Source: Chloroflexota bacterium (GTDB lineage Bacteria; Chloroflexota; Dehalococcoidia; Tepidiformales; Tepidiformaceae). From it: 64,000 bases of DNA. A model generated the notes under the pieces. The model worked only from the letters and a program-made list of their open reading frames with translations. It was not told the DNA's origin and made no database searches. Made by a program: the position numbers and the translations under genes. The stretch lies in NCBI GenBank assembly GCA_026702615.1, contig JAPPBY010000031.1:62001-126000 (forward strand), written 5' to 3'. Shown here piece by piece: positions 1 through 64,000 of this stretch; position 1 is the stretch's first letter, and every line of letters starts with the position of its first letter.

Positions 1-527
1 CGCACCATCGCCACCCCGATCGCTGTCCCGTCCGCGTCGGTGCCCGTCAGCGCATCGAGCGTTGCGTACAGCTGCGCCGCTTCGGGCGTCGTCCGGAGGT
101 ACTCGACCGTCGCGTCGATCTGCGCCTGCGGCACCGAAGCGAAGTCGTCCGTTTCCAGCAGGAACGCCATCACCTGCGTGGGCGCGAGAATCGGGTTGGT
201 GGGCGGCAGCAGGCTGCCCACCTGCGGGTCGGCCGCGATCCGCCCAAGCAGGGCGTGCATCTGTGCCAGTGCGTCGGGCGTCAGCGTCTCCCCGCGGAAG
301 ACCAGGGTGACCAGGTTCACGTCCGCGGAGTCGCCGAAGAGCTCGTCGATCTGCGCCATCGCCCGGGCGACGTCGCTGTCCTGGGGCAGGAATGCCTCGT
401 TCTCCGCCTGTGGCGCCCGCTGCCCAATCCCCGCCACCAGCAGAACCGTCACGACGGCGAGGACGGCGAGCGTGATCCAGGGCCGCGCCGTCACCGCCCG
501 GCTGACCAGGTCCAGCAACTTACCCAT
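1..527 (-). CDS. MMPL/RND-family transporter, N-terminal part (cut by window edge)
   Basis: This is the first ~175 residues of an RND/MMPL exporter; the rest lies before position 1. It begins MGKLLDLVSRAVTARP, followed by one hydrophobic helix and then the start of an extracytoplasmic loop containing FLPQDSDVA and LVFRGETLTP. The same blocks occur in the complete neighbour just upstream (585-3047), so the two are tandem paralogues. The ATG is at 525-527. The few bases before it (GAATGGCGC) are also shared with the neighbour, which supports this start and suggests that the duplication included the leader. The substrate is unknown; lipids, hopanoids or drugs are typical for the family. Confidence 0.85.
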   Translation of the reverse strand, partial: MGKLLDLVSRAVTARPWITLAVLAVVTVLLVAGIGQRAPQAENEAFLPQDSDVARAMAQIDELFGDSADVNLVTLVFRGETLTPDALAQMHALLGRIAADPQVGSLLPPTNPILAPTQVMAFLLETDDFASVPQAQIDATVEYLRTTPEAAQLYATLDALTGTDADGTAIGVAMV

Positions 528-584
528 AGGGCGCCATTCTCACGATGCCCGAAGAGCGCGGCAACTCTGATGCCGTGAGCCCGC

Positions 585-3047
585 CTACGACTCCTCCCCG
601 AGCTCCGTGCGCGCCCGTTCGACCGCGTGTCGCAGTCGCAAATTCTGGTACGCCCCCCACACGATCATCGCCGGCGGCACCACCAGCACCGCCGCCACGA
701 GCGCGTACGCGATGGTGATCGCCGTGACGACTCCGAACTGCTGGAACGGCGTCAGCGGCGAGAACACCAGTACGCCGAACCCGAGGGCCGTTGTCAGCGC
801 CGACCCGATCAGCGCCGAACCGGTCGTCGCAAGCGTCCGGCTCGCTGCCGCCTCGGGGTCGCGCAGGTGCGCGAACTCCTCCTTGTAGCGGTGGATGACG
901 TGGATCGTGTAGTCCACCCCGATTCCGATGGAGAGCGCCGTGATCAGCGCCGTCACCACGTTGTAGGGAATGCCCAGCAGCGCCATCGTCCCCAGCACCC
1001 AGACCAACACCAGCACGATCGGACCGACGGCGATGAACCCCAGCGCCGGCTGCCCCTGCGTTACCCAGAAGAAGATCGTCAGGATCACCAGCGCTGCCCC
1101 GATCGTCGTCACGATCGCTTCCGTCTGGCTCTCCGTGATGACCTCGACGATCTCGAGGCTGATGATGCTCCCGGAGGTTGCGGTGAACTCGTCCTCGCCG
1201 CCGAACCAGAGCCCGTTGATGTCCTCCAGCATGGCCGCCGTCCGCTTCTGATCCCCCGCCAGCGCCCGGAACTGGATCAGGAGCGAGTCCGCCCCCTCCG
1301 GGTTGTTCACCAGCACCCGCGCGACCGCTTCCGTATCGAGCTCCTCCAGCCGGTCGAGAAACGTCTGCGCCACGTCCGGATCGACCCGCACCCCCGCCGA
1401 CCCCTCCTCGAAGAGCGTTGCCAGCTCCGGGTCGTACCTGTCGCCGGGAGCGCCGCTGTCCGTAATCCAGTCGAGCACGAGCAGCCCTACCGACCCCTGC
1501 ACGTCCCCGACCACGCCCACGGGTCGACGCAGGTCGTCCTGGAAGGCGTCCGTGAAGTCGAGCAGGTTGAGGATCGTGCGCGCCTGCGTCACCTCAGCCT
1601 CGATCAGCACGTTTACGGCTTCCGTCGAGCCCCCGAAGGCAGCGTCGAGCGTCTCCAGGTCCGTCATCCCGTCGCCGCCCGAGGGCAGGAAGTCGCGCGT
1701 GTCGAAGGTCGAGTCGATGCGCGTGGCCGCAAGCCCGAGCAGCACGGTCACCACCGCCATTAGCCCGAGGTAGGGCGCGGGTCGTCTGGCCAGCTCCCGC
1801 CCGAGCGCCTCCACTGCCCCGCCCACGCCCGGCAGCGCGTTCGAGATCGGGCGCGGAGGCGGCAAGCCCCCCTTCGCTTCCCGGCGCCGGTCGAGGAGTG
1901 CCCGCCCCGCCGGGACCAGCGTCAGCATCACGATCAACCCGAACGCCACCCCCAGCCCCGCCGTGATGCCAAAGTCGCCGTTCGCCGGGATGGGCGAGGC
2001 GAGGTTCGTGAGGAAGCTGACGACCGTCGTGCCCGCCGCCAGCGCCAGCGGGATCGTGACCGTGCGCAGCCCTCTCCTCACCGCTACTCCTACCGGCTCT
2101 CCTGCGTTTCGCTGTTCGCGGTACAGGGCGATGGTCTGGATCGCGTAGTCGACCGCCAGCCCGATCAGCATGATCGGCACCATCGTCGTCAGGATGTTCG
2201 GGGGTCCGATCCATCCCAGTCCGTTAGGTCCCAGCCACCCCTGCGCTCCCGTAATCCACACAATCGTCACGAGCAGGCCCGCCAGCGTGAGCAGCAGGTC
2301 CGAGGGCGAGCGCATGAACAGGAACGTGAGCGCCGCGATCACCAGCAGCGCGATGCCCATGAGCCGCAACATCGTCGAGCCCGTCGCCCGATCGCCCTCC
2401 TCGTCGATCGTCGCCTCCGAGACGCTGCGCGCCGCCAGCGGCCCCTCGACTGCCTCTGTGAGCTCGTGGATCGCCAGCTCGGCCTCGACCAGCGTCTCGA
2501 TGTCGCCCGGGTCGCGCAGGCGGATGGTGGCGATCGCGACCGGCGTTCCGTCCGCGTCCACGCCCGTCAGCGAGGCGAGCGCAGCCCGCTGCCCGGCCAT
2601 GGCCCGTTCCCGCCCGATGCGGTCGAGCGCCGCGTCGATCTCCGCCTGCGTCGTGTCCCCGAACCCTTCCACCTCCAGCACCGCCGCTAGCGGCTCCGTC
2701 GGCGCGACCACCGCGTCTCCTGCCGCCAGCACGTCCGCCACCCGCTCGTCCGACGTGACCCGCTCTATCACGCGGTCGATCTGCGCGAGCCCCGCCGGCG
2801 TGAGGGCCTCCCCCCGGAACAGCAGCGTCACCGACGCCGTCTCCGCCGACTCCCCGAATCGCTCCTCGAGCTTGGCGAGCGCGACCGCCACGTCGCTGTC
2901 GTCCGAGAGGAAGATTTCGTTGTCGGCCTGCGGGGCCCGCTGCGGGATGCCCGCCCCCAGCGCGACGGTGATGGCCGCGACCACCACCAGCGTCACGACC
3001 GGCCGCAGCGTCACGACCCAGCTCAGCGCGTCGAGCACACGTCCCAT
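585..3047 (-). CDS. MMPL/RND-family transporter
   Basis: This is an 820-residue inner-membrane exporter, presumably driven by the proton gradient. The architecture is a duplicated half: helix 1, a large extracytoplasmic loop, then five helices, repeated once. Each half has the family's helix-4 Asp motif (GLAVDYAIQ in the first, GIGVDYTIHVIHRYKEE in the second). It is related to HpnN/MmpL-type lipid exporters, but the substrate cannot be read from the sequence. It lies 57 bp upstream of the truncated paralogue on the same strand and probably shares its mRNA. The short C-terminal tail is charged and cytosolic. No regulator or membrane-fusion partner is adjacent. Confidence 0.9.
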   Translation of the reverse strand: MGRVLDALSWVVTLRPVVTLVVVAAITVALGAGIPQRAPQADNEIFLSDDSDVAVALAKLEERFGESAETASVTLLFRGEALTPAGLAQIDRVIERVTSDERVADVLAAGDAVVAPTEPLAAVLEVEGFGDTTQAEIDAALDRIGRERAMAGQRAALASLTGVDADGTPVAIATIRLRDPGDIETLVEAELAIHELTEAVEGPLAARSVSEATIDEEGDRATGSTMLRLMGIALLVIAALTFLFMRSPSDLLLTLAGLLVTIVWITGAQGWLGPNGLGWIGPPNILTTMVPIMLIGLAVDYAIQTIALYREQRNAGEPVGVAVRRGLRTVTIPLALAAGTTVVSFLTNLASPIPANGDFGITAGLGVAFGLIVMLTLVPAGRALLDRRREAKGGLPPPRPISNALPGVGGAVEALGRELARRPAPYLGLMAVVTVLLGLAATRIDSTFDTRDFLPSGGDGMTDLETLDAAFGGSTEAVNVLIEAEVTQARTILNLLDFTDAFQDDLRRPVGVVGDVQGSVGLLVLDWITDSGAPGDRYDPELATLFEEGSAGVRVDPDVAQTFLDRLEELDTEAVARVLVNNPEGADSLLIQFRALAGDQKRTAAMLEDINGLWFGGEDEFTATSGSIISLEIVEVITESQTEAIVTTIGAALVILTIFFWVTQGQPALGFIAVGPIVLVLVWVLGTMALLGIPYNVVTALITALSIGIGVDYTIHVIHRYKEEFAHLRDPEAAASRTLATTGSALIGSALTTALGFGVLVFSPLTPFQQFGVVTAITIAYALVAAVLVVPPAMIVWGAYQNLRLRHAVERARTELGEES

Positions 3048-3107
3048 GGCGCGCCATTCTCACCGCGCCCGCGGCGTCCCGCCAACCGTCCCCGGTGTCG
3101 GAGCCGG

Positions 3108-3530
3108 CTAGCCCCAGTGCCCCGCCATCGGCGGGCTGTTCCACACCTCCGTGATGCGCCCCTCCACCACCCGGAACACCTCGATGCCGCAGATGCGCAG
3201 CTCGTCCCCCACCACTTCCGCCTCCACCCCCGACGCCGCCAGCTCCGTTCCCGTCGGCCCCGTCATGTTCCAAACCCACGTCACGTCCCGCCCGCCGCCC
3301 GCCAGCAGCAGCGTCTCGAAGTGCAGGCTGCGCCCGTCCGCCGCCGTTCCTGCCTTTCGTTCGCCCGTGACGCGCTCCAGCTGCTCGGCGTGGCTCATCG
3401 CCCGCGACCGGCCCGCATCGTGCCGCACGTAGGGATCGGCGCAGTACTCGACGACTGCGGAGCTGTCGCCAAGGTTCCACACCCGCTCCACGTAGCTCGC
3501 GACGATGTCTCGCGGCTTGAGTTCCGCCAT
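3108..3530 (-). CDS. SnoaL-like / NTF2-fold protein
   Basis: A 140-residue single-domain protein of the SnoaL-like (NTF2-fold) ester-cyclase superfamily. The visible pattern is the usual one: an N-terminal helix (RDIVASYVERVWNLGD), then YVRHDAGRS, a central strand with TWVWNMTG, and a C-terminal CGIEVFRVVEGRITEVWN. Members bind hydrophobic ligands or act as cyclases, isomerases or hydrolases, so no reaction can be assigned. The gene ends 60 bp before the MMPL transporter and may be cotranscribed with it. It is divergent from the flavin monooxygenase at 3618. Confidence 0.75.
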   Translation of the reverse strand: MAELKPRDIVASYVERVWNLGDSSAVVEYCADPYVRHDAGRSRAMSHAEQLERVTGERKAGTAADGRSLHFETLLLAGGGRDVTWVWNMTGPTGTELAASGVEAEVVGDELRICGIEVFRVVEGRITEVWNSPPMAGHWG

Positions 3531-3579
3531 GGGCGCAGTGTCGCACGTGGCTGGGGGCTTCCTGTGCTCCCAAAGCCGG

Positions 3580-3585
3580 TATCAT
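3580..3585 (+). promoter_or_regulatory. -10-like element TATCAT
   Basis: TATCAT lies 32 bp before the TTG start at 3618, in the gap between the SnoaL-like gene and the monooxygenase pair. A matching -35 is not obvious. The same hexamer recurs before other operon-leading genes in this window (13513, 18317). Confidence 0.4.
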
Positions 3586-3617
3586 CCCGCTCCTACTCCC
3601 GAACCGGAGGCCCGACG

Positions 3618-4841
3618 TTGGTCCGACAAGAGATTCTCGATCGCCAGGAAGCGCTTCACGACACCCCCATCCTCGACCGCCTCGCCAACATGCGCGAAGC
3701 GCTCGTGCAGGCCGGTGACGAGGCCCAGCAGCTCCGCCACATGCCCGCCTGGGCCGTACAGGAGATGATCGATGCCGGTATCTACCGCATGGTCGTCCCC
3801 GCCGAGCTCGGCGGCGAAGACCTGCTCGCGCGCGAACAGATCGAGGTCATCGAAGCCGCATCCGCCATCGACGGCTCCGTCGGCTGGTGCGTCCAGATCA
3901 ACTCCGAGATCAACGCCCTCGTCCTCCGCCAGATGACCCGCGAGTTCGCCCACGAGATTTGCGACGATTGGAACTACCTCGTCTGCTCCGGGCTCGGCAC
4001 CCCCAACGGCCCCTTCCCCGGCCGGGAGGCCCAGCGCGAGGGCGACGGTTGGCGCGTGACCTACCAGGGCGCCTTCGCCAGCGGCTGCCACAGCGCCACC
4101 TACAACCTCGTCCTCACCGGCGAAACCATCGACCCCACCACCGAGAAGCCCGTCGATGCCGCGTTCATGGTGCCGAAGGGCGAATTCGAGATTGTCGATA
4201 CGTGGGACATGGCCGGCCTGCGCGGCTCCGGGAGCCACGATGTCCGCGTCGTCGGCTACGTGCCCCCCGAGCATGTCCTCCCCCAGGCCGCCCTCGCCCC
4301 CACGAAGCTCTGGGAGAACCCCACCTATCGCAATCCCAACCAGGTGCCCTACAACAAGGGCGCCGTTGCCCTCGGCATCGCCCGTGGCGCCCTCGACGAG
4401 TTCACCACCCTCGCAGTCACCAAGACCCCGTGGGGCGCCGGTTCGCTTTTGAAGGACCTGCCCGAGGCTCCCGTCCGCCTCGGCGAGATGGAGGCGACCT
4501 GGGCCGCAGCCCGCGCCTTCCTCATGGAGACGCAGGATGAAATCGAGGAGGACCTCGGACCCCTCGACGGCGGCAAGGAGTACCCCGACTGGCCCCTCGC
4601 CCGCCGTGGCCTCCTCGCCTCCACCCATGCCGCCCAGGCCTGCCGCCACGTCGTCGATGTCATCCACAACACCGCCGGCACCACAGCCAGCCGCATGAGC
4701 CACCCGCTCGAGCGCAAGCTCCGCGACGCCCATCAGGCGGCGGCGCACGGCGGCGTCAGCTGGCGGCACTACGGCAACCTCGGCCGCACCTGGCTCGGCG
4801 AGGATCCGCCCCCGCAGTACGCCACGCCCACCCGCGCGTAG
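3618..4841 (+). CDS. Acyl-CoA dehydrogenase-fold flavin monooxygenase (copy 1)
   Basis: A 407-residue flavoprotein of acyl-CoA dehydrogenase fold, resembling the two-component hydroxylase group (HsaA/HpaC-partnered type) more than true fatty-acyl dehydrogenases. Visible blocks are the N-terminal helical domain (MPAWAVQEMIDAGIYR), the flavin-region AIDGSVGWCV and the beta-domain motif GLRGSGSHDVRV. The TTG start at 3618 is preceded at 7 nt by CCGGAGG and matches the N-terminus of copy 2, although the reading frame stays open further upstream. Copy 2 follows after 11 bp, so the two are a cotranscribed tandem duplication. No flavin reductase is adjacent. The substrate is unknown; an aromatic or steroid-like ring is possible. 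Confidence 0.85.
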   Translation: MVRQEILDRQEALHDTPILDRLANMREALVQAGDEAQQLRHMPAWAVQEMIDAGIYRMVVPAELGGEDLLAREQIEVIEAASAIDGSVGWCVQINSEINALVLRQMTREFAHEICDDWNYLVCSGLGTPNGPFPGREAQREGDGWRVTYQGAFASGCHSATYNLVLTGETIDPTTEKPVDAAFMVPKGEFEIVDTWDMAGLRGSGSHDVRVVGYVPPEHVLPQAALAPTKLWENPTYRNPNQVPYNKGAVALGIARGALDEFTTLAVTKTPWGAGSLLKDLPEAPVRLGEMEATWAAARAFLMETQDEIEEDLGPLDGGKEYPDWPLARRGLLASTHAAQACRHVVDVIHNTAGTTASRMSHPLERKLRDAHQAAAHGGVSWRHYGNLGRTWLGEDPPPQYATPTRA

Positions 4842-4852
4842 GAGAGCCCCGC

Positions 4853-6085
4853 ATGGTCCGTCCCGAGATCATCGAGCGACAGAACGCCATCAAGCAGACG
4901 CCAATGCTCGACCGCATCGCCGGCATGAAGGAGATGCTCCTGCAGGCCGGCGACGAGGCGCAGGAGCTGCGCCACCTCCCCGAGTGGGCTTCGAAGGAGA
5001 TGGCCGACCAGGGCCTCTACCGCTTCGTCCTCCCCGAGGAGCTCGGCGGTGAGAACGTCAACGCCCGCGCGCAAATCGAGAACGTCGAGGCCGCCTCTGC
5101 CATCGACGGCTCCGTCGGCTGGTGCGTCCACATCAACTCCGAGATCAACGCCCTCGTCATCCGCCGTATGGAACCCGCGCTCGCCCACGAAATCTGCGAC
5201 GACTGGTACGTCCTCGTCTGCTCCGGTCTCGGACCCCCCAACGGCCCCAACCCCGGCCGCAAGGCTCGTCGCGACGGCGACGGCTGGCGCCTCAACTACC
5301 AGGGCTCCTTCGCCAGCGGCAGCCACAACGCCACCTGGAACTTCGTCATGGCCTCCCAGATGACCGATGAGGACACCGGCGAGACCCCTGTGAACTCCTT
5401 CATGGTGCCCCGCGGCGAATTCGAGGTCGTCGACACCTGGGACACCGCCGGCATGCGCGGCTCCGGCAGCCACGACGTCCGCATGACCGACTGCTACGTG
5501 CCCCCCGACCACACCCTCCCCGAAGTCGCCCTCGCCTCCAGCGAGATCTGGGAGAACCCCACCTACCGAAACCCCACCCACGCCGTCTACAACAAGGCCG
5601 CCGTCGCTCTCGGCGTCGGCCGCGGCGCCGTCGACTCCTTCATCGACCTCGCCAAGGTCAAGACCCCCTGGGGCTCCGGCTCGATGCTCAAGGACCAGCC
5701 GCAGGCCCAGTACCGCATCGGCGAGGCGGAAGCGACGCTGCAGGCCGCCCGCATCTTCGTCATGGAGACGCAGGACGCCCTCGAGGAGCACCTCGGCCCC
5801 CTCCCCTCACAGGGCGGGCGCCTCACCCCCGACTGGGAGCACGCCCGTCTCGCCCTGCTCGCCTGCGCCCACGCCGCCCAGTCCACCCGCCAGATGGTCG
5901 GTGTCCTCAACAACACCGCCGGCACCACCGGCAGCCGCATGGACAGTCCCCTCGAGCGCAAGCTCCGCGACGCCCACCAGTCCGCCACCCACGCCCTCAT
6001 CTCCTACCGGCACTACGAGAACATCGGCAAGACCTGGGTCGGCCACGAGCCACCCGTGAACTACCGCGAACCGGAACGCGCCTGA
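4853..6085 (+). CDS. Acyl-CoA dehydrogenase-fold flavin monooxygenase (copy 2)
   Basis: A 410-residue paralogue of the preceding gene, collinear over its whole length: MVRPEIIERQN, AIDGSVGWCVHINSEINALV, MRGSGSHDVRM, NTAGTTGSRM. An ATG start 11 bp after the copy 1 stop, with GGAG upstream, indicates translational coupling. Differences cluster in the middle and the C-terminal helical domain, where substrate specificity usually lies. The pair may therefore have diverged in substrate or may form a heteromer; which of these applies is not visible. It probably needs a separate flavin reductase encoded elsewhere. Confidence 0.85.
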   Translation: MVRPEIIERQNAIKQTPMLDRIAGMKEMLLQAGDEAQELRHLPEWASKEMADQGLYRFVLPEELGGENVNARAQIENVEAASAIDGSVGWCVHINSEINALVIRRMEPALAHEICDDWYVLVCSGLGPPNGPNPGRKARRDGDGWRLNYQGSFASGSHNATWNFVMASQMTDEDTGETPVNSFMVPRGEFEVVDTWDTAGMRGSGSHDVRMTDCYVPPDHTLPEVALASSEIWENPTYRNPTHAVYNKAAVALGVGRGAVDSFIDLAKVKTPWGSGSMLKDQPQAQYRIGEAEATLQAARIFVMETQDALEEHLGPLPSQGGRLTPDWEHARLALLACAHAAQSTRQMVGVLNNTAGTTGSRMDSPLERKLRDAHQSATHALISYRHYENIGKTWVGHEPPVNYREPERA

Positions 6086-6089
6086 CGCT

Positions 6090-6581
6090 CTAGGCCACCG
6101 CCACAGCCAGCCCCTCCACCACCTCCACCCCCGGGACGCGCCTGAGCGCGTCCGGCGCGACCGCGATCTTCGAGCTGCGCACGCCGCTTCCGAGAATGAC
6201 CCGGTCGAGGTCGAACACGGCCGCGTCGACATAGATCGGGAGGCCCTCAGGTAGCGCGAACGCCGTCACGCCGCCGATGGCCATGCCCGTGTGCGCGACC
6301 GTGTCCTCCGCCGACGCGAACGACGCCTTTCGCACGCCCATCAGCTTCCGCACCCGACGGTTCACGTCGAGGCGCGTGTCCGCCCGCACAACGCACGCCG
6401 CGAACTGCCGCGGCTCGCTGCGCGAGGCGATCAGGATCGTGTTCCCGCACTCCGGGACCGGGTAGCCGTACTCCCGGCAGAAGTCCGCCGTGTCTCCGAA
6501 GGCCGGGTCGATCTCGATGCGCTCGTACTCGATGCCCAGCGCCTCAAGCGCTGCCAGCACGGCGCTTTCGGCGTCGCTCAC
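6090..6581 (-). CDS. YbaK/EbsC-type aminoacyl-tRNA deacylase
   Basis: A 163-residue YbaK/ProXp-type domain, the free-standing relative of the prolyl-tRNA synthetase editing domain. It probably hydrolyses mischarged tRNA. Typical family blocks are present: RKASFASAEDTVAHTG, then GGVTAFALPEGLPIYVD, and RSSKIAVAPDAL. The GTG start overlaps the TGA stop of the esterase gene upstream (GTGA), so the two are translationally coupled; the frame stays open upstream but that part lacks homology. It is convergent with the monooxygenase pair, with only 4 bp between stops. Confidence 0.85.
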   Translation of the reverse strand: MSDAESAVLAALEALGIEYERIEIDPAFGDTADFCREYGYPVPECGNTILIASRSEPRQFAACVVRADTRLDVNRRVRKLMGVRKASFASAEDTVAHTGMAIGGVTAFALPEGLPIYVDAAVFDLDRVILGSGVRSSKIAVAPDALRRVPGVEVVEGLAVAVA

Positions 6582-7549
6582 CCCGCGAGCGCGCGACCCA
6601 GCGCCGCCAGCTCGTCCGCCGCCCAGCGCCGCGACAGCACCGACGTCGGAACCGCCCCGTTCGACCCGTGGTACGCCCCCGGGTAGACGTGCAACTCCAC
6701 CGGCACGCCCGCGTCCGCCATCGCCCGCCCGTAGGCCACGTCCTCGTCGACGAACAGGTCGAGGTCGCCCACGTTGATGTAGGCGGGAGGCAGGCCCGCG
6801 AGGTCGGTCGCCCGAGCCGGCGCCGCGTACGGCGACACGTCGTCGCCGCCCGCGTTCCCCGAGAGATAGGCGTTCCAACCTGCGTCATTCGCCTCCCGGT
6901 TCCAGGTGCGACCGTCCGTCACCGTATGGCTGCTGCGCGTCTCGTTGCGATCGTCGAGCATCGGGTAGACCAGCAGCTGGTAGCAAAGCGGCACTTCACC
7001 CCGGTCCCGGGCCGCCAGCGCGACGCCCGCCGCCAGCCCGCCGCCCGCGCTCGCCCCGCCCACAGCGATACGCTCAGGGTCGAGCCCGAACTCTCCTCGT
7101 GAGCGCCACAGCCACGCCAGCCCGACGTAGCAGTCCTCAAGCGGCGCCGGAAACGGGTCCTCCGGCGCCAGCCGGTACTCGACCGACGCCACCAGCACGT
7201 TCAGCTTGTCGGCGATGTTCGCGCAGTACGGGTCGTTCATCTCAACGTTGCCCATCACCATGCCGCCGCCGTGGATCCAGTAGAGGGCGCCCGCCGGCTG
7301 CGGCAGCCCCTCCGGCCGGTAGAGGCGAACGGGCACGTCGGGATCGCCCTCTGGACCGGGAACCGTCCGGTCCTCGATGGCCACGTTCGCCGGCAGGACC
7401 GGCTGTGGCAGCGCCGCCCGCATTTCCGCCATCCGCTCCCGCGTGCCGGGAATATCCGACCAGTCCCGCTGCGGTCGTGGCATCCCCTCAAAGACGGGCC
7501 GGTGCTCATCGTCGAGCCGGCTGGCGATGTCGATTGGCGCTACGTCCAT
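6578..7549 (-). CDS. Alpha/beta hydrolase, HSL/GDXG esterase family
   Basis: A 323-residue esterase/lipase of the hormone-sensitive-lipase family. The oxyanion motif HGGG is at residues 93-96 and the nucleophile Ser168 sits in GGASAGGG, a variant of the family's GDSAGG. EYRLAPEDPFPAPLEDC is a standard HSL block, and the Asp and His of the triad fall in the C-terminal third (YINVGDLDLFVDED; YPGAYHG). There is no signal peptide, so it is cytosolic. The start is ATG with GAGGAGG upstream. It is coupled to the YbaK gene and divergent from the SDR at 7643. Confidence 0.88.
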   Translation of the reverse strand: MDVAPIDIASRLDDEHRPVFEGMPRPQRDWSDIPGTRERMAEMRAALPQPVLPANVAIEDRTVPGPEGDPDVPVRLYRPEGLPQPAGALYWIHGGGMVMGNVEMNDPYCANIADKLNVLVASVEYRLAPEDPFPAPLEDCYVGLAWLWRSRGEFGLDPERIAVGGASAGGGLAAGVALAARDRGEVPLCYQLLVYPMLDDRNETRSSHTVTDGRTWNREANDAGWNAYLSGNAGGDDVSPYAAPARATDLAGLPPAYINVGDLDLFVDEDVAYGRAMADAGVPVELHVYPGAYHGSNGAVPTSVLSRRWAADELAALGRALAG

Positions 7550-7576
7550 GGCGTCCTCCTCGTGCGTCGCGCGGCG

Positions 7577-7615
7577 AGTCTACGCCGCCCGCCCGCCGCC
7601 CCGCTCGCGTACGAT
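7577..7615. promoter_or_regulatory. Divergent -10-like elements between esterase and SDR genes
   Basis: Within the 93-bp gap, TAGACT reads on the minus strand at 7582-7577 toward the esterase and TACGAT on the plus strand at 7610-7615 toward the SDR. Each is 27-28 bp from its start codon, and both genes have a purine-rich ribosome-binding site. No convincing -35 boxes are visible. Confidence 0.4.
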
Positions 7616-7642
7616 TGCGCCCGATTCAGCGGGAGGTTCGCC

Positions 7643-8428
7643 ATGGGAACGCTCGATGGCAGGGTCGCGATCGTCACGGGCGCGAGCCGCGGCATTGGCG
7701 AGGATGTTGGGGTTGCCCTCGCCGCTGCGGGCGCGAAGGTCGCCATCGCCGCCCGCACCGAGGAAGTCCGCGACAAGCGCCTTCCCGGCACCATCCACAC
7801 TGTCGCGGAGGGTATTCGCGCCGACGGCGGCGAGGCGCTCGCGGTGCGTATGGACGTGCGCGACCCCGAGAGCATCACCGCCGGCGTCGACCGCGTCGTC
7901 GAGGAGTGGGGCCGCGTCGACATCCTCGTGAACAACGCCGCCATCCTCGTCCCCGGCTCCATCGAAACCGTCCAGCCCCGCCACCTCGACCTCATCTGGC
8001 AGATTGACCTGCGCGGACCCCTCCTCCTCATGCGCGCCTGCGTGCCCCACATCCGCGCCGCCGGCGGAGGCCACATCATCAACGTGTCGTCGCGCGCGGG
8101 CGTCTTCCCCGGCCCCGGTCCCTACCCCGAGACGCGCGCCAGCGGCGGCTTCTACGCGATGGTGAAGTCCGGCCTCGAACGCTACTCGCAGGCCCTTGCC
8201 ATGGAGCTGCAGGACGACGGCATCGCCGTCAACGTGCTCTCCCCCATCGGCCGCATCCGCACCCCCGGCAACATCTGGGCCGAGAACGACCCCGACAACC
8301 CCACCCTCGAATTCGAGCGCGCTCCCCACATGGCGAAAGGGACCGTCTGGATCTGCGAGCAGCCCCCCGCCGAGTTCACCGGCCACATCCTCTTCGACGA
8401 GGACCTCTGCGCTGAGAAGGGCCTCTAG
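7643..8428 (+). CDS. Short-chain dehydrogenase/reductase
   Basis: A 261-residue classical SDR, an NAD(P)-dependent alcohol/ketone oxidoreductase. The cofactor loop TGASRGIG is at residues 12-19, the NNAA motif at 97-100, the catalytic Ser at 149/150, and the YxxxK pair is Tyr171/Lys175. ATG 7643 with GGGAGG at 7631-7636 fits the N-terminus of the fold, although the frame is open further upstream. The C-terminal segment after the active site (EFTGHILFDEDLC) is family-typical. It is convergent with the CoA transferase, with 6 bp between stops. The substrate is unknown. Confidence 0.9.
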   Translation: MGTLDGRVAIVTGASRGIGEDVGVALAAAGAKVAIAARTEEVRDKRLPGTIHTVAEGIRADGGEALAVRMDVRDPESITAGVDRVVEEWGRVDILVNNAAILVPGSIETVQPRHLDLIWQIDLRGPLLLMRACVPHIRAAGGGHIINVSSRAGVFPGPGPYPETRASGGFYAMVKSGLERYSQALAMELQDDGIAVNVLSPIGRIRTPGNIWAENDPDNPTLEFERAPHMAKGTVWICEQPPAEFTGHILFDEDLCAEKGL

Positions 8429-8434
8429 CGCCGC

Positions 8435-9664
8435 CTATCGCGTCAGATCCGAGATATCCGGCCCGCCCTCGGTTGCGACCACCCCCGCCTCGCGCAGCGC
8501 CTCCACCTCCTCCGCATCCATCCCCAGCAGCTCGCCCAGCACCTCCGCTGTGTGCTCCCCCATGCTCGGAGGCGGCCCCGCAATCCCCGACTCCGACCGC
8601 GACAGTCGCACGGGCGTGCCCGCCACCGGCAGCGTGCCCGCAACCGGATGCGTGACCTCCTGGATCATCTCGCGGTGCTGCACCTGCGGGTCGTTCACCA
8701 CGTCCTCGATCGTGTTCAGCGGCCCGCTCGGGATGTCCGCCGCCAGGAACTCCTTCAGCCAGTGGTCCCGCGGTTGCTTGCGGAACGCCTCGAACAGCAG
8801 CGGCTCGAGCGCCGCGTGATTCGCCGTGCGCTTCGGACCGGTGTCGAAGCGCGAATCGTCGATCAGGTCGGTCACGCCCAGCAGCGCGCACAGGATCGGC
8901 CACTGCTCGTCCCGGAACGCCAGCGCGACGACGATCCAGCCATCGGCTGCCGGGAACGCCTGGAACGGCGTTGCGCTCGGGTGCCGTGTACCGAGCGGTT
9001 TCGGGGCCTCGCCCGTCACGAAGTACCGCATGATCGCGTTCTCCAGCACGCTCACCTGGGCGTCAAGCATGCTGATGTCGATCGCCTGCCCCTCCCCACT
9101 CTTCCCCCGCTCGTGCAGCGCCGTCAGGATGCCGATGGCCGTATAGAGCCCTCCCACGATGTCGCCGTACGAGACTCCCGGGCGTACCGGGTCGCCGTCC
9201 GGCTCGCCCGTAATCGACATCACGCCGCCCATTCCCTGCACGATGATGTCGACCGCCGGGTGGTCCCGGTACGGCCCCGTCTGCCCGAACCCCGACGTGC
9301 TCGCGAAGATCAGGCCCGGGTTCCGCTCCCGCAGCGTGTCGTAGCCGATCCCGAGCCGGTCCATCGTCCCCGGCGTGAAGTTCTCCATGACTACGTCGAC
9401 CTTCTCGGCTAGGTCGAGCAGCAGGTTCCGGCCTTCGTCGCGCGTCAGGTCGATCGCGATCGACCGCTTCCCCCGGTTGATGCTGAAGAAGTAGCCGCTC
9501 CAGCCGTTCTGATAGGGACCGCTCGTGCGGGCCACGTCCCCCCACGGCGGGCGCTCCACCTTGATGACGTCCGCTCCCAGGTCCGACAGCACCATCGCCG
9601 CATACGGCCCCGAGAGCACCCAGGTCAGGTCAAGGATTCTGATGTCGTCGAGCGGTTTCGCCAC
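8435..9664 (-). CDS. CaiB/BaiF-type (class III) CoA transferase
   Basis: A 409-residue class III CoA transferase, which moves CoA between carboxylic acids through an aspartyl-CoA thioester. Recognisable blocks are the start (ILDLTWVLSGPYAAM), KVERPPWGDVAR, FASTSGFGQTGPYRDHPA with the following DIIVQGMGG, and VSYGDIVGGLYTAIGIL, the probable catalytic-Asp region. It is the last gene of a minus-strand run after the ABC permeases, 25 bp downstream of dppC. The transported compound may therefore be a carboxylate that is activated once inside; that link is inference. Confidence 0.88.
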   Translation of the reverse strand: MAKPLDDIRILDLTWVLSGPYAAMVLSDLGADVIKVERPPWGDVARTSGPYQNGWSGYFFSINRGKRSIAIDLTRDEGRNLLLDLAEKVDVVMENFTPGTMDRLGIGYDTLRERNPGLIFASTSGFGQTGPYRDHPAVDIIVQGMGGVMSITGEPDGDPVRPGVSYGDIVGGLYTAIGILTALHERGKSGEGQAIDISMLDAQVSVLENAIMRYFVTGEAPKPLGTRHPSATPFQAFPAADGWIVVALAFRDEQWPILCALLGVTDLIDDSRFDTGPKRTANHAALEPLLFEAFRKQPRDHWLKEFLAADIPSGPLNTIEDVVNDPQVQHREMIQEVTHPVAGTLPVAGTPVRLSRSESGIAGPPPSMGEHTAEVLGELLGMDAEEVEALREAGVVATEGGPDISDLTR

Positions 9665-9689
9665 GGCCCGCGAGTATACGTGCGGCCGA

Positions 9690-10625
9690 CTACCGCTGAC
9701 CCCGCAGCCGTGGGTCCAGCGTGTCGCGTAGCGCGTCCCCGAAGAGGTTGAACGCCAGCACCGTGACGCTCAGCGCGAGGCCCGGGAAGATGGCAATCCA
9801 GGGCGCCCGCACGAAATAGGTTCGGTTGCTCCCGGAGAGGTCGGCGCCCCACGACGGCGTCCCCTGCTCCACGCCCACCCCCAGGAAGCTCAGCGCCGAC
9901 TCCGTCAGGATGGCCGCCGGGAGTGTCGTGCTCATCACGATCAGCAGGAGGCCCACCAGGTTCGGGAAGATGTGGCGCCACATGATCCGCATCTCGCTCG
10001 CGCCGATGACGCGAGCCGATTCAACATAAATCGCCGCTCGCTGCTCCAGCACGTTCCCCCGCATGATGCGAAAGATCACCGGCGTGAACACGATGCAGAT
10101 CGCGACCACCAGCAGGAACTCCTCGGCGGCGAGAACCTGCCCGAGGTTGGGTAACTGGTCTCGTAGCGACGCGTGCAGGGTAAGCGCGAACAGGATCGAC
10201 GGGAACGCGATGAGCACGTCCGCCACGCGCCCGAAGGCGAAGTCGACGACGCCCCCGAGGTAGCCCGCGATGAGTGCCAGCGCGGTGCCTCCCAGCGCCG
10301 CCACGATCACCGTCGCCAGCCCGATCTTCAGAGAGACGCGACCGCCGTAGAGCACCCGCGACCACACGTCGCGGCCCTCCCGGTTGGTCCCGAAGAAGTG
10401 GCTGCCGCTCGGACTCTCGAGGATGGGGGTCACGCCGAAGCCTTCGGGGTCGCTCGTGCGGAGGACCGGGGCCGCGACGGCGCCGATGACCATGAGGATG
10501 ATGAGAACTGCCCCGATCGTGCCCAGCCGCTGCTGCCGCAGGAACCGCAGCACCCCCGCGTAGGGCCTTGCCGCTGGGCGGAGCGCTTGCTGGCTCAGGG
10601 CTGCTGCGGCCTCGCTCTCGGCCAT
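9690..10625 (-). CDS. ABC transporter permease, DppC/OppC type
   Basis: A 311-residue inner-membrane permease of the peptide/nickel/oligopeptide importer class. The N-terminus contains a helix (IGAVLIILMVIGAVAAP) and the family's LGTNREGRDVWSRVLYGGR-like block. The cytosolic coupling loop (RVIGASEMRIMWRHIFPN) follows, then the C-terminal SFLGVGVEQGTPSWGADL. The start codon overlaps the dppB stop (ATGA). No ATP-binding subunit is nearby, so the transporter must borrow or pair with distant ATPases. Confidence 0.9.
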   Translation of the reverse strand: MAESEAAAALSQQALRPAARPYAGVLRFLRQQRLGTIGAVLIILMVIGAVAAPVLRTSDPEGFGVTPILESPSGSHFFGTNREGRDVWSRVLYGGRVSLKIGLATVIVAALGGTALALIAGYLGGVVDFAFGRVADVLIAFPSILFALTLHASLRDQLPNLGQVLAAEEFLLVVAICIVFTPVIFRIMRGNVLEQRAAIYVESARVIGASEMRIMWRHIFPNLVGLLLIVMSTTLPAAILTESALSFLGVGVEQGTPSWGADLSGSNRTYFVRAPWIAIFPGLALSVTVLAFNLFGDALRDTLDPRLRGQR

Positions 10626-11575
10626 CAGTACCGGATCCTCGGATCAACGAATGTGTAGAGGACGTCGACGGCGAGGTTCACCAGCGTGAACATGAAGGCG
10701 AACACCATGATCGCCGCGAGCGCCACGGTGTAGTCGATGGAGACCACCGACTCAAACACGAGGAGCCCGAGTCCCGGAATCCCGAAGATCTGTTCCGCGA
10801 TCACCGAGCCGCCCAGCACCGCCCCCAGCTGGATGCCGATCACCGTGATCACCGCGATCATCGAGCTGCGGAACACGTGCCGGAGCACCACCGCCCGCTC
10901 CCGCAGCCCCTTTGCCCGCGCCGTCCGGACGTAGTCCGAGTAAAGCGTTTCCAGCATCGAGGAGCGCACGATGCGCGCCACGTAGGCCGCCGTCGCGATC
11001 GCCAGCGTAATCGCCGGCCAGATGATGATCTTCAGGTTGTTGAGCGGGTCGTCCTCAAACCGGACGTACTCCCACAGCGGGGTCCACGCCCACCAGATCG
11101 CGGGTAAGGTGATCACCAGCGTCGCCACCCAGAAGTTGGGCACGGAGATCCCCGAGATCGTCACGATGCGTAAGAACCCGTCCAGGAAGGTGCCCGGTCT
11201 GATGGCGGAGATGATCCCGACGGGGATGCCGATGAGCGCCGTCAACAGCACCGTGATCAGTCCCAACTCCGCCGTCACCGGCAGGCGTGACCGGATCTCG
11301 GGCGTCACCGGACGGCGGTTCTTCAGCGAGATGCCGAAGTCCCCCTGGATGGCGTTCCAGGCCCAGTCCCCGTACTGCACGAAGAACGGCCGGTCGAGCC
11401 CGAACTCTTCCTCAAGGCTGGCGATTGCCTGCTTATTCTGGTCCGGCGATACCAGCCCGAAGCCCGTCAGCGCCGCGTTCCCCGGCCGCAGGAAGAGCAG
11501 CCAGAACAGCAGCAGCGACATCCCGAACAACATGAACGGGACGGCGATCAACCGGCGCGCAATGTAGGCCTGCAT
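10625..11575 (-). CDS. ABC transporter permease, DppB/OppB type
   Basis: A 316-residue inner-membrane permease, partner of the DppC-type protein. It opens with YIARRLIAVPFMLFGMSLLLF, has about six helices, and carries the EAA-type coupling loop ARAKGLRERAVVLRHVFR before GGSVIAEQIFGIPGLG. It is separated from the binding-protein gene by 66 bp containing a stable stem-loop and overlaps dppC by 1 bp. It presumably imports a peptide- or glycoside-like solute captured by the Tat lipoprotein upstream. Confidence 0.9.
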   Translation of the reverse strand: MQAYIARRLIAVPFMLFGMSLLLFWLLFLRPGNAALTGFGLVSPDQNKQAIASLEEEFGLDRPFFVQYGDWAWNAIQGDFGISLKNRRPVTPEIRSRLPVTAELGLITVLLTALIGIPVGIISAIRPGTFLDGFLRIVTISGISVPNFWVATLVITLPAIWWAWTPLWEYVRFEDDPLNNLKIIIWPAITLAIATAAYVARIVRSSMLETLYSDYVRTARAKGLRERAVVLRHVFRSSMIAVITVIGIQLGAVLGGSVIAEQIFGIPGLGLLVFESVVSIDYTVALAAIMVFAFMFTLVNLAVDVLYTFVDPRIRY

Positions 11576-11593
11576 GCCTGGCAGACTCCACCA

Positions 11594-11625
11594 AGGCAGA
11601 ACGAGGGCAAACCCCCGTCCTGCCT
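11594..11625 (-). terminator. Intercistronic stem-loop between binding protein and dppB
   Basis: The arms 11594-11607 and 11612-11625 pair over 14 positions on the minus-strand RNA, with two G-U wobbles and a 4-nt loop. There is no U-run, so it looks like an attenuator or mRNA-stabilising hairpin rather than a full terminator. It sits 17 nt after the binding-protein stop. Such hairpins commonly keep the binding protein in excess over the permeases. Confidence 0.6.
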
Positions 11626-11641
11626 CTGCGGTCTCTGGCTC

Positions 11642-13417
11642 CTAGCCCTTGATGTACATGTCGTGTGTCCGGTTCAGCAACCCGCCCAGGAGGACATCGT
11701 CCTCCGGGAAGCTCCCGACCCGAGAGTTGTACACGACCCAGCTGTGACCCGGCACTGGCAGGTTGATGCCCGGCACCAGCTCTTCCAGTGCGAAGAGCTG
11801 CATCTCCTCCATCTTCTGGAGGCGAAGGTCCGGGTCCACCTCCTGCGCCTGCGCGGCCGTGAGGTCGATCAGCTTCTGGGCGTTCGCCACCAGGCTCGCG
11901 TCTGGCTGGTCCGTCCCGAAGCTCCACGACACGCCCGCGAAGGCGTCCGGGTTCATCATCGTCATGTTGTAGATCTCCGGCGTCGTGCTCGCGTTGTACG
12001 GCACCACGAAGAGCTCCCACTGCTTGATTGGCTCGCGAGCCCGCGCCACATACGTCGTCACGTCGTGGATCAGCGGCTCCGCGGTAACGCCGAGGTTCTC
12101 CTCCATCTGGCGCGCGAGGAACTCGGCCATCGTCGAACCCCGCGGGTCGATGCTCGACTCGATGCGGATGTGGTCGACTTCGATGCCCGAAGCCTCCCAC
12201 AGCTCCCGCGCCTTCTGCGGGTCGAAGACCCGGTACGACTGCAGCGTTTCCTGGTCGAGCGCAAAGCCCGGCAAGGCCTGCCCCACGGGACCGTCGTACA
12301 CGCCGTCACCCGCGTACAGCGTGGCGATCATCGCGTCGTAGTCGATCGCGTAGGAGACCGCCTGGCGTGCGCGCTTGTCCACGAACTTGATGTTGTCGTA
12401 CGCGAGGAAGCGCGCCTCAGTCGAGGCCACTTCCTTTGCCACGAAGCGGTCGTCCCCCGTGAACTCCTCGAACTCGATGCTGTCGGCGATTGCCGGGATG
12501 TAGTCGATGTCTCCCGCGAAGAACGCCGCCTTCACCGCCGCCCGGTCCACGATGATCCGTGTCTCGTGACGGTCAATGTACGGGGCGCCCTCCAGGAAGT
12601 GCGTCGAGGGGTTTTCGTGCGCGTAGTAGTCCGGGTATCGCGCTAGCGCCACGCCTGCGCTGTCACGCTGCTCGATGATGTACGGACCCGCGCCCGCGTC
12701 CAGCTCCTGCACGTTGCCGTTCGCCTGCTGGTCCAGCAGCGCCTTCGAGACGATGCCGTACGACGTGGCGGCCATCAGCACCGGCGCCGAGGCCGCCGGC
12801 GCCTTCAGATCCACCCTCGCCGTCGACTCGTCGACAGCGGTGATGGTGTCCATGAAGCCCCAGTTCGCCTCGTTCACCTGCGAACCCTGGTCAGCCAGCA
12901 GTGCGGGGAACCGGCTCCAGGTGCTCGAGACATCTTCCGCCGTCACCGCGCTGCCGTCGTGGTGGAACGTCATGCCCGGCCGTAGCGGGAAGACGATCGT
13001 CGTGTTGTCTGGCTGCTCCATCGCCGTTGCCGCATCGAACAGGAACTCGTTCGTGGAGACCTTGTACAGATGCGTGTGGTTGTAGATGCGAGCCAGGATC
13101 TCGTTGTTGTTGATGACCTTCAGCCCCGGGTCGATACCGTCGTCGACCTGGGTCTTGCTCTGGCGGAAGGTGCCGCCGGGCATGGGGCCATCGGCAGGCG
13201 CCGCGGCCTCCGTTGCCGCCGGCGCCTCGGTAGCCGCGGCCTCGGTTTCCTCCGCAGCCGGTTCCTGCGGCTCACTCGGGGCGTCGTCATCGTCGTCGTC
13301 ACCGCACCCGACGGCCACCAGGCCTGCCGAGCCCGCTGCCAGCGCCGCGCCTCCAATCAGGAAGCTGCGTCGTGATCGCCGGCGCCTCCAGTAGCGCCCC
13401 CAGTAACTCTCTCGCAT
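11642..13417 (-). CDS. Tat-exported solute-binding lipoprotein, peptide/nickel ABC type (SBP_bac_5)
   Basis: A 591-residue extracytoplasmic binding protein. The N-terminus has a twin-arginine motif (SRRSFLIGG, residues 15-23), a hydrophobic stretch and a lipobox ending at Cys38. An acidic and Ala/Pro/Glu/Thr-rich linker to about residue 80 follows. The mature part has the family-5 fold: NNNEILARIYNHTHLYK, then TEDVSSTW-like and QAVSYAIDYDAMI blocks. It is the first gene of an operon with dppB, dppC and the CoA transferase. The AT-rich upstream region with TTGCAATTGACTTAGACT may hold its promoter. The ligand is unknown. Confidence 0.9.
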   Translation of the reverse strand: MRESYWGRYWRRRRSRRSFLIGGAALAAGSAGLVAVGCGDDDDDDAPSEPQEPAAEETEAAATEAPAATEAAAPADGPMPGGTFRQSKTQVDDGIDPGLKVINNNEILARIYNHTHLYKVSTNEFLFDAATAMEQPDNTTIVFPLRPGMTFHHDGSAVTAEDVSSTWSRFPALLADQGSQVNEANWGFMDTITAVDESTARVDLKAPAASAPVLMAATSYGIVSKALLDQQANGNVQELDAGAGPYIIEQRDSAGVALARYPDYYAHENPSTHFLEGAPYIDRHETRIIVDRAAVKAAFFAGDIDYIPAIADSIEFEEFTGDDRFVAKEVASTEARFLAYDNIKFVDKRARQAVSYAIDYDAMIATLYAGDGVYDGPVGQALPGFALDQETLQSYRVFDPQKARELWEASGIEVDHIRIESSIDPRGSTMAEFLARQMEENLGVTAEPLIHDVTTYVARAREPIKQWELFVVPYNASTTPEIYNMTMMNPDAFAGVSWSFGTDQPDASLVANAQKLIDLTAAQAQEVDPDLRLQKMEEMQLFALEELVPGINLPVPGHSWVVYNSRVGSFPEDDVLLGGLLNRTHDMYIKG

Positions 13418-13512
13418 GTCGATCTCCCCGGGTGCTGAGTCGTCGGCAGTCTAAGTCAATTGCAATATGCCCGTCAGCAAGTTTCGTGATTCTGGCTGCG
13501 GCCGTCCCGCGC

Positions 13513-13518
13513 TATCAT
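13513..13518 (+). promoter_or_regulatory. -10-like element for a probably leaderless transcript
   Basis: TATCAT ends exactly 6 nt before the GTG at 13525, and no ribosome-binding site is visible. That is the distance expected if transcription starts at the start codon itself. Confidence 0.45.
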
Positions 13519-13524
13519 CCAGCC

Positions 13525-14193
13525 GTGGTTCAGGTCGATTGGCACCGCGTCGCCGCCCTCGACGACCTCGAAGAAGGTGACATCAAGACCGTTCTCGCGG
13601 GGCGAAACGTGCTCGTGCTCACGCTGCACGAGGGTCGCTACGGCGCCCTCGACAACCGCTGTCCGCATGAGAACGCTCCCCTTGGCGAGGGCTACATCGA
13701 TCGCGGCTGGCTCATCTGTCCCCTCCACCAGTACGAGTTCGACCCCCACGACGGCCACCCCTCCCCCACGTACGAGGAGGGGCCGCCGTCCTACCCCGTC
13801 GAAATGCGCGACGACGGCGTCTACGTCGCCATCGAGGATCTCGCCGCCAGCTATGAGGAGGCCCGCCAGGGATTCTTTGCCGCCACCGAGGCCGCCAACG
13901 CGCTCGTCAACGCCACCGAAGGCGCTCGTGCGATCCTCGTCGACTGGCGCCGCGCCGCCGTCGTCGGCACCGACGTCGAGCCCCCGCAGGGGATGCCCCG
14001 TACCGTCGAGGCCGCGGATCTCCCGGACGCGCTCGCCATCGCCCGGGCCCTTCGCGCCTGGCACGACTCCCACGAGGCCATGCGCGTCGCCTTCAACCGC
14101 ATCCCCCGTGAGGAGAGGCCCAGCGTCGCGCGCCCACCCCAGAAGTACCCTGCCCCCGCACCCAGCTCCGTTCCCCGGATGACCTTCGGCTAG
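13525..14193 (+). CDS. Rieske [2Fe-2S] domain protein
   Basis: A 222-residue protein with an N-terminal Rieske ferredoxin domain. The ligand pairs are Cys46-Pro-His48 and Cys65-Pro-Leu-His68, with 16 residues between them, as in small Rieske ferredoxins and nitrite-reductase small subunits. The C-terminal ~120 residues are helical, Ala-rich and unassigned. There is no membrane helix, so it is a cytosolic electron carrier. GTG 13525 is chosen because it matches the start of the domain; the open frame upstream is not conserved-looking. The aldo-keto reductase follows after 5 bp, suggesting one operon. Confidence 0.85.
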   Translation: MVQVDWHRVAALDDLEEGDIKTVLAGRNVLVLTLHEGRYGALDNRCPHENAPLGEGYIDRGWLICPLHQYEFDPHDGHPSPTYEEGPPSYPVEMRDDGVYVAIEDLAASYEEARQGFFAATEAANALVNATEGARAILVDWRRAAVVGTDVEPPQGMPRTVEAADLPDALAIARALRAWHDSHEAMRVAFNRIPREERPSVARPPQKYPAPAPSSVPRMTFG

Positions 14194-14198
14194 CTCTC

Positions 14199-15020
14199 GT
14201 GAGTCAACTGAAGCGGCGCAGGCTCGGCCGGACCGGCCTCATGGTCCCCGAACTCGGCCTCGGTGCCATGGATACCCCCACATCCCCGGAAGGCGGCGAC
14301 ACACTCCGCGCCGCCATCGAGGCCGGAATCACCTTCATCGACACCGCCCGCGAGTACGCCGGCAGCGAGATGCTCATCGGCCGGTCGCTGCGCGAGACGC
14401 CGCCGCCCGATGACCTCTGCCTCGCCAGCAAGACGTTTAGCCGTACCGCCAACGGCGCCCAGTACGACATCGACCGCTCGCTCCGCGCCCTCGGCCGGGA
14501 ACGCATCGCCCTCTACCAGCTCCACGATGTCTCTACGCCCGAGGCGTGGGACGCGGTCATGCAAGGGGACGGCGCCCTCGATGGTCTTCAGGCCGCTCGC
14601 GAGCGCGGCCTGATCGGCCATATCGGCATCTCCTCCCACACCGCCGAGATAGTCCGACTGGCCATCACCTCCGGCCAGTTCGACACCGTCATGCTCGAGT
14701 ACTCCGCCTTCTATCCGGCGACCGCCTCGCTCATCGACCTCGCCGCCGAGCACGACGTCGGTGTGATCGTCATGCGACCCGTCGGCGGCTCCGGTCGCAC
14801 CAGCGCTATGCGGGGCCGCATTGCCGAGGGCTACGACGGCCCCCTCACGCCCGCGAACCTCCTCCGCTACGTCTGGTCGAACCCCGGCGTCTCTGTCGCC
14901 ATTCCCGGCGCCCGCTACCCCTCCCGCATCCGCGACAATGTCGCGACTGCCTCGGAGTGGCTTCCCATGGACGAGACCGAGCGACGCGCCCTCGAAGCCG
15001 AAGCCGCCCGCCTCTACTAG
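14199..15020 (+). CDS. Aldo/keto reductase
   Basis: A 273-residue NAD(P)H-dependent oxidoreductase with a TIM barrel. The full catalytic tetrad is visible: Asp48 (FIDTA), Tyr53 (REYAGSE), Lys78 (ASKT) and His109 (YQLHD). The opening KRRRLGRTGLMVPELGLGAM is typical of the YajO/YhdN-like group, and the C-terminal VSVAIPGARYPSRIRDN is the cofactor phosphate-binding loop. It starts with GTG 5 bp after the Rieske gene. The protein is short for the family but complete. Confidence 0.92.
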   Translation: MSQLKRRRLGRTGLMVPELGLGAMDTPTSPEGGDTLRAAIEAGITFIDTAREYAGSEMLIGRSLRETPPPDDLCLASKTFSRTANGAQYDIDRSLRALGRERIALYQLHDVSTPEAWDAVMQGDGALDGLQAARERGLIGHIGISSHTAEIVRLAITSGQFDTVMLEYSAFYPATASLIDLAAEHDVGVIVMRPVGGSGRTSAMRGRIAEGYDGPLTPANLLRYVWSNPGVSVAIPGARYPSRIRDNVATASEWLPMDETERRALEAEAARLY

Positions 15021-15083
15021 CAGACGCCGGGCTGTTCACACCCCGCGCTCGTCGGGCCGGTATCGTGCCCCCGACCGCTCGCT

Positions 15084-16298
15084 GTGACCGCACCCAACGC
15101 CACCCCCACTCCTGATCGCGGACTCCTCTGGGACACCGTCGGCTACTTCCTCCGCCTCGGCTTTGTCGCCTTCGGCGGCCCCGCCGCTCATGTCGCGATC
15201 ATGCGCCGCGACCTCGTCGAACGCCGCAAGTGGCTCACCGACCAGGACCTCCTCGATCATCTCGCCGTCGCCAGCCTCATCCCCGGCCCCAACTCCACCG
15301 AGCTGGTCATGCACCTCGGCGCCCGCCGCGCGGGCTGGGCTGGACTCTGGCTGGGGGGCGCTGCCTTTATCCTGCCCGCCTTCGCGATCGTCCTCGTCTT
15401 CGCCTGGGTCTACGTCGAGTACGGCGAGACGGATATTGGCCTCGACCTGCTGCGCGGCGTGCAGCCGGTCATCCTCGCGATCGTCGTGCAGGCGATCTGG
15501 GGCCTGCGCACGACAGCCGTCCGCGCCTGGGATACGGCCGTCGTCGCTGGCGCCGCCGTCGTCCTCGCCGTCCTCGGGCTGAACGAGGCGATCGTCATCG
15601 TCGGCGCCGGTGCTGTCCTCCTCGCGTGGCGGCGGCTCGCCCCCGAGCCCCTCCGCAAGCCCCTCGCCTCCCCGCTTCCCGACCCCCGCCTCGCCTGGCG
15701 TGCGGCACGCCGCTGGCTCCGCGTGACCGGCCGTCGCGCCGGCGGCCTCGTGCTCCTCGCGAGCCCTGCCGGATTCGCCCTGCCGGAGCTCTTCTGGGTG
15801 TTCCTCAAGATCGGCGGCACCCTCTACGGCAGCGGCTACGTGCTCGTCGCCTTCCTCGAGGCCGACTTCGTCACGAACCGGGGCTGGCTCACCGAGCAGA
15901 CCCTCGTGGACGCCGTCGCCGTCGGCCAGTTCACCCCCGGACCCGTCTTCACCACCGCCACTTTCGTCGGCTACGTCTTCGATGGTTTCCTCGGCGCGAT
16001 TGTCGCGACGGTTGCCATCTTCCTTCCCTCGTTCCTCTTCGTTGCCATCACTCACCCCCTCGTCCCCCGCCTCCGCGAGGCGCCCTGGGCCTCCGGCTTC
16101 CTTGACGGTGTAGGTGCTGCCGCCGTCGCCGTCATGGGCGTGGTGGTCATCTCCCTTGGCCGCATTGTCATCGACGATGCGTTCGCCGCTGTTGTTCTGG
16201 CCGTCGCTGCTCTTGTCCTCGTCCGCTTCTCCCCGAGCACCGTCTGGCTCGTACTTGCTGGCGGGGCCGCCGGCCTCGTCGCAGGCGTTGTTCCCTAG
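15084..16298 (+). CDS. chrA: Chromate transporter family protein ChrA (two-domain)
   Basis: A 404-residue membrane protein of the CHR family, which exports chromate or related oxyanions. It is the long, two-domain form. The first half has FVAFGGPAAHVAIMR and IPGPNSTELVMHLG; the second repeats the pattern with KIGGTLYGSGYVLVAFLE and FTPGPVFTTATFVGY. About ten to twelve helices are predictable. The start is GTG with a TATCGT -10-like hexamer at 15061-15066. Chromate transport is the family assignment; sulfate or another anion cannot be excluded. Confidence 0.88.
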   Translation: MTAPNATPTPDRGLLWDTVGYFLRLGFVAFGGPAAHVAIMRRDLVERRKWLTDQDLLDHLAVASLIPGPNSTELVMHLGARRAGWAGLWLGGAAFILPAFAIVLVFAWVYVEYGETDIGLDLLRGVQPVILAIVVQAIWGLRTTAVRAWDTAVVAGAAVVLAVLGLNEAIVIVGAGAVLLAWRRLAPEPLRKPLASPLPDPRLAWRAARRWLRVTGRRAGGLVLLASPAGFALPELFWVFLKIGGTLYGSGYVLVAFLEADFVTNRGWLTEQTLVDAVAVGQFTPGPVFTTATFVGYVFDGFLGAIVATVAIFLPSFLFVAITHPLVPRLREAPWASGFLDGVGAAAVAVMGVVVISLGRIVIDDAFAAVVLAVAALVLVRFSPSTVWLVLAGGAAGLVAGVVP

Positions 16299-16338
16299 GC
16301 GTCTTCGAACCCGTCCTTCATCCGGACGTGCTAGCGTT

Positions 16339-16359
16339 CGCGCTCGATACGCGAGCGCG
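16339..16359. repeat. 8-bp inverted repeat upstream of the luciferase-like gene
   Basis: CGCGCTCG at 16339-16346 and CGAGCGCG at 16352-16359 form a perfect stem with a 5-nt loop in the 78-bp gap after chrA. It may be a weak terminator or an operator, or chance in GC-rich DNA. Confidence 0.3.
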
Positions 16360-16376
16360 CTGGCGCGGAGAGTTCC

Positions 16377-17423
16377 GTGGACGTAGGCCTCGTCTCCCTT
16401 GGCGACAACCTCCCCCACCCGCACACCGGTGTGCGGCTCAGCCCCCAGCAGCGCTTCCGCCAGCTTGTCGACCTCGGCGCTCTCGCCGAGGAGCTCGGCT
16501 TCTGGTCGTTCCACCTCGGCGAGCACCACTTCAGCGAGTACATCCTCTCCTCCCCGACCCCCATCCTCGCCGCCGTCGCCGAGCGCACCCAGAAGCTGCG
16601 CCTCTCGACCGCCGTCTCCCTCCTCCCCCACCACGACGCCGTCCGCCTCGCCGAGGACTACGCCACCGTCGACGTGCTCTCCGGCGGCCGCGCCGAGCTC
16701 GTGGGCGGGCGCGGCGTCTACCGCGCCCACTACGCCCAGTTCGGCCAGGACCAGGAGCGCTCCGCCGAGATGCTCGCCGAGTCCGTCGGGCTGCTCCGCC
16801 GCCTCTGGACCGAGGAGCGCGTCACGTGGTCCGGTTCCTTCCGCTCGCCGCTCGAAGCCGTCACCGTCCACCCCCGCCCCGTCCAACGGCCCCACCCGCC
16901 GATCTGGCTCTCCGCCAGCTCTCCCGAGTCAGTCGACCGCGCCGTCGCGCTTGGCTGCCCCATCGTCATCCCCACCGTCTCCGTCGGCGTGCACGCGCCC
17001 CCCGCCCTCGTCGAACGCTATCGCGAGGGCTGGCAGCGGGCCGGTCGCGACCCCGAGGCCGGCCGCGTCGCCCTCCATGTCCATTGCCACGTCGGCGCCG
17101 GCTCGACCGCTGAGACCGTCGACTACTGGAGGCCGTTTCAGACCGGCTACCTCTCCTGGGTCCTCCGCGATGTGGCCGGGGCCGAGGGTCCCCTGCCCCC
17201 GCACTTCGAGGCCCTCGGCTCCCCCGAGGCGCAGGCCGTGTGCGGCAGCGTCGACGACGTGCTCGACGACATCGAACGTCGCATCCGCGCGACCGGCGGC
17301 GTCGAGCTGTTCATGGTCCAGATGGATCAGGGTGGCCTCCCCCCGAACGAGACCGTGGAGACCGTCACGCGCTTCGCCACCGAGGTGCTGCCTCCGCTCC
17401 GGGAGCGCCTTGCCTCCTCCTGA
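16377..17423 (+). CDS. Luciferase-like (LLM class) flavin-dependent oxidoreductase
   Basis: A 348-residue bacterial-luciferase-type TIM-barrel flavoprotein that uses FMN or F420. Family blocks are LGEHHFSEYILSSPTP near residue 50, RLAEDYATVDVLSGGR, VGGRGVYRAHYAQFGQ, and HPRPVQRPHPPIWLSA near residue 175. Without neighbours of a known pathway, the cofactor and substrate remain open. The start is GTG with GCGGAGAG upstream. It stands between chrA and a tyrosine phosphatase, both on the same strand. Confidence 0.88.
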   Translation: MDVGLVSLGDNLPHPHTGVRLSPQQRFRQLVDLGALAEELGFWSFHLGEHHFSEYILSSPTPILAAVAERTQKLRLSTAVSLLPHHDAVRLAEDYATVDVLSGGRAELVGGRGVYRAHYAQFGQDQERSAEMLAESVGLLRRLWTEERVTWSGSFRSPLEAVTVHPRPVQRPHPPIWLSASSPESVDRAVALGCPIVIPTVSVGVHAPPALVERYREGWQRAGRDPEAGRVALHVHCHVGAGSTAETVDYWRPFQTGYLSWVLRDVAGAEGPLPPHFEALGSPEAQAVCGSVDDVLDDIERRIRATGGVELFMVQMDQGGLPPNETVETVTRFATEVLPPLRERLASS

Positions 17424-17490
17424 GACCGGGTGCGGTTCGTAGACCGTTAGCCGTCCCCTGTCACCCTTCACGCGTGCGAAGGAGCCCTCC

Positions 17491-18288
17491 GTGACGAACA
17501 CCCAGACCATCAATCCGCGCGTTCTCGACGCCACCGTGGAGGGCGCCGTCAATCTCCGCGATCTGGGTGGCTACCGCACAACCGATGGCAGCCTCGTCCG
17601 CGCCGGACGCATCTACCGCTCGGGGATGATGCACACCATCACCCCCGCCGGTCTGGCCGCCCTCCGAGACACCCTCGACATTCGCACCGTCGTCGATCTC
17701 CGCAACGCCGAGGAGCTCGAGGCCGACGGCGTCTCGCCCTTCGCGGACTACGGCATCACCTGGCGCAACGCCCCCATCGGTGGCGAGACCGTCACGACCC
17801 CCGAAGAGCGCCGGGAGCGCGTGAAAGCGTACGTGGCGAACGAAGTCGACTGGTGCGAGTCCTACGTGCGCATGACGGATCGGAACGCCCCTGCCTTCCG
17901 GGATCTCTTCGAGCTGATGGCGGACAGCGCCAGCGCCCCCCTGGTCTTCCACTGCTCCGGGGGGCGCGACCGCACCGGCGTCGGCGCCGCCCTCCTCCTC
18001 TCCTCTCTCGGCGTCGACGATGAAACGATCGCCCTCGACTACGCCCTCACGGGCGACCTGCTCCAGCCCCACGTCGACTGTTTTAGGCGCCAGATGGAGG
18101 GGGTCGGCATGACGCGCGAGAGCTGGGCGAGGCTCCTCGAAACATCGGCCGACGCCATGCGCCGCTTCCTCGTCTACCTGCGCGAGGAACACAACGGCGC
18201 AGAGGCGTATCTGCGGGACGTCGGCGTGTCCGCGACCGCCTTCACGGCGGCCCGGCAACACCTCCTGCAACTTCCGAACGTGACATAG
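17491..18288 (+). CDS. Protein-tyrosine/dual-specificity phosphatase (Y_phosphatase3 type)
   Basis: A 265-residue CX5R phosphatase. The signature HCSGGRDRTG places the nucleophile at Cys155 and the phosphate-binding Arg at 161. The N-terminal NLRDLGGYRTTDG and RAGRIYRSG blocks are those of the Mycobacterium PtpB-like / Y_phosphatase3 group, which also hydrolyse phosphoinositides. The general-acid region lies near residues 83-95. The protein is cytosolic. The GTG start has AAGGAG 7-8 nt upstream. Confidence 0.9.
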   Translation: MTNTQTINPRVLDATVEGAVNLRDLGGYRTTDGSLVRAGRIYRSGMMHTITPAGLAALRDTLDIRTVVDLRNAEELEADGVSPFADYGITWRNAPIGGETVTTPEERRERVKAYVANEVDWCESYVRMTDRNAPAFRDLFELMADSASAPLVFHCSGGRDRTGVGAALLLSSLGVDDETIALDYALTGDLLQPHVDCFRRQMEGVGMTRESWARLLETSADAMRRFLVYLREEHNGAEAYLRDVGVSATAFTAARQHLLQLPNVT

Positions 18289-18316
18289 CTTAGCCACCGA
18301 TAGGCTTGGCGGCGGG

Positions 18317-18322
18317 TATCAT
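18317..18322 (+). promoter_or_regulatory. -10-like element TATCAT
   Basis: TATCAT lies 23 bp before the ATG of the double binding protein, followed by GGAGG at a good distance from the start. It is the same hexamer as at 3580 and 13513. Confidence 0.4.
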
Positions 18323-18345
18323 CAGCGCACCCACTGGAGGACGGC

Positions 18346-20787
18346 ATGTATTCCGTTAAAACGCTCCCATATCTCGCTCTCGTGACAGTAGCGGCGCTCC
18401 TGGCCCTGCTCGTGGTCGCCTGCGGCGGTGATGAAGAGGAACCGACCCCCGAGCCTACTTCCGCGCCCGCCACCGAGGCCGCTGCGACCGAAGCCCCGCC
18501 CCCCGACGAGGCAGTGGAGCTGCACATCGGCGTCGTCCTCCCCGAGACCGGGGCCCTCGGATTCCTCAATCCGCCGATGATCGAGTCCGTCCGCCTGGCC
18601 GTCGCCGACATCCTCGAAGCCGGTGGGGCTATCAAGGTGACCTACGCCGATACCGGCACGAATCCCGATGTTGCGACCGAGTCGGTCAACCGCCTCCTGG
18701 GTGAGGGCGCCCACGTCATCGTGGGCGCGGCAGCCTCCGGTATCTCCCAGTCGTTCATCCAGCGCCTCTACGACGAGAGGATCCCGCAGTGCTCCCCGTC
18801 CAATACCTCCCCCTCCTTCAGTACCCAGGAGAACGCCGGCTACTACTTCCGCACCGTCCCGCCGGATGAGGCAGTTGCCCCCATCATTGCCGACGAGGTT
18901 GTCGCCGACGGCGGCACTCGCGTCGCCATCCTCGCCCGCGCCGATGACTACGGGAACGCACTCGCGAATCTCATGGTGCACGCCCTCAACGAGCTTGGCG
19001 CCGAGTCCACGATCATCTCCTTCGACCCCAACGCCTCGTCGTTCGAGTCCGAGGTAGCGGCTACCCGGGCGTACGGCCCTGACGCCATCGTTCACATCTC
19101 CTTCGAGGAGGGAACAAGCATCATCCGCGGCCTCCTTGAGGCGGGATTCGGCCCAGAGATCCAGTACGCGGCCGACGGGCTCTTCTTCCCAACCCTGTGG
19201 GAGTTGGTTGACCCCAACAACCCGAACGTCCTCGATGGCATGAAGCTGATCGGCGCCAGCGGGTCCAGGGAGTTCAATGAACGCCTTGGCACGATCACCG
19301 GCGGCAACCTCATCTATGGGGGTCAGTCGTACGACTGCGTCGTATTGCTCGTTCTGGCCTCAGAAGCAGCGGGCAGCACGGATGGCGATGCCATTATCCA
19401 GGCCCTTGCCACCCTTACCGACGGCGGCGCCGAGTGCCGCAGCTACGCCGACTGTTCCGCGCTCCTTGCCGAGGGCGAGAACATTGACTACGTCGGTGTC
19501 AGCGGTCCCCTCAACCTCGACGAGGTCGGCGACCCCACGGTCGGCAACTACGCCATTGCCCAGTTCCAGGATGGCGTCCTCGTCGCCGTCGGCGACAAGG
19601 AAAGCCACCTCGGCGATCTCGTCGCCGCGGCCGCGCCGGCGCCAACCGAGGCCCCGCCTGCAAGTCCCAGCCTCCACATCGGCGTCATCCTCCCGGAGAC
19701 CGGGGCGCTCGGTGAATACGGGGTTCCCATGATCGCCTCCGTACGCCTCGCAATCGAGGACATCATTGCCGGAGGCGGCAACGTCGAGGTGACCTACGCC
19801 GATAGTGGCACTGATCCCGACGTTGCCGGTGAGGCCGTCAACCGGCTGCTTGGAGAGGGCGCTGACGTCATCGTCGGGGCGGCCGCATCCGGCATCTCCC
19901 AGTCCTTCATCCAGAAGCTCTACGACGAGCGCATTCCCCAGTGCTCGCCATCGAACACCTCGCCGTCGTTCACCGGTCAGGCGAACGCTGGCTACTACTT
20001 CCGTACCGCTCCCTCCGACGCCATCGTCGCTCCCGTCATCGCCGACACGATCGTGAGCGAAGGCGGGACGCGCGTCGCCATCCTCGCTCGCGCCGACGAC
20101 TATGGTGTGGCCCTCCGTGACCTTGTTGACAACGCCCTCCAGAGCGTCGGCGCTGAAACCAGCATCACGACGTACGACCCCAACAGCACCGTCTTCAGCG
20201 CCGAGGTCGAGGTTGTCAAGAGCTACGGCCCCGATGCCATCCTGCTCATCAGCTTCATCCCCGACGGCTCCAGCCTGCTCCGCGGGCTGCTTGAGGCCGG
20301 CTACTCGCCGGGCATGATGTACGGCTCCGATGGCATGCACACCTCCACGCTGTGGGAGAGCGTTGACGCCTCGAATCCCGAGGTGCTCGACGGACTCACG
20401 CTCTTCGTTGCGTCGGGTCCCGCCATCCCCGCCTACGAGGAGTTCAACGCGCGCCTCGCGGAGGTCTCGGAAGGGAACTTCGTGTTCGGCGCCCAGTCGT
20501 ACGACTGCACCGTCATCCTGGCCCTCGCATCCCGAGCGGCGAGCAGCACCGACGGCGACGACATCATTGCCGCTGTCAGTTCCGTCACCCGCGACGGCAC
20601 GGAGTGCACGACCTACGGCGAGTGCGCGGCCCTTATCGATAGCGGGCAGGACGTGGCCTACGTCGGCAAGGTCGGCAGCCTCAAGCTCGATGACGGCGGC
20701 GACCCCACGGTCGCGACCTACAAGGTGAGCCGTTTCGAGGGTAGCGATCTCGTCGAGCAAATCACCGTCTTCGACCTCAGCCGCTAG
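18346..20787 (+). CDS. Lipoprotein with two fused LivJ-type (Peripla_BP_6) binding domains
   Basis: An 813-residue lipoprotein with two homologous type I periplasmic-binding domains in tandem. A signal helix ends in a lipobox at Cys26, and an acidic Pro/Thr/Glu linker runs to residue ~57. Domain 1 starts at Leu59 (LHIGVVLPETGALG) and domain 2 at Leu443 (LHIGVILPETGALG), joined by a second Pro/Ala linker. Both share VIVGAAASGISQSFIQ, LYDERIPQCSPSNTSPSF, VAILARADDYG and GQSYDC. Each domain is full length, so the molecule can bind two ligands. It faces the livHMGF genes and probably feeds that importer. Confidence 0.92.
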   Translation: MYSVKTLPYLALVTVAALLALLVVACGGDEEEPTPEPTSAPATEAAATEAPPPDEAVELHIGVVLPETGALGFLNPPMIESVRLAVADILEAGGAIKVTYADTGTNPDVATESVNRLLGEGAHVIVGAAASGISQSFIQRLYDERIPQCSPSNTSPSFSTQENAGYYFRTVPPDEAVAPIIADEVVADGGTRVAILARADDYGNALANLMVHALNELGAESTIISFDPNASSFESEVAATRAYGPDAIVHISFEEGTSIIRGLLEAGFGPEIQYAADGLFFPTLWELVDPNNPNVLDGMKLIGASGSREFNERLGTITGGNLIYGGQSYDCVVLLVLASEAAGSTDGDAIIQALATLTDGGAECRSYADCSALLAEGENIDYVGVSGPLNLDEVGDPTVGNYAIAQFQDGVLVAVGDKESHLGDLVAAAAPAPTEAPPASPSLHIGVILPETGALGEYGVPMIASVRLAIEDIIAGGGNVEVTYADSGTDPDVAGEAVNRLLGEGADVIVGAAASGISQSFIQKLYDERIPQCSPSNTSPSFTGQANAGYYFRTAPSDAIVAPVIADTIVSEGGTRVAILARADDYGVALRDLVDNALQSVGAETSITTYDPNSTVFSAEVEVVKSYGPDAILLISFIPDGSSLLRGLLEAGYSPGMMYGSDGMHTSTLWESVDASNPEVLDGLTLFVASGPAIPAYEEFNARLAEVSEGNFVFGAQSYDCTVILALASRAASSTDGDDIIAAVSSVTRDGTECTTYGECAALIDSGQDVAYVGKVGSLKLDDGGDPTVATYKVSRFEGSDLVEQITVFDLSR
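18520..20787 (+). repeat. Internal tandem duplication of a ~1.1-kb coding unit
   Basis: The binding-domain units begin at 18520 and 19672, a period of 1152 bp (384 codons). Several blocks remain nearly identical at protein level while synonymous positions differ, so the duplication is not very recent. Confidence 0.85.
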
Positions 20788-20813
20788 GCTCAGGCCGGAA
20801 CGGCAAGCACCTC

Positions 20814-20841
20814 GGAGGGGGCGCCGCAAGGTGCCCCTTCC
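20814..20841. terminator. Hairpin between convergent genes (likely bidirectional terminator)
   Basis: Arms 20814-20825 and 20830-20841 pair over 12 positions (two G-U wobbles on the plus strand) around a GCAA tetraloop. It sits in the 63-bp gap between the double binding protein and livF, which converge. No long T-run follows on either side. Confidence 0.6.
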
Positions 20842-20850
20842 GTGCGCGTC

Positions 20851-21591
20851 TCAGTCGCGTGCTCTGGCGCTGAGCGAACCCAAATACAGCTCGACGACGC
20901 GCTCGTCGTTCAGGAGCTCTTCACCGGGACCGGTGTAGGCGTTGCGCCCCTGGTCGAGCACGTACCCGCGGTGCGCAACCTGCAGGCAGCGGCGGGCGTT
21001 CTGCTCCACCATCAGCACCGAAACCCCCGCCCGGTTCACCTCCAGCACCTGCTCGAACACCTGCTCCTGGTACCTGGGCGACAGGCCCGCCGAGGGCTCG
21101 TCAAGGAGCAGCACTGAAGGGTTCATCATCAGGGCGCGGCCCATCGCCAGCATCTGCCGCTCGCCCCCGGAGAGCGCCCCGGCCCGCTGCCCCGCCCGCT
21201 CAGCCAGCAACGGGAACAGCGCCGCCACCGCCTCGAACCGCTCCTCCCATGCCCGCGGCTCAAGGAACAGGCCCATCTCGAGGTTTTCCCGGACGCTCAG
21301 CCGGGGAAACACGTTCTCCGTCTGCGGCACGTACCCGATGCCTTCGGTCACGAGCGAGTGCGGCTTCAGACCCAGGATCGAACGGCCCCGCAGCAGCACA
21401 TCCCCCTCCCACACATCCACAAGCCCGAACGCCGCTTTCAGCAGCGTCGACTTTCCCGCCCCGTTCGGCCCGACGATGCCTGAGATCTCGCCCTCGAACA
21501 GGCTCAGGCTGCAGTTGTTCAGAATGGGCACGCCCGGCAGGTACCCCGCCACCAGCGATCGCGCTTCCAGCAGTGGCTTCGCCTCAGGCAT
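20851..21591 (-). CDS. livF: Branched-chain amino-acid-type ABC transporter ATPase LivF
   Basis: A 246-residue ATP-binding subunit. Walker A is GPNGAGKST, the Q-loop is in YVPQTENVFPRLSVRENL, the signature is LSGGERQMLAMGRAL and Walker B is LLLDEPSAGL. The H-switch region is VLMVEQNARR, which has Asn-Ala where many ABC ATPases have His, as is usual in LivF. I start it at ATG 21591, where GGAGG lies directly upstream and homology begins. It overlaps livG by 8 bp. Last gene of the liv operon. Confidence 0.92.
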   Translation of the reverse strand: MPEAKPLLEARSLVAGYLPGVPILNNCSLSLFEGEISGIVGPNGAGKSTLLKAAFGLVDVWEGDVLLRGRSILGLKPHSLVTEGIGYVPQTENVFPRLSVRENLEMGLFLEPRAWEERFEAVAALFPLLAERAGQRAGALSGGERQMLAMGRALMMNPSVLLLDEPSAGLSPRYQEQVFEQVLEVNRAGVSVLMVEQNARRCLQVAHRGYVLDQGRNAYTGPGEELLNDERVVELYLGSLSARARD

Positions 21592-22453
21592 CCTCCGCCT
21601 CCTCCCAGTCCGCCGCGTCCCGCGGCCGCCCCAGGTAGGCATCGATCACCTCTTCGTTCGCCACGACCTCCTGTGGTGGCCCCTCGGTCAGGATTCGCCC
21701 CGCGGCCATAACCACCACCCAGTCGCTGATGTCCATCACCACGTCCATGTTGTGCTCGACGAACACGATCGTGACACCCTCGGCGTTCAGCTCGCGGATG
21801 TGCTCCAGGAGCGATTCCGTCAGCGCCGGGTTCACGCCCGCCGTCGGCTCGTCGAGCATGACCAGCGTGGGGTCCGCCATCAGCGCCCGCGCCATCTCCA
21901 GCAGTTTCCGCTGCCCGCCCGAGAGTGTCCCCGCCTGATCGCCCGCCATGTGCGCGAGCCCGAAGCGCTCCAGCAGCGCCTGCGCCCGCTCCCTCAGGCG
22001 CGCCTCCTCCGGCTGCCAGAGCCAGCGGAGGAGCGCCCGCTCAAGCCGCTCCCCGCGCTGCGTCTGCGCTGCCACCGCCATGTTCTCCAGCACCGTCAGA
22101 CGCGAGAGCGACTTGGTCAGCTGGAACGTGCGCACCATCCCCAGCCGCGCGATGCGGTGCGGTGGTAATCCACCGAGCAGCCGCCCGTCCAGCCGCCAAG
22201 AACCCCGATCCGGCTGGTCGAATCCCGTCAGGAGGTTGAAGAGCGTCGTCTTCCCCGCCCCGTTCGGCCCGATGATCGCCGTGATCGTCCCCCGCTCGAT
22301 CTCCAGGTGGTCGATGTCGACCGCGCGGATGCCCCCGAACGTCTTCAGCATCCCGAACGTGATCAGGATCGGGTCGTCCTTCAGCCTCCCCGGAGGGGCC
22401 GCTTCGAGCGCCGCCTGCGTCAGCTCTGGCCGGATGGTCGTCGCGTCGCTCAT
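21584..22453 (-). CDS. livG: Branched-chain amino-acid-type ABC transporter ATPase LivG
   Basis: A 289-residue ATP-binding subunit with Walker A GPNGAGKTT, signature LSGGQRKLLEMARAL, Walker B MLDEPTAGVNP and the H-switch FVEHNMDVVM. The LivG-typical VRTFQLTKSLSRLTVLENM precedes the helical domain. There is a ~27-residue N-terminal extension before the fold. The ATG overlaps the livM stop (ATGA), and livF begins inside its last codons. It forms a heterodimer with LivF on the membrane's inner face. Confidence 0.93.
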   Translation of the reverse strand: MSDATTIRPELTQAALEAAPPGRLKDDPILITFGMLKTFGGIRAVDIDHLEIERGTITAIIGPNGAGKTTLFNLLTGFDQPDRGSWRLDGRLLGGLPPHRIARLGMVRTFQLTKSLSRLTVLENMAVAAQTQRGERLERALLRWLWQPEEARLRERAQALLERFGLAHMAGDQAGTLSGGQRKLLEMARALMADPTLVMLDEPTAGVNPALTESLLEHIRELNAEGVTIVFVEHNMDVVMDISDWVVVMAAGRILTEGPPQEVVANEEVIDAYLGRPRDAADWEEAEDA

Positions 22454-23445
22454 GTCCCTAAGTGCAGGCTCCTGCGTCTCCCGAAGATGCCCTGCGGCCG
22501 GAGCGCCATCAGCGCGACCAGCCCGACGCCCATCAGTACGACGCTGATCGCTCCCTCTGCGCCGTCAAGGAAGTCCGCGAGGGCGTTCGGGAGCCAGCCT
22601 TGCTCCGATAACTCGCGGATGAACGACTCAACCCCCTCCCGCAGGAACCAGAACAGCACGGCTCCCACCACCGGTCCTACCGTCGTCGCCAGCCCGCCCA
22701 GGATCAGCGCCGCCCACGCAAAGAACGTGACCTGTGGCTCGAAGTTCTCCGACCCCACTCCCGACTGCTGCAGCGCGTCGATGACCCCCGCCAGCCCCCC
22801 GATGACGCCCCCGATGACGAGCGCCTGGAGCTTGTAGGCCACCGTGTTCTTCCCGAGGCTCAGCACGGCGTCCTCGTCCTCCCGGATCGCCCGCACCACC
22901 CGCCCCCAGGGGCTGCGGATCAGCGCCAGCACCAGCGCCGAGCAGAGGACCACCAGGATCCAGGCGACGATCATCACCCACAGCTGGTTCGACGAGTAGC
23001 TGAACGTGCCCCACCCGAAGCGCCCGTCCGGAAGGAAGTTCAGGTCGAAGAAGCTGTTCGCGATCGCCTGCAGCCCGAAGGGCCCGCCCGTGATGTCCGT
23101 CGCTGGTGAGGATCGGATCAGCAGCCGCAGGATCTCAGCCGCCGCGATCGTCGTGATCGCGAAGTAGTCGCTGCGCAGCCGCAGCGTCGGGATGCCCAGC
23201 GCCAGCGCGAACGCGACGCACAGCCCCAGCCCGAACGGAATCCCCAGCCAGAGCGACCCGCCCCACGTCGCCACCACGATTGCCGTGCCGTAGGCGCCCA
23301 GCATCATGAACCCGACCTGCCCGAAGTTGAGCAGTCCCGCGTAGCCGAAGTGCAGGTTCAGTCCGATTGCCGCCAGCGCGAAGATCGCCGCCTGCGGCCC
23401 CAGCCCCGCCCGGGCGGCGTTCCCGAAGATGATGTCGAAGTCCAT
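22450..23445 (-). CDS. livM: Branched-chain amino-acid-type ABC permease LivM
   Basis: A 331-residue inner-membrane permease. LNLHFGYAGLLNFGQVGFMMLGAY is the LivM hallmark near residue 30. The coupling loop RVVRAIREDEDAVLSLGKNTVAYKL and GGLAGVIDALQ follow in the second half. About eight to ten helices are predictable. The ATG directly follows the livH stop TAG with no gap, and the stop overlaps the livG start. Confidence 0.92.
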   Translation of the reverse strand: MDFDIIFGNAARAGLGPQAAIFALAAIGLNLHFGYAGLLNFGQVGFMMLGAYGTAIVVATWGGSLWLGIPFGLGLCVAFALALGIPTLRLRSDYFAITTIAAAEILRLLIRSSPATDITGGPFGLQAIANSFFDLNFLPDGRFGWGTFSYSSNQLWVMIVAWILVVLCSALVLALIRSPWGRVVRAIREDEDAVLSLGKNTVAYKLQALVIGGVIGGLAGVIDALQQSGVGSENFEPQVTFFAWAALILGGLATTVGPVVGAVLFWFLREGVESFIRELSEQGWLPNALADFLDGAEGAISVVLMGVGLVALMALRPQGIFGRRRSLHLGT

Positions 23446-24726
23446 CTAGCCGATCCGTTCTCGCTGGCCGAGGATTCCCTGGGGCCGCACCAGCAAAGCC
23501 AGCACCAGCACACCCAGTGCGAACACCGCTTTGATCTCGGGGCTCGCCCAGACCGTGCTCACCTCTGTCACCAGCCCGATCAGGAGCCCGCCCACCATCG
23601 CCCCGTAGGCCGTCCCTAGCCCGCCCAGCACCACCGCCGCGAACATGAGCAGCAGCAGCCGGAACCCCATCAGCCAGTCCACCGCCTCCACCGACCCGAA
23701 GAACACGCCTCCAACCGCCGCCAGGGCTGCTCCCGCCACCCATACGACCAGGACAACCCGGTCGACGTCGATACCCGACGACTCCGCCAGCTCGGGATTG
23801 TCGGCCACAGCCCGGATCGCCTTCCCCGTACGCGCACGCTGCAGGAACACCGCCACCCCGATGAGGATGACCGCAGAGAGCGCCATGATCGTGAAGTCCC
23901 GCGGGGTCACCGCAAACGGCCCGAACGTCCACTCCGCCTGTAGTGCGTAGTCGATGTAGCGCTCCCGGTCTGGCCCGAAGAACAGCAGCATCACGTGCCG
24001 CGCGAGCAGCGACAGCCCGATCGTGACCACCATGAACTGGAACATCCCGAGCCGGCGCGCCCGTAGCGGGCGTAACAGCGAGAACTCGACACCTCCTCCC
24101 GCCGCCCCCGCGACTACCACCGCCAGCACCCCCGCGAGGATGAGAGGCGCGCCGAAAGTGTCCGCGTTGAAGTACCACGCGAGGATCGCGCCGAGCGTCA
24201 CCAGCTCCCCGTGCGCGAAGTTGATGAGCCCCGTCAGCCCGAAGATGAGCGACAACCCGATCGCGCACATCGCGATGATCAGCCCGAACTTGACCCCGTT
24301 CAGGACCGCCTGTGCCAGCTTCTCGCCGACGTTTGGCCCGCGGCTCACCGGCTCGCCCAGCGCGAAGATCAACGGCCGTGAGCGTCCCGCCGTGACCGTT
24401 ACCTCCAGGGTTTGCCGCTCCGGGTCACGGAGGGTCACTCCCTCGGGCAGCGTGTCCGTGTCGATCGTCGCCCGGTACGTCCCCGGACCCGGCAGCTCGA
24501 TGCGCCAGCGTCCGTCCGCCCCCGTGACCGCCTCCCCCACCGCCTCGCCGGCGGCGTCGACGACGGATATCCGTACGCCCTCGACCGGTTCGCCGCCGAA
24601 TCGCAGCGTGCCCGAGAACGCTTCGCCCTCGCCGTCCTGCGCCTGCGCCGAGCCAAAGAGGAAGAGCGAGAGGACCGCCACCGCCACCAGCGCAACCACA
24701 CTCCGCAGCGAGCGGGCGTTCGACAA
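23446..24726 (-). CDS. livH: LivH-type permease fused to an N-terminal secreted beta-sandwich domain
   Basis: A 426-residue protein. Residues 1-30 look like a cleavable signal peptide (LFLFGSAQAQD). Residues ~35-125 form a small beta-rich domain resembling the carboxypeptidase-regulatory/bacterial-Ig type (GTLRFGGEPVEGVRISVVD, TGADGRWRIELPGPGTYRA). Residues ~130-426 are a normal LivH permease (GLSLIFGLTGLINFAHGE near 165; coupling loop GKAIRAVADNPELAESSG). Ordinary LivH proteins are ~290-300 residues with no such domain. The start is TTG with GGAAGGGG upstream; the TATACT at 24780-24775 is a likely -10. First gene of the liv operon. Confidence 0.88.
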   Translation of the reverse strand: MSNARSLRSVVALVAVAVLSLFLFGSAQAQDGEGEAFSGTLRFGGEPVEGVRISVVDAAGEAVGEAVTGADGRWRIELPGPGTYRATIDTDTLPEGVTLRDPERQTLEVTVTAGRSRPLIFALGEPVSRGPNVGEKLAQAVLNGVKFGLIIAMCAIGLSLIFGLTGLINFAHGELVTLGAILAWYFNADTFGAPLILAGVLAVVVAGAAGGGVEFSLLRPLRARRLGMFQFMVVTIGLSLLARHVMLLFFGPDRERYIDYALQAEWTFGPFAVTPRDFTIMALSAVILIGVAVFLQRARTGKAIRAVADNPELAESSGIDVDRVVLVVWVAGAALAAVGGVFFGSVEAVDWLMGFRLLLLMFAAVVLGGLGTAYGAMVGGLLIGLVTEVSTVWASPEIKAVFALGVLVLALLVRPQGILGQRERIG

Positions 24727-24774
24727 GGCGCACCCCTTCCGATTGCTGCCCTGCGGGCGTGCTATTCGCTGCGA

Positions 24775-24780
24775 AGTATA
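24775..24780 (-). promoter_or_regulatory. -10-like element TATACT upstream of livH
   Basis: TATACT on the minus strand lies 48 bp before the TTG start of livH, in the 155-bp gap shared with the divergent nfeD gene. No clear -35 is visible. Confidence 0.4.
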
Positions 24781-24869
24781 GGTGGCCCGCCACCGCCTCG
24801 GGCCGTGAGGCCGCCTACGCTCCTGCCCGTCGGACCATGCGAGCTTGCGAATTGGCTCTCGCGACCCGC

Positions 24870-24875
24870 TAGCAT
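24870..24875 (+). promoter_or_regulatory. -10-like element for a probably leaderless nfeD transcript
   Basis: TAGCAT ends 6 nt before the GTG at 24882. The only purine run, GGAAGG, abuts the start and is too close to act as a Shine-Dalgarno, so a leaderless mRNA is likely. The geometry is identical to that at 13513. Confidence 0.45.
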
Positions 24876-24881
24876 GGAAGG

Positions 24882-26297
24882 GTGGCGAAGTACCGGTCCC
24901 GCGCGCTCGGCGCGATCTTGCTGGCCCTCGGCGTGGTCTCCCTGCTGCTCTCGCAGTGGGCGGCGCCTACCCAGGCCAAGGGTGACTACATCGGCGTCGC
25001 GAGAATAGACGGGGCTATCGATGCGATTAGCTCCCGGTACCTCTCGCGCGCCATTAGCAAGGCCGAGGGCGATGAAGCGGTCCTCATCGTCATCGAGCTC
25101 GACACCCCCGGCGGCCGCCTCGATTCCACCCGCGACATGGTCGCGGCAATCCTCGAATCTCGCTCCCCGGTCGCCGTCTACGTCACACCCTCCGGGGCGC
25201 AGGCTGCTTCCGCCGGCACCTTCATCACCGCTGCCGCCAACTTCGCCGTCATGGAGCCGACTACCAACATTGGAGCCGCCACGCCCATCAGTGGCTCGGG
25301 CGAAGATCTTCCCTCGACCCTCGAGCGCAAGGTGATCGAGGACACCCGGGCATTCATCCGGGCAATCTCGGAACGACGCGACCGCAATGCCGAGGCTCTC
25401 GAGGCCACGGTGACCCACGCCAGGGCTTATTCGTCGAGCGAGGCGCTCGATCTCGGCATCATCGATTTCATCGCTCCAGACCTCGAAGACCTGCTGGCTC
25501 AGGTTGATGGCCGTACTGCGGAGACCGCCGCCGGTCCCGTCGTCGTGAACACGGAAGGCGTCTCCGTGCGCGACATCAACATGAGCTTCCTGGAGCGCTT
25601 CCTGGCCGTCATCGCCGATCCGAACATCGCCTTCACCCTGATATCGCTCGGCAGTCTCGCGCTCATCATCGAGTTCTGGATCCCCGGCTTCGGCCCCGGG
25701 ATCATCGGCGTCATCATGCTGGCCCTCGCCTTCGTGGCCTTTGGCCAGCTCCCCGTCAACTGGGTGGGCGTCGGCCTCATCCTCTTTGCGATGGGTCTTT
25801 TCTACTTCGAGATGGAGGCCCCCGGCATCGGTGTCTTTGGAGCAGGTGGCTTTGTGAGCTTCCTGGTGGGTGCGCTCCTGCTCTTCGGGGGTTTCTTCGG
25901 GTCGTCCAACCCCCTCGACCTCACTGTCGACATAAGCCTCTGGCTCGTCATCGTGATGGGTGTCTTCGTGGGCAGCACGGTGCTTGCGTTCTACTTCCTC
26001 GTCCGTGGTGGCGGGAGCTCCGACGCCTTCGGTTCCCTCGACGGCGATCTCGTCGGAACACCCGCCGTAGCCATCTCCGACCTCAATCCCACCGGCAAAG
26101 TGCTTGCCAGGGACCGTGAGTGGTCGGCTACTATGGAAGAGGGGCAACGAGTTCGCGCCGGTGCGAACGTTCACGTCGTTGCCGTCTACAGTGGCAGGAC
26201 GCTCAAGGTGTCCAGCGGGCCCGCGCCGATCGGCAAGCGGGCGCGTCGACCCCTCTCCGCGTTCGCCGGACGACTGAAAAGGGCGTTTAGGAGGTAG
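24882..26297 (+). CDS. nfeD: NfeD-type membrane serine protease (ClpP-class, stomatin-operon partner)
   Basis: A 471-residue long-form NfeD. A signal or anchor helix (residues 8-30) precedes a ClpP-like protease domain. The nucleophile is Ser110 in AASAGTF and the general base is Lys150 in LERKVIED, the same Ser-Lys spacing as in archaeal stomatin-operon proteases. IELDTPGGRLDSTR is the oxyanion block. Residues ~238-385 form several membrane helices, and the C-terminus is an OB-fold NfeD domain. It ends 3 bp before the flotillin gene, whose ribosome-binding site overlaps its last codons. Such proteases are thought to process the SPFH partner. Confidence 0.92.
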   Translation: MAKYRSRALGAILLALGVVSLLLSQWAAPTQAKGDYIGVARIDGAIDAISSRYLSRAISKAEGDEAVLIVIELDTPGGRLDSTRDMVAAILESRSPVAVYVTPSGAQAASAGTFITAAANFAVMEPTTNIGAATPISGSGEDLPSTLERKVIEDTRAFIRAISERRDRNAEALEATVTHARAYSSSEALDLGIIDFIAPDLEDLLAQVDGRTAETAAGPVVVNTEGVSVRDINMSFLERFLAVIADPNIAFTLISLGSLALIIEFWIPGFGPGIIGVIMLALAFVAFGQLPVNWVGVGLILFAMGLFYFEMEAPGIGVFGAGGFVSFLVGALLLFGGFFGSSNPLDLTVDISLWLVIVMGVFVGSTVLAFYFLVRGGGSSDAFGSLDGDLVGTPAVAISDLNPTGKVLARDREWSATMEEGQRVRAGANVHVVAVYSGRTLKVSSGPAPIGKRARRPLSAFAGRLKRAFRR

Positions 26298-26300
26298 TTC

Positions 26301-27767
26301 ATGGCGCCAATTATTCGAGTAGCAGGCCCAAACGAGGCGCTGATCAGGTCAGGTGGCGGATCCCGGCCGAAGATCACCGTCGGCGGCAGGATCATCGTTA
26401 TACCCATCTTCTTCAAGGCGCAGACCCTCTCTCTTGAGGTCATGACCCTCGCCATCGAGACCGCCAAGGTCTACACCAAGGAGGGCGTTGCCGTGACCGT
26501 CGATGGCGTTGCCCAGGTCAAGGTCGCGCGCGCCGAGGAAGCCATCCGTACGGCCGCCCAGCAGTTCGTGGGCAAGCCTGAGCGCGAGATCGCCGAGGTC
26601 GCCCTCCAGACCCTTGAGGGAGCCCAGCGCGCCATCCTCGGCACCATGACGGTTGAGGAGATCTACCAGGACCGCGAGTCCTTCGCCGCGAGCGTCAGCG
26701 AAGTGGCCGAGCCGCATATGGCCAACATGGGCCTCGAGATCATTAGCTTCACCATCCGCGATATCCGCGACGACCAGGGCTACCTCGACGCCCTCGGGCG
26801 CAAGCGCACCGCTGAGGTCACGCGCGACGCTGAGATCGGCGAGGCGGAAGCGCAACGCGACGCCGCCATCAGGCGCGCCGAGGCCGAGCGCGATGCCAAG
26901 GTCGTCGAGGCGCAGGCTAACCGCGACCAGGAGACCGCCAGGTACGACGCGGACACCCGCATCGCAGAGGCTGAGCGCGACTTCAAGGTCGAGCAGGCGC
27001 GGTATCAGCAGGAGACCAACGCCCGACAGGCCGAGGCCGAGCTCGCCTACGCCCTCCAGGAGGCCACCACCCGCCAGGAGATTCGCGAGCAGGAGGTCCA
27101 GATCGAGGTTGTCGAACGCACCAAGCAGATCGAGATCGAGCAGCAGGAGATCCTGCGCCGAGAACGCGAGCTCGAGGCCAATGTCAAGCGCCCCGCCGAA
27201 GCCGAGCGCTACCGCCTCGAGACCATCGCCGCCGGCGAGAAGGCCCAGGTCGTGGCCGGGGCCGAAGCAGAAGCCGAGTCCCTCACCCTCAACGGTAGCG
27301 GTGAGGCGAATGCCATCCGCGCCCGCGGCGAGGCCGAGGCCGACGCCATCAAGGCCCAGGGCCTGGCCGAGGCGGAGGCCATGCGCATGAAGGCCGATGC
27401 CTGGAAGCAGTACGGCCAGGCAGCCATGATCGATACGCTCCTCGAGTCCCTGCCCGAGGTTGCATCGTCTGTTGCCCAGCCGCTCGCGCAGACCGACCGC
27501 ATCGTCATGATCAGCGGTGGCGACAACGGCTCCATCGGCGCCAGCAAGCTCACCAACGACGTGACCAAGGTGGTCTCGCAGCTTCCCGACCTTGTCGAGA
27601 GCCTCACCGGCATCGATATCCTCGGGACGCTCAAGAATCTCCCGCGCGTTGCCACTACCGATGGCGCCGGCGGTGCGGCCGAGGCTGCTCCCGCAGTCGA
27701 GGCCGCGGCGCCCGCAGAGGCGGAAGCCTCCGACGAGGGTGACTCCAGCGAGGGGTCACCCGCCTAA
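26301..27767 (+). CDS. Flotillin-like SPFH/band-7 protein
   Basis: A 488-residue flotillin. The SPFH domain (residues ~5-180) includes RVAGPNEALIRSGGG, TKEGVAVTVDGVAQVKV and GLEIISFTIRDIRDDQGYLDALG. It is followed by a long charged coiled coil rich in EA repeats (~180-400), a flotillin C-terminal region, and an acidic Ala/Glu tail. The usual N-terminal membrane hairpin is absent, because the protein begins directly with the SPFH strand. The ATG has AGGAGG at 26289-26294. It is coupled to nfeD. It presumably forms membrane-microdomain scaffolds. Confidence 0.92.
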   Translation: MAPIIRVAGPNEALIRSGGGSRPKITVGGRIIVIPIFFKAQTLSLEVMTLAIETAKVYTKEGVAVTVDGVAQVKVARAEEAIRTAAQQFVGKPEREIAEVALQTLEGAQRAILGTMTVEEIYQDRESFAASVSEVAEPHMANMGLEIISFTIRDIRDDQGYLDALGRKRTAEVTRDAEIGEAEAQRDAAIRRAEAERDAKVVEAQANRDQETARYDADTRIAEAERDFKVEQARYQQETNARQAEAELAYALQEATTRQEIREQEVQIEVVERTKQIEIEQQEILRRERELEANVKRPAEAERYRLETIAAGEKAQVVAGAEAEAESLTLNGSGEANAIRARGEAEADAIKAQGLAEAEAMRMKADAWKQYGQAAMIDTLLESLPEVASSVAQPLAQTDRIVMISGGDNGSIGASKLTNDVTKVVSQLPDLVESLTGIDILGTLKNLPRVATTDGAGGAAEAAPAVEAAAPAEAEASDEGDSSEGSPA

Positions 27768-27787
27768 CAAGCCCGCTCACCAACACG

Positions 27788-27822
27788 CGGGGCGATGGCG
27801 TCTTCCGTGACCCATCGCCCCG
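27788..27822 (+). terminator. Intrinsic terminator after flotillin
   Basis: A perfect 11-bp GC-rich stem, arms 27788-27798 and 27812-27822, has a 13-nt loop and is followed by TTTGTGTT. It lies 20 bp after the flotillin stop and closes the nfeD-flotillin operon. Confidence 0.75.
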
Positions 27823-27847
27823 TTTGTGTTCTCGTCCACGATCAGTG

Positions 27848-27868
27848 GTGCCATCACTTTGATGGCAC
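27848..27868. promoter_or_regulatory. Perfect inverted repeat, probable antitoxin operator
   Basis: GTGCCATCA at 27848-27856 and TGATGGCAC at 27860-27868 form a perfect 9-bp inverted repeat with a 3-nt centre, ending 16 bp before the antitoxin ATG. Ribbon-helix-helix antitoxins bind palindromes at this position to repress their own promoter. Confidence 0.6.
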
Positions 27869-27884
27869 TTTGGTCGAGGTGACT

Positions 27885-28148
27885 ATGGCAACCGTGAACG
27901 TGCGCAGGCTGGACGACGAGGTGGTTTCGCGCCTCAAGCACCGCGCGTCTTCAAACAACCGCTCGCTCGAGAGCGAGATCAGGCACATCCTCGAGGGCGC
28001 CGTGGCGGACGACCGGGAAGCGCGGCGGGACGCATTCCGGCTGCTATCCTCGCAGTTGCGCGTCCGTACGGCGGGAACGCGCCAGACGCCCTCCGAGGTG
28101 CTTGTCAGGCAAGATCGCAACAGCGGGCATCACGCTGGCCACGCTTGA
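27885..28148 (+). CDS. FitA/VapB-like ribbon-helix-helix antitoxin (no toxin gene adjacent)
   Basis: An 87-residue protein. The N-terminal ribbon-helix-helix (MATVNVRRLDDEVVSRLKHR, then SSNNRSLESEIRHIL) is typical of FitA/VapB-type antitoxins. The C-terminal TPSEVLVRQDR resembles the short FitA segment that plugs a PIN-domain toxin. The last eight residues (SGHHAGHA) look like read-through beyond the usual end. The expected PIN-toxin gene should begin at or overlapping this stop, but the next gene is a histidine kinase on the other strand. The pair is therefore broken, or the protein is a stand-alone repressor. I start at ATG 27885; the frame is open upstream. Confidence 0.75.
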   Translation: MATVNVRRLDDEVVSRLKHRASSNNRSLESEIRHILEGAVADDREARRDAFRLLSSQLRVRTAGTRQTPSEVLVRQDRNSGHHAGHA

Positions 28149-28177
28149 GGATGAATGGGGCCCGGAGTAGGGGACGG

Positions 28178-30364
28178 CTAACCCTGGGCCGCGACCTCCT
28201 CCGTGGTGGCCGCCGTCTCGGCCGGCCGCTCCAGTGGCAGCTCGATGATCATCTCGGTGTATTCGCCCGGTTCCGTGTCCACGGTGATAGTCCCGCCGTG
28301 CCTGCGAACGATGTCGCTCGAGAGCGACAGCCCCAGACCCGTGCCCTGGTCCGTCGGCTTGGTCGTGAAGAAGGGGTTGAAAATCTTCTCCGCAACCTCC
28401 GGCGGCATGCCCGTGCCGTTGTCCTTGATCCGGACTTCGATGTGGTCATCGAGGCGTTTCGTGCTCAGCCAGATCGTCGGCGTGTAGGGCCCGCCCACCA
28501 CATCGGCTCCTGGCGTCGCTGCGCGCCGCTCGTTCGTCGCGTAGCACGCGTTGCTCACCATGTTGAGGAAGACGCGGCCGAGGTCCTGGGGAATGACTTC
28601 CATCTCGCCTGCATTCGGGTCGTACTCGTCCTTCAGGTCCAGTTGGAAGTCCGAATCCGTTGCGCGCGCGCTGTGGTAGGCCAACTTCGCGTGCTCATCG
28701 AGCAGCCCATTGATGTCGCTCATCTGCCACTCCCCCGAACCCCGTCCCATCCGCAGCATGTTCTCGACGATGCGGTTCGCCCGCTGTCCGTGCGACTGGA
28801 TCCGCTCAAGGTTGGCGGTCAGGTCGCCCGTGATCTCCTCGACGTACGACTGCTGCTCCTCGCTCAGCTCCACGCCATCCTCCTCCAGCACTTCCTGCAG
28901 CTCGGTCAGAAGCTCGCCCGAGACCTCGGAGAAGTTGTTCACGAAGTTCAGCGGGTTCCGGATCTCGTGGGCCACGCCGGCCGTAAGCTCGCCCAGCGCC
29001 GCCAGTTTCTCCCGCATCACGATCTGGTCCTGGGCCTTGTTCAGCTCGCCCAGCGTGCTCTCCAACTCCACGTTCTTGTCCTGAAGCTCGTTCGCCAGCT
29101 CCTCCACCAGGTTCAGCCGCTGAACCTCGAGCGCGTGCCGCCGGAACACTTCGAGTGCGGCTGCCATGTCCGCGACCTCGTCCCTGCCCTCCATCTCCAC
29201 GCTCGTCTCGATGTCCCCGCCGGCCATCCGCCGCATCCAGTCCGTGAGCAGGTTCAGGCGGCGCAGGAGGATCCTGCCCAGGTAGAGCCAGATGATGAGC
29301 ACCGCCCCGACCACGCTCACCGCGCTGATGACGAGGAGGAGCGTGCGGCCCGTGAAGATCGCCGAGGAGGAGGCCTCGGTGGCATCCGCCGCGCTCGCCT
29401 GCGCGGCCATCACCAGCCCGTCCACCTCCGCCACCAGGTCGATCGAGAGGTCGCGGTTGCTCGCCAGCAGTTGCGCCTGGCGGGCCTCGATCCGGAGCTC
29501 CTGCTCGAAGAGGCCAAACACGCTTCCTCCACCGAGGCCCAGGGCGAACAACCGATCGAAGACCGGCGTGGCGGCCGTATGGAAGTCGGTTCCCCGTTCC
29601 GTTCCCAGGTTCCGCTCGATGCGGTTCCGCGCGGCTTCGAAGCGCTCTCGCAGCGGCTCGACCAGCGAAGCGTCCGGCAACGTGAACGCGTTTGCCAGGA
29701 GCTCCGTCGCGATGTTCACGTCCCCCTGCAACTCGCTCAGCCGCCGGTAGCGGACGACTTCCTGCTCGGCGAAGTGTTGCGAGCGGGGCGCAGCCGAGTC
29801 GTCGAGGTCGATGAATCCGGTCAGCACGAAGAAGAACTGATCGTCGATCGCCGGGGCCAGGAGGTCGTCCAGCTCGAACCGCACCTGCGTCAGCTCTTCC
29901 TGCAGTCCCTCCAGGCGCGTCCGCAAGTCGAACACGCCCGCTGTTTCGCTCCGCAGCGCGTTGATATTGGAGATGAGTGTGTCCGAATACGTGCGGATCC
30001 GGCCCACGCGCGCCTGGTCCGTGTCCTTCTTGGCCTCCAGCGTGAGCAGCTGCTCTTCGAAAGACGTGTAGGCGGCGTCGATGCTCTGAACGACCTGCGC
30101 GAATTCCTCGGGCGTCGAGGCCGCGGTCAGGTTCGGCGCTGCCGCCACCAGGACGCCGGTGTCCCGCGCGACGCCGAACGACGCCGCAAGCTCGGGCACG
30201 CTTCCCTCGTTCACGCGGCTCTGAGCGGTTCCCACGCGGTCGAAAGAGAACCAGCCCACGAGACTCGCGGCCAGCGTGAGCACCACCGCTCCCCCGACCG
30301 CCAGGTAGAGCTGCGTCGAGATACGGAACCGGCTGTCCACTAGCTGCTTTAGTCGTTCAACCAC
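28178..30364 (-). CDS. TorS-like transmembrane histidine kinase
   Basis: A 728-residue sensor kinase. Helices at ~20-38 and ~340-361 enclose a ~300-residue, mostly helical extracytoplasmic sensor. A HAMP domain (~362-413), a coiled coil (~415-450), and the HisKA domain with His466 in AGVAHEIRNPLNF follow. The ATPase domain has the N-box NMVSNACYATNE, DNGTGMPPE and the G-box GTGLGLSL. The organisation matches TorS, which is switched by a periplasmic binding protein. Here such a protein is encoded immediately upstream, overlapping by 16 bp. GTG start. Last gene of a five-gene signalling operon. Confidence 0.92.
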   Translation of the reverse strand: MVERLKQLVDSRFRISTQLYLAVGGAVVLTLAASLVGWFSFDRVGTAQSRVNEGSVPELAASFGVARDTGVLVAAAPNLTAASTPEEFAQVVQSIDAAYTSFEEQLLTLEAKKDTDQARVGRIRTYSDTLISNINALRSETAGVFDLRTRLEGLQEELTQVRFELDDLLAPAIDDQFFFVLTGFIDLDDSAAPRSQHFAEQEVVRYRRLSELQGDVNIATELLANAFTLPDASLVEPLRERFEAARNRIERNLGTERGTDFHTAATPVFDRLFALGLGGGSVFGLFEQELRIEARQAQLLASNRDLSIDLVAEVDGLVMAAQASAADATEASSSAIFTGRTLLLVISAVSVVGAVLIIWLYLGRILLRRLNLLTDWMRRMAGGDIETSVEMEGRDEVADMAAALEVFRRHALEVQRLNLVEELANELQDKNVELESTLGELNKAQDQIVMREKLAALGELTAGVAHEIRNPLNFVNNFSEVSGELLTELQEVLEEDGVELSEEQQSYVEEITGDLTANLERIQSHGQRANRIVENMLRMGRGSGEWQMSDINGLLDEHAKLAYHSARATDSDFQLDLKDEYDPNAGEMEVIPQDLGRVFLNMVSNACYATNERRAATPGADVVGGPYTPTIWLSTKRLDDHIEVRIKDNGTGMPPEVAEKIFNPFFTTKPTDQGTGLGLSLSSDIVRRHGGTITVDTEPGEYTEMIIELPLERPAETAATTEEVAAQG

Positions 30365-31629
30365 TCTGTCTCTCGCAGTGCCTCGATCTCGCGCAGTGAT
30401 TCAATGGCATGGTACTGCTCGCCGGGCCCGATGACTGTCAGGAATACCTTGTCCGACCCCTGGTTGTCATCTGCCCCGTACTGCAGCGCGAACCCCTCGA
30501 TGTCGAACGCATCCGCCTCACGGAGGCTGTTCAAGAAGCACTCCCGGTCCAGATCCCGCCCGCAGCGCTCAAGCCCAGCGATGGCGAGCCGGCCGGCGAG
30601 ATAGCCCTCGAGCGACACGAACCCCGGGGTCACGTCGGGCGCGTACGCCGCCAGTGCTCGCTGGTACGCCGCCACGACCGCCAGCGAGTCGTCCTCCGGG
30701 AAGGGCACCACCTGCGTCACCAGCACACCGACGCCGTCAGACCCCAGCTCCTGCGCCAGGGCGTTGCTGCCGACGAACGAGACGTTCAGAAAGAGCGCGT
30801 CGGACCCAAGCCGCTTGGCCCACCTGATAAACGTCGCCATCGGCTCGTAGGCGCCGATCATGATCACCGCCTCGGGGTCGTTCTCCAGCAGGTCGAGCAC
30901 GGCCGCCTTCACCGCCGAGGTGTTGCGCGTGTAGCGCCCCACCGCCACTGCCTCGCTGCCCCGCCGGGCGAGCGCCTGCTGCACGCCGTCGTACCCGCTC
31001 CGCCCGTACGAGTCGTCCTGGTACAGGATCCCGATCCGCTCGATGCCGAGGTCGGTCCTCAGGCGCTCGACCATTTCCTCGGTCTCCTGGGCGTACGACG
31101 CGCGCAGGTTGATGATGTTGCTCCACTCCGGATCCCGGAGGAAGCCGGCGCCCGTGAAGGGCGCGATGTACGGAGCGCCCGCCGCGAAAGCGATCGGCGT
31201 GGCCGAGCGGGACGTGGGCGTTCCCACCGCGCCGATCAAGGCAAACACGCCCTCGCCGATGAGCTGCTGCGTGTTGGCGATAGCAGCCTCCGGCTCGTAG
31301 GCGTCGTCCAGCGACGTCAACTCGATCCGGCGCCCGTGCACCCCGCCGTTTTCGTTCGCTTCGTGGAACGCGGCCTCGATCCCGAGGCGCATGTTCGTGC
31401 CGAGCGCCGATGCCGGTCCGCTGAATGCCGCCGACTGCCCGAAGAGCACCCGGTCCTCGAACACTCCCGGCGTTCCCGTGTCGACCGCTTCGGTAGCAGT
31501 TGCTGTAGCGGTCACCGTGCCGGTGGGATCGTCCCCGCCACCCGAGCAGCCAAGCACCGTGAGAGACGCGATCAGGAGAGAACAGACGCCTGCCAGCCAG
31601 GCGACGCGTACGGACCGCAGTCGCCTCAT
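30349..31629 (-). CDS. LivJ-type ligand-binding lipoprotein, probable sensor for the adjacent kinase
   Basis: A 426-residue lipoprotein with the lipobox Cys at 28, a short Thr-rich linker, and a type I periplasmic-binding domain (LFGQSAAFSGPASALG, GEGVFALIGAVGTPTSRS, ILYQDDSYGRSGYDGVQQAL). Such proteins usually serve ABC importers of amino acids or amides. No permease or ATPase is in this operon, and the flanking genes are an RsbW-like kinase (4-bp ATGA overlap) and a TorS-like histidine kinase (16-bp overlap). I therefore infer a sensory role, comparable with TorT in the TorT/TorS pair. The ligand is unknown. Confidence 0.88.
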   Translation of the reverse strand: MRRLRSVRVAWLAGVCSLLIASLTVLGCSGGGDDPTGTVTATATATEAVDTGTPGVFEDRVLFGQSAAFSGPASALGTNMRLGIEAAFHEANENGGVHGRRIELTSLDDAYEPEAAIANTQQLIGEGVFALIGAVGTPTSRSATPIAFAAGAPYIAPFTGAGFLRDPEWSNIINLRASYAQETEEMVERLRTDLGIERIGILYQDDSYGRSGYDGVQQALARRGSEAVAVGRYTRNTSAVKAAVLDLLENDPEAVIMIGAYEPMATFIRWAKRLGSDALFLNVSFVGSNALAQELGSDGVGVLVTQVVPFPEDDSLAVVAAYQRALAAYAPDVTPGFVSLEGYLAGRLAIAGLERCGRDLDRECFLNSLREADAFDIEGFALQYGADDNQGSDKVFLTVIGPGEQYHAIESLREIEALRETEWLND

Positions 31630-32045
31630 CGCACCTTGCGGGTGACGATGTTCAGCCGGTTCCTGCCGTTCTCATGTGAGTAGCGCACGTCGTCCATCAA
31701 CGTCTTCGTCAGGTGGACGCCGAGACCCCCAACGCGCCTCTCCTCCACCGCCGCGGTCAGGTCGGGCTCGGGCGCCTCGGTCAATGGGTCGAAGGGCCGG
31801 CCGCTGTCACTGAGGTCGATCGTGATCGAGTCACTCTCCGACTCGATCACGAGGGAGATGTCGGCATCGCCGCCCTCCGCCCCGTAATCCATGATGTTGA
31901 GGATCAGCTCCTCCAGCACCAGGTTCACCCGAAACACGAGATCGTCGGGCCAGTCATCCTGCTGCCCCAGGTCCTCGATCGCCGCCGCAATGCGCTCAAG
32001 CTCATCGCGGGTCGTCTTGATCGCCATGGAGAGCGTGGCGCCCAT
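31626..32045 (-). CDS. RsbW/SpoIIAB-like serine kinase (HATPase_c_2)
   Basis: A 139-residue GHKL ATPase of the anti-sigma-factor kinase type. The N-box is NLVLEELILNIMDYG (Glu45/Glu46, Asn50), followed by DLSDSGRPFDP and the G-box GGLGVHLTK. Such proteins bind a sigma factor or other target and phosphorylate a STAS antagonist. The gene begins 3 bp after the phosphatase gene and overlaps the binding-protein start by 4 bp. A second in-frame ATG is at 32027. No sigma factor gene lies in the window, so its client is unknown. Confidence 0.9.
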   Translation of the reverse strand: MGATLSMAIKTTRDELERIAAAIEDLGQQDDWPDDLVFRVNLVLEELILNIMDYGAEGGDADISLVIESESDSITIDLSDSGRPFDPLTEAPEPDLTAAVEERRVGGLGVHLTKTLMDDVRYSHENGRNRLNIVTRKVR

Positions 32046-32048
32046 CGC

Positions 32049-33197
32049 TCAGTCCCGGTGGAGTGTCAGGCAGGTGATGTCGTCGTGTTGGGGGGCGTCG
32101 CCCGTGAACTCCAACACCCGGTTCAGCATGCCCATGCACGACTGCTCCGCACCCGTGGGAGGCGCCGAGGCAAACAATTCCTGGATTCCCTCGATCCCCA
32201 TGAGCTCGCCCTGCTGGTTCGTCGCCTCCGTAACGCCGTCCGTATAGAGACAGACGGTGTCCCCTGGTTCCAGCTGGAACGAATCCTGCCGGTACTCGAA
32301 GCCTCCCAGCACGCCCAGAGCAATGCCGCCTGTCAGCGGCTTCAGCTCCGAAGTTCCGTCGGCGCGCACCACCAGGGGCGGGTCGTGGCCCCCACTCGCA
32401 TACGTAAACTCGCCCGTCGCGGGGTCGTAGACCGCGTACAGCATGGTGACGAACATGCCCGTCGTCTCGTCTTCGTTCAGGAGGTTGTTCACCTCTGTCA
32501 GCACATCGCCGGGCGCTTCGGTTCCGATGGCTGAACCCTTGAGCAGCGTCCGGCTCGACATCATGAAGAGTGCCGCCGGCACTCCCTTGTCGGAAACGTC
32601 CGCAATCGCGAGCCCAACCTTGTCGTCCGCCAGCCGGACGATGTCGAAGAAGTCTCCGCCGACATCTTTCGCCGGGTGCATCGTGCCGAAAATCTTGTAA
32701 GTAGGGCCGCTGGGGAACACCGTCGGCAGGATTGACTGCTGCATCTTGCTGGCGACGTCCAGCTCGTTCTGGAGCGCCACCAGCTTGTCACGCGTGCTGA
32801 GCGCCTCTCGCCACTGCTCGATGTGCTCCAGCGTCCGGTCGATCGTGAACTGCAGGTCGTCGAAGTCCACGGGCTTCGTCACGAAGTCGAACGCGCCCCG
32901 GTTCATGGCCGTGCGAATGTTCTCCATGTCGCCGTAGGCGGAGACGATGATCGCGCGGATGTCGGGACTGACGTTCGGGATCTGTTCCAGCAGCGTCAGG
33001 CCGTCCATGCGGGGCATGTTGATGTCCGAGACGACCATGTCGATGCTGGGATCGGCCCCGAGCTCCTCAAGGGCTTCAATGCCGTTGTGCGCAAAGACAA
33101 ATTCGTAGCGCCCGCGACGGATGTGCCGGCGCATCCGCTGCAGGACCAGCGGCTCAAGATCAGGTTCGTCGTCGACTACGAGAATTTTGTACGTCAT
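32049..33197 (-). CDS. Response regulator with PP2C-type (SpoIIE/RsbU) phosphatase output
   Basis: A 382-residue two-domain protein. The receiver (1-~125) has the acidic pocket DDE (residues 9-11), the phospho-acceptor Asp58 in VVSDINMP, and Lys in VTKPVDF. A short coiled linker ends in MQQSILP, the usual entry to SpoIIE-type phosphatases. The PP2C domain (~165-380) has metal-binding KDVGGDFFD, LAIADVSDKGVPAALFM, ASGGHDPPLV and QHDDITCL. Phosphorylation by the operon's kinase would control dephosphorylation of the STAS protein encoded 48 bp upstream. Confidence 0.93.
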   Translation of the reverse strand: MTYKILVVDDEPDLEPLVLQRMRRHIRRGRYEFVFAHNGIEALEELGADPSIDMVVSDINMPRMDGLTLLEQIPNVSPDIRAIIVSAYGDMENIRTAMNRGAFDFVTKPVDFDDLQFTIDRTLEHIEQWREALSTRDKLVALQNELDVASKMQQSILPTVFPSGPTYKIFGTMHPAKDVGGDFFDIVRLADDKVGLAIADVSDKGVPAALFMMSSRTLLKGSAIGTEAPGDVLTEVNNLLNEDETTGMFVTMLYAVYDPATGEFTYASGGHDPPLVVRADGTSELKPLTGGIALGVLGGFEYRQDSFQLEPGDTVCLYTDGVTEATNQQGELMGIEGIQELFASAPPTGAEQSCMGMLNRVLEFTGDAPQHDDITCLTLHRD

Positions 33198-33245
33198 CGA
33201 CAGCGTATGCCTCGGCGAGCCCTCACTTCCGGTTGTTGGTGCGGG

Positions 33246-33584
33246 CTAGCCGCTGATGGCTGCCGCTGCCTCGGCCTGGGAGTCGTGGATCGGGATGATG
33301 TTGTCGAACCCGCTGATGCGGAACACCTCGCGGATCGGCTCGGAGAGCGAGCACAGCGCGAGCTTCGCTCCGTTCCCTTCCAGGGTCTTCGCCGTGAGCA
33401 GCAAGACCCGCAGGCCGGCGCTGCTGATGTAGGAGACGCTTTCGAAGTCCAGGATAAGCGCCTGGTCGCTGTCCTCGATCACCGCTTGTAGGTCCGCCTG
33501 GAACTCGCTGGCGTTGGAGCCATCGATTCGCCCATCGGCCTTGGCTACGACGGTGCCGCCTTCCCGTTCGGCGCTGATTGCCAT
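33246..33584 (-). CDS. STAS-domain anti-sigma-factor antagonist
   Basis: A 112-residue single STAS domain like SpoIIAA/RsbV. Phospho-acceptor candidates are Ser54/Ser55 in YISSAGLRVLLL, preceded by LILDFESV. It is the first gene of the operon: STAS, PP2C response regulator, RsbW-like kinase, binding protein, histidine kinase. Its phosphorylation by the RsbW homologue and dephosphorylation by the PP2C regulator would form a partner switch. The ATG has GAGGAG about 9 nt upstream. Confidence 0.92.
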   Translation of the reverse strand: MAISAEREGGTVVAKADGRIDGSNASEFQADLQAVIEDSDQALILDFESVSYISSAGLRVLLLTAKTLEGNGAKLALCSLSEPIREVFRISGFDNIIPIHDSQAEAAAAISG

Positions 33585-33920
33585 GTGGTCCGTCTCCTCA
33601 ACCGTGCTTTCGACTCGTAATCGTGGAGTCTACGACCTGGAGGTCGTCGCGTCTCCCTTTTCGCGCTCCAGTGAGCACGAGAAACCTGCGGTCCGCGGCG
33701 GCGGAGTATACACCACCCCGCCCGCTGCCAAGTTCATGCCACCCGGCCCCCTGGCTCCGATGGCGCCCGACCCGGGAGTCCCCCTCTGGGTCCGCTCGCC
33801 TGTGGAACACCGTGAATGCGCCTTGATTCGCGCAGCCCGCGGTCGAGAGACTTCCTCTCAAGTGGCGATCGGGCGCCGGTGTATAACCGAAGTCAGTCGA
33901 TCAACGTAAGGAGTTCCTGC
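33585..33920. other. 336-bp divergent intergenic region
   Basis: This lies between the STAS gene (minus) and the His-rich peptide gene (plus). It holds a 7-bp inverted repeat, ACGACCT at 33632-33638 and AGGTCGT at 33641-33647, and TATAAC at 33882-33887, a possible -10 for the plus-strand gene 33 bp before its start. I see no convincing protein or RNA gene; open frames through it have no recognisable domain. Confidence 0.5.
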
Positions 33921-34148
33921 ATGGCACACGACATCCACGAGTGCGACGAGCACGAGCACCACGGCGAGCCTGGCCATGTGCACGACATCCACGAGTGCGA
34001 CGGCCACGAGCACCACAACCACGAGGGTGGTGGCGAGGTCGGCCACGTGCACGAGATCCATGAGTGCGACGAGCACGAGCACCACGGCGAACCCGGCCAC
34101 GTGCACGACATCCACGAGTGCGACGAGCACGAGCATCACGCCGCCTAG
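33921..34148 (+). CDS. Histidine-rich, cysteine-containing tandem-repeat peptide (putative metal binder)
   Basis: A 75-residue peptide made almost entirely of four imperfect repeats with consensus HVHDIHECDEHEHHGEPG. Twenty-four residues are His, 23 are Asp or Glu, and four are Cys (8, 26, 49, 67), one per repeat in the setting IHECD. The second repeat is lengthened by NHEGGGEVG. There is no signal peptide or hydrophobic segment, so it is cytosolic. The ATG at 33921 has AAGGAG 7 nt upstream, which is strong evidence for the start although the frame is open before it. The composition suggests binding of several Zn, Ni, Co or Cu ions, for storage or buffering. No metal transporter adjoins it. 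I know of no named family that matches it. Confidence 0.85.
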   Translation: MAHDIHECDEHEHHGEPGHVHDIHECDGHEHHNHEGGGEVGHVHEIHECDEHEHHGEPGHVHDIHECDEHEHHAA

Positions 34149-34218
34149 CGCTTCCCCCCTTGGCCGCACGTGCGATGGTCCCCACGCGTAGGATCGTTGG
34201 CGCACCACAGGGGGAGCC

Positions 34219-34743
34219 ATGAGCACCGTCGACTTCATCCAGCGCAGCCTCGAGTTCACCCACGCTGCCCTCATCGACGCCCGCAACGGGACGGATGAGC
34301 AGCTCCACTTCGTCCCCGAGCAGGGCAGCCACTCCATCGCCTGGTGTCTCTGGCACACCTCCCGCGTCGAAGACCTCATCATCAGCCGCGTGAGCGACCA
34401 GCCCCAGGTCTGGAGCGAGGAGTGGGCCCGCGATACCGGCCTGCCGTTCGACGGTTTCGGAACTGGAATGTCCGACGAGGACGCCCAGCAAATCCGCGTT
34501 GCCGATATCGCCGCTCTCGCTGGCTACCAGGATGCCGTGTTCGAGCGCACCGCCCGGTTCCTCGCCGGCGCCACCGATGCGGACCTTGAGCGCGAGGTGC
34601 CCGCACGTAACGGCACGGAGAGCGTCGGCGAGGCCATCTCCCTCCACATGATGGGTCACTTCAACGGCCACCGCGGCGAGATTAACACCCTCCGGGGCAT
34701 GCAGGGCATGCCCACGGTGATGGCGGCCCAGGGCACCCACTAG
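34219..34743 (+). CDS. DinB-like (DUF664-type) four-helix metal-binding protein
   Basis: A 174-residue DinB/YfiT-fold protein. The metal-ligand histidines are visible as His46 (LWHTSRVED) and a C-terminal cluster His143/His147/His151 (HMMGHFNGHRGEI). Family members are often thiol-dependent S-transferases that use bacillithiol or mycothiol, or are of unknown function. The ATG has GGGGGAG upstream, and TAGGAT at 34189-34194 may be its -10. It is convergent with the PEP-utilising gene, with stops overlapping by 3 bp. Confidence 0.85.
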   Translation: MSTVDFIQRSLEFTHAALIDARNGTDEQLHFVPEQGSHSIAWCLWHTSRVEDLIISRVSDQPQVWSEEWARDTGLPFDGFGTGMSDEDAQQIRVADIAALAGYQDAVFERTARFLAGATDADLEREVPARNGTESVGEAISLHMMGHFNGHRGEINTLRGMQGMPTVMAAQGTH

Positions 34744-36245
34744 AGGAGCCGGACAAGACCCTCCGAACCGTCCACCTCGATCAGCGCGCCGTCGAGGATG
34801 GCCCGCGTGCCCGTCCGCGTCCCCACCACCGCCGGGATGCCGTACTCGCGGGCGACCACGGCCGTATGTGAGAGCGCCCCTCCCGCATCCGTGACCACCG
34901 CCCCCGCGACCGCGAAGTACGGCGTCCAGGTGGGCGCCGTCACGCCGCAGACCAGGACTTCCCCATCGCCGAGGCGACCCGCCTCCGCCAGCGACCGGAT
35001 GACCCGTGCCCGACCCCGGTAGACCCCCGGCGACGCTCCCGTGCCCTGCAGCACCCCTCCCTCGCTGACCTCGCCGGCAAGAGGGCGTCCGAGGACCGGC
35101 GGCGGCTGCACCGCCCGGAAGGCCGCCTGCTCCCGGCGGCGCTCCTCGATAGTCCGGCTCTCGGGAGCGCTTCCGCCCTCCAGCGCTTCGCGAAGCTCCT
35201 CCAACGTGAGGTAGAAGACGTCGCCGGCGTGCTCCGCGAGCCCGCGTTCCACTAGCAGCTCTCCGATGCTCAGCCAGCGGTAGCGCGAGGCGGCCCCGAG
35301 CCGCTGGTCGCAGAGCGTGTTGTGGTCTTCGCGAACGGGCAGCAGCTCCTGTGCCGTCGGGAGCCTGTCCAGCAACTCGCGCACACGCTGTTCGCTCTCC
35401 GCCAGCGCGCCCAGCTCCGCCTCTAGCCCTCGCCGTCGCGTGACCTGAGCGTCAGCGGCCCGGGAAGGCGACGCATCCTCGGGCTTGTCGGCGTAACGAA
35501 GGATCAGGTCGAGCGCCGGACGCGGGTCCTCCCGCCATGTGGGCGCATCGGGAACCTGGGCGTCGATCGTGTGGCCGAACTCCTCAAGGAAACCCTCAAG
35601 GCGTCGGGCGAACGCGATGTCCCCCACGCCTGTCCCCTCCTGGGCGGCGTCCTCGACGGCAGCCCGGAGCCCCACGCTGGCGTGGACTTCACGTCCGAGC
35701 TCCCAGAGGGCAATCGCGCGGTCGAGAGTCCGGTTGGGGAAGCCCTGCAGGATGGCGTGGGCGTCCTCCCGCCGGTCCTCGCCAAGGACCTCGCAGTACG
35801 CATCGACAAAGTCCCGGGCCAGCTGCCCCGAAGTCAGCACGCACTCGCCGTGAACCCCCGCGAACACGCGCCGAAACTCGTTCGCCTGGTGTTCGAGAAC
35901 CTCCTGCCACTCCCCGTCCCCGACCGTAGTTGCGTCGAAGCCGGACAGCTCGTCGAACAGGGCGTCCACCTGCGGCAGCCACTTCTCGTTCCAGGTTTCG
36001 AGCGCGGTCGCGCCTCCGAGTTCGGGCAGGTCGAAGGAGATCGGCATCTCCCCCGTCGGCCCCGAGCGGAAGTAGCTGTACCCGTTGATGATGAGTCGTG
36101 ACGGCGGAGCGCCGGGTTCCGGCGGCGGTCCAAACCCGGCCTCCCGCGTCAGCGGCGGCTGCGACGCTGGGCCGTGCTCGTTCTCGTACACCCAGGTGTA
36201 CTGCTCGAGCTCCGGATCGGGCAGGGAGAACTCGACCTCGGTCAT
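34740..36245 (-). CDS. PEP-utilising-enzyme-like protein with swivelling phosphohistidine domain, no ATP-grasp
   Basis: A 501-residue protein. The C-terminal ~95 residues are the phosphohistidine swivel domain (TGASPGVYRGRARVI, GGALSHTAVVAREYGIPAVVGT) with the acceptor His at 460. The central part (FLEEFGHTIDAQVPDAPTWREDP, then LVERGLAEHAGDVFYLTLEEL) resembles the middle of rifampicin phosphotransferase and PEP-synthase-like enzymes. The N-terminal ATP-grasp of those enzymes is absent. It could act with a separate nucleotide-binding subunit, as the alpha subunit of phenylphosphate synthase does; none is visible here. Last gene of the 43.2-34.7 kb operon. Confidence 0.82.
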   Translation of the reverse strand: MTEVEFSLPDPELEQYTWVYENEHGPASQPPLTREAGFGPPPEPGAPPSRLIINGYSYFRSGPTGEMPISFDLPELGGATALETWNEKWLPQVDALFDELSGFDATTVGDGEWQEVLEHQANEFRRVFAGVHGECVLTSGQLARDFVDAYCEVLGEDRREDAHAILQGFPNRTLDRAIALWELGREVHASVGLRAAVEDAAQEGTGVGDIAFARRLEGFLEEFGHTIDAQVPDAPTWREDPRPALDLILRYADKPEDASPSRAADAQVTRRRGLEAELGALAESEQRVRELLDRLPTAQELLPVREDHNTLCDQRLGAASRYRWLSIGELLVERGLAEHAGDVFYLTLEELREALEGGSAPESRTIEERRREQAAFRAVQPPPVLGRPLAGEVSEGGVLQGTGASPGVYRGRARVIRSLAEAGRLGDGEVLVCGVTAPTWTPYFAVAGAVVTDAGGALSHTAVVAREYGIPAVVGTRTGTRAILDGALIEVDGSEGLVRLL

Positions 36246-36272
36246 ACGTTCACCATCCTTCGGCTGCCCAAC

Positions 36273-36779
36273 TCAGAACATCGGCCCGGCGAGCGCCTCA
36301 TACAGGGGCGCTTCGCGCTCCCGCTGGCGGGCGAAGTACCGACGGATCGCCCCGAGCAGCTCCTCGTGAACCGGGTCGCCGAGGGAGTCCCGGTCTTCGC
36401 GAACCACCCGCACCAGCCGCTCAATCTGTTCGTTCAGAGCCCTGCTCGTTTCTGCCAGCAACGCCACCGTCGCCACACCCTCCGTGCCCCGCGAGTCCAG
36501 CTCCAGGAGCAACGCCTCGATGTCTGCTCGCATCGAGGGCCGGCTCGGCGTCGCCCGACCCTCCAGCCGGTCGCAGGCGTCCGCCAGCACCTCGCGCAGG
36601 TCGGCGTTTCCCTCCGCGAGGATCGTGAGCTCGCTCTCGACCCGGACGGAGAGGTGATTGAGCAGCGTGCCGATGCTGCGCAGCGAACTCGCCGCCCACG
36701 GGTCCGTCACGGTCGGAGCGACGCGCGTGTCCAGAGCCTCCGCAATCGAGTCGAGCAGTTCCTTCGCGCTGGGTCTCAC
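36273..36779 (-). CDS. Conserved-looking helical protein of unknown function
   Basis: A 168-residue, mainly helical, cytosolic protein that I do not recognise with confidence. The opening (RPSAKELLDSIAEALDTRV) is reminiscent of small DUF6285-type proteins found beside APH-like kinases. The rest is rich in Leu/Glu/Arg helices with no cysteines of note. The GTG start overlaps the stop of the kinase gene (GTGA), so the two are coupled and possibly form a complex. The frame stays open upstream, but that part is antisense-like low-complexity sequence. Confidence 0.7.
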   Translation of the reverse strand: MRPSAKELLDSIAEALDTRVAPTVTDPWAASSLRSIGTLLNHLSVRVESELTILAEGNADLREVLADACDRLEGRATPSRPSMRADIEALLLELDSRGTEGVATVALLAETSRALNEQIERLVRVVREDRDSLGDPVHEELLGAIRRYFARQREREAPLYEALAGPMF

Positions 36780-37843
36780 GATCGTTCCCCCCTGATGTAC
36801 GGGCTGCCGTCTGGTCCCCGTGGCGCGAGCGCGCGGGCCGCCTCTTCGAGCTCCATCCCCACGACGGATGCGAGCCGGCCCGCGGCGTTGCGGGGACTTG
36901 AGATGCCCATCACCGCGACCCCGGGCCGGCGGTCGCGGCCGTCCATGAATCCTCGCAGCGCGCTGTTCAGGCACACCGTCGACTTGAAGGCGATGAAGAG
37001 CTGGCTGAACGCCATCGTCCGGGGCGAGAGCTTGAAGCCGGCGGCCTCCTCGTAGTGAGCCAGGGTTTCGTCGGGGTCCCAGAGGCCGAGCATTCCCTGC
37101 GAGAAGGCCCAGTCCTGTGCCGCGTCTCCGAGCGCGGCCAGTTCCCAGTCGCTCATCGCCACGATCTTCCCGTCCCGCCAGATCTCCTCGCCGATGCCGT
37201 TGTTCCCCTTGATGAGCGAGGTGCGAGGGCTATCCGTCGGAATCTGCTCCTCCAGCCAGTAGAGCGCGTCGGTGATCTCCGGGTAGGGGGCGGAGCGGCA
37301 CTCGAACCAGATCGCCTTCCACATCTCGAAGTCCTGCCGGATCGCGTCCGCCGGAGACTCCGGCGCGGCCAGCACTTCGTCGAGCCCGTACTGCTTCCAG
37401 TCCAGCGAGTGCACCAGAGCGAGCTTCTCCGCATGCTCGAACGCCACGCTGCGCCGGAGTGCGTCACCCTCCGGCCCGGGCGCCATCAGGTCCGGAATGC
37501 TCGTGGCCCCGTCGACAAGCTCGCGGACCATGTGCGGGCGCCCCTCGGCGAATCCGAGTCCCTCGTCGTACCAGAGGGGCTCGGCCACTGGAACCGGCGA
37601 AGGCCACAGGCGCACGTAGACCTCCCACTCGGTCTTCAACGGCAGCGGCACGATCCCTCCGCTCGGCAGGTCAATCCGCAGCACGAGGTCCCGGCGCCGC
37701 TTCGCGGCCCCCTCACCCACCTCCGCCTCGACGATCCACGTCTCCCGCGACATCCCCGGGAACGTCTGCTTGAGGGAGCTGACCGTGACCGCCTCGTCGA
37801 ACCGTTCGGCGAAGTACCCCACCACCGCCTCTGCATCGACCAT
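36776..37843 (-). CDS. APH-type phosphotransferase family protein
   Basis: A 355-residue kinase of the aminoglycoside-phosphotransferase / homoserine-kinase-like fold. N-lobe features are SLKQTFPGMSRETWIVE and DLVLRID; a C-lobe helix holds KLALVHSLDW. The catalytic loop is SLIKGNNGIGEEIW, where the usual HxDxxxxN is altered to KGNNGIG. The metal-binding Asp is in VAMSDWELAALGD. The changed loop (no catalytic Asp) is worth noting. ATG 37843 is chosen because it lies 2 bp after the previous stop and begins the fold. The substrate is unknown. Confidence 0.82.
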   Translation of the reverse strand: MVDAEAVVGYFAERFDEAVTVSSLKQTFPGMSRETWIVEAEVGEGAAKRRRDLVLRIDLPSGGIVPLPLKTEWEVYVRLWPSPVPVAEPLWYDEGLGFAEGRPHMVRELVDGATSIPDLMAPGPEGDALRRSVAFEHAEKLALVHSLDWKQYGLDEVLAAPESPADAIRQDFEMWKAIWFECRSAPYPEITDALYWLEEQIPTDSPRTSLIKGNNGIGEEIWRDGKIVAMSDWELAALGDAAQDWAFSQGMLGLWDPDETLAHYEEAAGFKLSPRTMAFSQLFIAFKSTVCLNSALRGFMDGRDRRPGVAVMGISSPRNAAGRLASVVGMELEEAARALAPRGPDGSPYIRGERS

Positions 37844-37845
37844 CG

Positions 37846-38961
37846 CTACTGCGCCTGGAGCCCGTACTGCTGGTTCGGCCCCATCACCATGATGGGCAGG
37901 TGCCCGAAGCCCCGCTTCCCGTTGACCGAGAGCCGCACCGGCTGCTCGCGGTGCCCCGACGGGATCTGGTCGCCGTCGAGATTCCGCACGATCTCCGGGT
38001 GCGAAACGTCGTACACGTCCGTCTCCTCGAGGTACTCGCCGCGGTAGGCGCCGAGCCCCTTCTCGTCGTTGTAACCCGTGCCGTACCCCGTCCCCTTGTA
38101 GGCCCAGGCGGTGAACAGCGGCTCCGCCTCGACCTCCCAGCGCTGCTCGTCCTCGGTCGTCAGGACCAGCCGCGCATGGCTGAACGCGCGCGTTCCCTCG
38201 TGGAAGGTCAGGTCGTGTTCCATATCGACGATACGAAGCTCCGGCCGCCCCGCCTCCGCGGGCCACACCAGCGCACCGTCGAGCGACTGCCGCCGCCCCA
38301 TGTGGTCCTCATGGAGCTGCACATAACCTCCGAACTCATCCACTCGGAACGCGAGCCAGATGAACAGCCGTCCCCCGGCCCCGCCTGCCGCCCCGCCCGT
38401 CACCGGTTCGAAGCCCCCTACTCCGGGACGCACGCCCCAGGAGTGGTCCCGCGCCCCGAACCAGTCCGCGGCCGCGAAGTCGCGACCGTCGATGCTCAGG
38501 GAGCCGCTCACCGTCCCGACCTGCGCGAAGCGGTACATGTCCGAGACGACACGCCCCTGCGCACGCGAGAAGCTGTGGTCCTCCAGCCGCGCCGGGAGGC
38601 TGCCCGTCCAAGTCAGGTCGCAGGCGAGCGGATGGTCGCCCTCCTCCAGCCGGAGTCGCAGCACCTTCAGCGGCTCGACCAGCGACACGCTGAGTCCGCC
38701 GACCCTCGTCTCCGCGAAGGCCGGCCGCAACTCTCGCGAGAAGCGGACGTTGTATTGCTTGCCCTCCGTCTGTGCGGCCACGAATCCGTCGAGGACGTTC
38801 ATGTTCGGGTAGCGCCCCATGCTCACGAGCGCGCCCGCCGAGCCGTCTGGCGCAGCGGCCTCGAACCAGTAGCGGTCGTAGAACCGGTGGTCGCTCGTGC
38901 CCACGAACGCAAACGGGAGCGGGGCCTGGTGGAGGAGGGTGTCGTCGAGGTCGGTCAGCAT
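37846..38961 (-). CDS. AttH/CrtC-like lipocalin-fold protein (RDHSWG motif)
   Basis: A 371-residue, beta-rich protein without signal peptide. The motif GARDHSWGVR near residue 175 and the two-domain beta pattern resemble the AttH/hydroxyneurosporene-synthase (CrtC)-like proteins and related unnamed families often found beside APH-like kinases. CrtC hydrates carotenoids; other members have no known reaction. It lies 2 bp upstream of the kinase gene. TAGAAGATT at 39000-38992 may be a -10 element, but the gene also follows the epimerase after 55 bp. I am fairly sure of the superfamily, not of the function. Confidence 0.65.
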   Translation of the reverse strand: MLTDLDDTLLHQAPLPFAFVGTSDHRFYDRYWFEAAAPDGSAGALVSMGRYPNMNVLDGFVAAQTEGKQYNVRFSRELRPAFAETRVGGLSVSLVEPLKVLRLRLEEGDHPLACDLTWTGSLPARLEDHSFSRAQGRVVSDMYRFAQVGTVSGSLSIDGRDFAAADWFGARDHSWGVRPGVGGFEPVTGGAAGGAGGRLFIWLAFRVDEFGGYVQLHEDHMGRRQSLDGALVWPAEAGRPELRIVDMEHDLTFHEGTRAFSHARLVLTTEDEQRWEVEAEPLFTAWAYKGTGYGTGYNDEKGLGAYRGEYLEETDVYDVSHPEIVRNLDGDQIPSGHREQPVRLSVNGKRGFGHLPIMVMGPNQQYGLQAQ

Positions 38962-39016
38962 GGGACGCTCCTGCTGGGCTTGCTGTCTGGGAATCTTCTA
39001 CCAGAGCGGCCACGCT

Positions 39017-39955
39017 CTAGCCGATCGGCGGGAGCCCCTCGACGCGCCGCACTTCGTTCAGGGTCTCCAGCACGCGCTGCCGGAACGGGGCGTACTCCAC
39101 CTCGAACTCCTCCACGAGCCGCGAGTTGTCCATCAGGAAGAGCCCCGACGCATCACGCCCGCCCTCGTCCTCATCGAAGGCGATCTCCGCCTCCGGCAGG
39201 AAGTCCCGCACGATCTCTGCGAGCTCGCCCATGCTCGTCGAGTTCCCGCCCGAGTTGTAGATCGGGTAGGCCGTCTCCTCGGCCAGCGTCACCCGCAGGA
39301 ACACCTCGGCGATGTCCTCGACGTTAAGCGGCAGCGTCATCGTGTCCCGGTAGGGGAAGCTGACGGGCTCGCCCCGCGCCGGCAACACCTGGCACTGCAC
39401 GTGGTTCATCGACCCGCGAACCTTGTCCGGCCCCGTGATGTTCGCGGGCCGGACGCCCGTGATCGCCATGTCGAAGGCGCGGTTGTACCACTCCGCCTGG
39501 TGCTCGTTGAAGATCTTCGAGACGGCGTAGATGCCGGTGCCGAGGCAGAGGTCGTCCTCGGTCACCGCGCGCTCGCCGTGCAATCGCTGCGGTCCATAGA
39601 CCGCCAGCGAGCTCGCGTACACCACCCGCCGAATCCCGAGGATGCGGGCCGCCTCGAAGCAGTTGTCCATCCCGAGGATGTTCAGCCGCACCTGCGGGTG
39701 GGGGTCACTTTCGCCCGCCCCCAGCGCATAGGCGAGGTTCAGGACCCGGTCCGGCTTGCTCAGCGTGAGCGCTTCGACCACGTCGTCCATGAGCGTGATA
39801 TCGCCGCGCGTGATCTGAACGCGGTCGCGCAACGGATCGAGCGCCGGCGCGTCCGGGGCGATGTCCATGCAGTGGACCTCGTGCCCATGCTCGACCAGCC
39901 GCCGCATCACCCGCGGCCCGATGAATCCGCTCCCTCCCAGCACTGCTACTCGCAT
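39017..39955 (-). CDS. NAD-dependent epimerase/dehydratase (extended SDR)
   Basis: A 312-residue extended SDR. The dinucleotide motif is GGSGFIG (residues 8-14), followed by the ribose-binding Asp in HCMDI. VYASSLAVYGPQ contains the catalytic Ser, and YAVSK gives the Tyr-Lys pair. Family members epimerise, reduce or dehydrate nucleotide sugars or act on terpenoid/steroid alcohols; the P450 and OYE neighbours favour small-molecule rather than sugar metabolism. The ATG has GGAGGG 8-10 nt upstream. It lies 35 bp after the OYE gene. Confidence 0.88.
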   Translation of the reverse strand: MRVAVLGGSGFIGPRVMRRLVEHGHEVHCMDIAPDAPALDPLRDRVQITRGDITLMDDVVEALTLSKPDRVLNLAYALGAGESDPHPQVRLNILGMDNCFEAARILGIRRVVYASSLAVYGPQRLHGERAVTEDDLCLGTGIYAVSKIFNEHQAEWYNRAFDMAITGVRPANITGPDKVRGSMNHVQCQVLPARGEPVSFPYRDTMTLPLNVEDIAEVFLRVTLAEETAYPIYNSGGNSTSMGELAEIVRDFLPEAEIAFDEDEGGRDASGLFLMDNSRLVEEFEVEYAPFRQRVLETLNEVRRVEGLPPIG

Positions 39956-39990
39956 CCCGCTAACCCTCCGCTGCCGCTGACGGCGGCAAA

Positions 39991-41946
39991 CTACAGCTCT
40001 CTGCCGAGGAACGCGCCCGTGTGAATCGCATTGCGAATGCTGTTGCGACCCTGCGCGTCACCGACCTGGTGCACCTCGATGCCCTCGTCCTCGAGCTCGG
40101 TCGCGAGGTACCGGTTGGGCTCGTGGTGGGTCACCAGGATGACCGTGTTGGCAGGGATCGTCCGCACGCGGTCCGTGTGCAGAACCCCGATGTCGACCTC
40201 TCCCGGTCTGATCTCCTGGAGGTAGTGCCCCCCGATCAGGTCGAAGTCCCCGGACATCAGCCGTTCGCGCGCTGCCCCCACGGTCACCGGCGGGTAGGGC
40301 AGGTTCTCGCCCAGGTCCTTCAGGCGTGAGACCAGCGTCACGTGTACCCCTGCCTCCAGGAGCACGTCCGCGGCCGAGATCGCCTCGAACGAGCCCGTGT
40401 CGTCGAAGACGAGCGCGGGCCCCTCGATGTTGACGGGGTCGCCGTAGCCGAGAAGGTCTTGCGCGTTGTACACATGCGGCAGGTCGTGGCCGGTCAGGGT
40501 GACCGCCGGCGTCGCCACCTGGAACCCGTCCGCCCGGGGACTGGCCCCGGCCGCCAGCACCACGACGTCTGCGTCCGCTTCCATGACGGTCTCGATGTCC
40601 ACCAGCGAGTTCAGGCGGACGTCGACCTGCAGGCGCTTCAGCTCCTCCCCCAGCCAGTGGGTGATGGCGCCGACGTCGCCCCGCTTGGGAGCGCTCGCCG
40701 CGATGTTCACCTGTCCGCCGAGCTTCTGTGTCGCCTCGTGCAGTTGCACGTGGTGCCCCCGGATGGCGGCCGTCCGCGCGGCCTCCATCCCCGCCGGGCC
40801 TCCCCCGACCACGAACACCCGCCTCGGCTCCTCGGCGGGGATCTCGGGCTCCTGCGTCACCGTCGCCTCCTGGCCAGCGGCAACGTTGACCACGCAGCTC
40901 AGCCCCTGCCCGCTCATGAGCCGCCCGACGCAGCCCATGTTCGTCCCGATGCACGGCCTGATGAGGTCCTCGTTGCCGTGCTGGGCCTTGTTCACCAGCT
41001 CCGGATCGGCGATCAGCGCCCGCACCATCGAGGCCATGTCCGCCTGCCCCGATTCCACCAGCGCGTGCGCGTGGTCCACCGTCAGGATGCGGCCGACCAC
41101 GATCGTCGGCTTCGTGATCACGGGGCGGATGGTCTCGTTCGGGGCCATCTCCACGCCCAGCGGGTCGTCGGTCGGCGCGATCAGCTTGTGGAAGCGCCAA
41201 TACGAGCCCATATGCAGCGAGACGTAGTCCACCAGCGGGTCGACGGCCTCCGCAATCTCGCGGTTCAGCTCCGCCGTGAGGCCACCGGGCACGTAGTCCT
41301 CGTTCGGGAGGCGCACCCCCACCGCGAAGTCGCTGTCGCCCACCTCGCCGCGGATCGCGTCGATTACTTCGAGCAGGATGCGCATGCGGTTCTCGGGCGA
41401 GCCGCCGTACTCGTCATCGCGCTGGTTGAGCGCCGGCGAGAGGAACTCGTGCAGCAGGTAGCCGCTCGACGCGTGAATGTCGACGCCATCGAGGCCCGCT
41501 TCGCAGATGCGCCGGGAAGCGTTGGCGAAGTGTTCCACGAGGTCGGCAATCTGCCCCTTGCTGATCGCGACGGGCACCACGGCGCCCCCCAGGAAGTTCG
41601 GGATCTCGCTCGCCGACCACGCTTCCGCTCCACCCACCATCTCCGCCTGCGAGGCGCCCGGGTGGTAGATTTGGTGGAACATCTTCATGCCGTGTTCGTG
41701 CACGGCGTCGGCCAGCTTCGACAGGTACGGCTTGCAATCGTCGGACCAGACGGGGAGCGCCCCCGGAGCGTTCGGATGGACGCTCGTCGCGGACACCGTC
41801 GACATCCCCACGCCCCCCTTCGCCCGCGCCACGTGGTAGGCGATGAAGTCGTCGCCGAAGAGCCCCGTGCCGTGCGGTGAGCGCACGATGCGGTTCTTGA
41901 TGGTGACCCCGCCGACGTCGATCGGCTCGAACAGCTTGTCGTACAT
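39991..41946 (-). CDS. OYE/2,4-dienoyl-CoA-reductase-like flavin oxidoreductase
   Basis: A 651-residue multidomain flavoprotein. An N-terminal Old Yellow Enzyme TIM barrel (FEPIDVGGVTIKNRIVRSP; DGVDIHASSGYLLHEFLSP) is followed by a C-terminal FAD/NAD(P)-binding domain (VVGGGPAGMEAARTAA). The Fe-S segment reads CIGTNMGC followed by SCVVN 11 residues later. FadH-type enzymes have CIGCNxxC, so one of the four cluster ligands is Thr here. Either the cluster has a different ligand or it is lost. Members reduce activated C=C bonds or demethylate amines. It is 19 bp downstream of the P450 gene. Confidence 0.9.
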   Translation of the reverse strand: MYDKLFEPIDVGGVTIKNRIVRSPHGTGLFGDDFIAYHVARAKGGVGMSTVSATSVHPNAPGALPVWSDDCKPYLSKLADAVHEHGMKMFHQIYHPGASQAEMVGGAEAWSASEIPNFLGGAVVPVAISKGQIADLVEHFANASRRICEAGLDGVDIHASSGYLLHEFLSPALNQRDDEYGGSPENRMRILLEVIDAIRGEVGDSDFAVGVRLPNEDYVPGGLTAELNREIAEAVDPLVDYVSLHMGSYWRFHKLIAPTDDPLGVEMAPNETIRPVITKPTIVVGRILTVDHAHALVESGQADMASMVRALIADPELVNKAQHGNEDLIRPCIGTNMGCVGRLMSGQGLSCVVNVAAGQEATVTQEPEIPAEEPRRVFVVGGGPAGMEAARTAAIRGHHVQLHEATQKLGGQVNIAASAPKRGDVGAITHWLGEELKRLQVDVRLNSLVDIETVMEADADVVVLAAGASPRADGFQVATPAVTLTGHDLPHVYNAQDLLGYGDPVNIEGPALVFDDTGSFEAISAADVLLEAGVHVTLVSRLKDLGENLPYPPVTVGAARERLMSGDFDLIGGHYLQEIRPGEVDIGVLHTDRVRTIPANTVILVTHHEPNRYLATELEDEGIEVHQVGDAQGRNSIRNAIHTGAFLGREL

Positions 41947-41965
41947 GTCGCCCTCCCTCGAAGCG

Positions 41966-43198
41966 TTACGTTGCAGTCAATGTGTAGCGGATCGGCAGGC
42001 TCTTGATGCCGCTCACGAACGTGGCCGTCGAGGTCGTGACCTCGCCCGCGATCTCGACTGACTCCAGCCGCGGCAGCAGGTGGCCGAACAGCGTCGCCAT
42101 CTCCAACCGCGCCAGGTGGGCGCCGAGGCAGTAATGCACGCCGTACCCGAACGCGATCTGCCGCTCGGCGGCCTTCCGCGTGACATCGAACCGCAGCGGG
42201 TCTTCGAACGCTCGTGGGTCCAGGTTCGCGGCGGCGTAGGACAGCATCAGCCACTCGCCCTTGGCGATAGGCTCTCCCGCCACCTCGGTGTCCTCCTGCG
42301 CGGTGCGCATGAAGTGCCGCACGGGTGAGGCGATGCGGATCAGCTCCTCGACGGCGTTCGGAATGAGCTCGGGCCTGCTTCTGAGAAGCGCTAGCTGGTC
42401 CGGGTTCTCCGCGAGCAGCCGCATTCCCTCGGCTATCGACGCCGAGGTCGTGTCGTGCCCGGCGGTGGCCACGATCAGGTAGTACCCCATGGTCTCGAGG
42501 ATCGGCATGGGGGCGCCGTCGATGAGCCCGTTCGCGATTTGCGTCGCCAGGTCGTCGGTCGGGTTCGCGCGGCGGTTCGCGCTCAGCGTGGCGAAGTACT
42601 CGAAGAAGTCCCGCAGCACCGCCATCACGTCCTCCGGGTCGCGGTCCTTGGGGACGAAGTCGGGGTCGCTGGCGCCGAACATCTCCTGGGTCAGCTGGAG
42701 CATTCGCGGGTAGTCCTCTTCCGGCAGCCCGAGAATCGCGAGGATGACCTCCAGCGGGAAGGGCAGCGCGACTTCCGTGTTGAAGTCGATTTCGCCCCCG
42801 CCTTGCTCCAGCGTCGCGAGCGCTTTGCGGCTCAGCTCGTCCAGCCGCGGCTGAAGCTGGCGCACGCTGCCCGGCTTGAACCAGTCGTTCGTGAGCATGC
42901 GGTACTTCCGGTGCTCCGGGTCGTCCATGTGGATGAGCGTCTTCGCCCGCGGTCCCCCCTGCGCCCGCATCGCGATGATTGCGTCGTGCGTCAGGATCGG
43001 TTCCGGGCCGTTCGTAAAGAGCTCGTGCTGCGCCTCGATCTCGAGGATCTCGTCCCTTCCGATGACTGCCCGGAAGGAGCCAAAGCCCTCCGCCTCGATC
43101 GGGTGGAACACTCCCCTGGCGTGAAGCGCGAGCGCCTCCTCGCGCCACGAGGTCATGTCTCCGAACCGCTTCGGGTTGCTGAACAGGTCAGTCGTCAC
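41966..43198 (-). CDS. Cytochrome P450
   Basis: A 410-residue bacterial class I P450. The I-helix oxygen-binding motif is AGHDT (246-250), the K-helix ExxR is Glu285-Leu-Ile-Arg288, and the heme-thiolate Cys357 is in FGYGVHYCLGAH. There is no membrane anchor, so it is cytosolic and needs a ferredoxin and reductase, which are not adjacent. It is the first gene of a seven-gene minus-strand operon. GTG start with GGGAGG upstream. The substrate is unknown; steroid, terpenoid or fatty-acid-like compounds are common for similar P450s. Confidence 0.94.
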   Translation of the reverse strand: MTTDLFSNPKRFGDMTSWREEALALHARGVFHPIEAEGFGSFRAVIGRDEILEIEAQHELFTNGPEPILTHDAIIAMRAQGGPRAKTLIHMDDPEHRKYRMLTNDWFKPGSVRQLQPRLDELSRKALATLEQGGGEIDFNTEVALPFPLEVILAILGLPEEDYPRMLQLTQEMFGASDPDFVPKDRDPEDVMAVLRDFFEYFATLSANRRANPTDDLATQIANGLIDGAPMPILETMGYYLIVATAGHDTTSASIAEGMRLLAENPDQLALLRSRPELIPNAVEELIRIASPVRHFMRTAQEDTEVAGEPIAKGEWLMLSYAAANLDPRAFEDPLRFDVTRKAAERQIAFGYGVHYCLGAHLARLEMATLFGHLLPRLESVEIAGEVTTSTATFVSGIKSLPIRYTLTAT

Positions 43199-43219
43199 GC
43201 GCCCTCCCGGAGTGGGCGC

Positions 43220-43298
43220 AGTCTACTGGCTGAGGCCCCCGGCCGGTGGCCCGGCAGGACGCCTCCGCGACCACATGGCTCCCACAAAGGACTAGGCT
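43220..43298. promoter_or_regulatory. Divergent -10-like elements between P450 and dehydrogenase genes
   Basis: TAGACT on the minus strand at 43225-43220 faces the P450 gene, and TAGGCT at 43293-43298 faces the dehydrogenase gene. They lie 21 and 42 bp from the respective starts, inside the 142-bp divergent gap. No clear -35 is visible. Confidence 0.4.
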
Positions 43299-43340
43299 TA
43301 CCGCCTACCCCGACCGAGTGTGACCCGAGGAGGTCCCGAC

Positions 43341-44384
43341 ATGCAGGCAATGGTGTTGCGGGGAACCACGCTGACCGTGGAGGAATGGCCCCAACCCACC
43401 CCCGGCTCCGGAGAGCTGCTCGTTCGCGTGCTGGCGGCCGGGATATGCGCCTCCGACGTTCACGCCGCCGCCCACCTCGAAGCCATCATCGAGGAAACGG
43501 GGCACACGTCCTGGTACGAGCTGGCCGACCTCGACAAGGGCATGGTGATGGGTCATGAGTTCGTCGCCGAGGTCGTCGAGGCCGGCCCCGACGTCTCCGG
43601 CTGGTCCCCCGGAGACCGCGTCGTGAAGGCTCCCGCCGGCGAGACCGACCGCCCCCTCCCGCCACGCATGGCGAGTGCCTACAGCTCCGAGCTGAACGGT
43701 GCCTTCGCCGACTACATGGTGCTCTGGGAGCCGACCCTCCTCCCCGTCCCCGACAACGTCAGCGTCGAGGTGGCGGCCACCACCGAGCCCTGCTCCGTCG
43801 CTCGCCACGCGACCCACGAGGCCGAAGCAGAAGCGGGTGATCGAGTCCTCATCATGGGCGCCGGCCCGATCGGGCTCATGGCTCTCATGTGGCTGAAGCA
43901 CGACGGCGTGGAGCTCGTCGGCGTCAGCGATCCCGTGGCTCTCCGGCGCGATCTCGCGGCTTCACTCGGCGCCGACGTCGTCCTCGATCCCTCCGCCGAC
44001 GGATTCGACGCCGACCTCGAAGCCGGGCTCGACGGGGGACCAGACGTCGTCATCGACTGCGTGGGGATCCCCGGCATCATTCGGCAGGCGATGGACGCCG
44101 TGAAGCCCCGGGGGAGAATCATCGTCGTCGGCGTCTGCATGGAGGAGGACCTCTTCATGCCCGTCGTCGGCATCAACAAGGCCCTCACCATCAAGTTCTC
44201 GGTGGCCTATACCCGTGAGGACTTTCAGGAGACGCTCGCCGCCTTCGGGAGCGGCTCCATCGACACCACCCCACTCGTCACCCGGACCGTCGACCTCGGG
44301 GAACTGCCTGAGGAGATTGCCCGCATTTCCGGAGGCGATCAGTTCAACTGCAAGGTGCTCGTGGACACCGGCGGTAGCGCCTGA
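43341..44384 (+). CDS. Medium-chain (zinc-type) alcohol dehydrogenase family protein
   Basis: A 347-residue MDR protein. Catalytic-zinc ligands are Cys36 (AGICASDVH) and His72-Glu73 (MGHEF), plus the TEPCSVARH region. The Rossmann motif is GAGPIGLM. The structural-zinc lobe with four closely spaced cysteines is missing and replaced by a shorter Pro-rich loop. ATG 43341 with AGGAGG 7 nt upstream is clearly preferred over the upstream GTG. The epoxide hydrolase follows after 12 bp, so the pair may act in sequence on a diol or alcohol. Confidence 0.9.
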   Translation: MQAMVLRGTTLTVEEWPQPTPGSGELLVRVLAAGICASDVHAAAHLEAIIEETGHTSWYELADLDKGMVMGHEFVAEVVEAGPDVSGWSPGDRVVKAPAGETDRPLPPRMASAYSSELNGAFADYMVLWEPTLLPVPDNVSVEVAATTEPCSVARHATHEAEAEAGDRVLIMGAGPIGLMALMWLKHDGVELVGVSDPVALRRDLAASLGADVVLDPSADGFDADLEAGLDGGPDVVIDCVGIPGIIRQAMDAVKPRGRIIVVGVCMEEDLFMPVVGINKALTIKFSVAYTREDFQETLAAFGSGSIDTTPLVTRTVDLGELPEEIARISGGDQFNCKVLVDTGGSA

Positions 44385-44396
44385 GAGGAGAACGAA

Positions 44397-45623
44397 ATGC
44401 CGCCTGAGCCGTTCACCGTTGCGATTCCGGACGACGCGCTAGAGGACCTCCAGGCCCGCCTGCGGGGTATCCGCTGGCCCGCCGACTTCAACAACGAGGA
44501 CTGGCGCTACGGCGTGCCTAGGTCCTACCTGGAATCGTTCGTGGAATCGTGGAAGAAGTACGACTGGCGCGAGACCGAGGCCGAGATCAACAGCTTCGGC
44601 AACTACCGCGTCGACCTCGACGGCATCCCCATCCATTTCATGTACGAGCGTGGGAAAGGCCCGAACCCGCTTCCCATCATCCTCACCCACGGCTGGCCCT
44701 GGAGCTTCTGGGACTGGAAGGAGGCGACCCGCCGGCTTACCGACCCCGCCGCCTTCGGTGGGGACCCGGCCGACTCCTTCGACGTGGTCGCCCCCTCCCT
44801 CCCCGGCTTCGGCTTCTCCACGCCCCTAACCGTCGATGGCGTCCAGACCCAGTGGACCGCCGATCTCTGGGCGACGCTCATGTCCGATGTGCTCGGCTAC
44901 GACCGCTTCGCCGCGGCGGGGGGCGACTTCGGCGCCGGCATCAGTGCCCAGCTCGGCCACAAGTACGGCGACCGCGTCGTCGGCATCCACGTCAGCATCG
45001 CCCCGATGCTGGGCGGGGCGGGAGGGTCCGGAACCGGCAACCTGGAGCCGGGCAGCCTTCTGGGCCTGCGCCGAACCCTGGACGGCCCCACATCGCGGCT
45101 CAGCCGCGACGACTTCGAACCGGACGAGCAGTGGTCCTGGGACATGATGGACGACCGCTGGACTACCGCCCTCGCCCACGTCGCCGTCCACACCACCGAC
45201 CCCCAGACCTTCGCCTACGCCCTTCACGACTCACCCGTCGGGCTCGCCGCCTGGCTCATCGAGAAGCGCTACAACTGGAGCGACAACCGTGGCGGTCCCG
45301 ACCAGGTGCCCTCGCGGAAGTTCCTGCTCGATCTCGTCAGCATCTACTGGTTCACCGAGAGCTACGTCACGTCGGCCCGCTGGTACTGGCACGTCTTCCG
45401 CACGCCCTGGGATCGTGCGCACGAGCGCACGCCAGCCATCGAGGTGCCGGTCGGCGTCCCCGGCTTCCCGCGCGAGATGGTGTTCGCCCCCCGCAAGATG
45501 GTCGAGGCGAACAACAACCTCACGCACTGGGGCAAGCAGGAGCGGGGCGGCCACTTCCCCGCCGCCGAGGAACCGGACCTCTTCGTGCAGGACCTGGTCG
45601 AGTTCTTCCGCCCCCTGCGCTGA
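44397..45623 (+). CDS. Epoxide hydrolase (microsomal/juvenile-hormone type alpha/beta hydrolase)
   Basis: A 408-residue epoxide hydrolase with the N-terminal EHN domain (FTVAIPDDALEDLQARL, WPADFNNEDWRYG). The oxyanion motif HGWPWSF is at 99-105 and the nucleophile Asp177 is in GGDFGAG. The general-base His is in ERGGHFPAAEEPDL near the C-terminus. The reaction is epoxide to vicinal diol. It is coupled to the dehydrogenase gene upstream (12 bp) and convergent with the amidase gene (10 bp between stops). Confidence 0.93.
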   Translation: MPPEPFTVAIPDDALEDLQARLRGIRWPADFNNEDWRYGVPRSYLESFVESWKKYDWRETEAEINSFGNYRVDLDGIPIHFMYERGKGPNPLPIILTHGWPWSFWDWKEATRRLTDPAAFGGDPADSFDVVAPSLPGFGFSTPLTVDGVQTQWTADLWATLMSDVLGYDRFAAAGGDFGAGISAQLGHKYGDRVVGIHVSIAPMLGGAGGSGTGNLEPGSLLGLRRTLDGPTSRLSRDDFEPDEQWSWDMMDDRWTTALAHVAVHTTDPQTFAYALHDSPVGLAAWLIEKRYNWSDNRGGPDQVPSRKFLLDLVSIYWFTESYVTSARWYWHVFRTPWDRAHERTPAIEVPVGVPGFPREMVFAPRKMVEANNNLTHWGKQERGGHFPAAEEPDLFVQDLVEFFRPLR

Positions 45624-45633
45624 GGGGCGGGCG

Positions 45634-47043
45634 TTAATCGACGACGACCGGCTCGACCGCTCCGAGCAGCCAGCGCGCAGTAGCCGTCATCTCCGCATCC
45701 TCGTGCGGCTGGCCGAAGACCTGCACCCCGACAGGCATGCCGGCCACGCTCATCAGCGGCATGCCGACGGCCGGGGCGAACAGCATCGAGCTCGGGAAGT
45801 TGAAGACCGGATCACCCGTCGGCCGTGGATGAAGCGGGACGCCCGGCTCGTCCCCGAGCCAGACGTGTGCCGGCCCCGGACACGAGAGCGTGATGATCGC
45901 GTCGGCTGACTCAGCCACAGCCGCGTGCGCCTCCTGGGCGACCTCCCGGGCGAACAGCAACGCCCGGTAGTCGTCCACCGTCATCGCTTCCGCCGCATCG
46001 AGCACCGCCTTCGCCCGTTCGCTGACCCCATCCGGGTGTTGGTCGACGAGGTTCCGCGTCAACCAGCGGTTCTCCCAGCCCGTGATCGCGTTGCACACAT
46101 CGCGCGCATTGCCGATTGCCCCCTCCAGCGTCTCGACCAGGGGGTCCTCCCTCCGATGCAGGAGCTCGATGCCAAGCGCCCGCACCTGGTCGAGGACGGC
46201 TGAGAAACCCTCCTTGCTGGCGTCGTCCAGCTCGGCCCAGCCCTGCGTCTCCAGGACGATCAGCCGCTCCGGCTTGACCGGCTCCGGCGTCGTCGAAGGC
46301 CCCTCCAGCCCCTGCGCACCCCGGTCGCCTCCCGCGCGCCGCGCGATCTCGATCGCGACCTGCCACATGTCCTCGATGCACCCGGCGTGGACGCCGTGGG
46401 TGCTCATGCTGGTCACCTGCCGCTCCCCACGATTGATGCCGCCCTGTGTCGGCTTCAGGGCGACGTTCCCGCAGTAGCCCGCAGGCCGGATGATCGAGCC
46501 GCCCACCTGCGTGCCCAGCCCCGCTGGGAGCATGCGCGCCGCCACCGCCGCCGCCGTACCGGACGAGGAACCGCCGGGTGAGCGCCGTGCGTCGAACGGG
46601 TTCGTCGTCGGGCCGGGGTGAGAGCCGCCGAGCTCGGCCGTGACCGTCTTCCCGAGGATCACCGCGCCCGCTTGCCGCAACGCCCAGACGGCCGCGTTGT
46701 CCCGCCTCGGGAAGTTCCCGCGAAACGCCTCGCAGCCGTACTCGGTCGGCATGTCCTTCGTCTCGAGCAGGTCCTTGATGCCCACCGGCATGCCGTCGAT
46801 GGGTGAGAGCGGCTCGCCCGCGGCCCAGCGCGCGCTGCTCGCGTCCGCGGCAGCCCGCGCCAGGTCCCGGTTCAGGTGGGCGAACGCCTGCACGACCGGC
46901 TCCCGCTCGGCGATAGTCGCGAGGCAGCGCTCAAGGAAGTCGCGCGGCGTGTCGTCCCCTGTCGAGAACCGGCGGGCGGCGTCGTGAAACGTCAGGGGCT
47001 CGTACGTTCGCGGGTCGTAGCCCGTCGTTGTGGCCTGCGTCAT
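45634..47043 (-). CDS. Amidase-signature family hydrolase
   Basis: A 469-residue amidase-signature enzyme. The Ser-cisSer-Lys triad is visible: Lys in VGIKDLLET, the Gly/Ser-rich GGSSSGTAAAV, and the nucleophile Ser in GTQVGGSIIRPAGYCG (usually GTDxGGS, so Gln replaces Asp). It is cytosolic. The family hydrolyses a wide range of amides, including nitrile-derived and aryl amides, and GatA is a relative. There is no GatB/GatC neighbour, so it is a catabolic amidase rather than tRNA-dependent. ATG with GGAGG upstream. Confidence 0.92.
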   Translation of the reverse strand: MTQATTTGYDPRTYEPLTFHDAARRFSTGDDTPRDFLERCLATIAEREPVVQAFAHLNRDLARAAADASSARWAAGEPLSPIDGMPVGIKDLLETKDMPTEYGCEAFRGNFPRRDNAAVWALRQAGAVILGKTVTAELGGSHPGPTTNPFDARRSPGGSSSGTAAAVAARMLPAGLGTQVGGSIIRPAGYCGNVALKPTQGGINRGERQVTSMSTHGVHAGCIEDMWQVAIEIARRAGGDRGAQGLEGPSTTPEPVKPERLIVLETQGWAELDDASKEGFSAVLDQVRALGIELLHRREDPLVETLEGAIGNARDVCNAITGWENRWLTRNLVDQHPDGVSERAKAVLDAAEAMTVDDYRALLFAREVAQEAHAAVAESADAIITLSCPGPAHVWLGDEPGVPLHPRPTGDPVFNFPSSMLFAPAVGMPLMSVAGMPVGVQVFGQPHEDAEMTATARWLLGAVEPVVVD

Positions 47044-47064
47044 CGCGAAGCCTCCGGTGCCCGC

Positions 47065-47140
47065 ACCCTAGCCCCGCCGCCCGGACGTGCCAAGCGCCTC
47101 CGGTTCCGGCAAGACACGCAACGAGCCTGCGGCGTATCTT
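47065..47140. promoter_or_regulatory. Divergent -10-like elements between amidase and aminotransferase genes
   Basis: TAGGGT on the minus strand at 47070-47065 lies 21 bp before the amidase ATG. TATCTT at 47135-47140 lies 36 bp before the aminotransferase GTG. Both sit in the 133-bp divergent gap. Confidence 0.35.
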
Positions 47141-47176
47141 CCCCCACTGGCCGATACCTCGGGGATGGAGTGACGC

Positions 47177-48475
47177 GTGGGCCGGCACGCTGACCTGTTG
47201 GCGCGACATCGGGGCGTGATGCCCTCCTGGATGACCCTCTATTACGACGACCCCATCGCGCTCGTCGACGGAGAGGGACGGCACGTCGTCGATGCCGAGG
47301 GCAACCGCTACCTGGACTTCTTCGGCGGCATCCTCACCACCATGACCGGCTACGGCGTCCCGAGGGTCATCGAGGCTATCCAGGATCAGGCGACCCGCAT
47401 GCTCCACACGAGCACGCTCTACCTCATCGAGCCGCAAATCGAGCTGGCAGAGCGCATCGCCGAGCTCTCCGGTATCCCCGATGCGAAGGTCTTCTTCACC
47501 AACTCGGGCAGCGAAGCGAACGACGCCGCCCTCATGATGGCGACCCAGTTTCGTTCGTCCGACCAGATCCTCGCGCTGCGAAACAGCTATCACGGCAAGT
47601 CGCACTCGACCGTCGCCGTCACCGGCAACGCCTCCTGGTCGGCGACCGCGCTGAGCCCGTTCAACGTCACCTACGTCCACAGCGGCTACCGCCTGCGGTC
47701 ACCCTTCGGCGGCCTCCCGGAGGGCGAGTTCGTGGAGGCCTGCGTCGACGACCTGCGGGACCTCCTCGCCGTCGCCACCGCCGGCGACGTCGCCGCCATG
47801 ATTGCCGAGCCCATCCAGGGCGTCGGCGGCTTCGTTGTTCCCCCCGACGGCTACTTCCGCGCCCTCAAGCAGGTGCTGGACGACCACGGCATCCTCTTCA
47901 TCGCCGACGAGGTGCAGACGGGCTGGGGTCGCACCGGCGATCACTTCTGGGGGCACCAGGCGCACGGCATCGTCCCCGACCTCCTCACCTTCGCGAAGGG
48001 ACTCGGCAACGGCGTCGCCATCGCCGGTGTCGTCGGTCGCGCGGACGTCGTGGACTGCCTGCCGGCCAACTCGCTCTCCACGTTCGGAGGTAACCCGCTT
48101 GCGGCGACGGCTGCGCTGGCGAACCTGGAGGTGCTCTTCGAGCAGGACCTCCAGGAGAACGCGCGCGTGCAGGGTCGTGCCCTCCAGGACGGGCTTCAGC
48201 GCCTTGCCGAAGACGTGCCCGAGATCGCCGAGGTTCGGGGCAAGGGCCTGATGATCGGGGTCGAGTTCGCCGCTCGCGGCTCCCTCGATCCCCTTCCCCA
48301 GGTGGCCGATGGCGCCCTCCAGGCAGCCAGGGCAGAGGGTCTGCTGGTCGGAAAGGGCGGGCTGCACCGCAACGTGCTCCGCATCGCACCGCCCCTCTCG
48401 ATCACCGCCGCCGAAGTCTCCGAAGGCCTGGGCATGCTCGATCGGGCGGTCCGCTCCGCGACGCACCCGGAGTAG
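47177..48475 (+). CDS. Class III aminotransferase (PLP)
   Basis: A 432-residue class III PLP aminotransferase, close to the alanine-glyoxylate / 4-aminobutyrate / omega-amino-acid group. Key blocks are VFFTNSGSEANDAALMMA, SYHGKS, AMIAEPIQGVGGFVVPP, FIADEVQTGWGRTG, and the Schiff-base Lys in LLTFAKGLGNG. The start is GTG 47177 with GGATGGAG upstream. It stands alone, convergent with the acyltransferase (29 bp between stops). Confidence 0.92.
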   Translation: MGRHADLLARHRGVMPSWMTLYYDDPIALVDGEGRHVVDAEGNRYLDFFGGILTTMTGYGVPRVIEAIQDQATRMLHTSTLYLIEPQIELAERIAELSGIPDAKVFFTNSGSEANDAALMMATQFRSSDQILALRNSYHGKSHSTVAVTGNASWSATALSPFNVTYVHSGYRLRSPFGGLPEGEFVEACVDDLRDLLAVATAGDVAAMIAEPIQGVGGFVVPPDGYFRALKQVLDDHGILFIADEVQTGWGRTGDHFWGHQAHGIVPDLLTFAKGLGNGVAIAGVVGRADVVDCLPANSLSTFGGNPLAATAALANLEVLFEQDLQENARVQGRALQDGLQRLAEDVPEIAEVRGKGLMIGVEFAARGSLDPLPQVADGALQAARAEGLLVGKGGLHRNVLRIAPPLSITAAEVSEGLGMLDRAVRSATHPE

Positions 48476-48504
48476 CCCGCGCAACAGGCGCCCCTTGGCT
48501 GGGC

Positions 48505-49446
48505 TCAGGACCGACCGGCGTCGGCGCCCACGGTGTCACGGCGATGGTCCGCCACTCGGCGAGCGAGGTCCGGGAAGTCGGGGTGGATCTCGTAACGGTA
48601 GTCGTCCCAGTAGCCGTCGCGGCTCGGGTCAAAGTGGCGAGGGGGCGTCTTGCTGGCCAGTGCAAGTCGCTTCATGTCCCGCTCGACGGCCGCTTGCCGG
48701 GCGACGGCTTCCTTCGCGGGGACTGGAGGGAGCACGACGACGCTCATCGCCTGGTTAGCGCGCAAGGTCGGAGCGAACGGATGCTCCCAGACGCGGTGGC
48801 CGCCCGTGACGACGACCGGGAGAAGCGGGCGGCCGAGGCGCCGCGCGAGGTTGAACGCTCCCGGCTGGAACGCGAGCTCGATGCCGAGGATCGAACCCTG
48901 CGGGAACAGGAGAACGCTGTCCCCATCATCGATGGCGGCTTGCGCCTCGCGCAGCAGGGCGCGAGCCCTCTGCAGTGGGCGTTCGGGTCGGACCAGGAGG
49001 TGTCGCCCCCGCGCGAGCTGGGGACCGAGAACCGGGAAGGTGGCGAGCTCGTCCCGCGCCACTGCGGTGAGCGAGAGGGGAAGCCGCAGGAGGGCGAGGC
49101 TGTCGGCGAAGCCTTCGTGCAGCGAGGCGACCACGTACCGCTCGCCCGGCTCGATGTGTTCCAGACCGCTGATGTCGATGCGCAGGCCGACGAGGCGGGC
49201 GGCCAGCCTCGCCCACCGGCGCTCGGCCGTCCGGCATGTGGTCCTGCTGCGGATGCCCGCTGGACCCCGTTCCGGCAACGCCGCTGCCAGTCGAAGAAGG
49301 AGCCGTGCCGGGCCAAGAAGGATGAGAGCGGCGACCCACGCCCTGATCCACTCGCGGGTGGACTCGACGCGGAAGTAACCGCCTAGGAGCGTTCGCGGAG
49401 CCCCTGCGACAGGTGTCGTGGAGCGGCCAACCGCCTCAGCCGTCAT
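48505..49446 (-). CDS. PlsC-like 1-acylglycerol-3-phosphate acyltransferase family protein
   Basis: A 313-residue acyltransferase. The HX4D catalytic motif is HEGFAD, and the second block is LLFPQGSILGIELAFQPGAFNLAR, where PQGS replaces the usual PEGTRS. LPVVVTGGHRVWEHPF follows. An N-terminal hydrophobic segment (WVAALILLGPARLLLRLAAAL) anchors it in the membrane. It probably acylates lysophosphatidate or a related acceptor. It overlaps the thioredoxin-like gene by 11 bp. Confidence 0.82.
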   Translation of the reverse strand: MTAEAVGRSTTPVAGAPRTLLGGYFRVESTREWIRAWVAALILLGPARLLLRLAAALPERGPAGIRSRTTCRTAERRWARLAARLVGLRIDISGLEHIEPGERYVVASLHEGFADSLALLRLPLSLTAVARDELATFPVLGPQLARGRHLLVRPERPLQRARALLREAQAAIDDGDSVLLFPQGSILGIELAFQPGAFNLARRLGRPLLPVVVTGGHRVWEHPFAPTLRANQAMSVVVLPPVPAKEAVARQAAVERDMKRLALASKTPPRHFDPSRDGYWDDYRYEIHPDFPDLARRVADHRRDTVGADAGRS

Positions 49447-49768
49447 CGGTGATGGGGGCCGGGGGCGCGAGCGCGCGACGCAGCGATTCCTCGTCGGGCA
49501 CGACTCCCTGCGTCGAGACCTTCCCGTCGATCGTCACGACAGGCGGGTGCCAGCCCCCGCGCCGCAGCGCATCGAAGACATGGTTGAACCAGGGCTTGAT
49601 GCGCACCTCGACATGTGGGAGGTCGGCAGCGACGCGCTCGACGAGCCGGACCGTGAGGTCGCACTCCTCGCAGATGGCGTGGGGCACGGTGATGAAGAGC
49701 TGCCGGCCGGTCATCGGGTAGACCGTCACAACGGTCGCGTCCTCCGAGGCTCCCGCTGAATCCCTCAT
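49436..49768 (-). CDS. Thioredoxin/glutaredoxin-like protein with CEEC motif
   Basis: A 110-residue small protein. AICEECDLTVRLVERVAADL has a CxxC redox motif at the start of a helix, and HPPVVTIDGKVSTQGVVPDEESLRRAL is a thioredoxin-fold end with a cis-Pro-like PPVV. It is probably a thiol-disulfide or metal-binding protein. TACCCT ends 7 nt before the ATG at 49768 and there is no Shine-Dalgarno, so the mRNA may be leaderless; a second in-frame ATG is 18 codons in. It is cotranscribed with the acyltransferase. Confidence 0.72.
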   Translation of the reverse strand: MRDSAGASEDATVVTVYPMTGRQLFITVPHAICEECDLTVRLVERVAADLPHVEVRIKPWFNHVFDALRRGGWHPPVVTIDGKVSTQGVVPDEESLRRALAPPAPITDDG

Positions 49769-49775
49769 GCCGTCG

Positions 49776-49781
49776 AGGGTA
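49776..49781 (-). promoter_or_regulatory. -10-like element for a probably leaderless transcript
   Basis: TACCCT (minus strand) lies 7 nt before the ATG at 49768. The same TACCCTCGA string occurs upstream of the next minus-strand gene at 51050-51042. Confidence 0.4.
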
Positions 49782-49834
49782 CGGCAGGAAGCCGCCGCCT
49801 CGCACGTCCAGAGGTAAAGGCGCCCGCCGCCTCG

Positions 49835-51007
49835 CTAGCCGTCCGCCAGGAGGGCGCGCATCCGGTCCACCCCTTCGACGATCTCCTCGAGAGAGGCGGC
49901 GTAGCTGAAGCGCAGGTAGCCCTCGCCGAGGTGGCCGAAGCTCGTCCCCGCGATCACCGCGAGCCCCGCTTCCTCCAGCAGACGTTCCTGCAGCGTGCGT
50001 GCGTCGATGCCCGTTCCCGAGATGTTGGGGAAGGCGTAGAACGCACCGCCCGGGTCGACGCAGCTGACGCCCGGGACCCCATTCAGCTCTTCGACGATGA
50101 CCTTCCGCCGCTCGTCGAACGCCGCAGTCATGACGTCGACCGCATCCTGCGGACCCTCGAGCGCCTCGACCGCCGCGTATTGGGTGGCCGCGTTGGGACA
50201 GCTGTAGCTGTTGATCGCGAGGCGTTCGGCGAACGGGAACAGGTCGGGCGGGAAGACGCCGTAACCTAGCCGCCAGCCAGTCATCGCGTACGTCTTGCTC
50301 CACCCGTCCAGGACAATGAGCCGGTCGCGAAGCTGCGGATAGTTGAGCCAGGACACGTGCGAGCGTCCCTCGTAGAGGATGCGCGAGTAGATCTCGTCGC
50401 TGAGAACGACCACGTCGGGCCACCGTTCGAGCCCCTCGACGAGGCGCTCGACCTGCTCCCGCGTGTACACGCCGCCCGTCGGGTTCGCCGGGCTGTTCAG
50501 GATGATCAGGCGCGTCCGTTCGTTGATCTGGCTGAGCACCTGGTCGGGGTCGAACGTGAAGCCGTCGGCTTCGTGCAGTTCGATCGGAACGGGCGTAGCC
50601 CCGGAGAAGCGAATCACCGACTCGTAGATGGGGAAGCCGGGGTTCGGATACAGAATCTCCGCGCCGGGCTCTCCCATCAGCAGGGCCGCGAAGAACATCA
50701 CCGGCTTCGCCCCCGGTGTGATCAGCACCGTCTCCGGGTCGACTTCGGCCCCGTGGCGACGTTTCAGGTCTCGGGCCACGGCCTCGCGCAGTTCAGGGAT
50801 GCCGGCGCCCGGCGTGTACCCGTGCTTGCCCTCCGCGAGCGCTCGCTTCCCCGCCTCGACGATGTTGTCGGGCGTGGCGAAGTCGGGCTGACCGATTCCG
50901 AGATTGATGATCGAGCGACCCTCGGCGGCGAGCCTGTTCGCCCGCGCCAGCACCTCGAACGCCGTTTCCGTGCCGAGACTCCGGGCGGCGGCAGTTGGAA
51001 GGACCAT
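49835..51007 (-). CDS. Class I/II PLP aminotransferase (aspartate aminotransferase-like)
   Basis: A 390-residue fold-type I aminotransferase. INLGIGQPDFATPDNI, the SPANPTGGVYT motif, VVLSDEIYSRILYEG and the Schiff-base Lys in LDGWSKTYAMTGWRLGYG are all present. The protein resembles prokaryotic AspC/alanine aminotransferases; the exact amino acid is not readable. I start it at ATG 51007, which has GGAGG 6-8 nt upstream and TACCCT at 51050-51045; the longer open frame upstream is not protein-like. Confidence 0.93.
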   Translation of the reverse strand: MVLPTAAARSLGTETAFEVLARANRLAAEGRSIINLGIGQPDFATPDNIVEAGKRALAEGKHGYTPGAGIPELREAVARDLKRRHGAEVDPETVLITPGAKPVMFFAALLMGEPGAEILYPNPGFPIYESVIRFSGATPVPIELHEADGFTFDPDQVLSQINERTRLIILNSPANPTGGVYTREQVERLVEGLERWPDVVVLSDEIYSRILYEGRSHVSWLNYPQLRDRLIVLDGWSKTYAMTGWRLGYGVFPPDLFPFAERLAINSYSCPNAATQYAAVEALEGPQDAVDVMTAAFDERRKVIVEELNGVPGVSCVDPGGAFYAFPNISGTGIDARTLQERLLEEAGLAVIAGTSFGHLGEGYLRFSYAASLEEIVEGVDRMRALLADG

Positions 51008-51125
51008 GGTCGACCTCCGAATCCTGCGATTCGCTTCGGCATCGAGGGTACCCCGCAGCCGGGCGCGACGGCAGTCATCGTTTCTTGACCTCGGACGTGG
51101 CCGTCCCCAGTGACCGGCCAGGCCT

Positions 51126-52235
51126 CTACGCCTTCCAATCCTCTCGCAGGATGGAGTAGAGGAGGTCGTCAACGCGATCACCGTGAACGACTCGGTTGCT
51201 GCGCAGGATGCCCTCACGCTTCATCCCCACCTTCTCGAGAACGCGGGTCGACGGGTCGTTGCCGATAGGCACGAAGGCATAGATGCGAGCCAGCCCAAGG
51301 TCCTCGAAACCGTGGGCGACCACGGTGCTTGCTGCTTCGGTCATCAGGCCACGCCCCCAGAGTGACCTGGCGATGGAATAGCCGAGCGTGGCGGAGCCGG
51401 GACTCTCCCTGCGGAGGTAGATGCTGCCAGAGCACCGCTCCTCATGGACGATTGCCCACATGGAGACTGCTTCGGGGTCGTACAGCATGGCCCTCGCGAC
51501 GAACTCCTCGGCGTCGCGACGCGAGTACGGTTCGGGCAGCCCGAGGTAACGGTTCCACTCCGGGTCGGCCGCGAAGGCATAGACGTCTTCGATATCGCTT
51601 GGACGGAACCTTCTCAGTACGAGCCGCGTGGTTGTCAGCTCGGGGAGCTGGTTGCGATCGGTCGTCTCGTATTCTCCGGACGGGAGCGCGGTAGAGGGCA
51701 GCGTTCCACCAGGGCTATTCCACTCGCTTCTCAATATCGCGTAGCGAGCAATTTCGCGTTCCCCTCGCTCGATCTGGTCCCTCCGCTGGACACCTTCGCG
51801 AGTCATTCCGAGCCTCTCCATCAGACGGAGCGAGCGCCCGTTGCGGGCGTCCGCTTCCGCGAAGATTCGCGCAAGTCCGTACTCCCGGAATCCCCAGTCA
51901 CACACAGCGGCCGCAGCCTCCGTCGCCAGGCCTCGTCCCCACATGTCCCTGGCAAGGTCGTAACCCAACTCGGCCGCCTTAGACTCTGAGTCGACCTCGA
52001 GGCTCACCAGGCCTATCACGCGACCCTCGGACTCCACCGCGAATACCGCCTCCTCGCTCCACGAGATCACGACGGATCGAGCAACCATATGTTCGGTGAC
52101 TCCACGGTCGTAGGGCCGTGGGTAGAACGCTGCCCACTCGGGGTCACTGGCGTAGCGGAGAACATCGTCGATATCCGAGAGGCGAAACGGCCTGAGGAGA
52201 AGGCGTTCCGTCCTCAGTTCGGTGGGCTTGGTCAC
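51126..52235 (-). CDS. Double GNAT (RimJ/RimL-type) acetyltransferase
   Basis: A 369-residue fusion of two homologous RimJ/RimL-like GNAT domains. Each half opens with a TERLLLRPFRLSDIDD-type strand-helix and has the acetyl-CoA loop (ELGYDLARDMWGRGLATEA; TLGYSIARSLWGRGLMTEA) and a closing RLGM/KVGM block. The target, perhaps a ribosomal protein or small amine, is unknown. GTG 52235 with AGGAG 7 nt upstream is preferred. A GTG 13 codons earlier overlaps a -10-like TACGGT at 52278-52273 and would lie upstream of the transcript start. Confidence 0.88.
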   Translation of the reverse strand: MTKPTELRTERLLLRPFRLSDIDDVLRYASDPEWAAFYPRPYDRGVTEHMVARSVVISWSEEAVFAVESEGRVIGLVSLEVDSESKAAELGYDLARDMWGRGLATEAAAAVCDWGFREYGLARIFAEADARNGRSLRLMERLGMTREGVQRRDQIERGEREIARYAILRSEWNSPGGTLPSTALPSGEYETTDRNQLPELTTTRLVLRRFRPSDIEDVYAFAADPEWNRYLGLPEPYSRRDAEEFVARAMLYDPEAVSMWAIVHEERCSGSIYLRRESPGSATLGYSIARSLWGRGLMTEAASTVVAHGFEDLGLARIYAFVPIGNDPSTRVLEKVGMKREGILRSNRVVHGDRVDDLLYSILREDWKA

Positions 52236-52380
52236 GCTCGGTGCTCCTGCTGGTGGCTGAGCCGCCGCTTCCACCGTACAGCCGGACCGGGTTAGTTGTG
52301 GTTGGCGCCTGTGCTCGCGTTGTCAGCCGAGCGTCCGGCGTGACGCAGCGAAGAGGCGTGATCGGGACCGTCCGGGCGGT

Positions 52381-53313
52381 TCAGGCGAGGGCGGCTTCGA
52401 CTTGACGTTCCAGCTCGGCAACTGTCGACATGTGCCCGGCAAGGAGCTCGCAGTCGCCTTGAGCTGCCGCAGCGTGAGCCCTCCCCAGGCATAGTGCCTG
52501 CCTGCTCTTGAGGTCGGCGAGCTCCGAGTCGACATCGTGCAAGAACCAGGCGTAGTCCAGGGCTCGTCTCACGCCCAACGGCAACGCGAATCTTCGCAGG
52601 TGCTCCAGCCCCTGCTCTGCCAGCCTCCCATCTCTGAGGGTGGCAGCCACGGACTCAACCGCCTCGGGGCCGATAGCGACTCCGGAGGGAACCGTGGCTC
52701 TGGACTCCCGGTAGGCCTGAGCAAAGGACTGAATCGCCATCCCAGCAATCTCTTCCGGTGCTGGGCTCTTGACGCGAACGGGCGAGTGCCACCGGCGGTA
52801 TGCACCCCTGCGGTAGTCGACCAGGTCGGCTCTCCAGGCGCGATCAAGCGCTTCAAGGGTGATCGGCACTGCCGGGTATCCGTCGGGATCGTGCACGACA
52901 ACTTCGTCGCCTTCGAAGCCGAGCGCGAGGACGAAGTGATCGACCCCGTTCCCTCCCTGGCTGTCAGGCTGGTAAGGGAGCTCTCCCACGTCCAGCGGAC
53001 CGAGCAACACCGGCCCTTCGTCGAGCTGTTGGGCCAGCGCTTCCGCAGGCATCGGGGCGCCGTCGGACTCCGCTTCCTCGGCCACCTTGAGTCCCAGTAG
53101 TCCGAACGCCCGAGACACGCCCACATCCGGCATGGATGCCCAGCCGCTTAAGAACAGCGTCTGAGACTCGGCCAGCCAGAAGGCTCCCAGCCCCACGCCA
53201 GACAGGACTTCGAGAAGGCGAGGCTCAATGGACTCGCCGACACTCTCCAGCAGCATCGCAGCGGAGTTGGCGTAGCAGTACGGACCGTTCCCGATGTAGC
53301 CCAACACGGACAT
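52381..53313 (-). CDS. BtrH/C39-like cysteine-peptidase-fold protein
   Basis: A ~310-residue protein with a probable papain-like (C39/BtrH N-terminal type) fold. Cys13 is in GNGPYCYANSAAML, His126 in GVDHFVLALGF, and an Asp follows in VVHDPDGYPAV, so a Cys-His-Asp triad is possible. BtrH relatives transfer acyl groups, while C39 members cleave leader peptides. The C-terminal ~150 residues are helical and unassigned. An upstream in-frame GTG at 53370 would add 19 residues, but a -10-like TAGAGT (53379-53374) lies only 3 nt before it, so I favour ATG 53313. Confidence 0.68.
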   Translation of the reverse strand: MSVLGYIGNGPYCYANSAAMLLESVGESIEPRLLEVLSGVGLGAFWLAESQTLFLSGWASMPDVGVSRAFGLLGLKVAEEAESDGAPMPAEALAQQLDEGPVLLGPLDVGELPYQPDSQGGNGVDHFVLALGFEGDEVVVHDPDGYPAVPITLEALDRAWRADLVDYRRGAYRRWHSPVRVKSPAPEEIAGMAIQSFAQAYRESRATVPSGVAIGPEAVESVAATLRDGRLAEQGLEHLRRFALPLGVRRALDYAWFLHDVDSELADLKSRQALCLGRAHAAAAQGDCELLAGHMSTVAELERQVEAALA

Positions 53314-53484
53314 CTCACAGTTGCCTGACTGCTTCGCGGAACGATCGTGATCCGACCGCCACGCGTTCACAACACTCTACCCAACGGGTGGCACCTCAGC
53401 GCGACCCTCGGACTCACATGAGCGCCGGAGGCCGCGTACTACACTGTCCGCGCCGGACCGTCGTTGCCGGAGAGGTGATCGGGG

Positions 53485-53697
53485 ATGAGCTTGTCCACGC
53501 ACCCCCAGTTCCTGCAGACGCATCAGCCCGATGAACGCTGCGCTGGCTGCTGGAAAGCGTTCCCTCGGCCGTGTCGATGCGGCGGGCAGATTCACGCGGA
53601 GCGCGGGGACGAGAGCGCGAGCGGAGACGTCTGGCTCAGGCGATGGTGCTCCGAGTGTGGCATCGATTGGGACGAACCGATTCGCGCCAAAACGTAG
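53485..53697 (+). CDS. Small Cys-rich zinc-ribbon-like protein
   Basis: A 70-residue peptide with three cysteine motifs: CAGC (residues 19-22), CRC around residue 31, and CSEC near residue 55. The pattern fits a small treble-clef or zinc ribbon. The ATG at 53485 has GAGGTGATC at a workable distance. It is on the strand opposite to both neighbours, and a hairpin overlaps its stop codon, which supports a real transcript. No function can be assigned. Confidence 0.6.
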   Translation: MSLSTHPQFLQTHQPDERCAGCWKAFPRPCRCGGQIHAERGDESASGDVWLRRWCSECGIDWDEPIRAKT

Positions 53698-53731
53698 CCG
53701 GCGCCGTGGGGCTCCCGGACACCGCCGGCTA
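53695..53731. terminator. Hairpin between convergent small genes
   Basis: TAGCCGGCG at 53695-53703 and CGCCGGCTA at 53723-53731 are a perfect 9-bp inverted repeat with a 19-nt loop. It begins at the zinc-ribbon gene's TAG stop and ends 5 bp before the HAD-like gene's stop, so it could terminate both transcripts. Confidence 0.5.
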
Positions 53732-53736
53732 ACCGG

Positions 53737-54090
53737 TCAGGCCTCCGGCTGGAAGTGGGGGTGAGCCACAGCCTCATCGGGCCAGAGGAATTCGAACCCC
53801 GCGGCCAGCGCGTATTGCCGGTCAAGGTCCTCGCGGTCGCCGATGTGCACGTACACGTCTGCCTCGAACTGCGCTTTCACGTCCGGCAGCATGTGCTTCG
53901 AGACGACGAAGTCGACCTCGATGTCGTGCGCGGCCCAGATGGCCCGTTGCCCACTCAGCGTGCGATCGGAACAGCTGCCGATCAGGAAGCCTTTCTCGCG
54001 TACCAGGCGGACCATGTCCATCGTCAGCACGCCGGGCGGATCACCGACTTCCAGCGTGCCGTCGATATCGAAGCTGATCAGAACCACCAT
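53737..54090 (-). CDS. Minimal HAD-like hydrolase
   Basis: A 117-residue cap-less HAD-fold protein. Motif I is FDIDGTLE with Asp8 and Asp10, motif II is the Ser in GSCSDRTLSG, a candidate Lys lies in VSKHMLPDVK, and motif IV is HIGDREDLD. It is far shorter than typical phosphatases, so it may act on proteins or macromolecules. ATG 54090 follows the thiolase stop by 31 bp and has a GAGGAG upstream. Last gene of the DUF35-thiolase operon. Confidence 0.75.
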   Translation of the reverse strand: MVVLISFDIDGTLEVGDPPGVLTMDMVRLVREKGFLIGSCSDRTLSGQRAIWAAHDIEVDFVVSKHMLPDVKAQFEADVYVHIGDREDLDRQYALAAGFEFLWPDEAVAHPHFQPEA

Positions 54091-54121
54091 GGACCACTCC
54101 TCGTCCTCGCCTCGACCGTGA

Positions 54122-55444
54122 CTAGTCGGGGCTGGCGCTCCAGACGGTGAAGTTACCCCCGAGGGGCATCGGCCCGCCCGAGACCGCCACTTCCGGCTCG
54201 ACGCCGGTGACCTGCCTCGGGCCGGCGCGGCCCTGCAGCTGCTGGATGCAGTCCGTGTGCATCCAGACCCGGCTGCGGCCGCTGCCGACATTTCCCCCGC
54301 TGGGGGAGACCGGGTTGGGGCCCTCGATGCTGATGTCCGTCTGGTAGAAGTCCAGCGCTTCCCCGAACTTGATCCCGCGATAGCCCAGGCCTTCCAGGTG
54401 GAACTGGTGGAAGAGCGAGAAGCCGTCGTACATGTTCTCGAAGGAGAGATCGTCGGCGGTGATGCCCGCGCCTTCGTAAATCTTGCGAGCAGTGCGCGCA
54501 GTCTCGGCCTCCACCTCATCGAGCGTAGGCGTCAGGCTGCGCGGCCGGGCGTTGCTGGACGCGTGATTGAGGATGTAGACCGGCTTCTGCTTCATGTCCC
54601 CCGCGCGCTCGGCCGTGGAGAAGAGGTAGGCGCCGGACATCATGATGGGAATGTCGTTGTCGAACAGGTTGGCGGGCTTCGCGATCCAGCGCGCCGCGAG
54701 ATAGTCCTCTCGTCCGAGTTCCTCGGGCCGGTGCTGCGCCCAGTAGCCCTCGGGGAACATCAGCCCGTTGCGCCGCGAATTCTCCATGAACGGCGCCATC
54801 ATCTCGTGCGTCTTGCCGTACTTCCGGCAGTACTCCGCGAACTGCAGGGCCGTGCCGTACGAGGCGGGACCGCCCCAGAGTCGCGTGATGGCGGCCGTGC
54901 CGGGCAGCGCATCCTCGACGTTGGCCCCACTCTGGTAGTAGCGCCCCTCGAAGTTGTGCCAGCTCTTGACGACCAGGCAGGTGTGGGTCAGACCGTCGCC
55001 CACGGCCTGCGCCGCCACATTGAGCGCGTTCGACATGCAGCCGGGGCCGTACATCGTGAACTGCACGTTGGTCAGCTCCGGCATGTTCGCCAGCAGCCAC
55101 TCGGCGCTGAGCTTGGCGACGCCGTCCAGCGGGTCATCCGTCTGGTTGAAGCTCTCGATCACGTCCATGGGAAGCGGCTTGCCCTCCTCCCAGAACGCGC
55201 CCGTCGTCGTCACCGGCACGACCACCAGGCCATCGATCTGCTCCGGCGCAACGCCGGCGTCGGCGATCGCCTTCCGCAGCGCCTGAATCGTGATGGCGCC
55301 GACGCAGGTCTCGGGTCGGCCGTCCCAGCGTCGGGAGGTCGGCCCGTGGCCGACGCCGTAGGCAGCGACCTTGCCGCGGTGTTCCCAGATGCCAAGCCCT
55401 TCGTCGTTGCGGTACATCGCATCCGGTGCGGTTGGTGTCGTCAT
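54122..55444 (-). CDS. Thiolase-like protein (SCP-x/lipid-transfer thiolase type)
   Basis: A 440-residue thiolase-superfamily enzyme of the SCP-x / Ltp2-like branch. The nucleophile Cys is in MYGPGCMSNALNVAAQAV, AIADAGVAPEQIDGLVV is the N-terminal block, and SFENMYDGFSLFHQFHLEGLG and NPVSPSGGNVGSGR occur late. Such proteins act with a DUF35 partner, which is encoded 42 bp upstream. In steroid-degrading bacteria these pairs carry out retro-aldol or thiolytic side-chain cleavage; here the substrate is open. ATG 55444 is preferred over GTG 55453 because AAGGAG is well spaced from it. Confidence 0.88.
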   Translation of the reverse strand: MTTPTAPDAMYRNDEGLGIWEHRGKVAAYGVGHGPTSRRWDGRPETCVGAITIQALRKAIADAGVAPEQIDGLVVVPVTTTGAFWEEGKPLPMDVIESFNQTDDPLDGVAKLSAEWLLANMPELTNVQFTMYGPGCMSNALNVAAQAVGDGLTHTCLVVKSWHNFEGRYYQSGANVEDALPGTAAITRLWGGPASYGTALQFAEYCRKYGKTHEMMAPFMENSRRNGLMFPEGYWAQHRPEELGREDYLAARWIAKPANLFDNDIPIMMSGAYLFSTAERAGDMKQKPVYILNHASSNARPRSLTPTLDEVEAETARTARKIYEGAGITADDLSFENMYDGFSLFHQFHLEGLGYRGIKFGEALDFYQTDISIEGPNPVSPSGGNVGSGRSRVWMHTDCIQQLQGRAGPRQVTGVEPEVAVSGGPMPLGGNFTVWSASPD

Positions 55445-55486
55445 TGCGCGCACTCCTTGCCGTAGGGGCCGTCGGATAGGTCGGAA

Positions 55487-55900
55487 TCAGTCGTCAATCA
55501 CGCGCCACTCGGGCACGAGTTGACCGTTCGCGGTGGGCTCGAAGATCACCTCGACAGCCGCGCCCACGGGCACGTCGTCCACAGGGACCCCCGGGAGGTG
55601 CGAGAACATCTGGATGCCTGGATCGTCGTCCAGCATGATCACAGCAAGGTTGAAGGGCTGATCCTCCTGGAGCAGCCGCACGGGGCAGTCATGCACCACG
55701 CCGTAGTTGTAAATCGTGCCGCGCCCGCTCATGGGCTTCCACTCGAATGAGTCGCCGGCGCCGCAATCGCGACAGGTTTCTGCCGGCGGATGCTGCAACC
55801 GGTTGCACTCGAGGCAGTTCTGGATCACGAGGCGTTCTTCATTCGCGGCGTCCCAGAACGGTTGGCTGAAGTCGTCCGGTACAACGCCTTGCTTGCTCAT
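55487..55900 (-). CDS. DUF35 OB-fold/zinc-ribbon partner of thiolase
   Basis: A 137-residue acyl-CoA-binding accessory protein. The N-terminal zinc ribbon has CLEC and CRDC, and the C-terminal OB fold has GRGTIYNYGVVHDCP and an AAVEVIF strand. Proteins of this type bind the thiolase or the hydratase and shape its active site. First gene of the operon with the thiolase and the HAD-like gene; ATG with GGGGGAA upstream. It is divergent from the NCS2 permease gene (70 bp). Confidence 0.9.
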   Translation of the reverse strand: MSKQGVVPDDFSQPFWDAANEERLVIQNCLECNRLQHPPAETCRDCGAGDSFEWKPMSGRGTIYNYGVVHDCPVRLLQEDQPFNLAVIMLDDDPGIQMFSHLPGVPVDDVPVGAAVEVIFEPTANGQLVPEWRVIDD

Positions 55901-55970
55901 CGGTTCCCCCTGCTGCGGGCAGCGCTCCTCGACTGCCCACGGCGTTGGTGCAGAATAAGGGGCCAGAGCA

Positions 55971-57710
55971 TTGTCCGTCGAAGCCGAGAACGAGAACGTC
56001 CGCTACGAGCCCGAGGAGCGTCCTCCGGGGCTCGTCACTGTTGGGTCGGGGTTGCAGGCCGCGATGGTCATCGTCGCGCCCGTCGTCCTGACCGTCGTCA
56101 TTGTGGCCCGCATCGCGGAACAACCTGATTCCTACATCACCTGGGGGGTCTTCGCGGCCCTCGTCGTCAGCGGAGTTACGACCGTCCTGCAGGCCGTTCG
56201 CGTCGGTCGCGTGGGGGCGGGGCACGTGCTCATCATGGGCACGTCGGGCGCCTTCATCGCCGTGTGCGTAGCGGCGATGGTCGAGGGAGGCCCCGCCCTG
56301 ATGGCGACCCTCATCGTCATCTCGGCGCTGTTTCAGTTCGCGCTGGCGGCGCGGCTCTCGCTGTTACGCCGCATCTTTACGCCCGTCGTCTCGGGAACCG
56401 TGATCATGCTGATCGCGGCCACGGTCATGCCGATCGTGTTCGACACCATGACTACCGCACCCGAGGACACATCCGGGGCCGCCGCTCCGCTGGCCGCCGC
56501 GGCCACGATCGTGACGGTCGCGGTCCTGGTCCTCAGGGCCCCGCCCGCCTGGCGCCTCTGGTCGCCGATTATCGGCATCGCCGTTGGATGTGCGGTTGGG
56601 GCGCCCTTCGGCCTCTACGAGGTCCAGCAGGTAGCCGATGCAGCCTGGGTCGGCGTCCCCGCCAGTTCCTGGCCCGGCATCGACGTCACCCCGGGCACCG
56701 AGTTCTGGGCCCTCCTGCCGGCCTTTGTGGTCGTGACCATCGTGGGCGCAGTTGAGACCATCGGCGATGGCATCGCCATCCAGCGGGTCTCGCGCCGGAG
56801 AGCGCAGGCCACGGACTTCCGCGTCGTCCAGGGAGCCCTCAATGCCGACGGTGTGGGGAACTTCCTTTCAGGGCTCCTCGGCACGCTACCGAACACCACC
56901 TACTCCTCCAGCATCTCGATCGCCGAGGTAACCGGCGTCGCTGCCCGGCGCGTGGGCGTCGTCATCGGCGTCGCGTTCGTGGTCGTGGCCTTCTTTCCGA
57001 AGATCGCGGCGCTCCTCATTGCGATTCCCGGCTCCGTGGCCGGCGCCTACATCACGGTCCTGATAGGGCTCCTCTTCGTGCAGGGGATGCAGCTCATCAT
57101 CCGTGATGGTGTCGACCACCGGAAAGCGCTCGTGGTGGGCGCGGCCTTCTGGATCGGAACGGGCTTTCAGAACCAGTGGATATTCCCCGACCTGATCGAG
57201 GGGGGATTCCTCGAGGTGTTGCTCGGCAATGGCATGACCGCAGGCACGCTCGTCGCGGTCATCCTGGTCGGGTTCCTGGAGCTGACGGGCTCCCGTCGAA
57301 GCCGTCTCAACCTGGCCCTCGACACCAAGGCCGTGACGGCCCTCGAAGAGTTCCTGCGCGCCTTCGCGGCGAAGGCCCGGTGGGACTCCGCCTCCACGGA
57401 ACGTTTGACCTCGGCGGGGGAGGAGACGCTATCCGTCCTCCTGCAGGAACAGACCAACACGCCCGACGACGCCTCGCGACGGCTGGCCCTGACCGCGCGG
57501 ATGGATGGCAGGACGGCGGAGATGGAATTCGTGACGGTTCTGGAGGGAGAGAACATGGAAGACCGCCTCTCCTACCTCACCGAGCTGCCCCCGGTCCCCG
57601 ACGAGCATGAAGTGTCGTTCCGGCTGCTCTGGCACTACGCCTCCGAAGTCCGTCACCAGAAATACCACGGTGTCGACATCGTGACCGTGACCGTTGAGGG
57701 TCATCGCTAG
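55971..57710 (+). CDS. NCS2 (xanthine/uracil) permease with cytosolic C-terminal GHKL-like tail
   Basis: A 579-residue protein. Residues ~20-445 form an NCS2 nucleobase permease of ~12-14 helices, with MGTSGAFIAVCVAAMVEGG, a FVVVTIVGAVETIGDG motif and the QGALNADGVGNFLSGLLGTLPNTTYSSSI loop. The last ~130 residues are soluble. ALEEFLRAFAAKA, then STERLTSAGEETLSVLLQE, and the final YHGVDIVTVTVEG resemble the start, N-box and end of RsbW-type GHKL domains, but the conserved Asn and Gly-rich box are missing. Substrate probably xanthine, urate or uracil. TTG start, with AAGGGG upstream. Confidence 0.85.
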   Translation: MSVEAENENVRYEPEERPPGLVTVGSGLQAAMVIVAPVVLTVVIVARIAEQPDSYITWGVFAALVVSGVTTVLQAVRVGRVGAGHVLIMGTSGAFIAVCVAAMVEGGPALMATLIVISALFQFALAARLSLLRRIFTPVVSGTVIMLIAATVMPIVFDTMTTAPEDTSGAAAPLAAAATIVTVAVLVLRAPPAWRLWSPIIGIAVGCAVGAPFGLYEVQQVADAAWVGVPASSWPGIDVTPGTEFWALLPAFVVVTIVGAVETIGDGIAIQRVSRRRAQATDFRVVQGALNADGVGNFLSGLLGTLPNTTYSSSISIAEVTGVAARRVGVVIGVAFVVVAFFPKIAALLIAIPGSVAGAYITVLIGLLFVQGMQLIIRDGVDHRKALVVGAAFWIGTGFQNQWIFPDLIEGGFLEVLLGNGMTAGTLVAVILVGFLELTGSRRSRLNLALDTKAVTALEEFLRAFAAKARWDSASTERLTSAGEETLSVLLQEQTNTPDDASRRLALTARMDGRTAEMEFVTVLEGENMEDRLSYLTELPPVPDEHEVSFRLLWHYASEVRHQKYHGVDIVTVTVEGHR

Positions 57711-57732
57711 CTTCGGCAGCGGGCAGGGAACG

Positions 57733-58878
57733 CTAGTCGATCAGGTCGTACCGACGCTTCAGCTCCAGGATGCGCTCGACCGACTCGTAGATTCGGTCTT
57801 CCGAAATCTCTCCCGCGGCCACGGCATCGAGAACGGCTTGCTTCACCCGGTAGACCTCGGTTCGGTCATCGGACAGCTGGTTCGCGATGAGGATCACGTC
57901 CACCCCGGCTTTGATCGCCTCGACAGCCGCCCGCTCGAGGCTGTATTGCTCGACGATCGCCCCCATCTGCATGTCGTCGGAGAGGATCACACCCTCGAAG
58001 CCCAGCTCCTCGCGCAGCAGGCCCGTCACAATCGCGGTCGACAGGGTGGCTGGGCGGCCGCTCGGGTCGAGGTCCCGGTTCACGATGTGCGCGGTCATGA
58101 CCGCATCCTCGTACCCGTCCTCGATTAGCCGTCGATAGGGCGCCAGCTCGTCGTCGCGCACGAAGCTGCTGGTAACGTCGGTGACCCCGAGGTGGGTGTC
58201 GCCCACGGCGCTGCCGTGGCCAGGGAAGTGCTTGAGCACGGAGATGACGCCTGCGGCGCCGTGCGCCTCTGCGAATGCCTCCGCGTGCGCCGCCACCACC
58301 TCCGGGTCGGCGCTGAAGGAGCGCTCCAGGGCGCCGATCGCCGGGCTCTCCGGAAACACGTTGACATCCACCACCGGGGCCAGATTCCAGTTGATGCCGA
58401 GCTCGTGCAGCTCTGCCGCCGAGGCCGACGCGGCAGCCCCTGTTGCCGCCGCCGGGCCCGCGCCGAGCGCCTGGTGGCTGGGCAGATCGATGCTGAACCC
58501 ATAGGCGGGCTTGAGCCGGTTGATCAGCCCGCCCTCGACATCGATCGCGATGAAATAGGGGATGGTGGCCTGCGCCTGCAACTCCGCGATGAGCGCCCGT
58601 AGCTGTTCCGGTGAGGTGATGTTGCGCGGCTTCGCGCCGCCCGAAGGGAGGTCGTAGTCGAACAGGATCACGCCGCCGGGCGCGATGTCCTCCAGGAGGC
58701 CAGCCGTTTCCTCGTCCAGCCGCTCGCCCGGGAACCCGATCAGCAGCATCTGGCCGACCGCATCCTCCAGCGACAGCGAGAGGGCGTCGTCGTCGGAGCC
58801 GCAAGCGCCCAGGGTCGCCAGAAGAGCCGCGAGGATGACGCCGAACAACCAGCGGGTCACAGGAGCAAGCACCGTCAA
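57733..58878 (-). CDS. Glycoside hydrolase family 3 lipoprotein, NagZ-like
   Basis: A 381-residue GH3 beta-N-acetylhexosaminidase-type enzyme. The lipobox Cys is at residue 26 (LGAC). The NagZ signature KHFPGHG with the following Asp-x-His (residues 216-229) supplies the mobile His/Asp acid-base, and the nucleophile Asp is Asp301 in LSDDMQMGAI. IAIDVEGG is the substrate-binding block, usually DQEGG. It is exported and anchored, so it acts on cell-wall or environmental amino sugars. The TTG start overlaps the stop of a kinase remnant. It is convergent with the NCS2 permease. Confidence 0.9.
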   Translation of the reverse strand: MTVLAPVTRWLFGVILAALLATLGACGSDDDALSLSLEDAVGQMLLIGFPGERLDEETAGLLEDIAPGGVILFDYDLPSGGAKPRNITSPEQLRALIAELQAQATIPYFIAIDVEGGLINRLKPAYGFSIDLPSHQALGAGPAAATGAAASASAAELHELGINWNLAPVVDVNVFPESPAIGALERSFSADPEVVAAHAEAFAEAHGAAGVISVLKHFPGHGSAVGDTHLGVTDVTSSFVRDDELAPYRRLIEDGYEDAVMTAHIVNRDLDPSGRPATLSTAIVTGLLREELGFEGVILSDDMQMGAIVEQYSLERAAVEAIKAGVDVILIANQLSDDRTEVYRVKQAVLDAVAAGEISEDRIYESVERILELKRRYDLID

Positions 58879-59114
58879 TTCTCGAGTGTGTTCGCCAGGG
58901 GGAGGCGGATGACAACCGTAACACCCTGTCCCGGCCCGGCGCTCTCCACGCTGACGGTACCCCCGTGCGCCTCGTCGATGGCTCGCGTGATCGCCAGCCC
59001 CGGACCCGACGCCGCGGTGGAGCGCCTGGACGGCGAAGCAGCGGGTTGCGTCGGCGCAGCGCTAGTGCGCCCAACGATCCTTGACCCTCTTTCAGTGGAC
59101 CCGTATTCTCCCAT
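58875..59114 (-). pseudogene. 3' remnant of a histidine kinase
   Basis: The last ~50 codons encode SGPGLAITRAIDEAHGGTVSVESAG and an end (VTVVIRLPL) that matches the G-box and terminal strands of histidine-kinase ATPase domains. Nothing of the N-box, HisKA or sensor is found upstream. From about 59030 on the sequence loses similarity and runs into the hemA promoter region. An ATG at 59114 keeps the frame open, but a 79-residue product would not be a kinase. The stop overlaps the GH3 start (TTGA), so the intact kinase was once cotranscribed with the glycosidase. Confidence 0.7.
59081..59109 (+). promoter_or_regulatory. Sigma-70-type promoter of the heme cluster
   Basis: TTGACC at 59081-59086 and TATTCT at 59104-59109 are separated by exactly 17 bp, the best -35/-10 pair in the window. 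Transcription would start near 59116, about 68 nt before the hemA TTG. The leader is AT-rich relative to the window and contains two GATATC-type repeats (AGATATC, GGATATC). Confidence 0.7.
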
Positions 59115-59183
59115 CCGACCTCAGATATCTTTCATTTCCTCCCAGGGAATTGAGAGGATATCCCAGATTTAAGGCATTCAAAC

Positions 59184-60494
59184 TTGTCAATCATTTCGGT
59201 GGTAGGCGTCAGTCATCACACCTGTCCCATTGACGTGCGCGAGCGATTCGCCTTCACAGAGGGGAATCCATGCGCTCAGTTCGATGAGCGGACCAGCGAG
59301 GCCGTCTGGCTTAGCACCTGCAACCGGACGGAGCTCTACTCGGTCGCGGAGGAACCCGGCTCCGCCGAAGCCGCTTTCGCAGAAACGCTTGGCGTGCCTG
59401 CGCAGGTCGCCGATCGCTACAGCTTCACGCTGGAGGACGAGGCGGCAGCCCACCACCTGTTCCGTGTCGCCAGCGGGCTCGACTCCGCGGTGGTAGGCGA
59501 GCACGAGATTCTCGGGCAAGTGCGACGGTCCCTCGTCGACGCACAGGAACAGGGGTCGGTGGGGCCAACGCTGACGCGATTGTTCCAGGGCGCGCTTGCG
59601 GCGGGGAAGCGCGTGCGCACGGATACCCGGCTTGGCGGCTCACCCGTGTCGGTGGGTGGGGCCGCGGCGGCCATCCTTCGGGAAGGATTGGGCGGGGACA
59701 GCCTTGAGGATGCGTCCGTCCTCATTGTCGGGGCCGGCGAGATGGCCCGCGGCGTGGCCCGCTCCGTCAGCGGGATGCAAACAGGCGTGTTGGCTATCGC
59801 GAACCGCACCAGGGACCGTGCTCGCGAGCTGGCCTCCGAAATCGGCGCGGACGTGGTCGCGTGGCCTATGGCGACGGAGAGGCTGGCCCGCTTCGACGCG
59901 ATCGTCAGCTGCACGAGCGCACCCGGGTTCCTCATGACGAGGGAGATGATGCGGGATGCAGTGCGCCACCTGCCGCCCGGAAAGTCGATGCACCTTGTGG
60001 ACCTGGCCGTACCACGGGACATCGATCCCACCGTCGCTTCGATTCCTGAAATCGCGCTCAGCAACATCGATGACGCGCGCACGGTCGTGGACGACTCGCT
60101 CAGCAGGCGGGCGGAGCACGTCGAGCCCGCCGAGCGAATCATCGAAGAGCAGCTTGCGGGCTTCAGGGAGTGGCTCACCGCGCGCAACGTCTCCGACACC
60201 ATCCGCCTCCTGAAGGAGCGCGCGGACCTGATCCGGCTGGGCGAACTCGAGTGGGCCATGCCCAAGCTGGCCGGACTCTCGCAGAACGAACGGGCTGTCG
60301 TCGAGCAGTTCTCGGCCAGGCTCGTGAACAAGCTGCTCCACACCCCAACCGTGCGCCTCCGGGAGACTGCCAGACGCGGGGATCCGGATTGCCTGAACGA
60401 GCACGTCCTGCAGGTCTTCGACCTGGAGGACGGCGAAGAGGACGAAGGGGCAGGCGACGACCTCTCCCATGCACAACGAGGGGCGCGCTCATGA
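59184..60494 (+). CDS. hemA: Glutamyl-tRNA reductase
   Basis: A 436-residue GluTR that reduces glutamyl-tRNA(Glu) to glutamate-1-semialdehyde, the first step of C5 heme synthesis. The catalytic Cys46 is in LSTCNRTELY. GLDSAVVGEHEILGQVR is the family signature, the NADPH-binding motif is GAGEMARGVARS, and the C-terminus is the dimerisation helix region. The start is TTG with AAGG upstream; VVGVSHHTCPIDVRE fits the family N-terminus. The stop overlaps the hemQ ATG (ATGA). First gene of the heme cluster. Confidence 0.95.
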   Translation: MSIISVVGVSHHTCPIDVRERFAFTEGNPCAQFDERTSEAVWLSTCNRTELYSVAEEPGSAEAAFAETLGVPAQVADRYSFTLEDEAAAHHLFRVASGLDSAVVGEHEILGQVRRSLVDAQEQGSVGPTLTRLFQGALAAGKRVRTDTRLGGSPVSVGGAAAAILREGLGGDSLEDASVLIVGAGEMARGVARSVSGMQTGVLAIANRTRDRARELASEIGADVVAWPMATERLARFDAIVSCTSAPGFLMTREMMRDAVRHLPPGKSMHLVDLAVPRDIDPTVASIPEIALSNIDDARTVVDDSLSRRAEHVEPAERIIEEQLAGFREWLTARNVSDTIRLLKERADLIRLGELEWAMPKLAGLSQNERAVVEQFSARLVNKLLHTPTVRLRETARRGDPDCLNEHVLQVFDLEDGEEDEGAGDDLSHAQRGARS

Positions 60495-61213
60495 CATCCC
60501 AACAGCAAGGACAGAGTCAGATGGAAGGCAATGCCCCGACAGCAGGCGAGACCCTGGTCCAGTTCTTGTTCCTCAAAGTCGACTCCGCCTGGCGGCACCT
60601 GAACGCCGACGAGCGAGCCGAGCAGAAGCAGGAATTCCTCCATGCTCTCCAGCAGACCGAAACGGTAGTGCCCACGCACACGTTCAGCACGCTGGGCGTT
60701 CGAGCCGACACCGACTTCATGTTGTGGCGCACGTCCTCCGACCTGGAGTGTCTGGAGGACACCCTGAGCTCGATGCTCGCGACGCGGCTCGGGAAGTACC
60801 TCGAGGTCAGCTATTCCTTCTTCGGGCTGCTGAGGCGTTCGACCTACGGCCAGGCCCGCACGGAGCAGGACCACGCCGAGGCATCGCAGGAGGAGGGCCG
60901 CTACTTCGTCCTCTACCCGTTCACCAAGACCATCGAGTGGTACCTCATGTCGCGCGAAGAGCGCGGCAAGATGATGGGCCAGCACATCAGCGTGGGCCGG
61001 CAGTACCCGGACATCAGCCAGATCCTGCTCTATTCGACCGGCCTCGGCGACCAGGAGTTCATCGTCGGGTACGAGACCGACTCGCTCACCGAGTTCCAGA
61101 ATCTCGTCGTGGAGCTGCGGTCGACCGAGGCCCGGCGCTACACCCTGCAGGACACGCCGATCTTCACCTGCGTGAACCGGAGCGCCGCGCGCATCCTGGA
61201 CATGCTGGGGTAG
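60491..61213 (+). CDS. hemQ: Coproheme decarboxylase HemQ (chlorite-dismutase family)
   Basis: A 240-residue HemQ/ChdC, which oxidatively decarboxylates coproheme to heme b. The catalytic Tyr142 is in LYPFTKTIEWYLM and the proximal heme His165 is in MGQHISVGRQYP. The distal Arg of true chlorite dismutases is not at its usual place, consistent with HemQ. The ATG overlaps the hemA stop, so the frame upstream is not part of it. A ~20-residue flexible N-terminus precedes the fold. Its presence shows the coproporphyrin-dependent pathway. Confidence 0.94.
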   Translation: MTSQQQGQSQMEGNAPTAGETLVQFLFLKVDSAWRHLNADERAEQKQEFLHALQQTETVVPTHTFSTLGVRADTDFMLWRTSSDLECLEDTLSSMLATRLGKYLEVSYSFFGLLRRSTYGQARTEQDHAEASQEEGRYFVLYPFTKTIEWYLMSREERGKMMGQHISVGRQYPDISQILLYSTGLGDQEFIVGYETDSLTEFQNLVVELRSTEARRYTLQDTPIFTCVNRSAARILDMLG

Positions 61214-61221
61214 CCGCGAGG

Positions 61222-62277
61222 ATGGTGGGTGTGCAGGCGACACAGGAGCCGCCACTGGTAAGAGCCGCCCGCAAGGAGCGGGTCGAGCGCACGCCTGTGT
61301 GGTTTATGCGCCAGGCCGGGCGCGTGCTGCCGGAGTACCGGCAGATTCGGACCAGCCACAGTCTCCTCGACATCTGCCGGCAGGCCGACCTCGCCGCGAC
61401 CGTCACCCTGCAGCCGGTCGAACGGTTCGACGTGGACGCGGCCATCATCTTCGCCGACATCATCACGCCGCTCCTGGGGGTGGGGCTGAAGGTGGACATC
61501 GTCGAGAAGGTCGGGCCAGTGCTGGATGAGCCGATCCGCTCCCGCGCCGACCTCGCACGACTCCGCTGCCTCGAACCCGAACAGGACTTGCCCGCCATGC
61601 TGGAGGCGCTGCGGCTGGTGAGGAATGCACTTCCCGACGAGAAGGCGCTCATCGGCTTCGCCGGCGCCCCCTTCACCCTCGCGACCTATCTCATCGAGGG
61701 TGGCCCTTCGAAAAACTACACGACGACCAAGTCCCTGATGTACTCGCAACCCGACTTCTGGCACGAGCTGATGACCAGGCTGAGCGACATGATCGCCGCC
61801 TACCTGCTGGCCCAGGCGAGCGCCGGAGCGCAGGTATTGCAGCTGTTCGACAGCTGGGTGGGCTGGCTGAGCCAGCGCGACTACTGCGAATACGTCTTTC
61901 CCTACACGGCGCGAATCATCAAGGCCGCGCAGACGAGCGGCGTACCGGTCATCCACTTCGCGACAGGAGCGGGGGCGCTCAACGGCGCAATCATGCAGGC
62001 CGCCCCCGACGTCGTCGGCCTCGACTGGAGGGTTCCGCTCGATGAATCATGGGCGGCCCTCGGCGATGTTGCCGTGCAGGGCAACCTCGACCCGGCTGTG
62101 CTGCTGGCGCCTGCTGACGTCGTCCGCGACCAGACCCGCGACGTGATGCGACGCGCCGCCGGGCGTCCGGGTCACATCTTCAACCTCGGACACGGGTTCC
62201 TGCCCCAGACCCCCCTCGACAGCATCTTCCAGGTCATCGAGTGCGTGAGGGAGTGGAACGGCTCCGTTGGCTCCTGA
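61222..62277 (+). CDS. hemE: Uroporphyrinogen decarboxylase
   Basis: A 351-residue UroD, converting uroporphyrinogen III to coproporphyrinogen III. Signature blocks are PVWFMRQAGRVLPEY with the conserved Arg residues, IIFADIITPLLGVG, GFAGAPFTLATYLIEGG (signature 2), and IFNLGHGFLP with the catalytic-pocket His. ATG 61222 lies 8 bp after the hemQ stop. It overlaps the next gene by 11 bp. Confidence 0.95.
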   Translation: MVGVQATQEPPLVRAARKERVERTPVWFMRQAGRVLPEYRQIRTSHSLLDICRQADLAATVTLQPVERFDVDAAIIFADIITPLLGVGLKVDIVEKVGPVLDEPIRSRADLARLRCLEPEQDLPAMLEALRLVRNALPDEKALIGFAGAPFTLATYLIEGGPSKNYTTTKSLMYSQPDFWHELMTRLSDMIAAYLLAQASAGAQVLQLFDSWVGWLSQRDYCEYVFPYTARIIKAAQTSGVPVIHFATGAGALNGAIMQAAPDVVGLDWRVPLDESWAALGDVAVQGNLDPAVLLAPADVVRDQTRDVMRRAAGRPGHIFNLGHGFLPQTPLDSIFQVIECVREWNGSVGS

Positions 62278-63742
62278 CACGCTCGACACCGGCGCCGCTC
62301 CCCTCTCTGCCGTCATAGTCGGCGGAGGTATCACGGGACTCTCCATCGCGTGGTACCTCGAGAAGGTCGCCCGAGAGCAGGGGTTCGACGTCTCGATCGT
62401 CCTGGTGGAACGGGAACCGTCCCTCGGCGGGAAGATTCGCACGCATACCGAGGACGGGTTCGTGATCGAGGCTGGGCCGGACGGATTCCTGCTGCGGAAG
62501 CCCTGGGCCATTGACCTTGCGGAAGACCTCGGGCTTGCGGAAGACATCTTCTACACGCAGGCAGGCGGGGCCTCGCTCCTCCGCAATGGCAAGCTGCACC
62601 CCATCCCGCGAAGCATGATGGGGCCCGCTCCCGCAAGCCCGAGGGATGTCTGGAGGGCTTCGTTCCTGTCGTGGCCAGGCAGGCTGCGCGCCAACCTCGA
62701 GCCACTCGTACCGAAGCGTGAGAACGGCGCCCCGGAGTCGCTGGGGGGGCTGCTCAGCAGGCGCCTCGGCGCGGAGTTGACCGACACGCTCCTGGAGCCG
62801 CTCACCGCCGGCATCTACGGCGGCGATGTCTACGGCATGAACGCCGAGGTGCTCTTCCCCACGCTCAGGCAGTGGGAGCAACAGTACGGGAGCCTCACCC
62901 GAGGCATTCGAGAGACGCAGAAGGCGGCGCGTATCCGTCCGCAGCCCCCGGCTGCATTCTTCTCGCTGCGAGGTGGCGCCCAGCGACTCGTCGAGGCCAT
63001 CGCCGACCGCCTGGAACGGACGGAGATCGTCCGGGGCCGGATCGCCAACGCAGTGGAACGCCGGCAGGGGGATCCGCAATCGACCTATCTCGTCAGGCTC
63101 GACGACGGCCGAGCCTTCGACTCCGGAATGGTCGCCCTCGCGACCCCTGCCAGGGATGCCGGAGGGCTCGTGGGGTCGTTCGCGCCAGGCCTGGCCCGCT
63201 CGCTCCAGGAGATGCAGACGACCGCCACCGGCAGCGTCTATCTGGCCTTCCCCCGGGAGCAGGTTGCCCACCCCCTCGACTCGTCGGGCTTCCTGATGCC
63301 GCGGTCGGAGACGGGGTTGGTCACCGGATGCACCTGGATGTCGTCCAAGTGGCCGGGGCGCAGCCCCGAGGGGCATGTGCTCCTGCGAGCGTTCACCGGC
63401 TGGGCGCGCGACGCCTCGTTCCTCGAGTACAGCGACACGGAGCTGGTTGAGGTTGCGACGGAGACGCTGCGGCCCATCCTCGGAATTCGCGGCGCCCCGG
63501 ACCGTAGCTGGGTCAATCGCTGGGAGGAGGGGCTGCCCCAGTACCGGGTGGATCACCCCAACTGGCTGGAGGAGGTCGATCGCGAGCTTGTGGACCAACC
63601 GGGCCTCTTCCTGAGCGGCGCCTCGTATCGGGGAATCGGGGTTCCCGACTGCGTGCGGCAAGGGCGCGAGACCGCCGAGCGTATGGCGGCATTCGTCACC
63701 CAGCGGTCTCCTAGCCAACCAGTCACGGCCCACGGGGCGTAA
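62267..63742 (+). CDS. hemY: Coproporphyrinogen/protoporphyrinogen III oxidase (HemY/CgoX)
   Basis: A 491-residue FAD-dependent oxidase. The FAD motif is VIVGGGITGLS near residues 16-26, followed by VEREPSLGGKIRTH. GPDGFLLRKPW, GIYGGDVYGMNAEVLFP and the C-terminal FLSGASYRGIGVPDCVRQG are family blocks. With HemQ and a ferrochelatase in the same operon, the likely reaction is coproporphyrinogen III to coproporphyrin III (CgoX). The TTG start lies inside the hemE end (11-bp overlap). Peripheral membrane or soluble. Confidence 0.93.
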   Translation: MAPDTLDTGAAPLSAVIVGGGITGLSIAWYLEKVAREQGFDVSIVLVEREPSLGGKIRTHTEDGFVIEAGPDGFLLRKPWAIDLAEDLGLAEDIFYTQAGGASLLRNGKLHPIPRSMMGPAPASPRDVWRASFLSWPGRLRANLEPLVPKRENGAPESLGGLLSRRLGAELTDTLLEPLTAGIYGGDVYGMNAEVLFPTLRQWEQQYGSLTRGIRETQKAARIRPQPPAAFFSLRGGAQRLVEAIADRLERTEIVRGRIANAVERRQGDPQSTYLVRLDDGRAFDSGMVALATPARDAGGLVGSFAPGLARSLQEMQTTATGSVYLAFPREQVAHPLDSSGFLMPRSETGLVTGCTWMSSKWPGRSPEGHVLLRAFTGWARDASFLEYSDTELVEVATETLRPILGIRGAPDRSWVNRWEEGLPQYRVDHPNWLEEVDRELVDQPGLFLSGASYRGIGVPDCVRQGRETAERMAAFVTQRSPSQPVTAHGA

Positions 63743-63764
63743 CCCAGATGCACGGAGGCTGCTC

Positions 63765-64000
63765 GTGTCGAAGCTGAAGGGTGTCCTTTTGATGGCGTAT
63801 GGAACGCCGCGCAATCTCGACGAGGTCGAGCCCTACTACCGGGACATTCTCCGGGGCCGCGAGCCGCGGCCTGAGGCGGTGGCCGAGCTCACGGAGCGCT
63901 ACCGACGCGTCGGCGGGAAGACGCCTCTCCTGGAGATCACTCGTAAGACGGCCGACCTGCTGGGGGAGCGACTCAACCGGGGCGGTGACTCATGGCGCAA
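63765..64000 (+). CDS. hemH: Ferrochelatase (coproporphyrin type), N-terminal part cut by window edge
   Basis: The first 78 codons of HemH/CpfC, which inserts Fe(II) into coproporphyrin III in this pathway. GVLLMAYGTPRNLDEVEPYYRD-type opening and GGKTPLLEITRKTAD are the ferrochelatase N-terminal signature. GTG start with GGAGG 6 nt upstream, 22 bp after the hemY stop. The remaining ~240 residues lie beyond the window. Confidence 0.9.
   Translation, partial: MSKLKGVLLMAYGTPRNLDEVEPYYRDILRGREPRPEAVAELTERYRRVGGKTPLLEITRKTADLLGERLNRGGDSWR

Follow-up and report, generated by a model that had tools for sequence, protein, structure and literature searches.

What does an amino-acid importer gain when the protein that feeds it carries two binding domains instead of one? 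The question is raised by a gene in a 64,000-nucleotide stretch of DNA (the window, i.e., the whole stretch analysed) from a bacterium of the class Dehalococcoidia, which encodes a lipoprotein with two LivJ-type binding domains in tandem. A preliminary description of this gene offered three answers: a raised local concentration of ligand, the binding of two different ligands, or the docking of both domains at once on one LivHM channel. The reading favoured here, at a probability of about 0.6, is that the protein is anchored in the membrane as a double receptor for a single amino-acid importer of the LivHMGF type, whose substrate range its two pockets would most likely widen.

The gene is a single open frame of the forward strand, from the ATG at 18346 to the TAG at 20787, and encodes 813 amino acids (Table 1). 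PF13458 (Peripla_BP_6 in Pfam) occurs twice in the protein (3.7e-73 for the whole protein; 247.6 bits against a curated cut-off of 31.7), the halves score 141.4 and 116.2 bits in a search of the genome to which they belong, and by profile each half is of the LivJ/LivK type. A structure prediction with AlphaFold2, based on 22 tandem relatives, contains two complete domains (mean pLDDT 84.3) separated by a disordered linker (pLDDT <50), in agreement with the architecture first proposed; the pTM of 0.54 means that the orientation of the two heads relative to each other is not fixed by the model. The closest solved relatives of the halves are 3td9 and 4n0q, both single-domain leucine-binding proteins. 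The C half of the model matches them with Z-scores of 39.2 (3td9, over 342 residues) and 38.8 (4n0q), and the N half is linked to both by phmmer and has the same predicted order of helices and strands as the C half. Both halves thus have the type I periplasmic binding protein fold, the C half by structural match and the N half by prediction and sequence. In all tandem relatives, a hydrophobic leader ending in Cys is followed by a low-complexity tether.

Table 1. Features of the tandem lipoprotein gene and its surroundings (positions in the window).
Feature	Position	Strand	Evidence
Tyrosine-phosphatase-family gene, upstream of the tandem gene	17491-18288	+	
Signal peptide with lipobox VVA-C26 and Pro/Thr/Ala/Glu-rich tether, residues 1-58	18346..18519	+	Translation; lipobox by inspection
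N-terminal binding domain, residues 59-421, LivJ/LivK fold	18520..19608	+	PF13458; phmmer to 4n0q/3td9; AlphaFold2; dN/dS 0.05
Ala/Pro linker, residues 422-442	19609..19671	+	Translation; pLDDT <50 at protein residues 424-439 (model 371-386)
C-terminal binding domain, residues 443-813, LivJ/LivK fold	19672..20784	+	PF13458 at 443-750; structural match to 3td9/4n0q; dN/dS 0.06-0.07
12-bp G+C-rich inverted repeat with GCAA loop, between two convergent units	20814..20841	.	Fold z-score -3.2 for 20780-20862
LivF-type ATPase of the probable partner importer	20851..21642	-	PF00005; conserved neighbour
LivG-type ATPase	21584..22453	-	PF00005 and PF12399
LivM-type permease	22450..23445	-	PF02653
LivH-type permease with extra N-terminal signal sequence and Ig-like (CarboxypepD_reg) domain	23446..24726	-	PF02653 at 142-411; PF13620 at 44-112

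In a global alignment of the halves (59 to about 421 with 443-813), 221 of 362 aligned residues are identical (61%), the DNA is 67% identical and third codon positions are 51% identical, values that point to an old duplication, neither a recent copy nor a collapsed repeat. The chance that two genes were joined by an error of assembly or annotation, the refutation foreseen in the preliminary description, is accordingly negligible: the fused gene is found in five genomes of the genus, one of them (G005) a single 2.4-Mb contig, and in three further lineages, and with halves so different in DNA an artefact is excluded on present evidence. Judged from substitution patterns, both halves are under purifying selection, with dN/dS values of 0.05-0.07 (against G004 and G006) that are as low as those of the transporter genes.

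The surroundings point to an importer as the partner. Upstream, on the same strand, lie genes for a luciferase-like monooxygenase and a protein of the tyrosine phosphatase family; also upstream, a chromate transporter gene (15084-16298, +) marks an indel among close relatives: G000 and G006 have it, and no copy aligns at this place in G004, G001, G003 or G002. Downstream, a complete LivFGMH set is convergent to the binding-protein slot in every genome of the genus whose contig spans it; the arrangement with the tandem gene is kept in G000, G004, G006, G001 and G005, and Liv permease genes are also near the tandem genes of two other lineages, f21 and f49. Since the tandem gene is convergent to the liv operon, the two are not co-transcribed, and it is the conserved adjacency that argues for their partnership. 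No further binding-protein gene was found within the operon (20851-24726) or among the adjacent genes; other Peripla_BP_6 genes exist in the same genome and could feed the same LivHM channel. The strong hairpin between the convergent units is a possible bidirectional terminator, missed by a consensus terminator scan because it has no T-tract. The LivH-type permease carries a signal sequence and a CarboxypepD_reg domain before its membrane part, a feature that is conserved across the genus and recurs in G168, in L068 and in L012, a contig of Acidimicrobiales. This Ig-like domain could be a receptor-docking or surface domain; the membrane part of LivH is poorly predicted (mean pLDDT 51), so that no docking is read from the model.

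The same region holds another use of such domains. On the reverse strand, a single-domain binding protein gene (30349-31629) overlaps that of a HAMP histidine kinase (28178-30364), next to a response-regulator/SpoIIE phosphatase gene (32049-33197), and the cluster looks like an amino-acid-sensing system. The overlap makes it probable that binding proteins are used for sensing in this genome, and tandem Venus-flytrap domains are found in sensor kinases such as BvgS. The two heads of the lipoprotein might likewise signal the presence of amino acids to a partner such as a membrane kinase rather than take part in transport; this is improbable, as the conserved neighbour of the tandem gene is a complete LivFGMH set and not a kinase.

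What each head binds is suggested by its pocket. In leucine-binding proteins and metabotropic glutamate receptors, the backbone of the amino acid is held by S79, T102, D121, Y150 and E226. Few positions enter the present comparison, which was made by sequence alignment without ligand coordinates, with a sequence of E. coli leucine-binding protein of which residues 6-233 were checked against 1usg. Nearly all tandems have, in each half, equivalents of the first four residues and an acidic residue in place of E226; in the protein in the window, neither half has lost the Ser, Thr, Asp or Tyr, and Asp (277 and 662) stands for E226. The block most conserved between the halves (about 119-158 and 503-542, with 19 of 20 residues identical, twice) had been assigned to the hinge; it carries instead the Ser and Thr equivalent to the backbone-holding pair. 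Similarly, GTRVAILARADDYG, singled out earlier as a pocket segment that differs, is the same in the N and C halves. The differences lie at side-chain positions. The equivalent of W18 is Leu or Phe in five of five N halves and Tyr in five of five C halves (and in both single-domain proteins described below), that of Y276 is Tyr in the N half and Phe in the C half, and the residues that follow D277 and D662 are LF in the N half and MH or IY in the C half.

Because these side-chain positions differ between the pockets, the most likely effect of the pair is that a single importer accepts a wider range of substrates, and the tandem probably takes two different amino acids; with the backbone residues kept and the side-chain positions divergent in all five orthologues, the binding of two different ligands has the strongest support among the three original options. 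That both heads bind the same amino acid, two tethered copies raising the rates of capture and delivery, is unlikely, given that several of these differences are fixed in all orthologues of the genus; it is plausible in f15 and for one tandem of f49 (L035), whose halves are alike at all or nearly all checked pocket positions, with occasional differences beside them. A raised local concentration of ligand therefore fits these sister lineages better than the protein in the window, and the use of the second head seems to vary among lineages, with different ligands here and the same ligand in some others.

Whether the second head is needed at all is addressed by two close relatives, G002 and G003, in which the place of the tandem gene, flanked by the phosphatase gene and LivF, is taken by a stop-to-stop frame of 420-427 residues with one domain. 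Both single-domain proteins are of the C type (69% identical to the C half of the tandem) and have almost no tether between lipobox and domain; that of G003 is C-like wherever the halves can be distinguished, with no switch that would make it an N/C chimera. As LivHM of G003 is 98-99% identical to that of the window, one C-type head is suggested to be sufficient, the second adding range or capture without being a structural necessity, and simultaneous docking of two domains on one LivHM, as once considered, is not required. The short tether of these single alleles would also fit a protein in which only the C domain serves the importer, the N domain being a spacer or decoy that raises the C head off the membrane. 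Such a role is very improbable for an N half that retains all backbone-binding residues and evolves with a dN/dS of 0.05.

Between the two forms, a jump in divergence is confined to the binding-protein gene. Between the window and G003, nearby flanks are about 90-97% identical in DNA on both sides and the binding-protein gene 62-79%; dS is 0.14-0.34 for the genes on either side and climbs to 0.81-0.91 for the binding-protein gene, with dN up too. G001 has the same excess of dS (0.2-0.5 in the flanks, 0.7-0.9 in the tandem gene), yet its allele is a tandem. These values point to replacement of the binding-protein allele by homologous recombination as a better fit than selection in place; adaptive divergence in place is disfavoured for the difference between G000 and G003 because dS jumps along with dN. 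In G001 and G006, the phosphatase-family gene (71-76% protein identity) is more divergent than the rest of the flanks, which suggests that the exchanged stretch may include it there.

Beyond the genus, fused pairs, counted by domain parsing or full-length profile match, occur in at least 24 of 393 Dehalococcoidia genomes, in four groups (the genus of the window, f21, f49 and f15). The searches covered this binding-protein subfamily in Chloroflexota and Actinomycetota: among 350 Chloroflexota genomes, a sample that overlaps with the class set, full-length tandem matches were confined to Dehalococcoidia, and none was found in 346 Actinomycetota genomes, 57 of which have single-domain relatives at that threshold. 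The survey thus bears out, for this subfamily outside the class, the earlier statement that nearly all such proteins are single-domain. A tree built from 76 domains places the two halves of a group beside each other or beside the singles of the same group, and not beside the corresponding halves of other groups. A single fusion ancestral to all tandems is rejected unless gene conversion homogenised the halves (a clade of all N halves costs 1270 log-likelihood units; p-AU 1e-41). The simplest reading of the tree is repeated duplication and fusion across the four lineages; the alternative is that gene conversion made the halves evolve in concert. Within the genus, the C halves and the two singles form one clade, which places the duplication before the divergence of the genus; the N halves are less well resolved, that of G001 grouping with single-domain paralogues. 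Adjacent unfused genes, a pair beside a related LivHMGF in G168 and further pairs in f108, look like the step before fusion. A candidate fifth fusion in f108 (G482, "928 aa") was discarded, since a stop codon separates what are two neighbouring genes. In f15, one tandem receptor (L063:7486-10632, -) has a third, C-terminal YceI-like domain (PF04264), and a C-terminal extension equally long, at about 200 residues, is seen in L044, L046 and L047. In f21 (L059, L060 and L065), one, two or three additional single binding-protein genes come after the tandem gene, and a single Liv set lies convergent to all of them; those singles that were checked have lost the acidic ligand residue.

The mechanism proposed is as follows. 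Attached by a lipid anchor and flexible tether, two complete Venus-flytrap domains would sit outside the membrane, and each would close on an L-amino acid through its backbone-binding residues; the heads would then deliver their ligands in turn to the LivHM channel of the convergent operon, with the C-type domain able to serve alone and the N-type domain as an extra or exchangeable head. Amino acids as ligands, the difference in specificity, docking on the neighbouring LivHM and delivery one at a time are inferred.

Several known systems offer comparisons. E. coli has one LivHMGF for LivJ and LivK, which are separate proteins. The tandem resembles proteins of this kind (1usg and 2lbp of E. coli; 4n0q; 3td9) in fold, backbone-binding residues and a LivHMGF-type partner, and would mimic their sharing of an importer in one chain; it differs as a two-domain lipoprotein from these soluble, periplasmic, single-domain proteins, and scores 102.3 bits on the E. 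coli LivJ/LivK orthologue model NF011933 (cut-off 477). As to the urea importer UrtA/UrtBCDE, the LivH-type permease reaches 150.8 on the UrtB model, below the curated cut-off of 250.3, and the UrtA model has no match to the tandem lipoprotein (P0001). The binding domains of GlnPQ are SBP_bac_3 (cluster F), and those of the tandem Peripla_BP_6 (cluster B). In GlnPQ of Lactococcus lactis, the tandem domains SBD1 and SBD2 differ in specificity and act largely independently (PMC8025302). Like GlnPQ (PMC8025302), the tandem has two full binding domains on a single polypeptide, with a short flexible linker between them, and it would likewise serve one ABC importer; the difference is that the domains of GlnPQ are fused to the permease, whereas the tandem is a separate lipoprotein, not fused to a transmembrane subunit, with LivH and LivM encoded at 22450-24726. 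A two-receptor feeder for one Liv importer, which would work like GlnPQ with another type of binding domain on a separate lipoprotein, is the best reading. Tandem binding domains that serve one importer are already known from GlnPQ; what is new here is the tandem Peripla_BP_6 lipoprotein version, of which no description was found in the literature searched, an absence that is weak evidence.

A wider proposal, to which we give somewhat less than an even chance, is that the receptor slot is exchanged by recombination, near-identical bacteria swapping two-headed and one-headed alleles and so tuning what they import through an unchanged channel, and that two-headed receptors evolved repeatedly in one class. 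The locus amounts to a natural experiment on the question raised by GlnPQ, i.e., the role of a second tethered binding domain in an ABC importer: one genome combines its LivHM with a two-headed receptor, another combines a near-identical LivHM with a one-headed receptor, and the existence of lineages with diverged and with identical pairs of pockets makes the roles of dosage and specificity separable.
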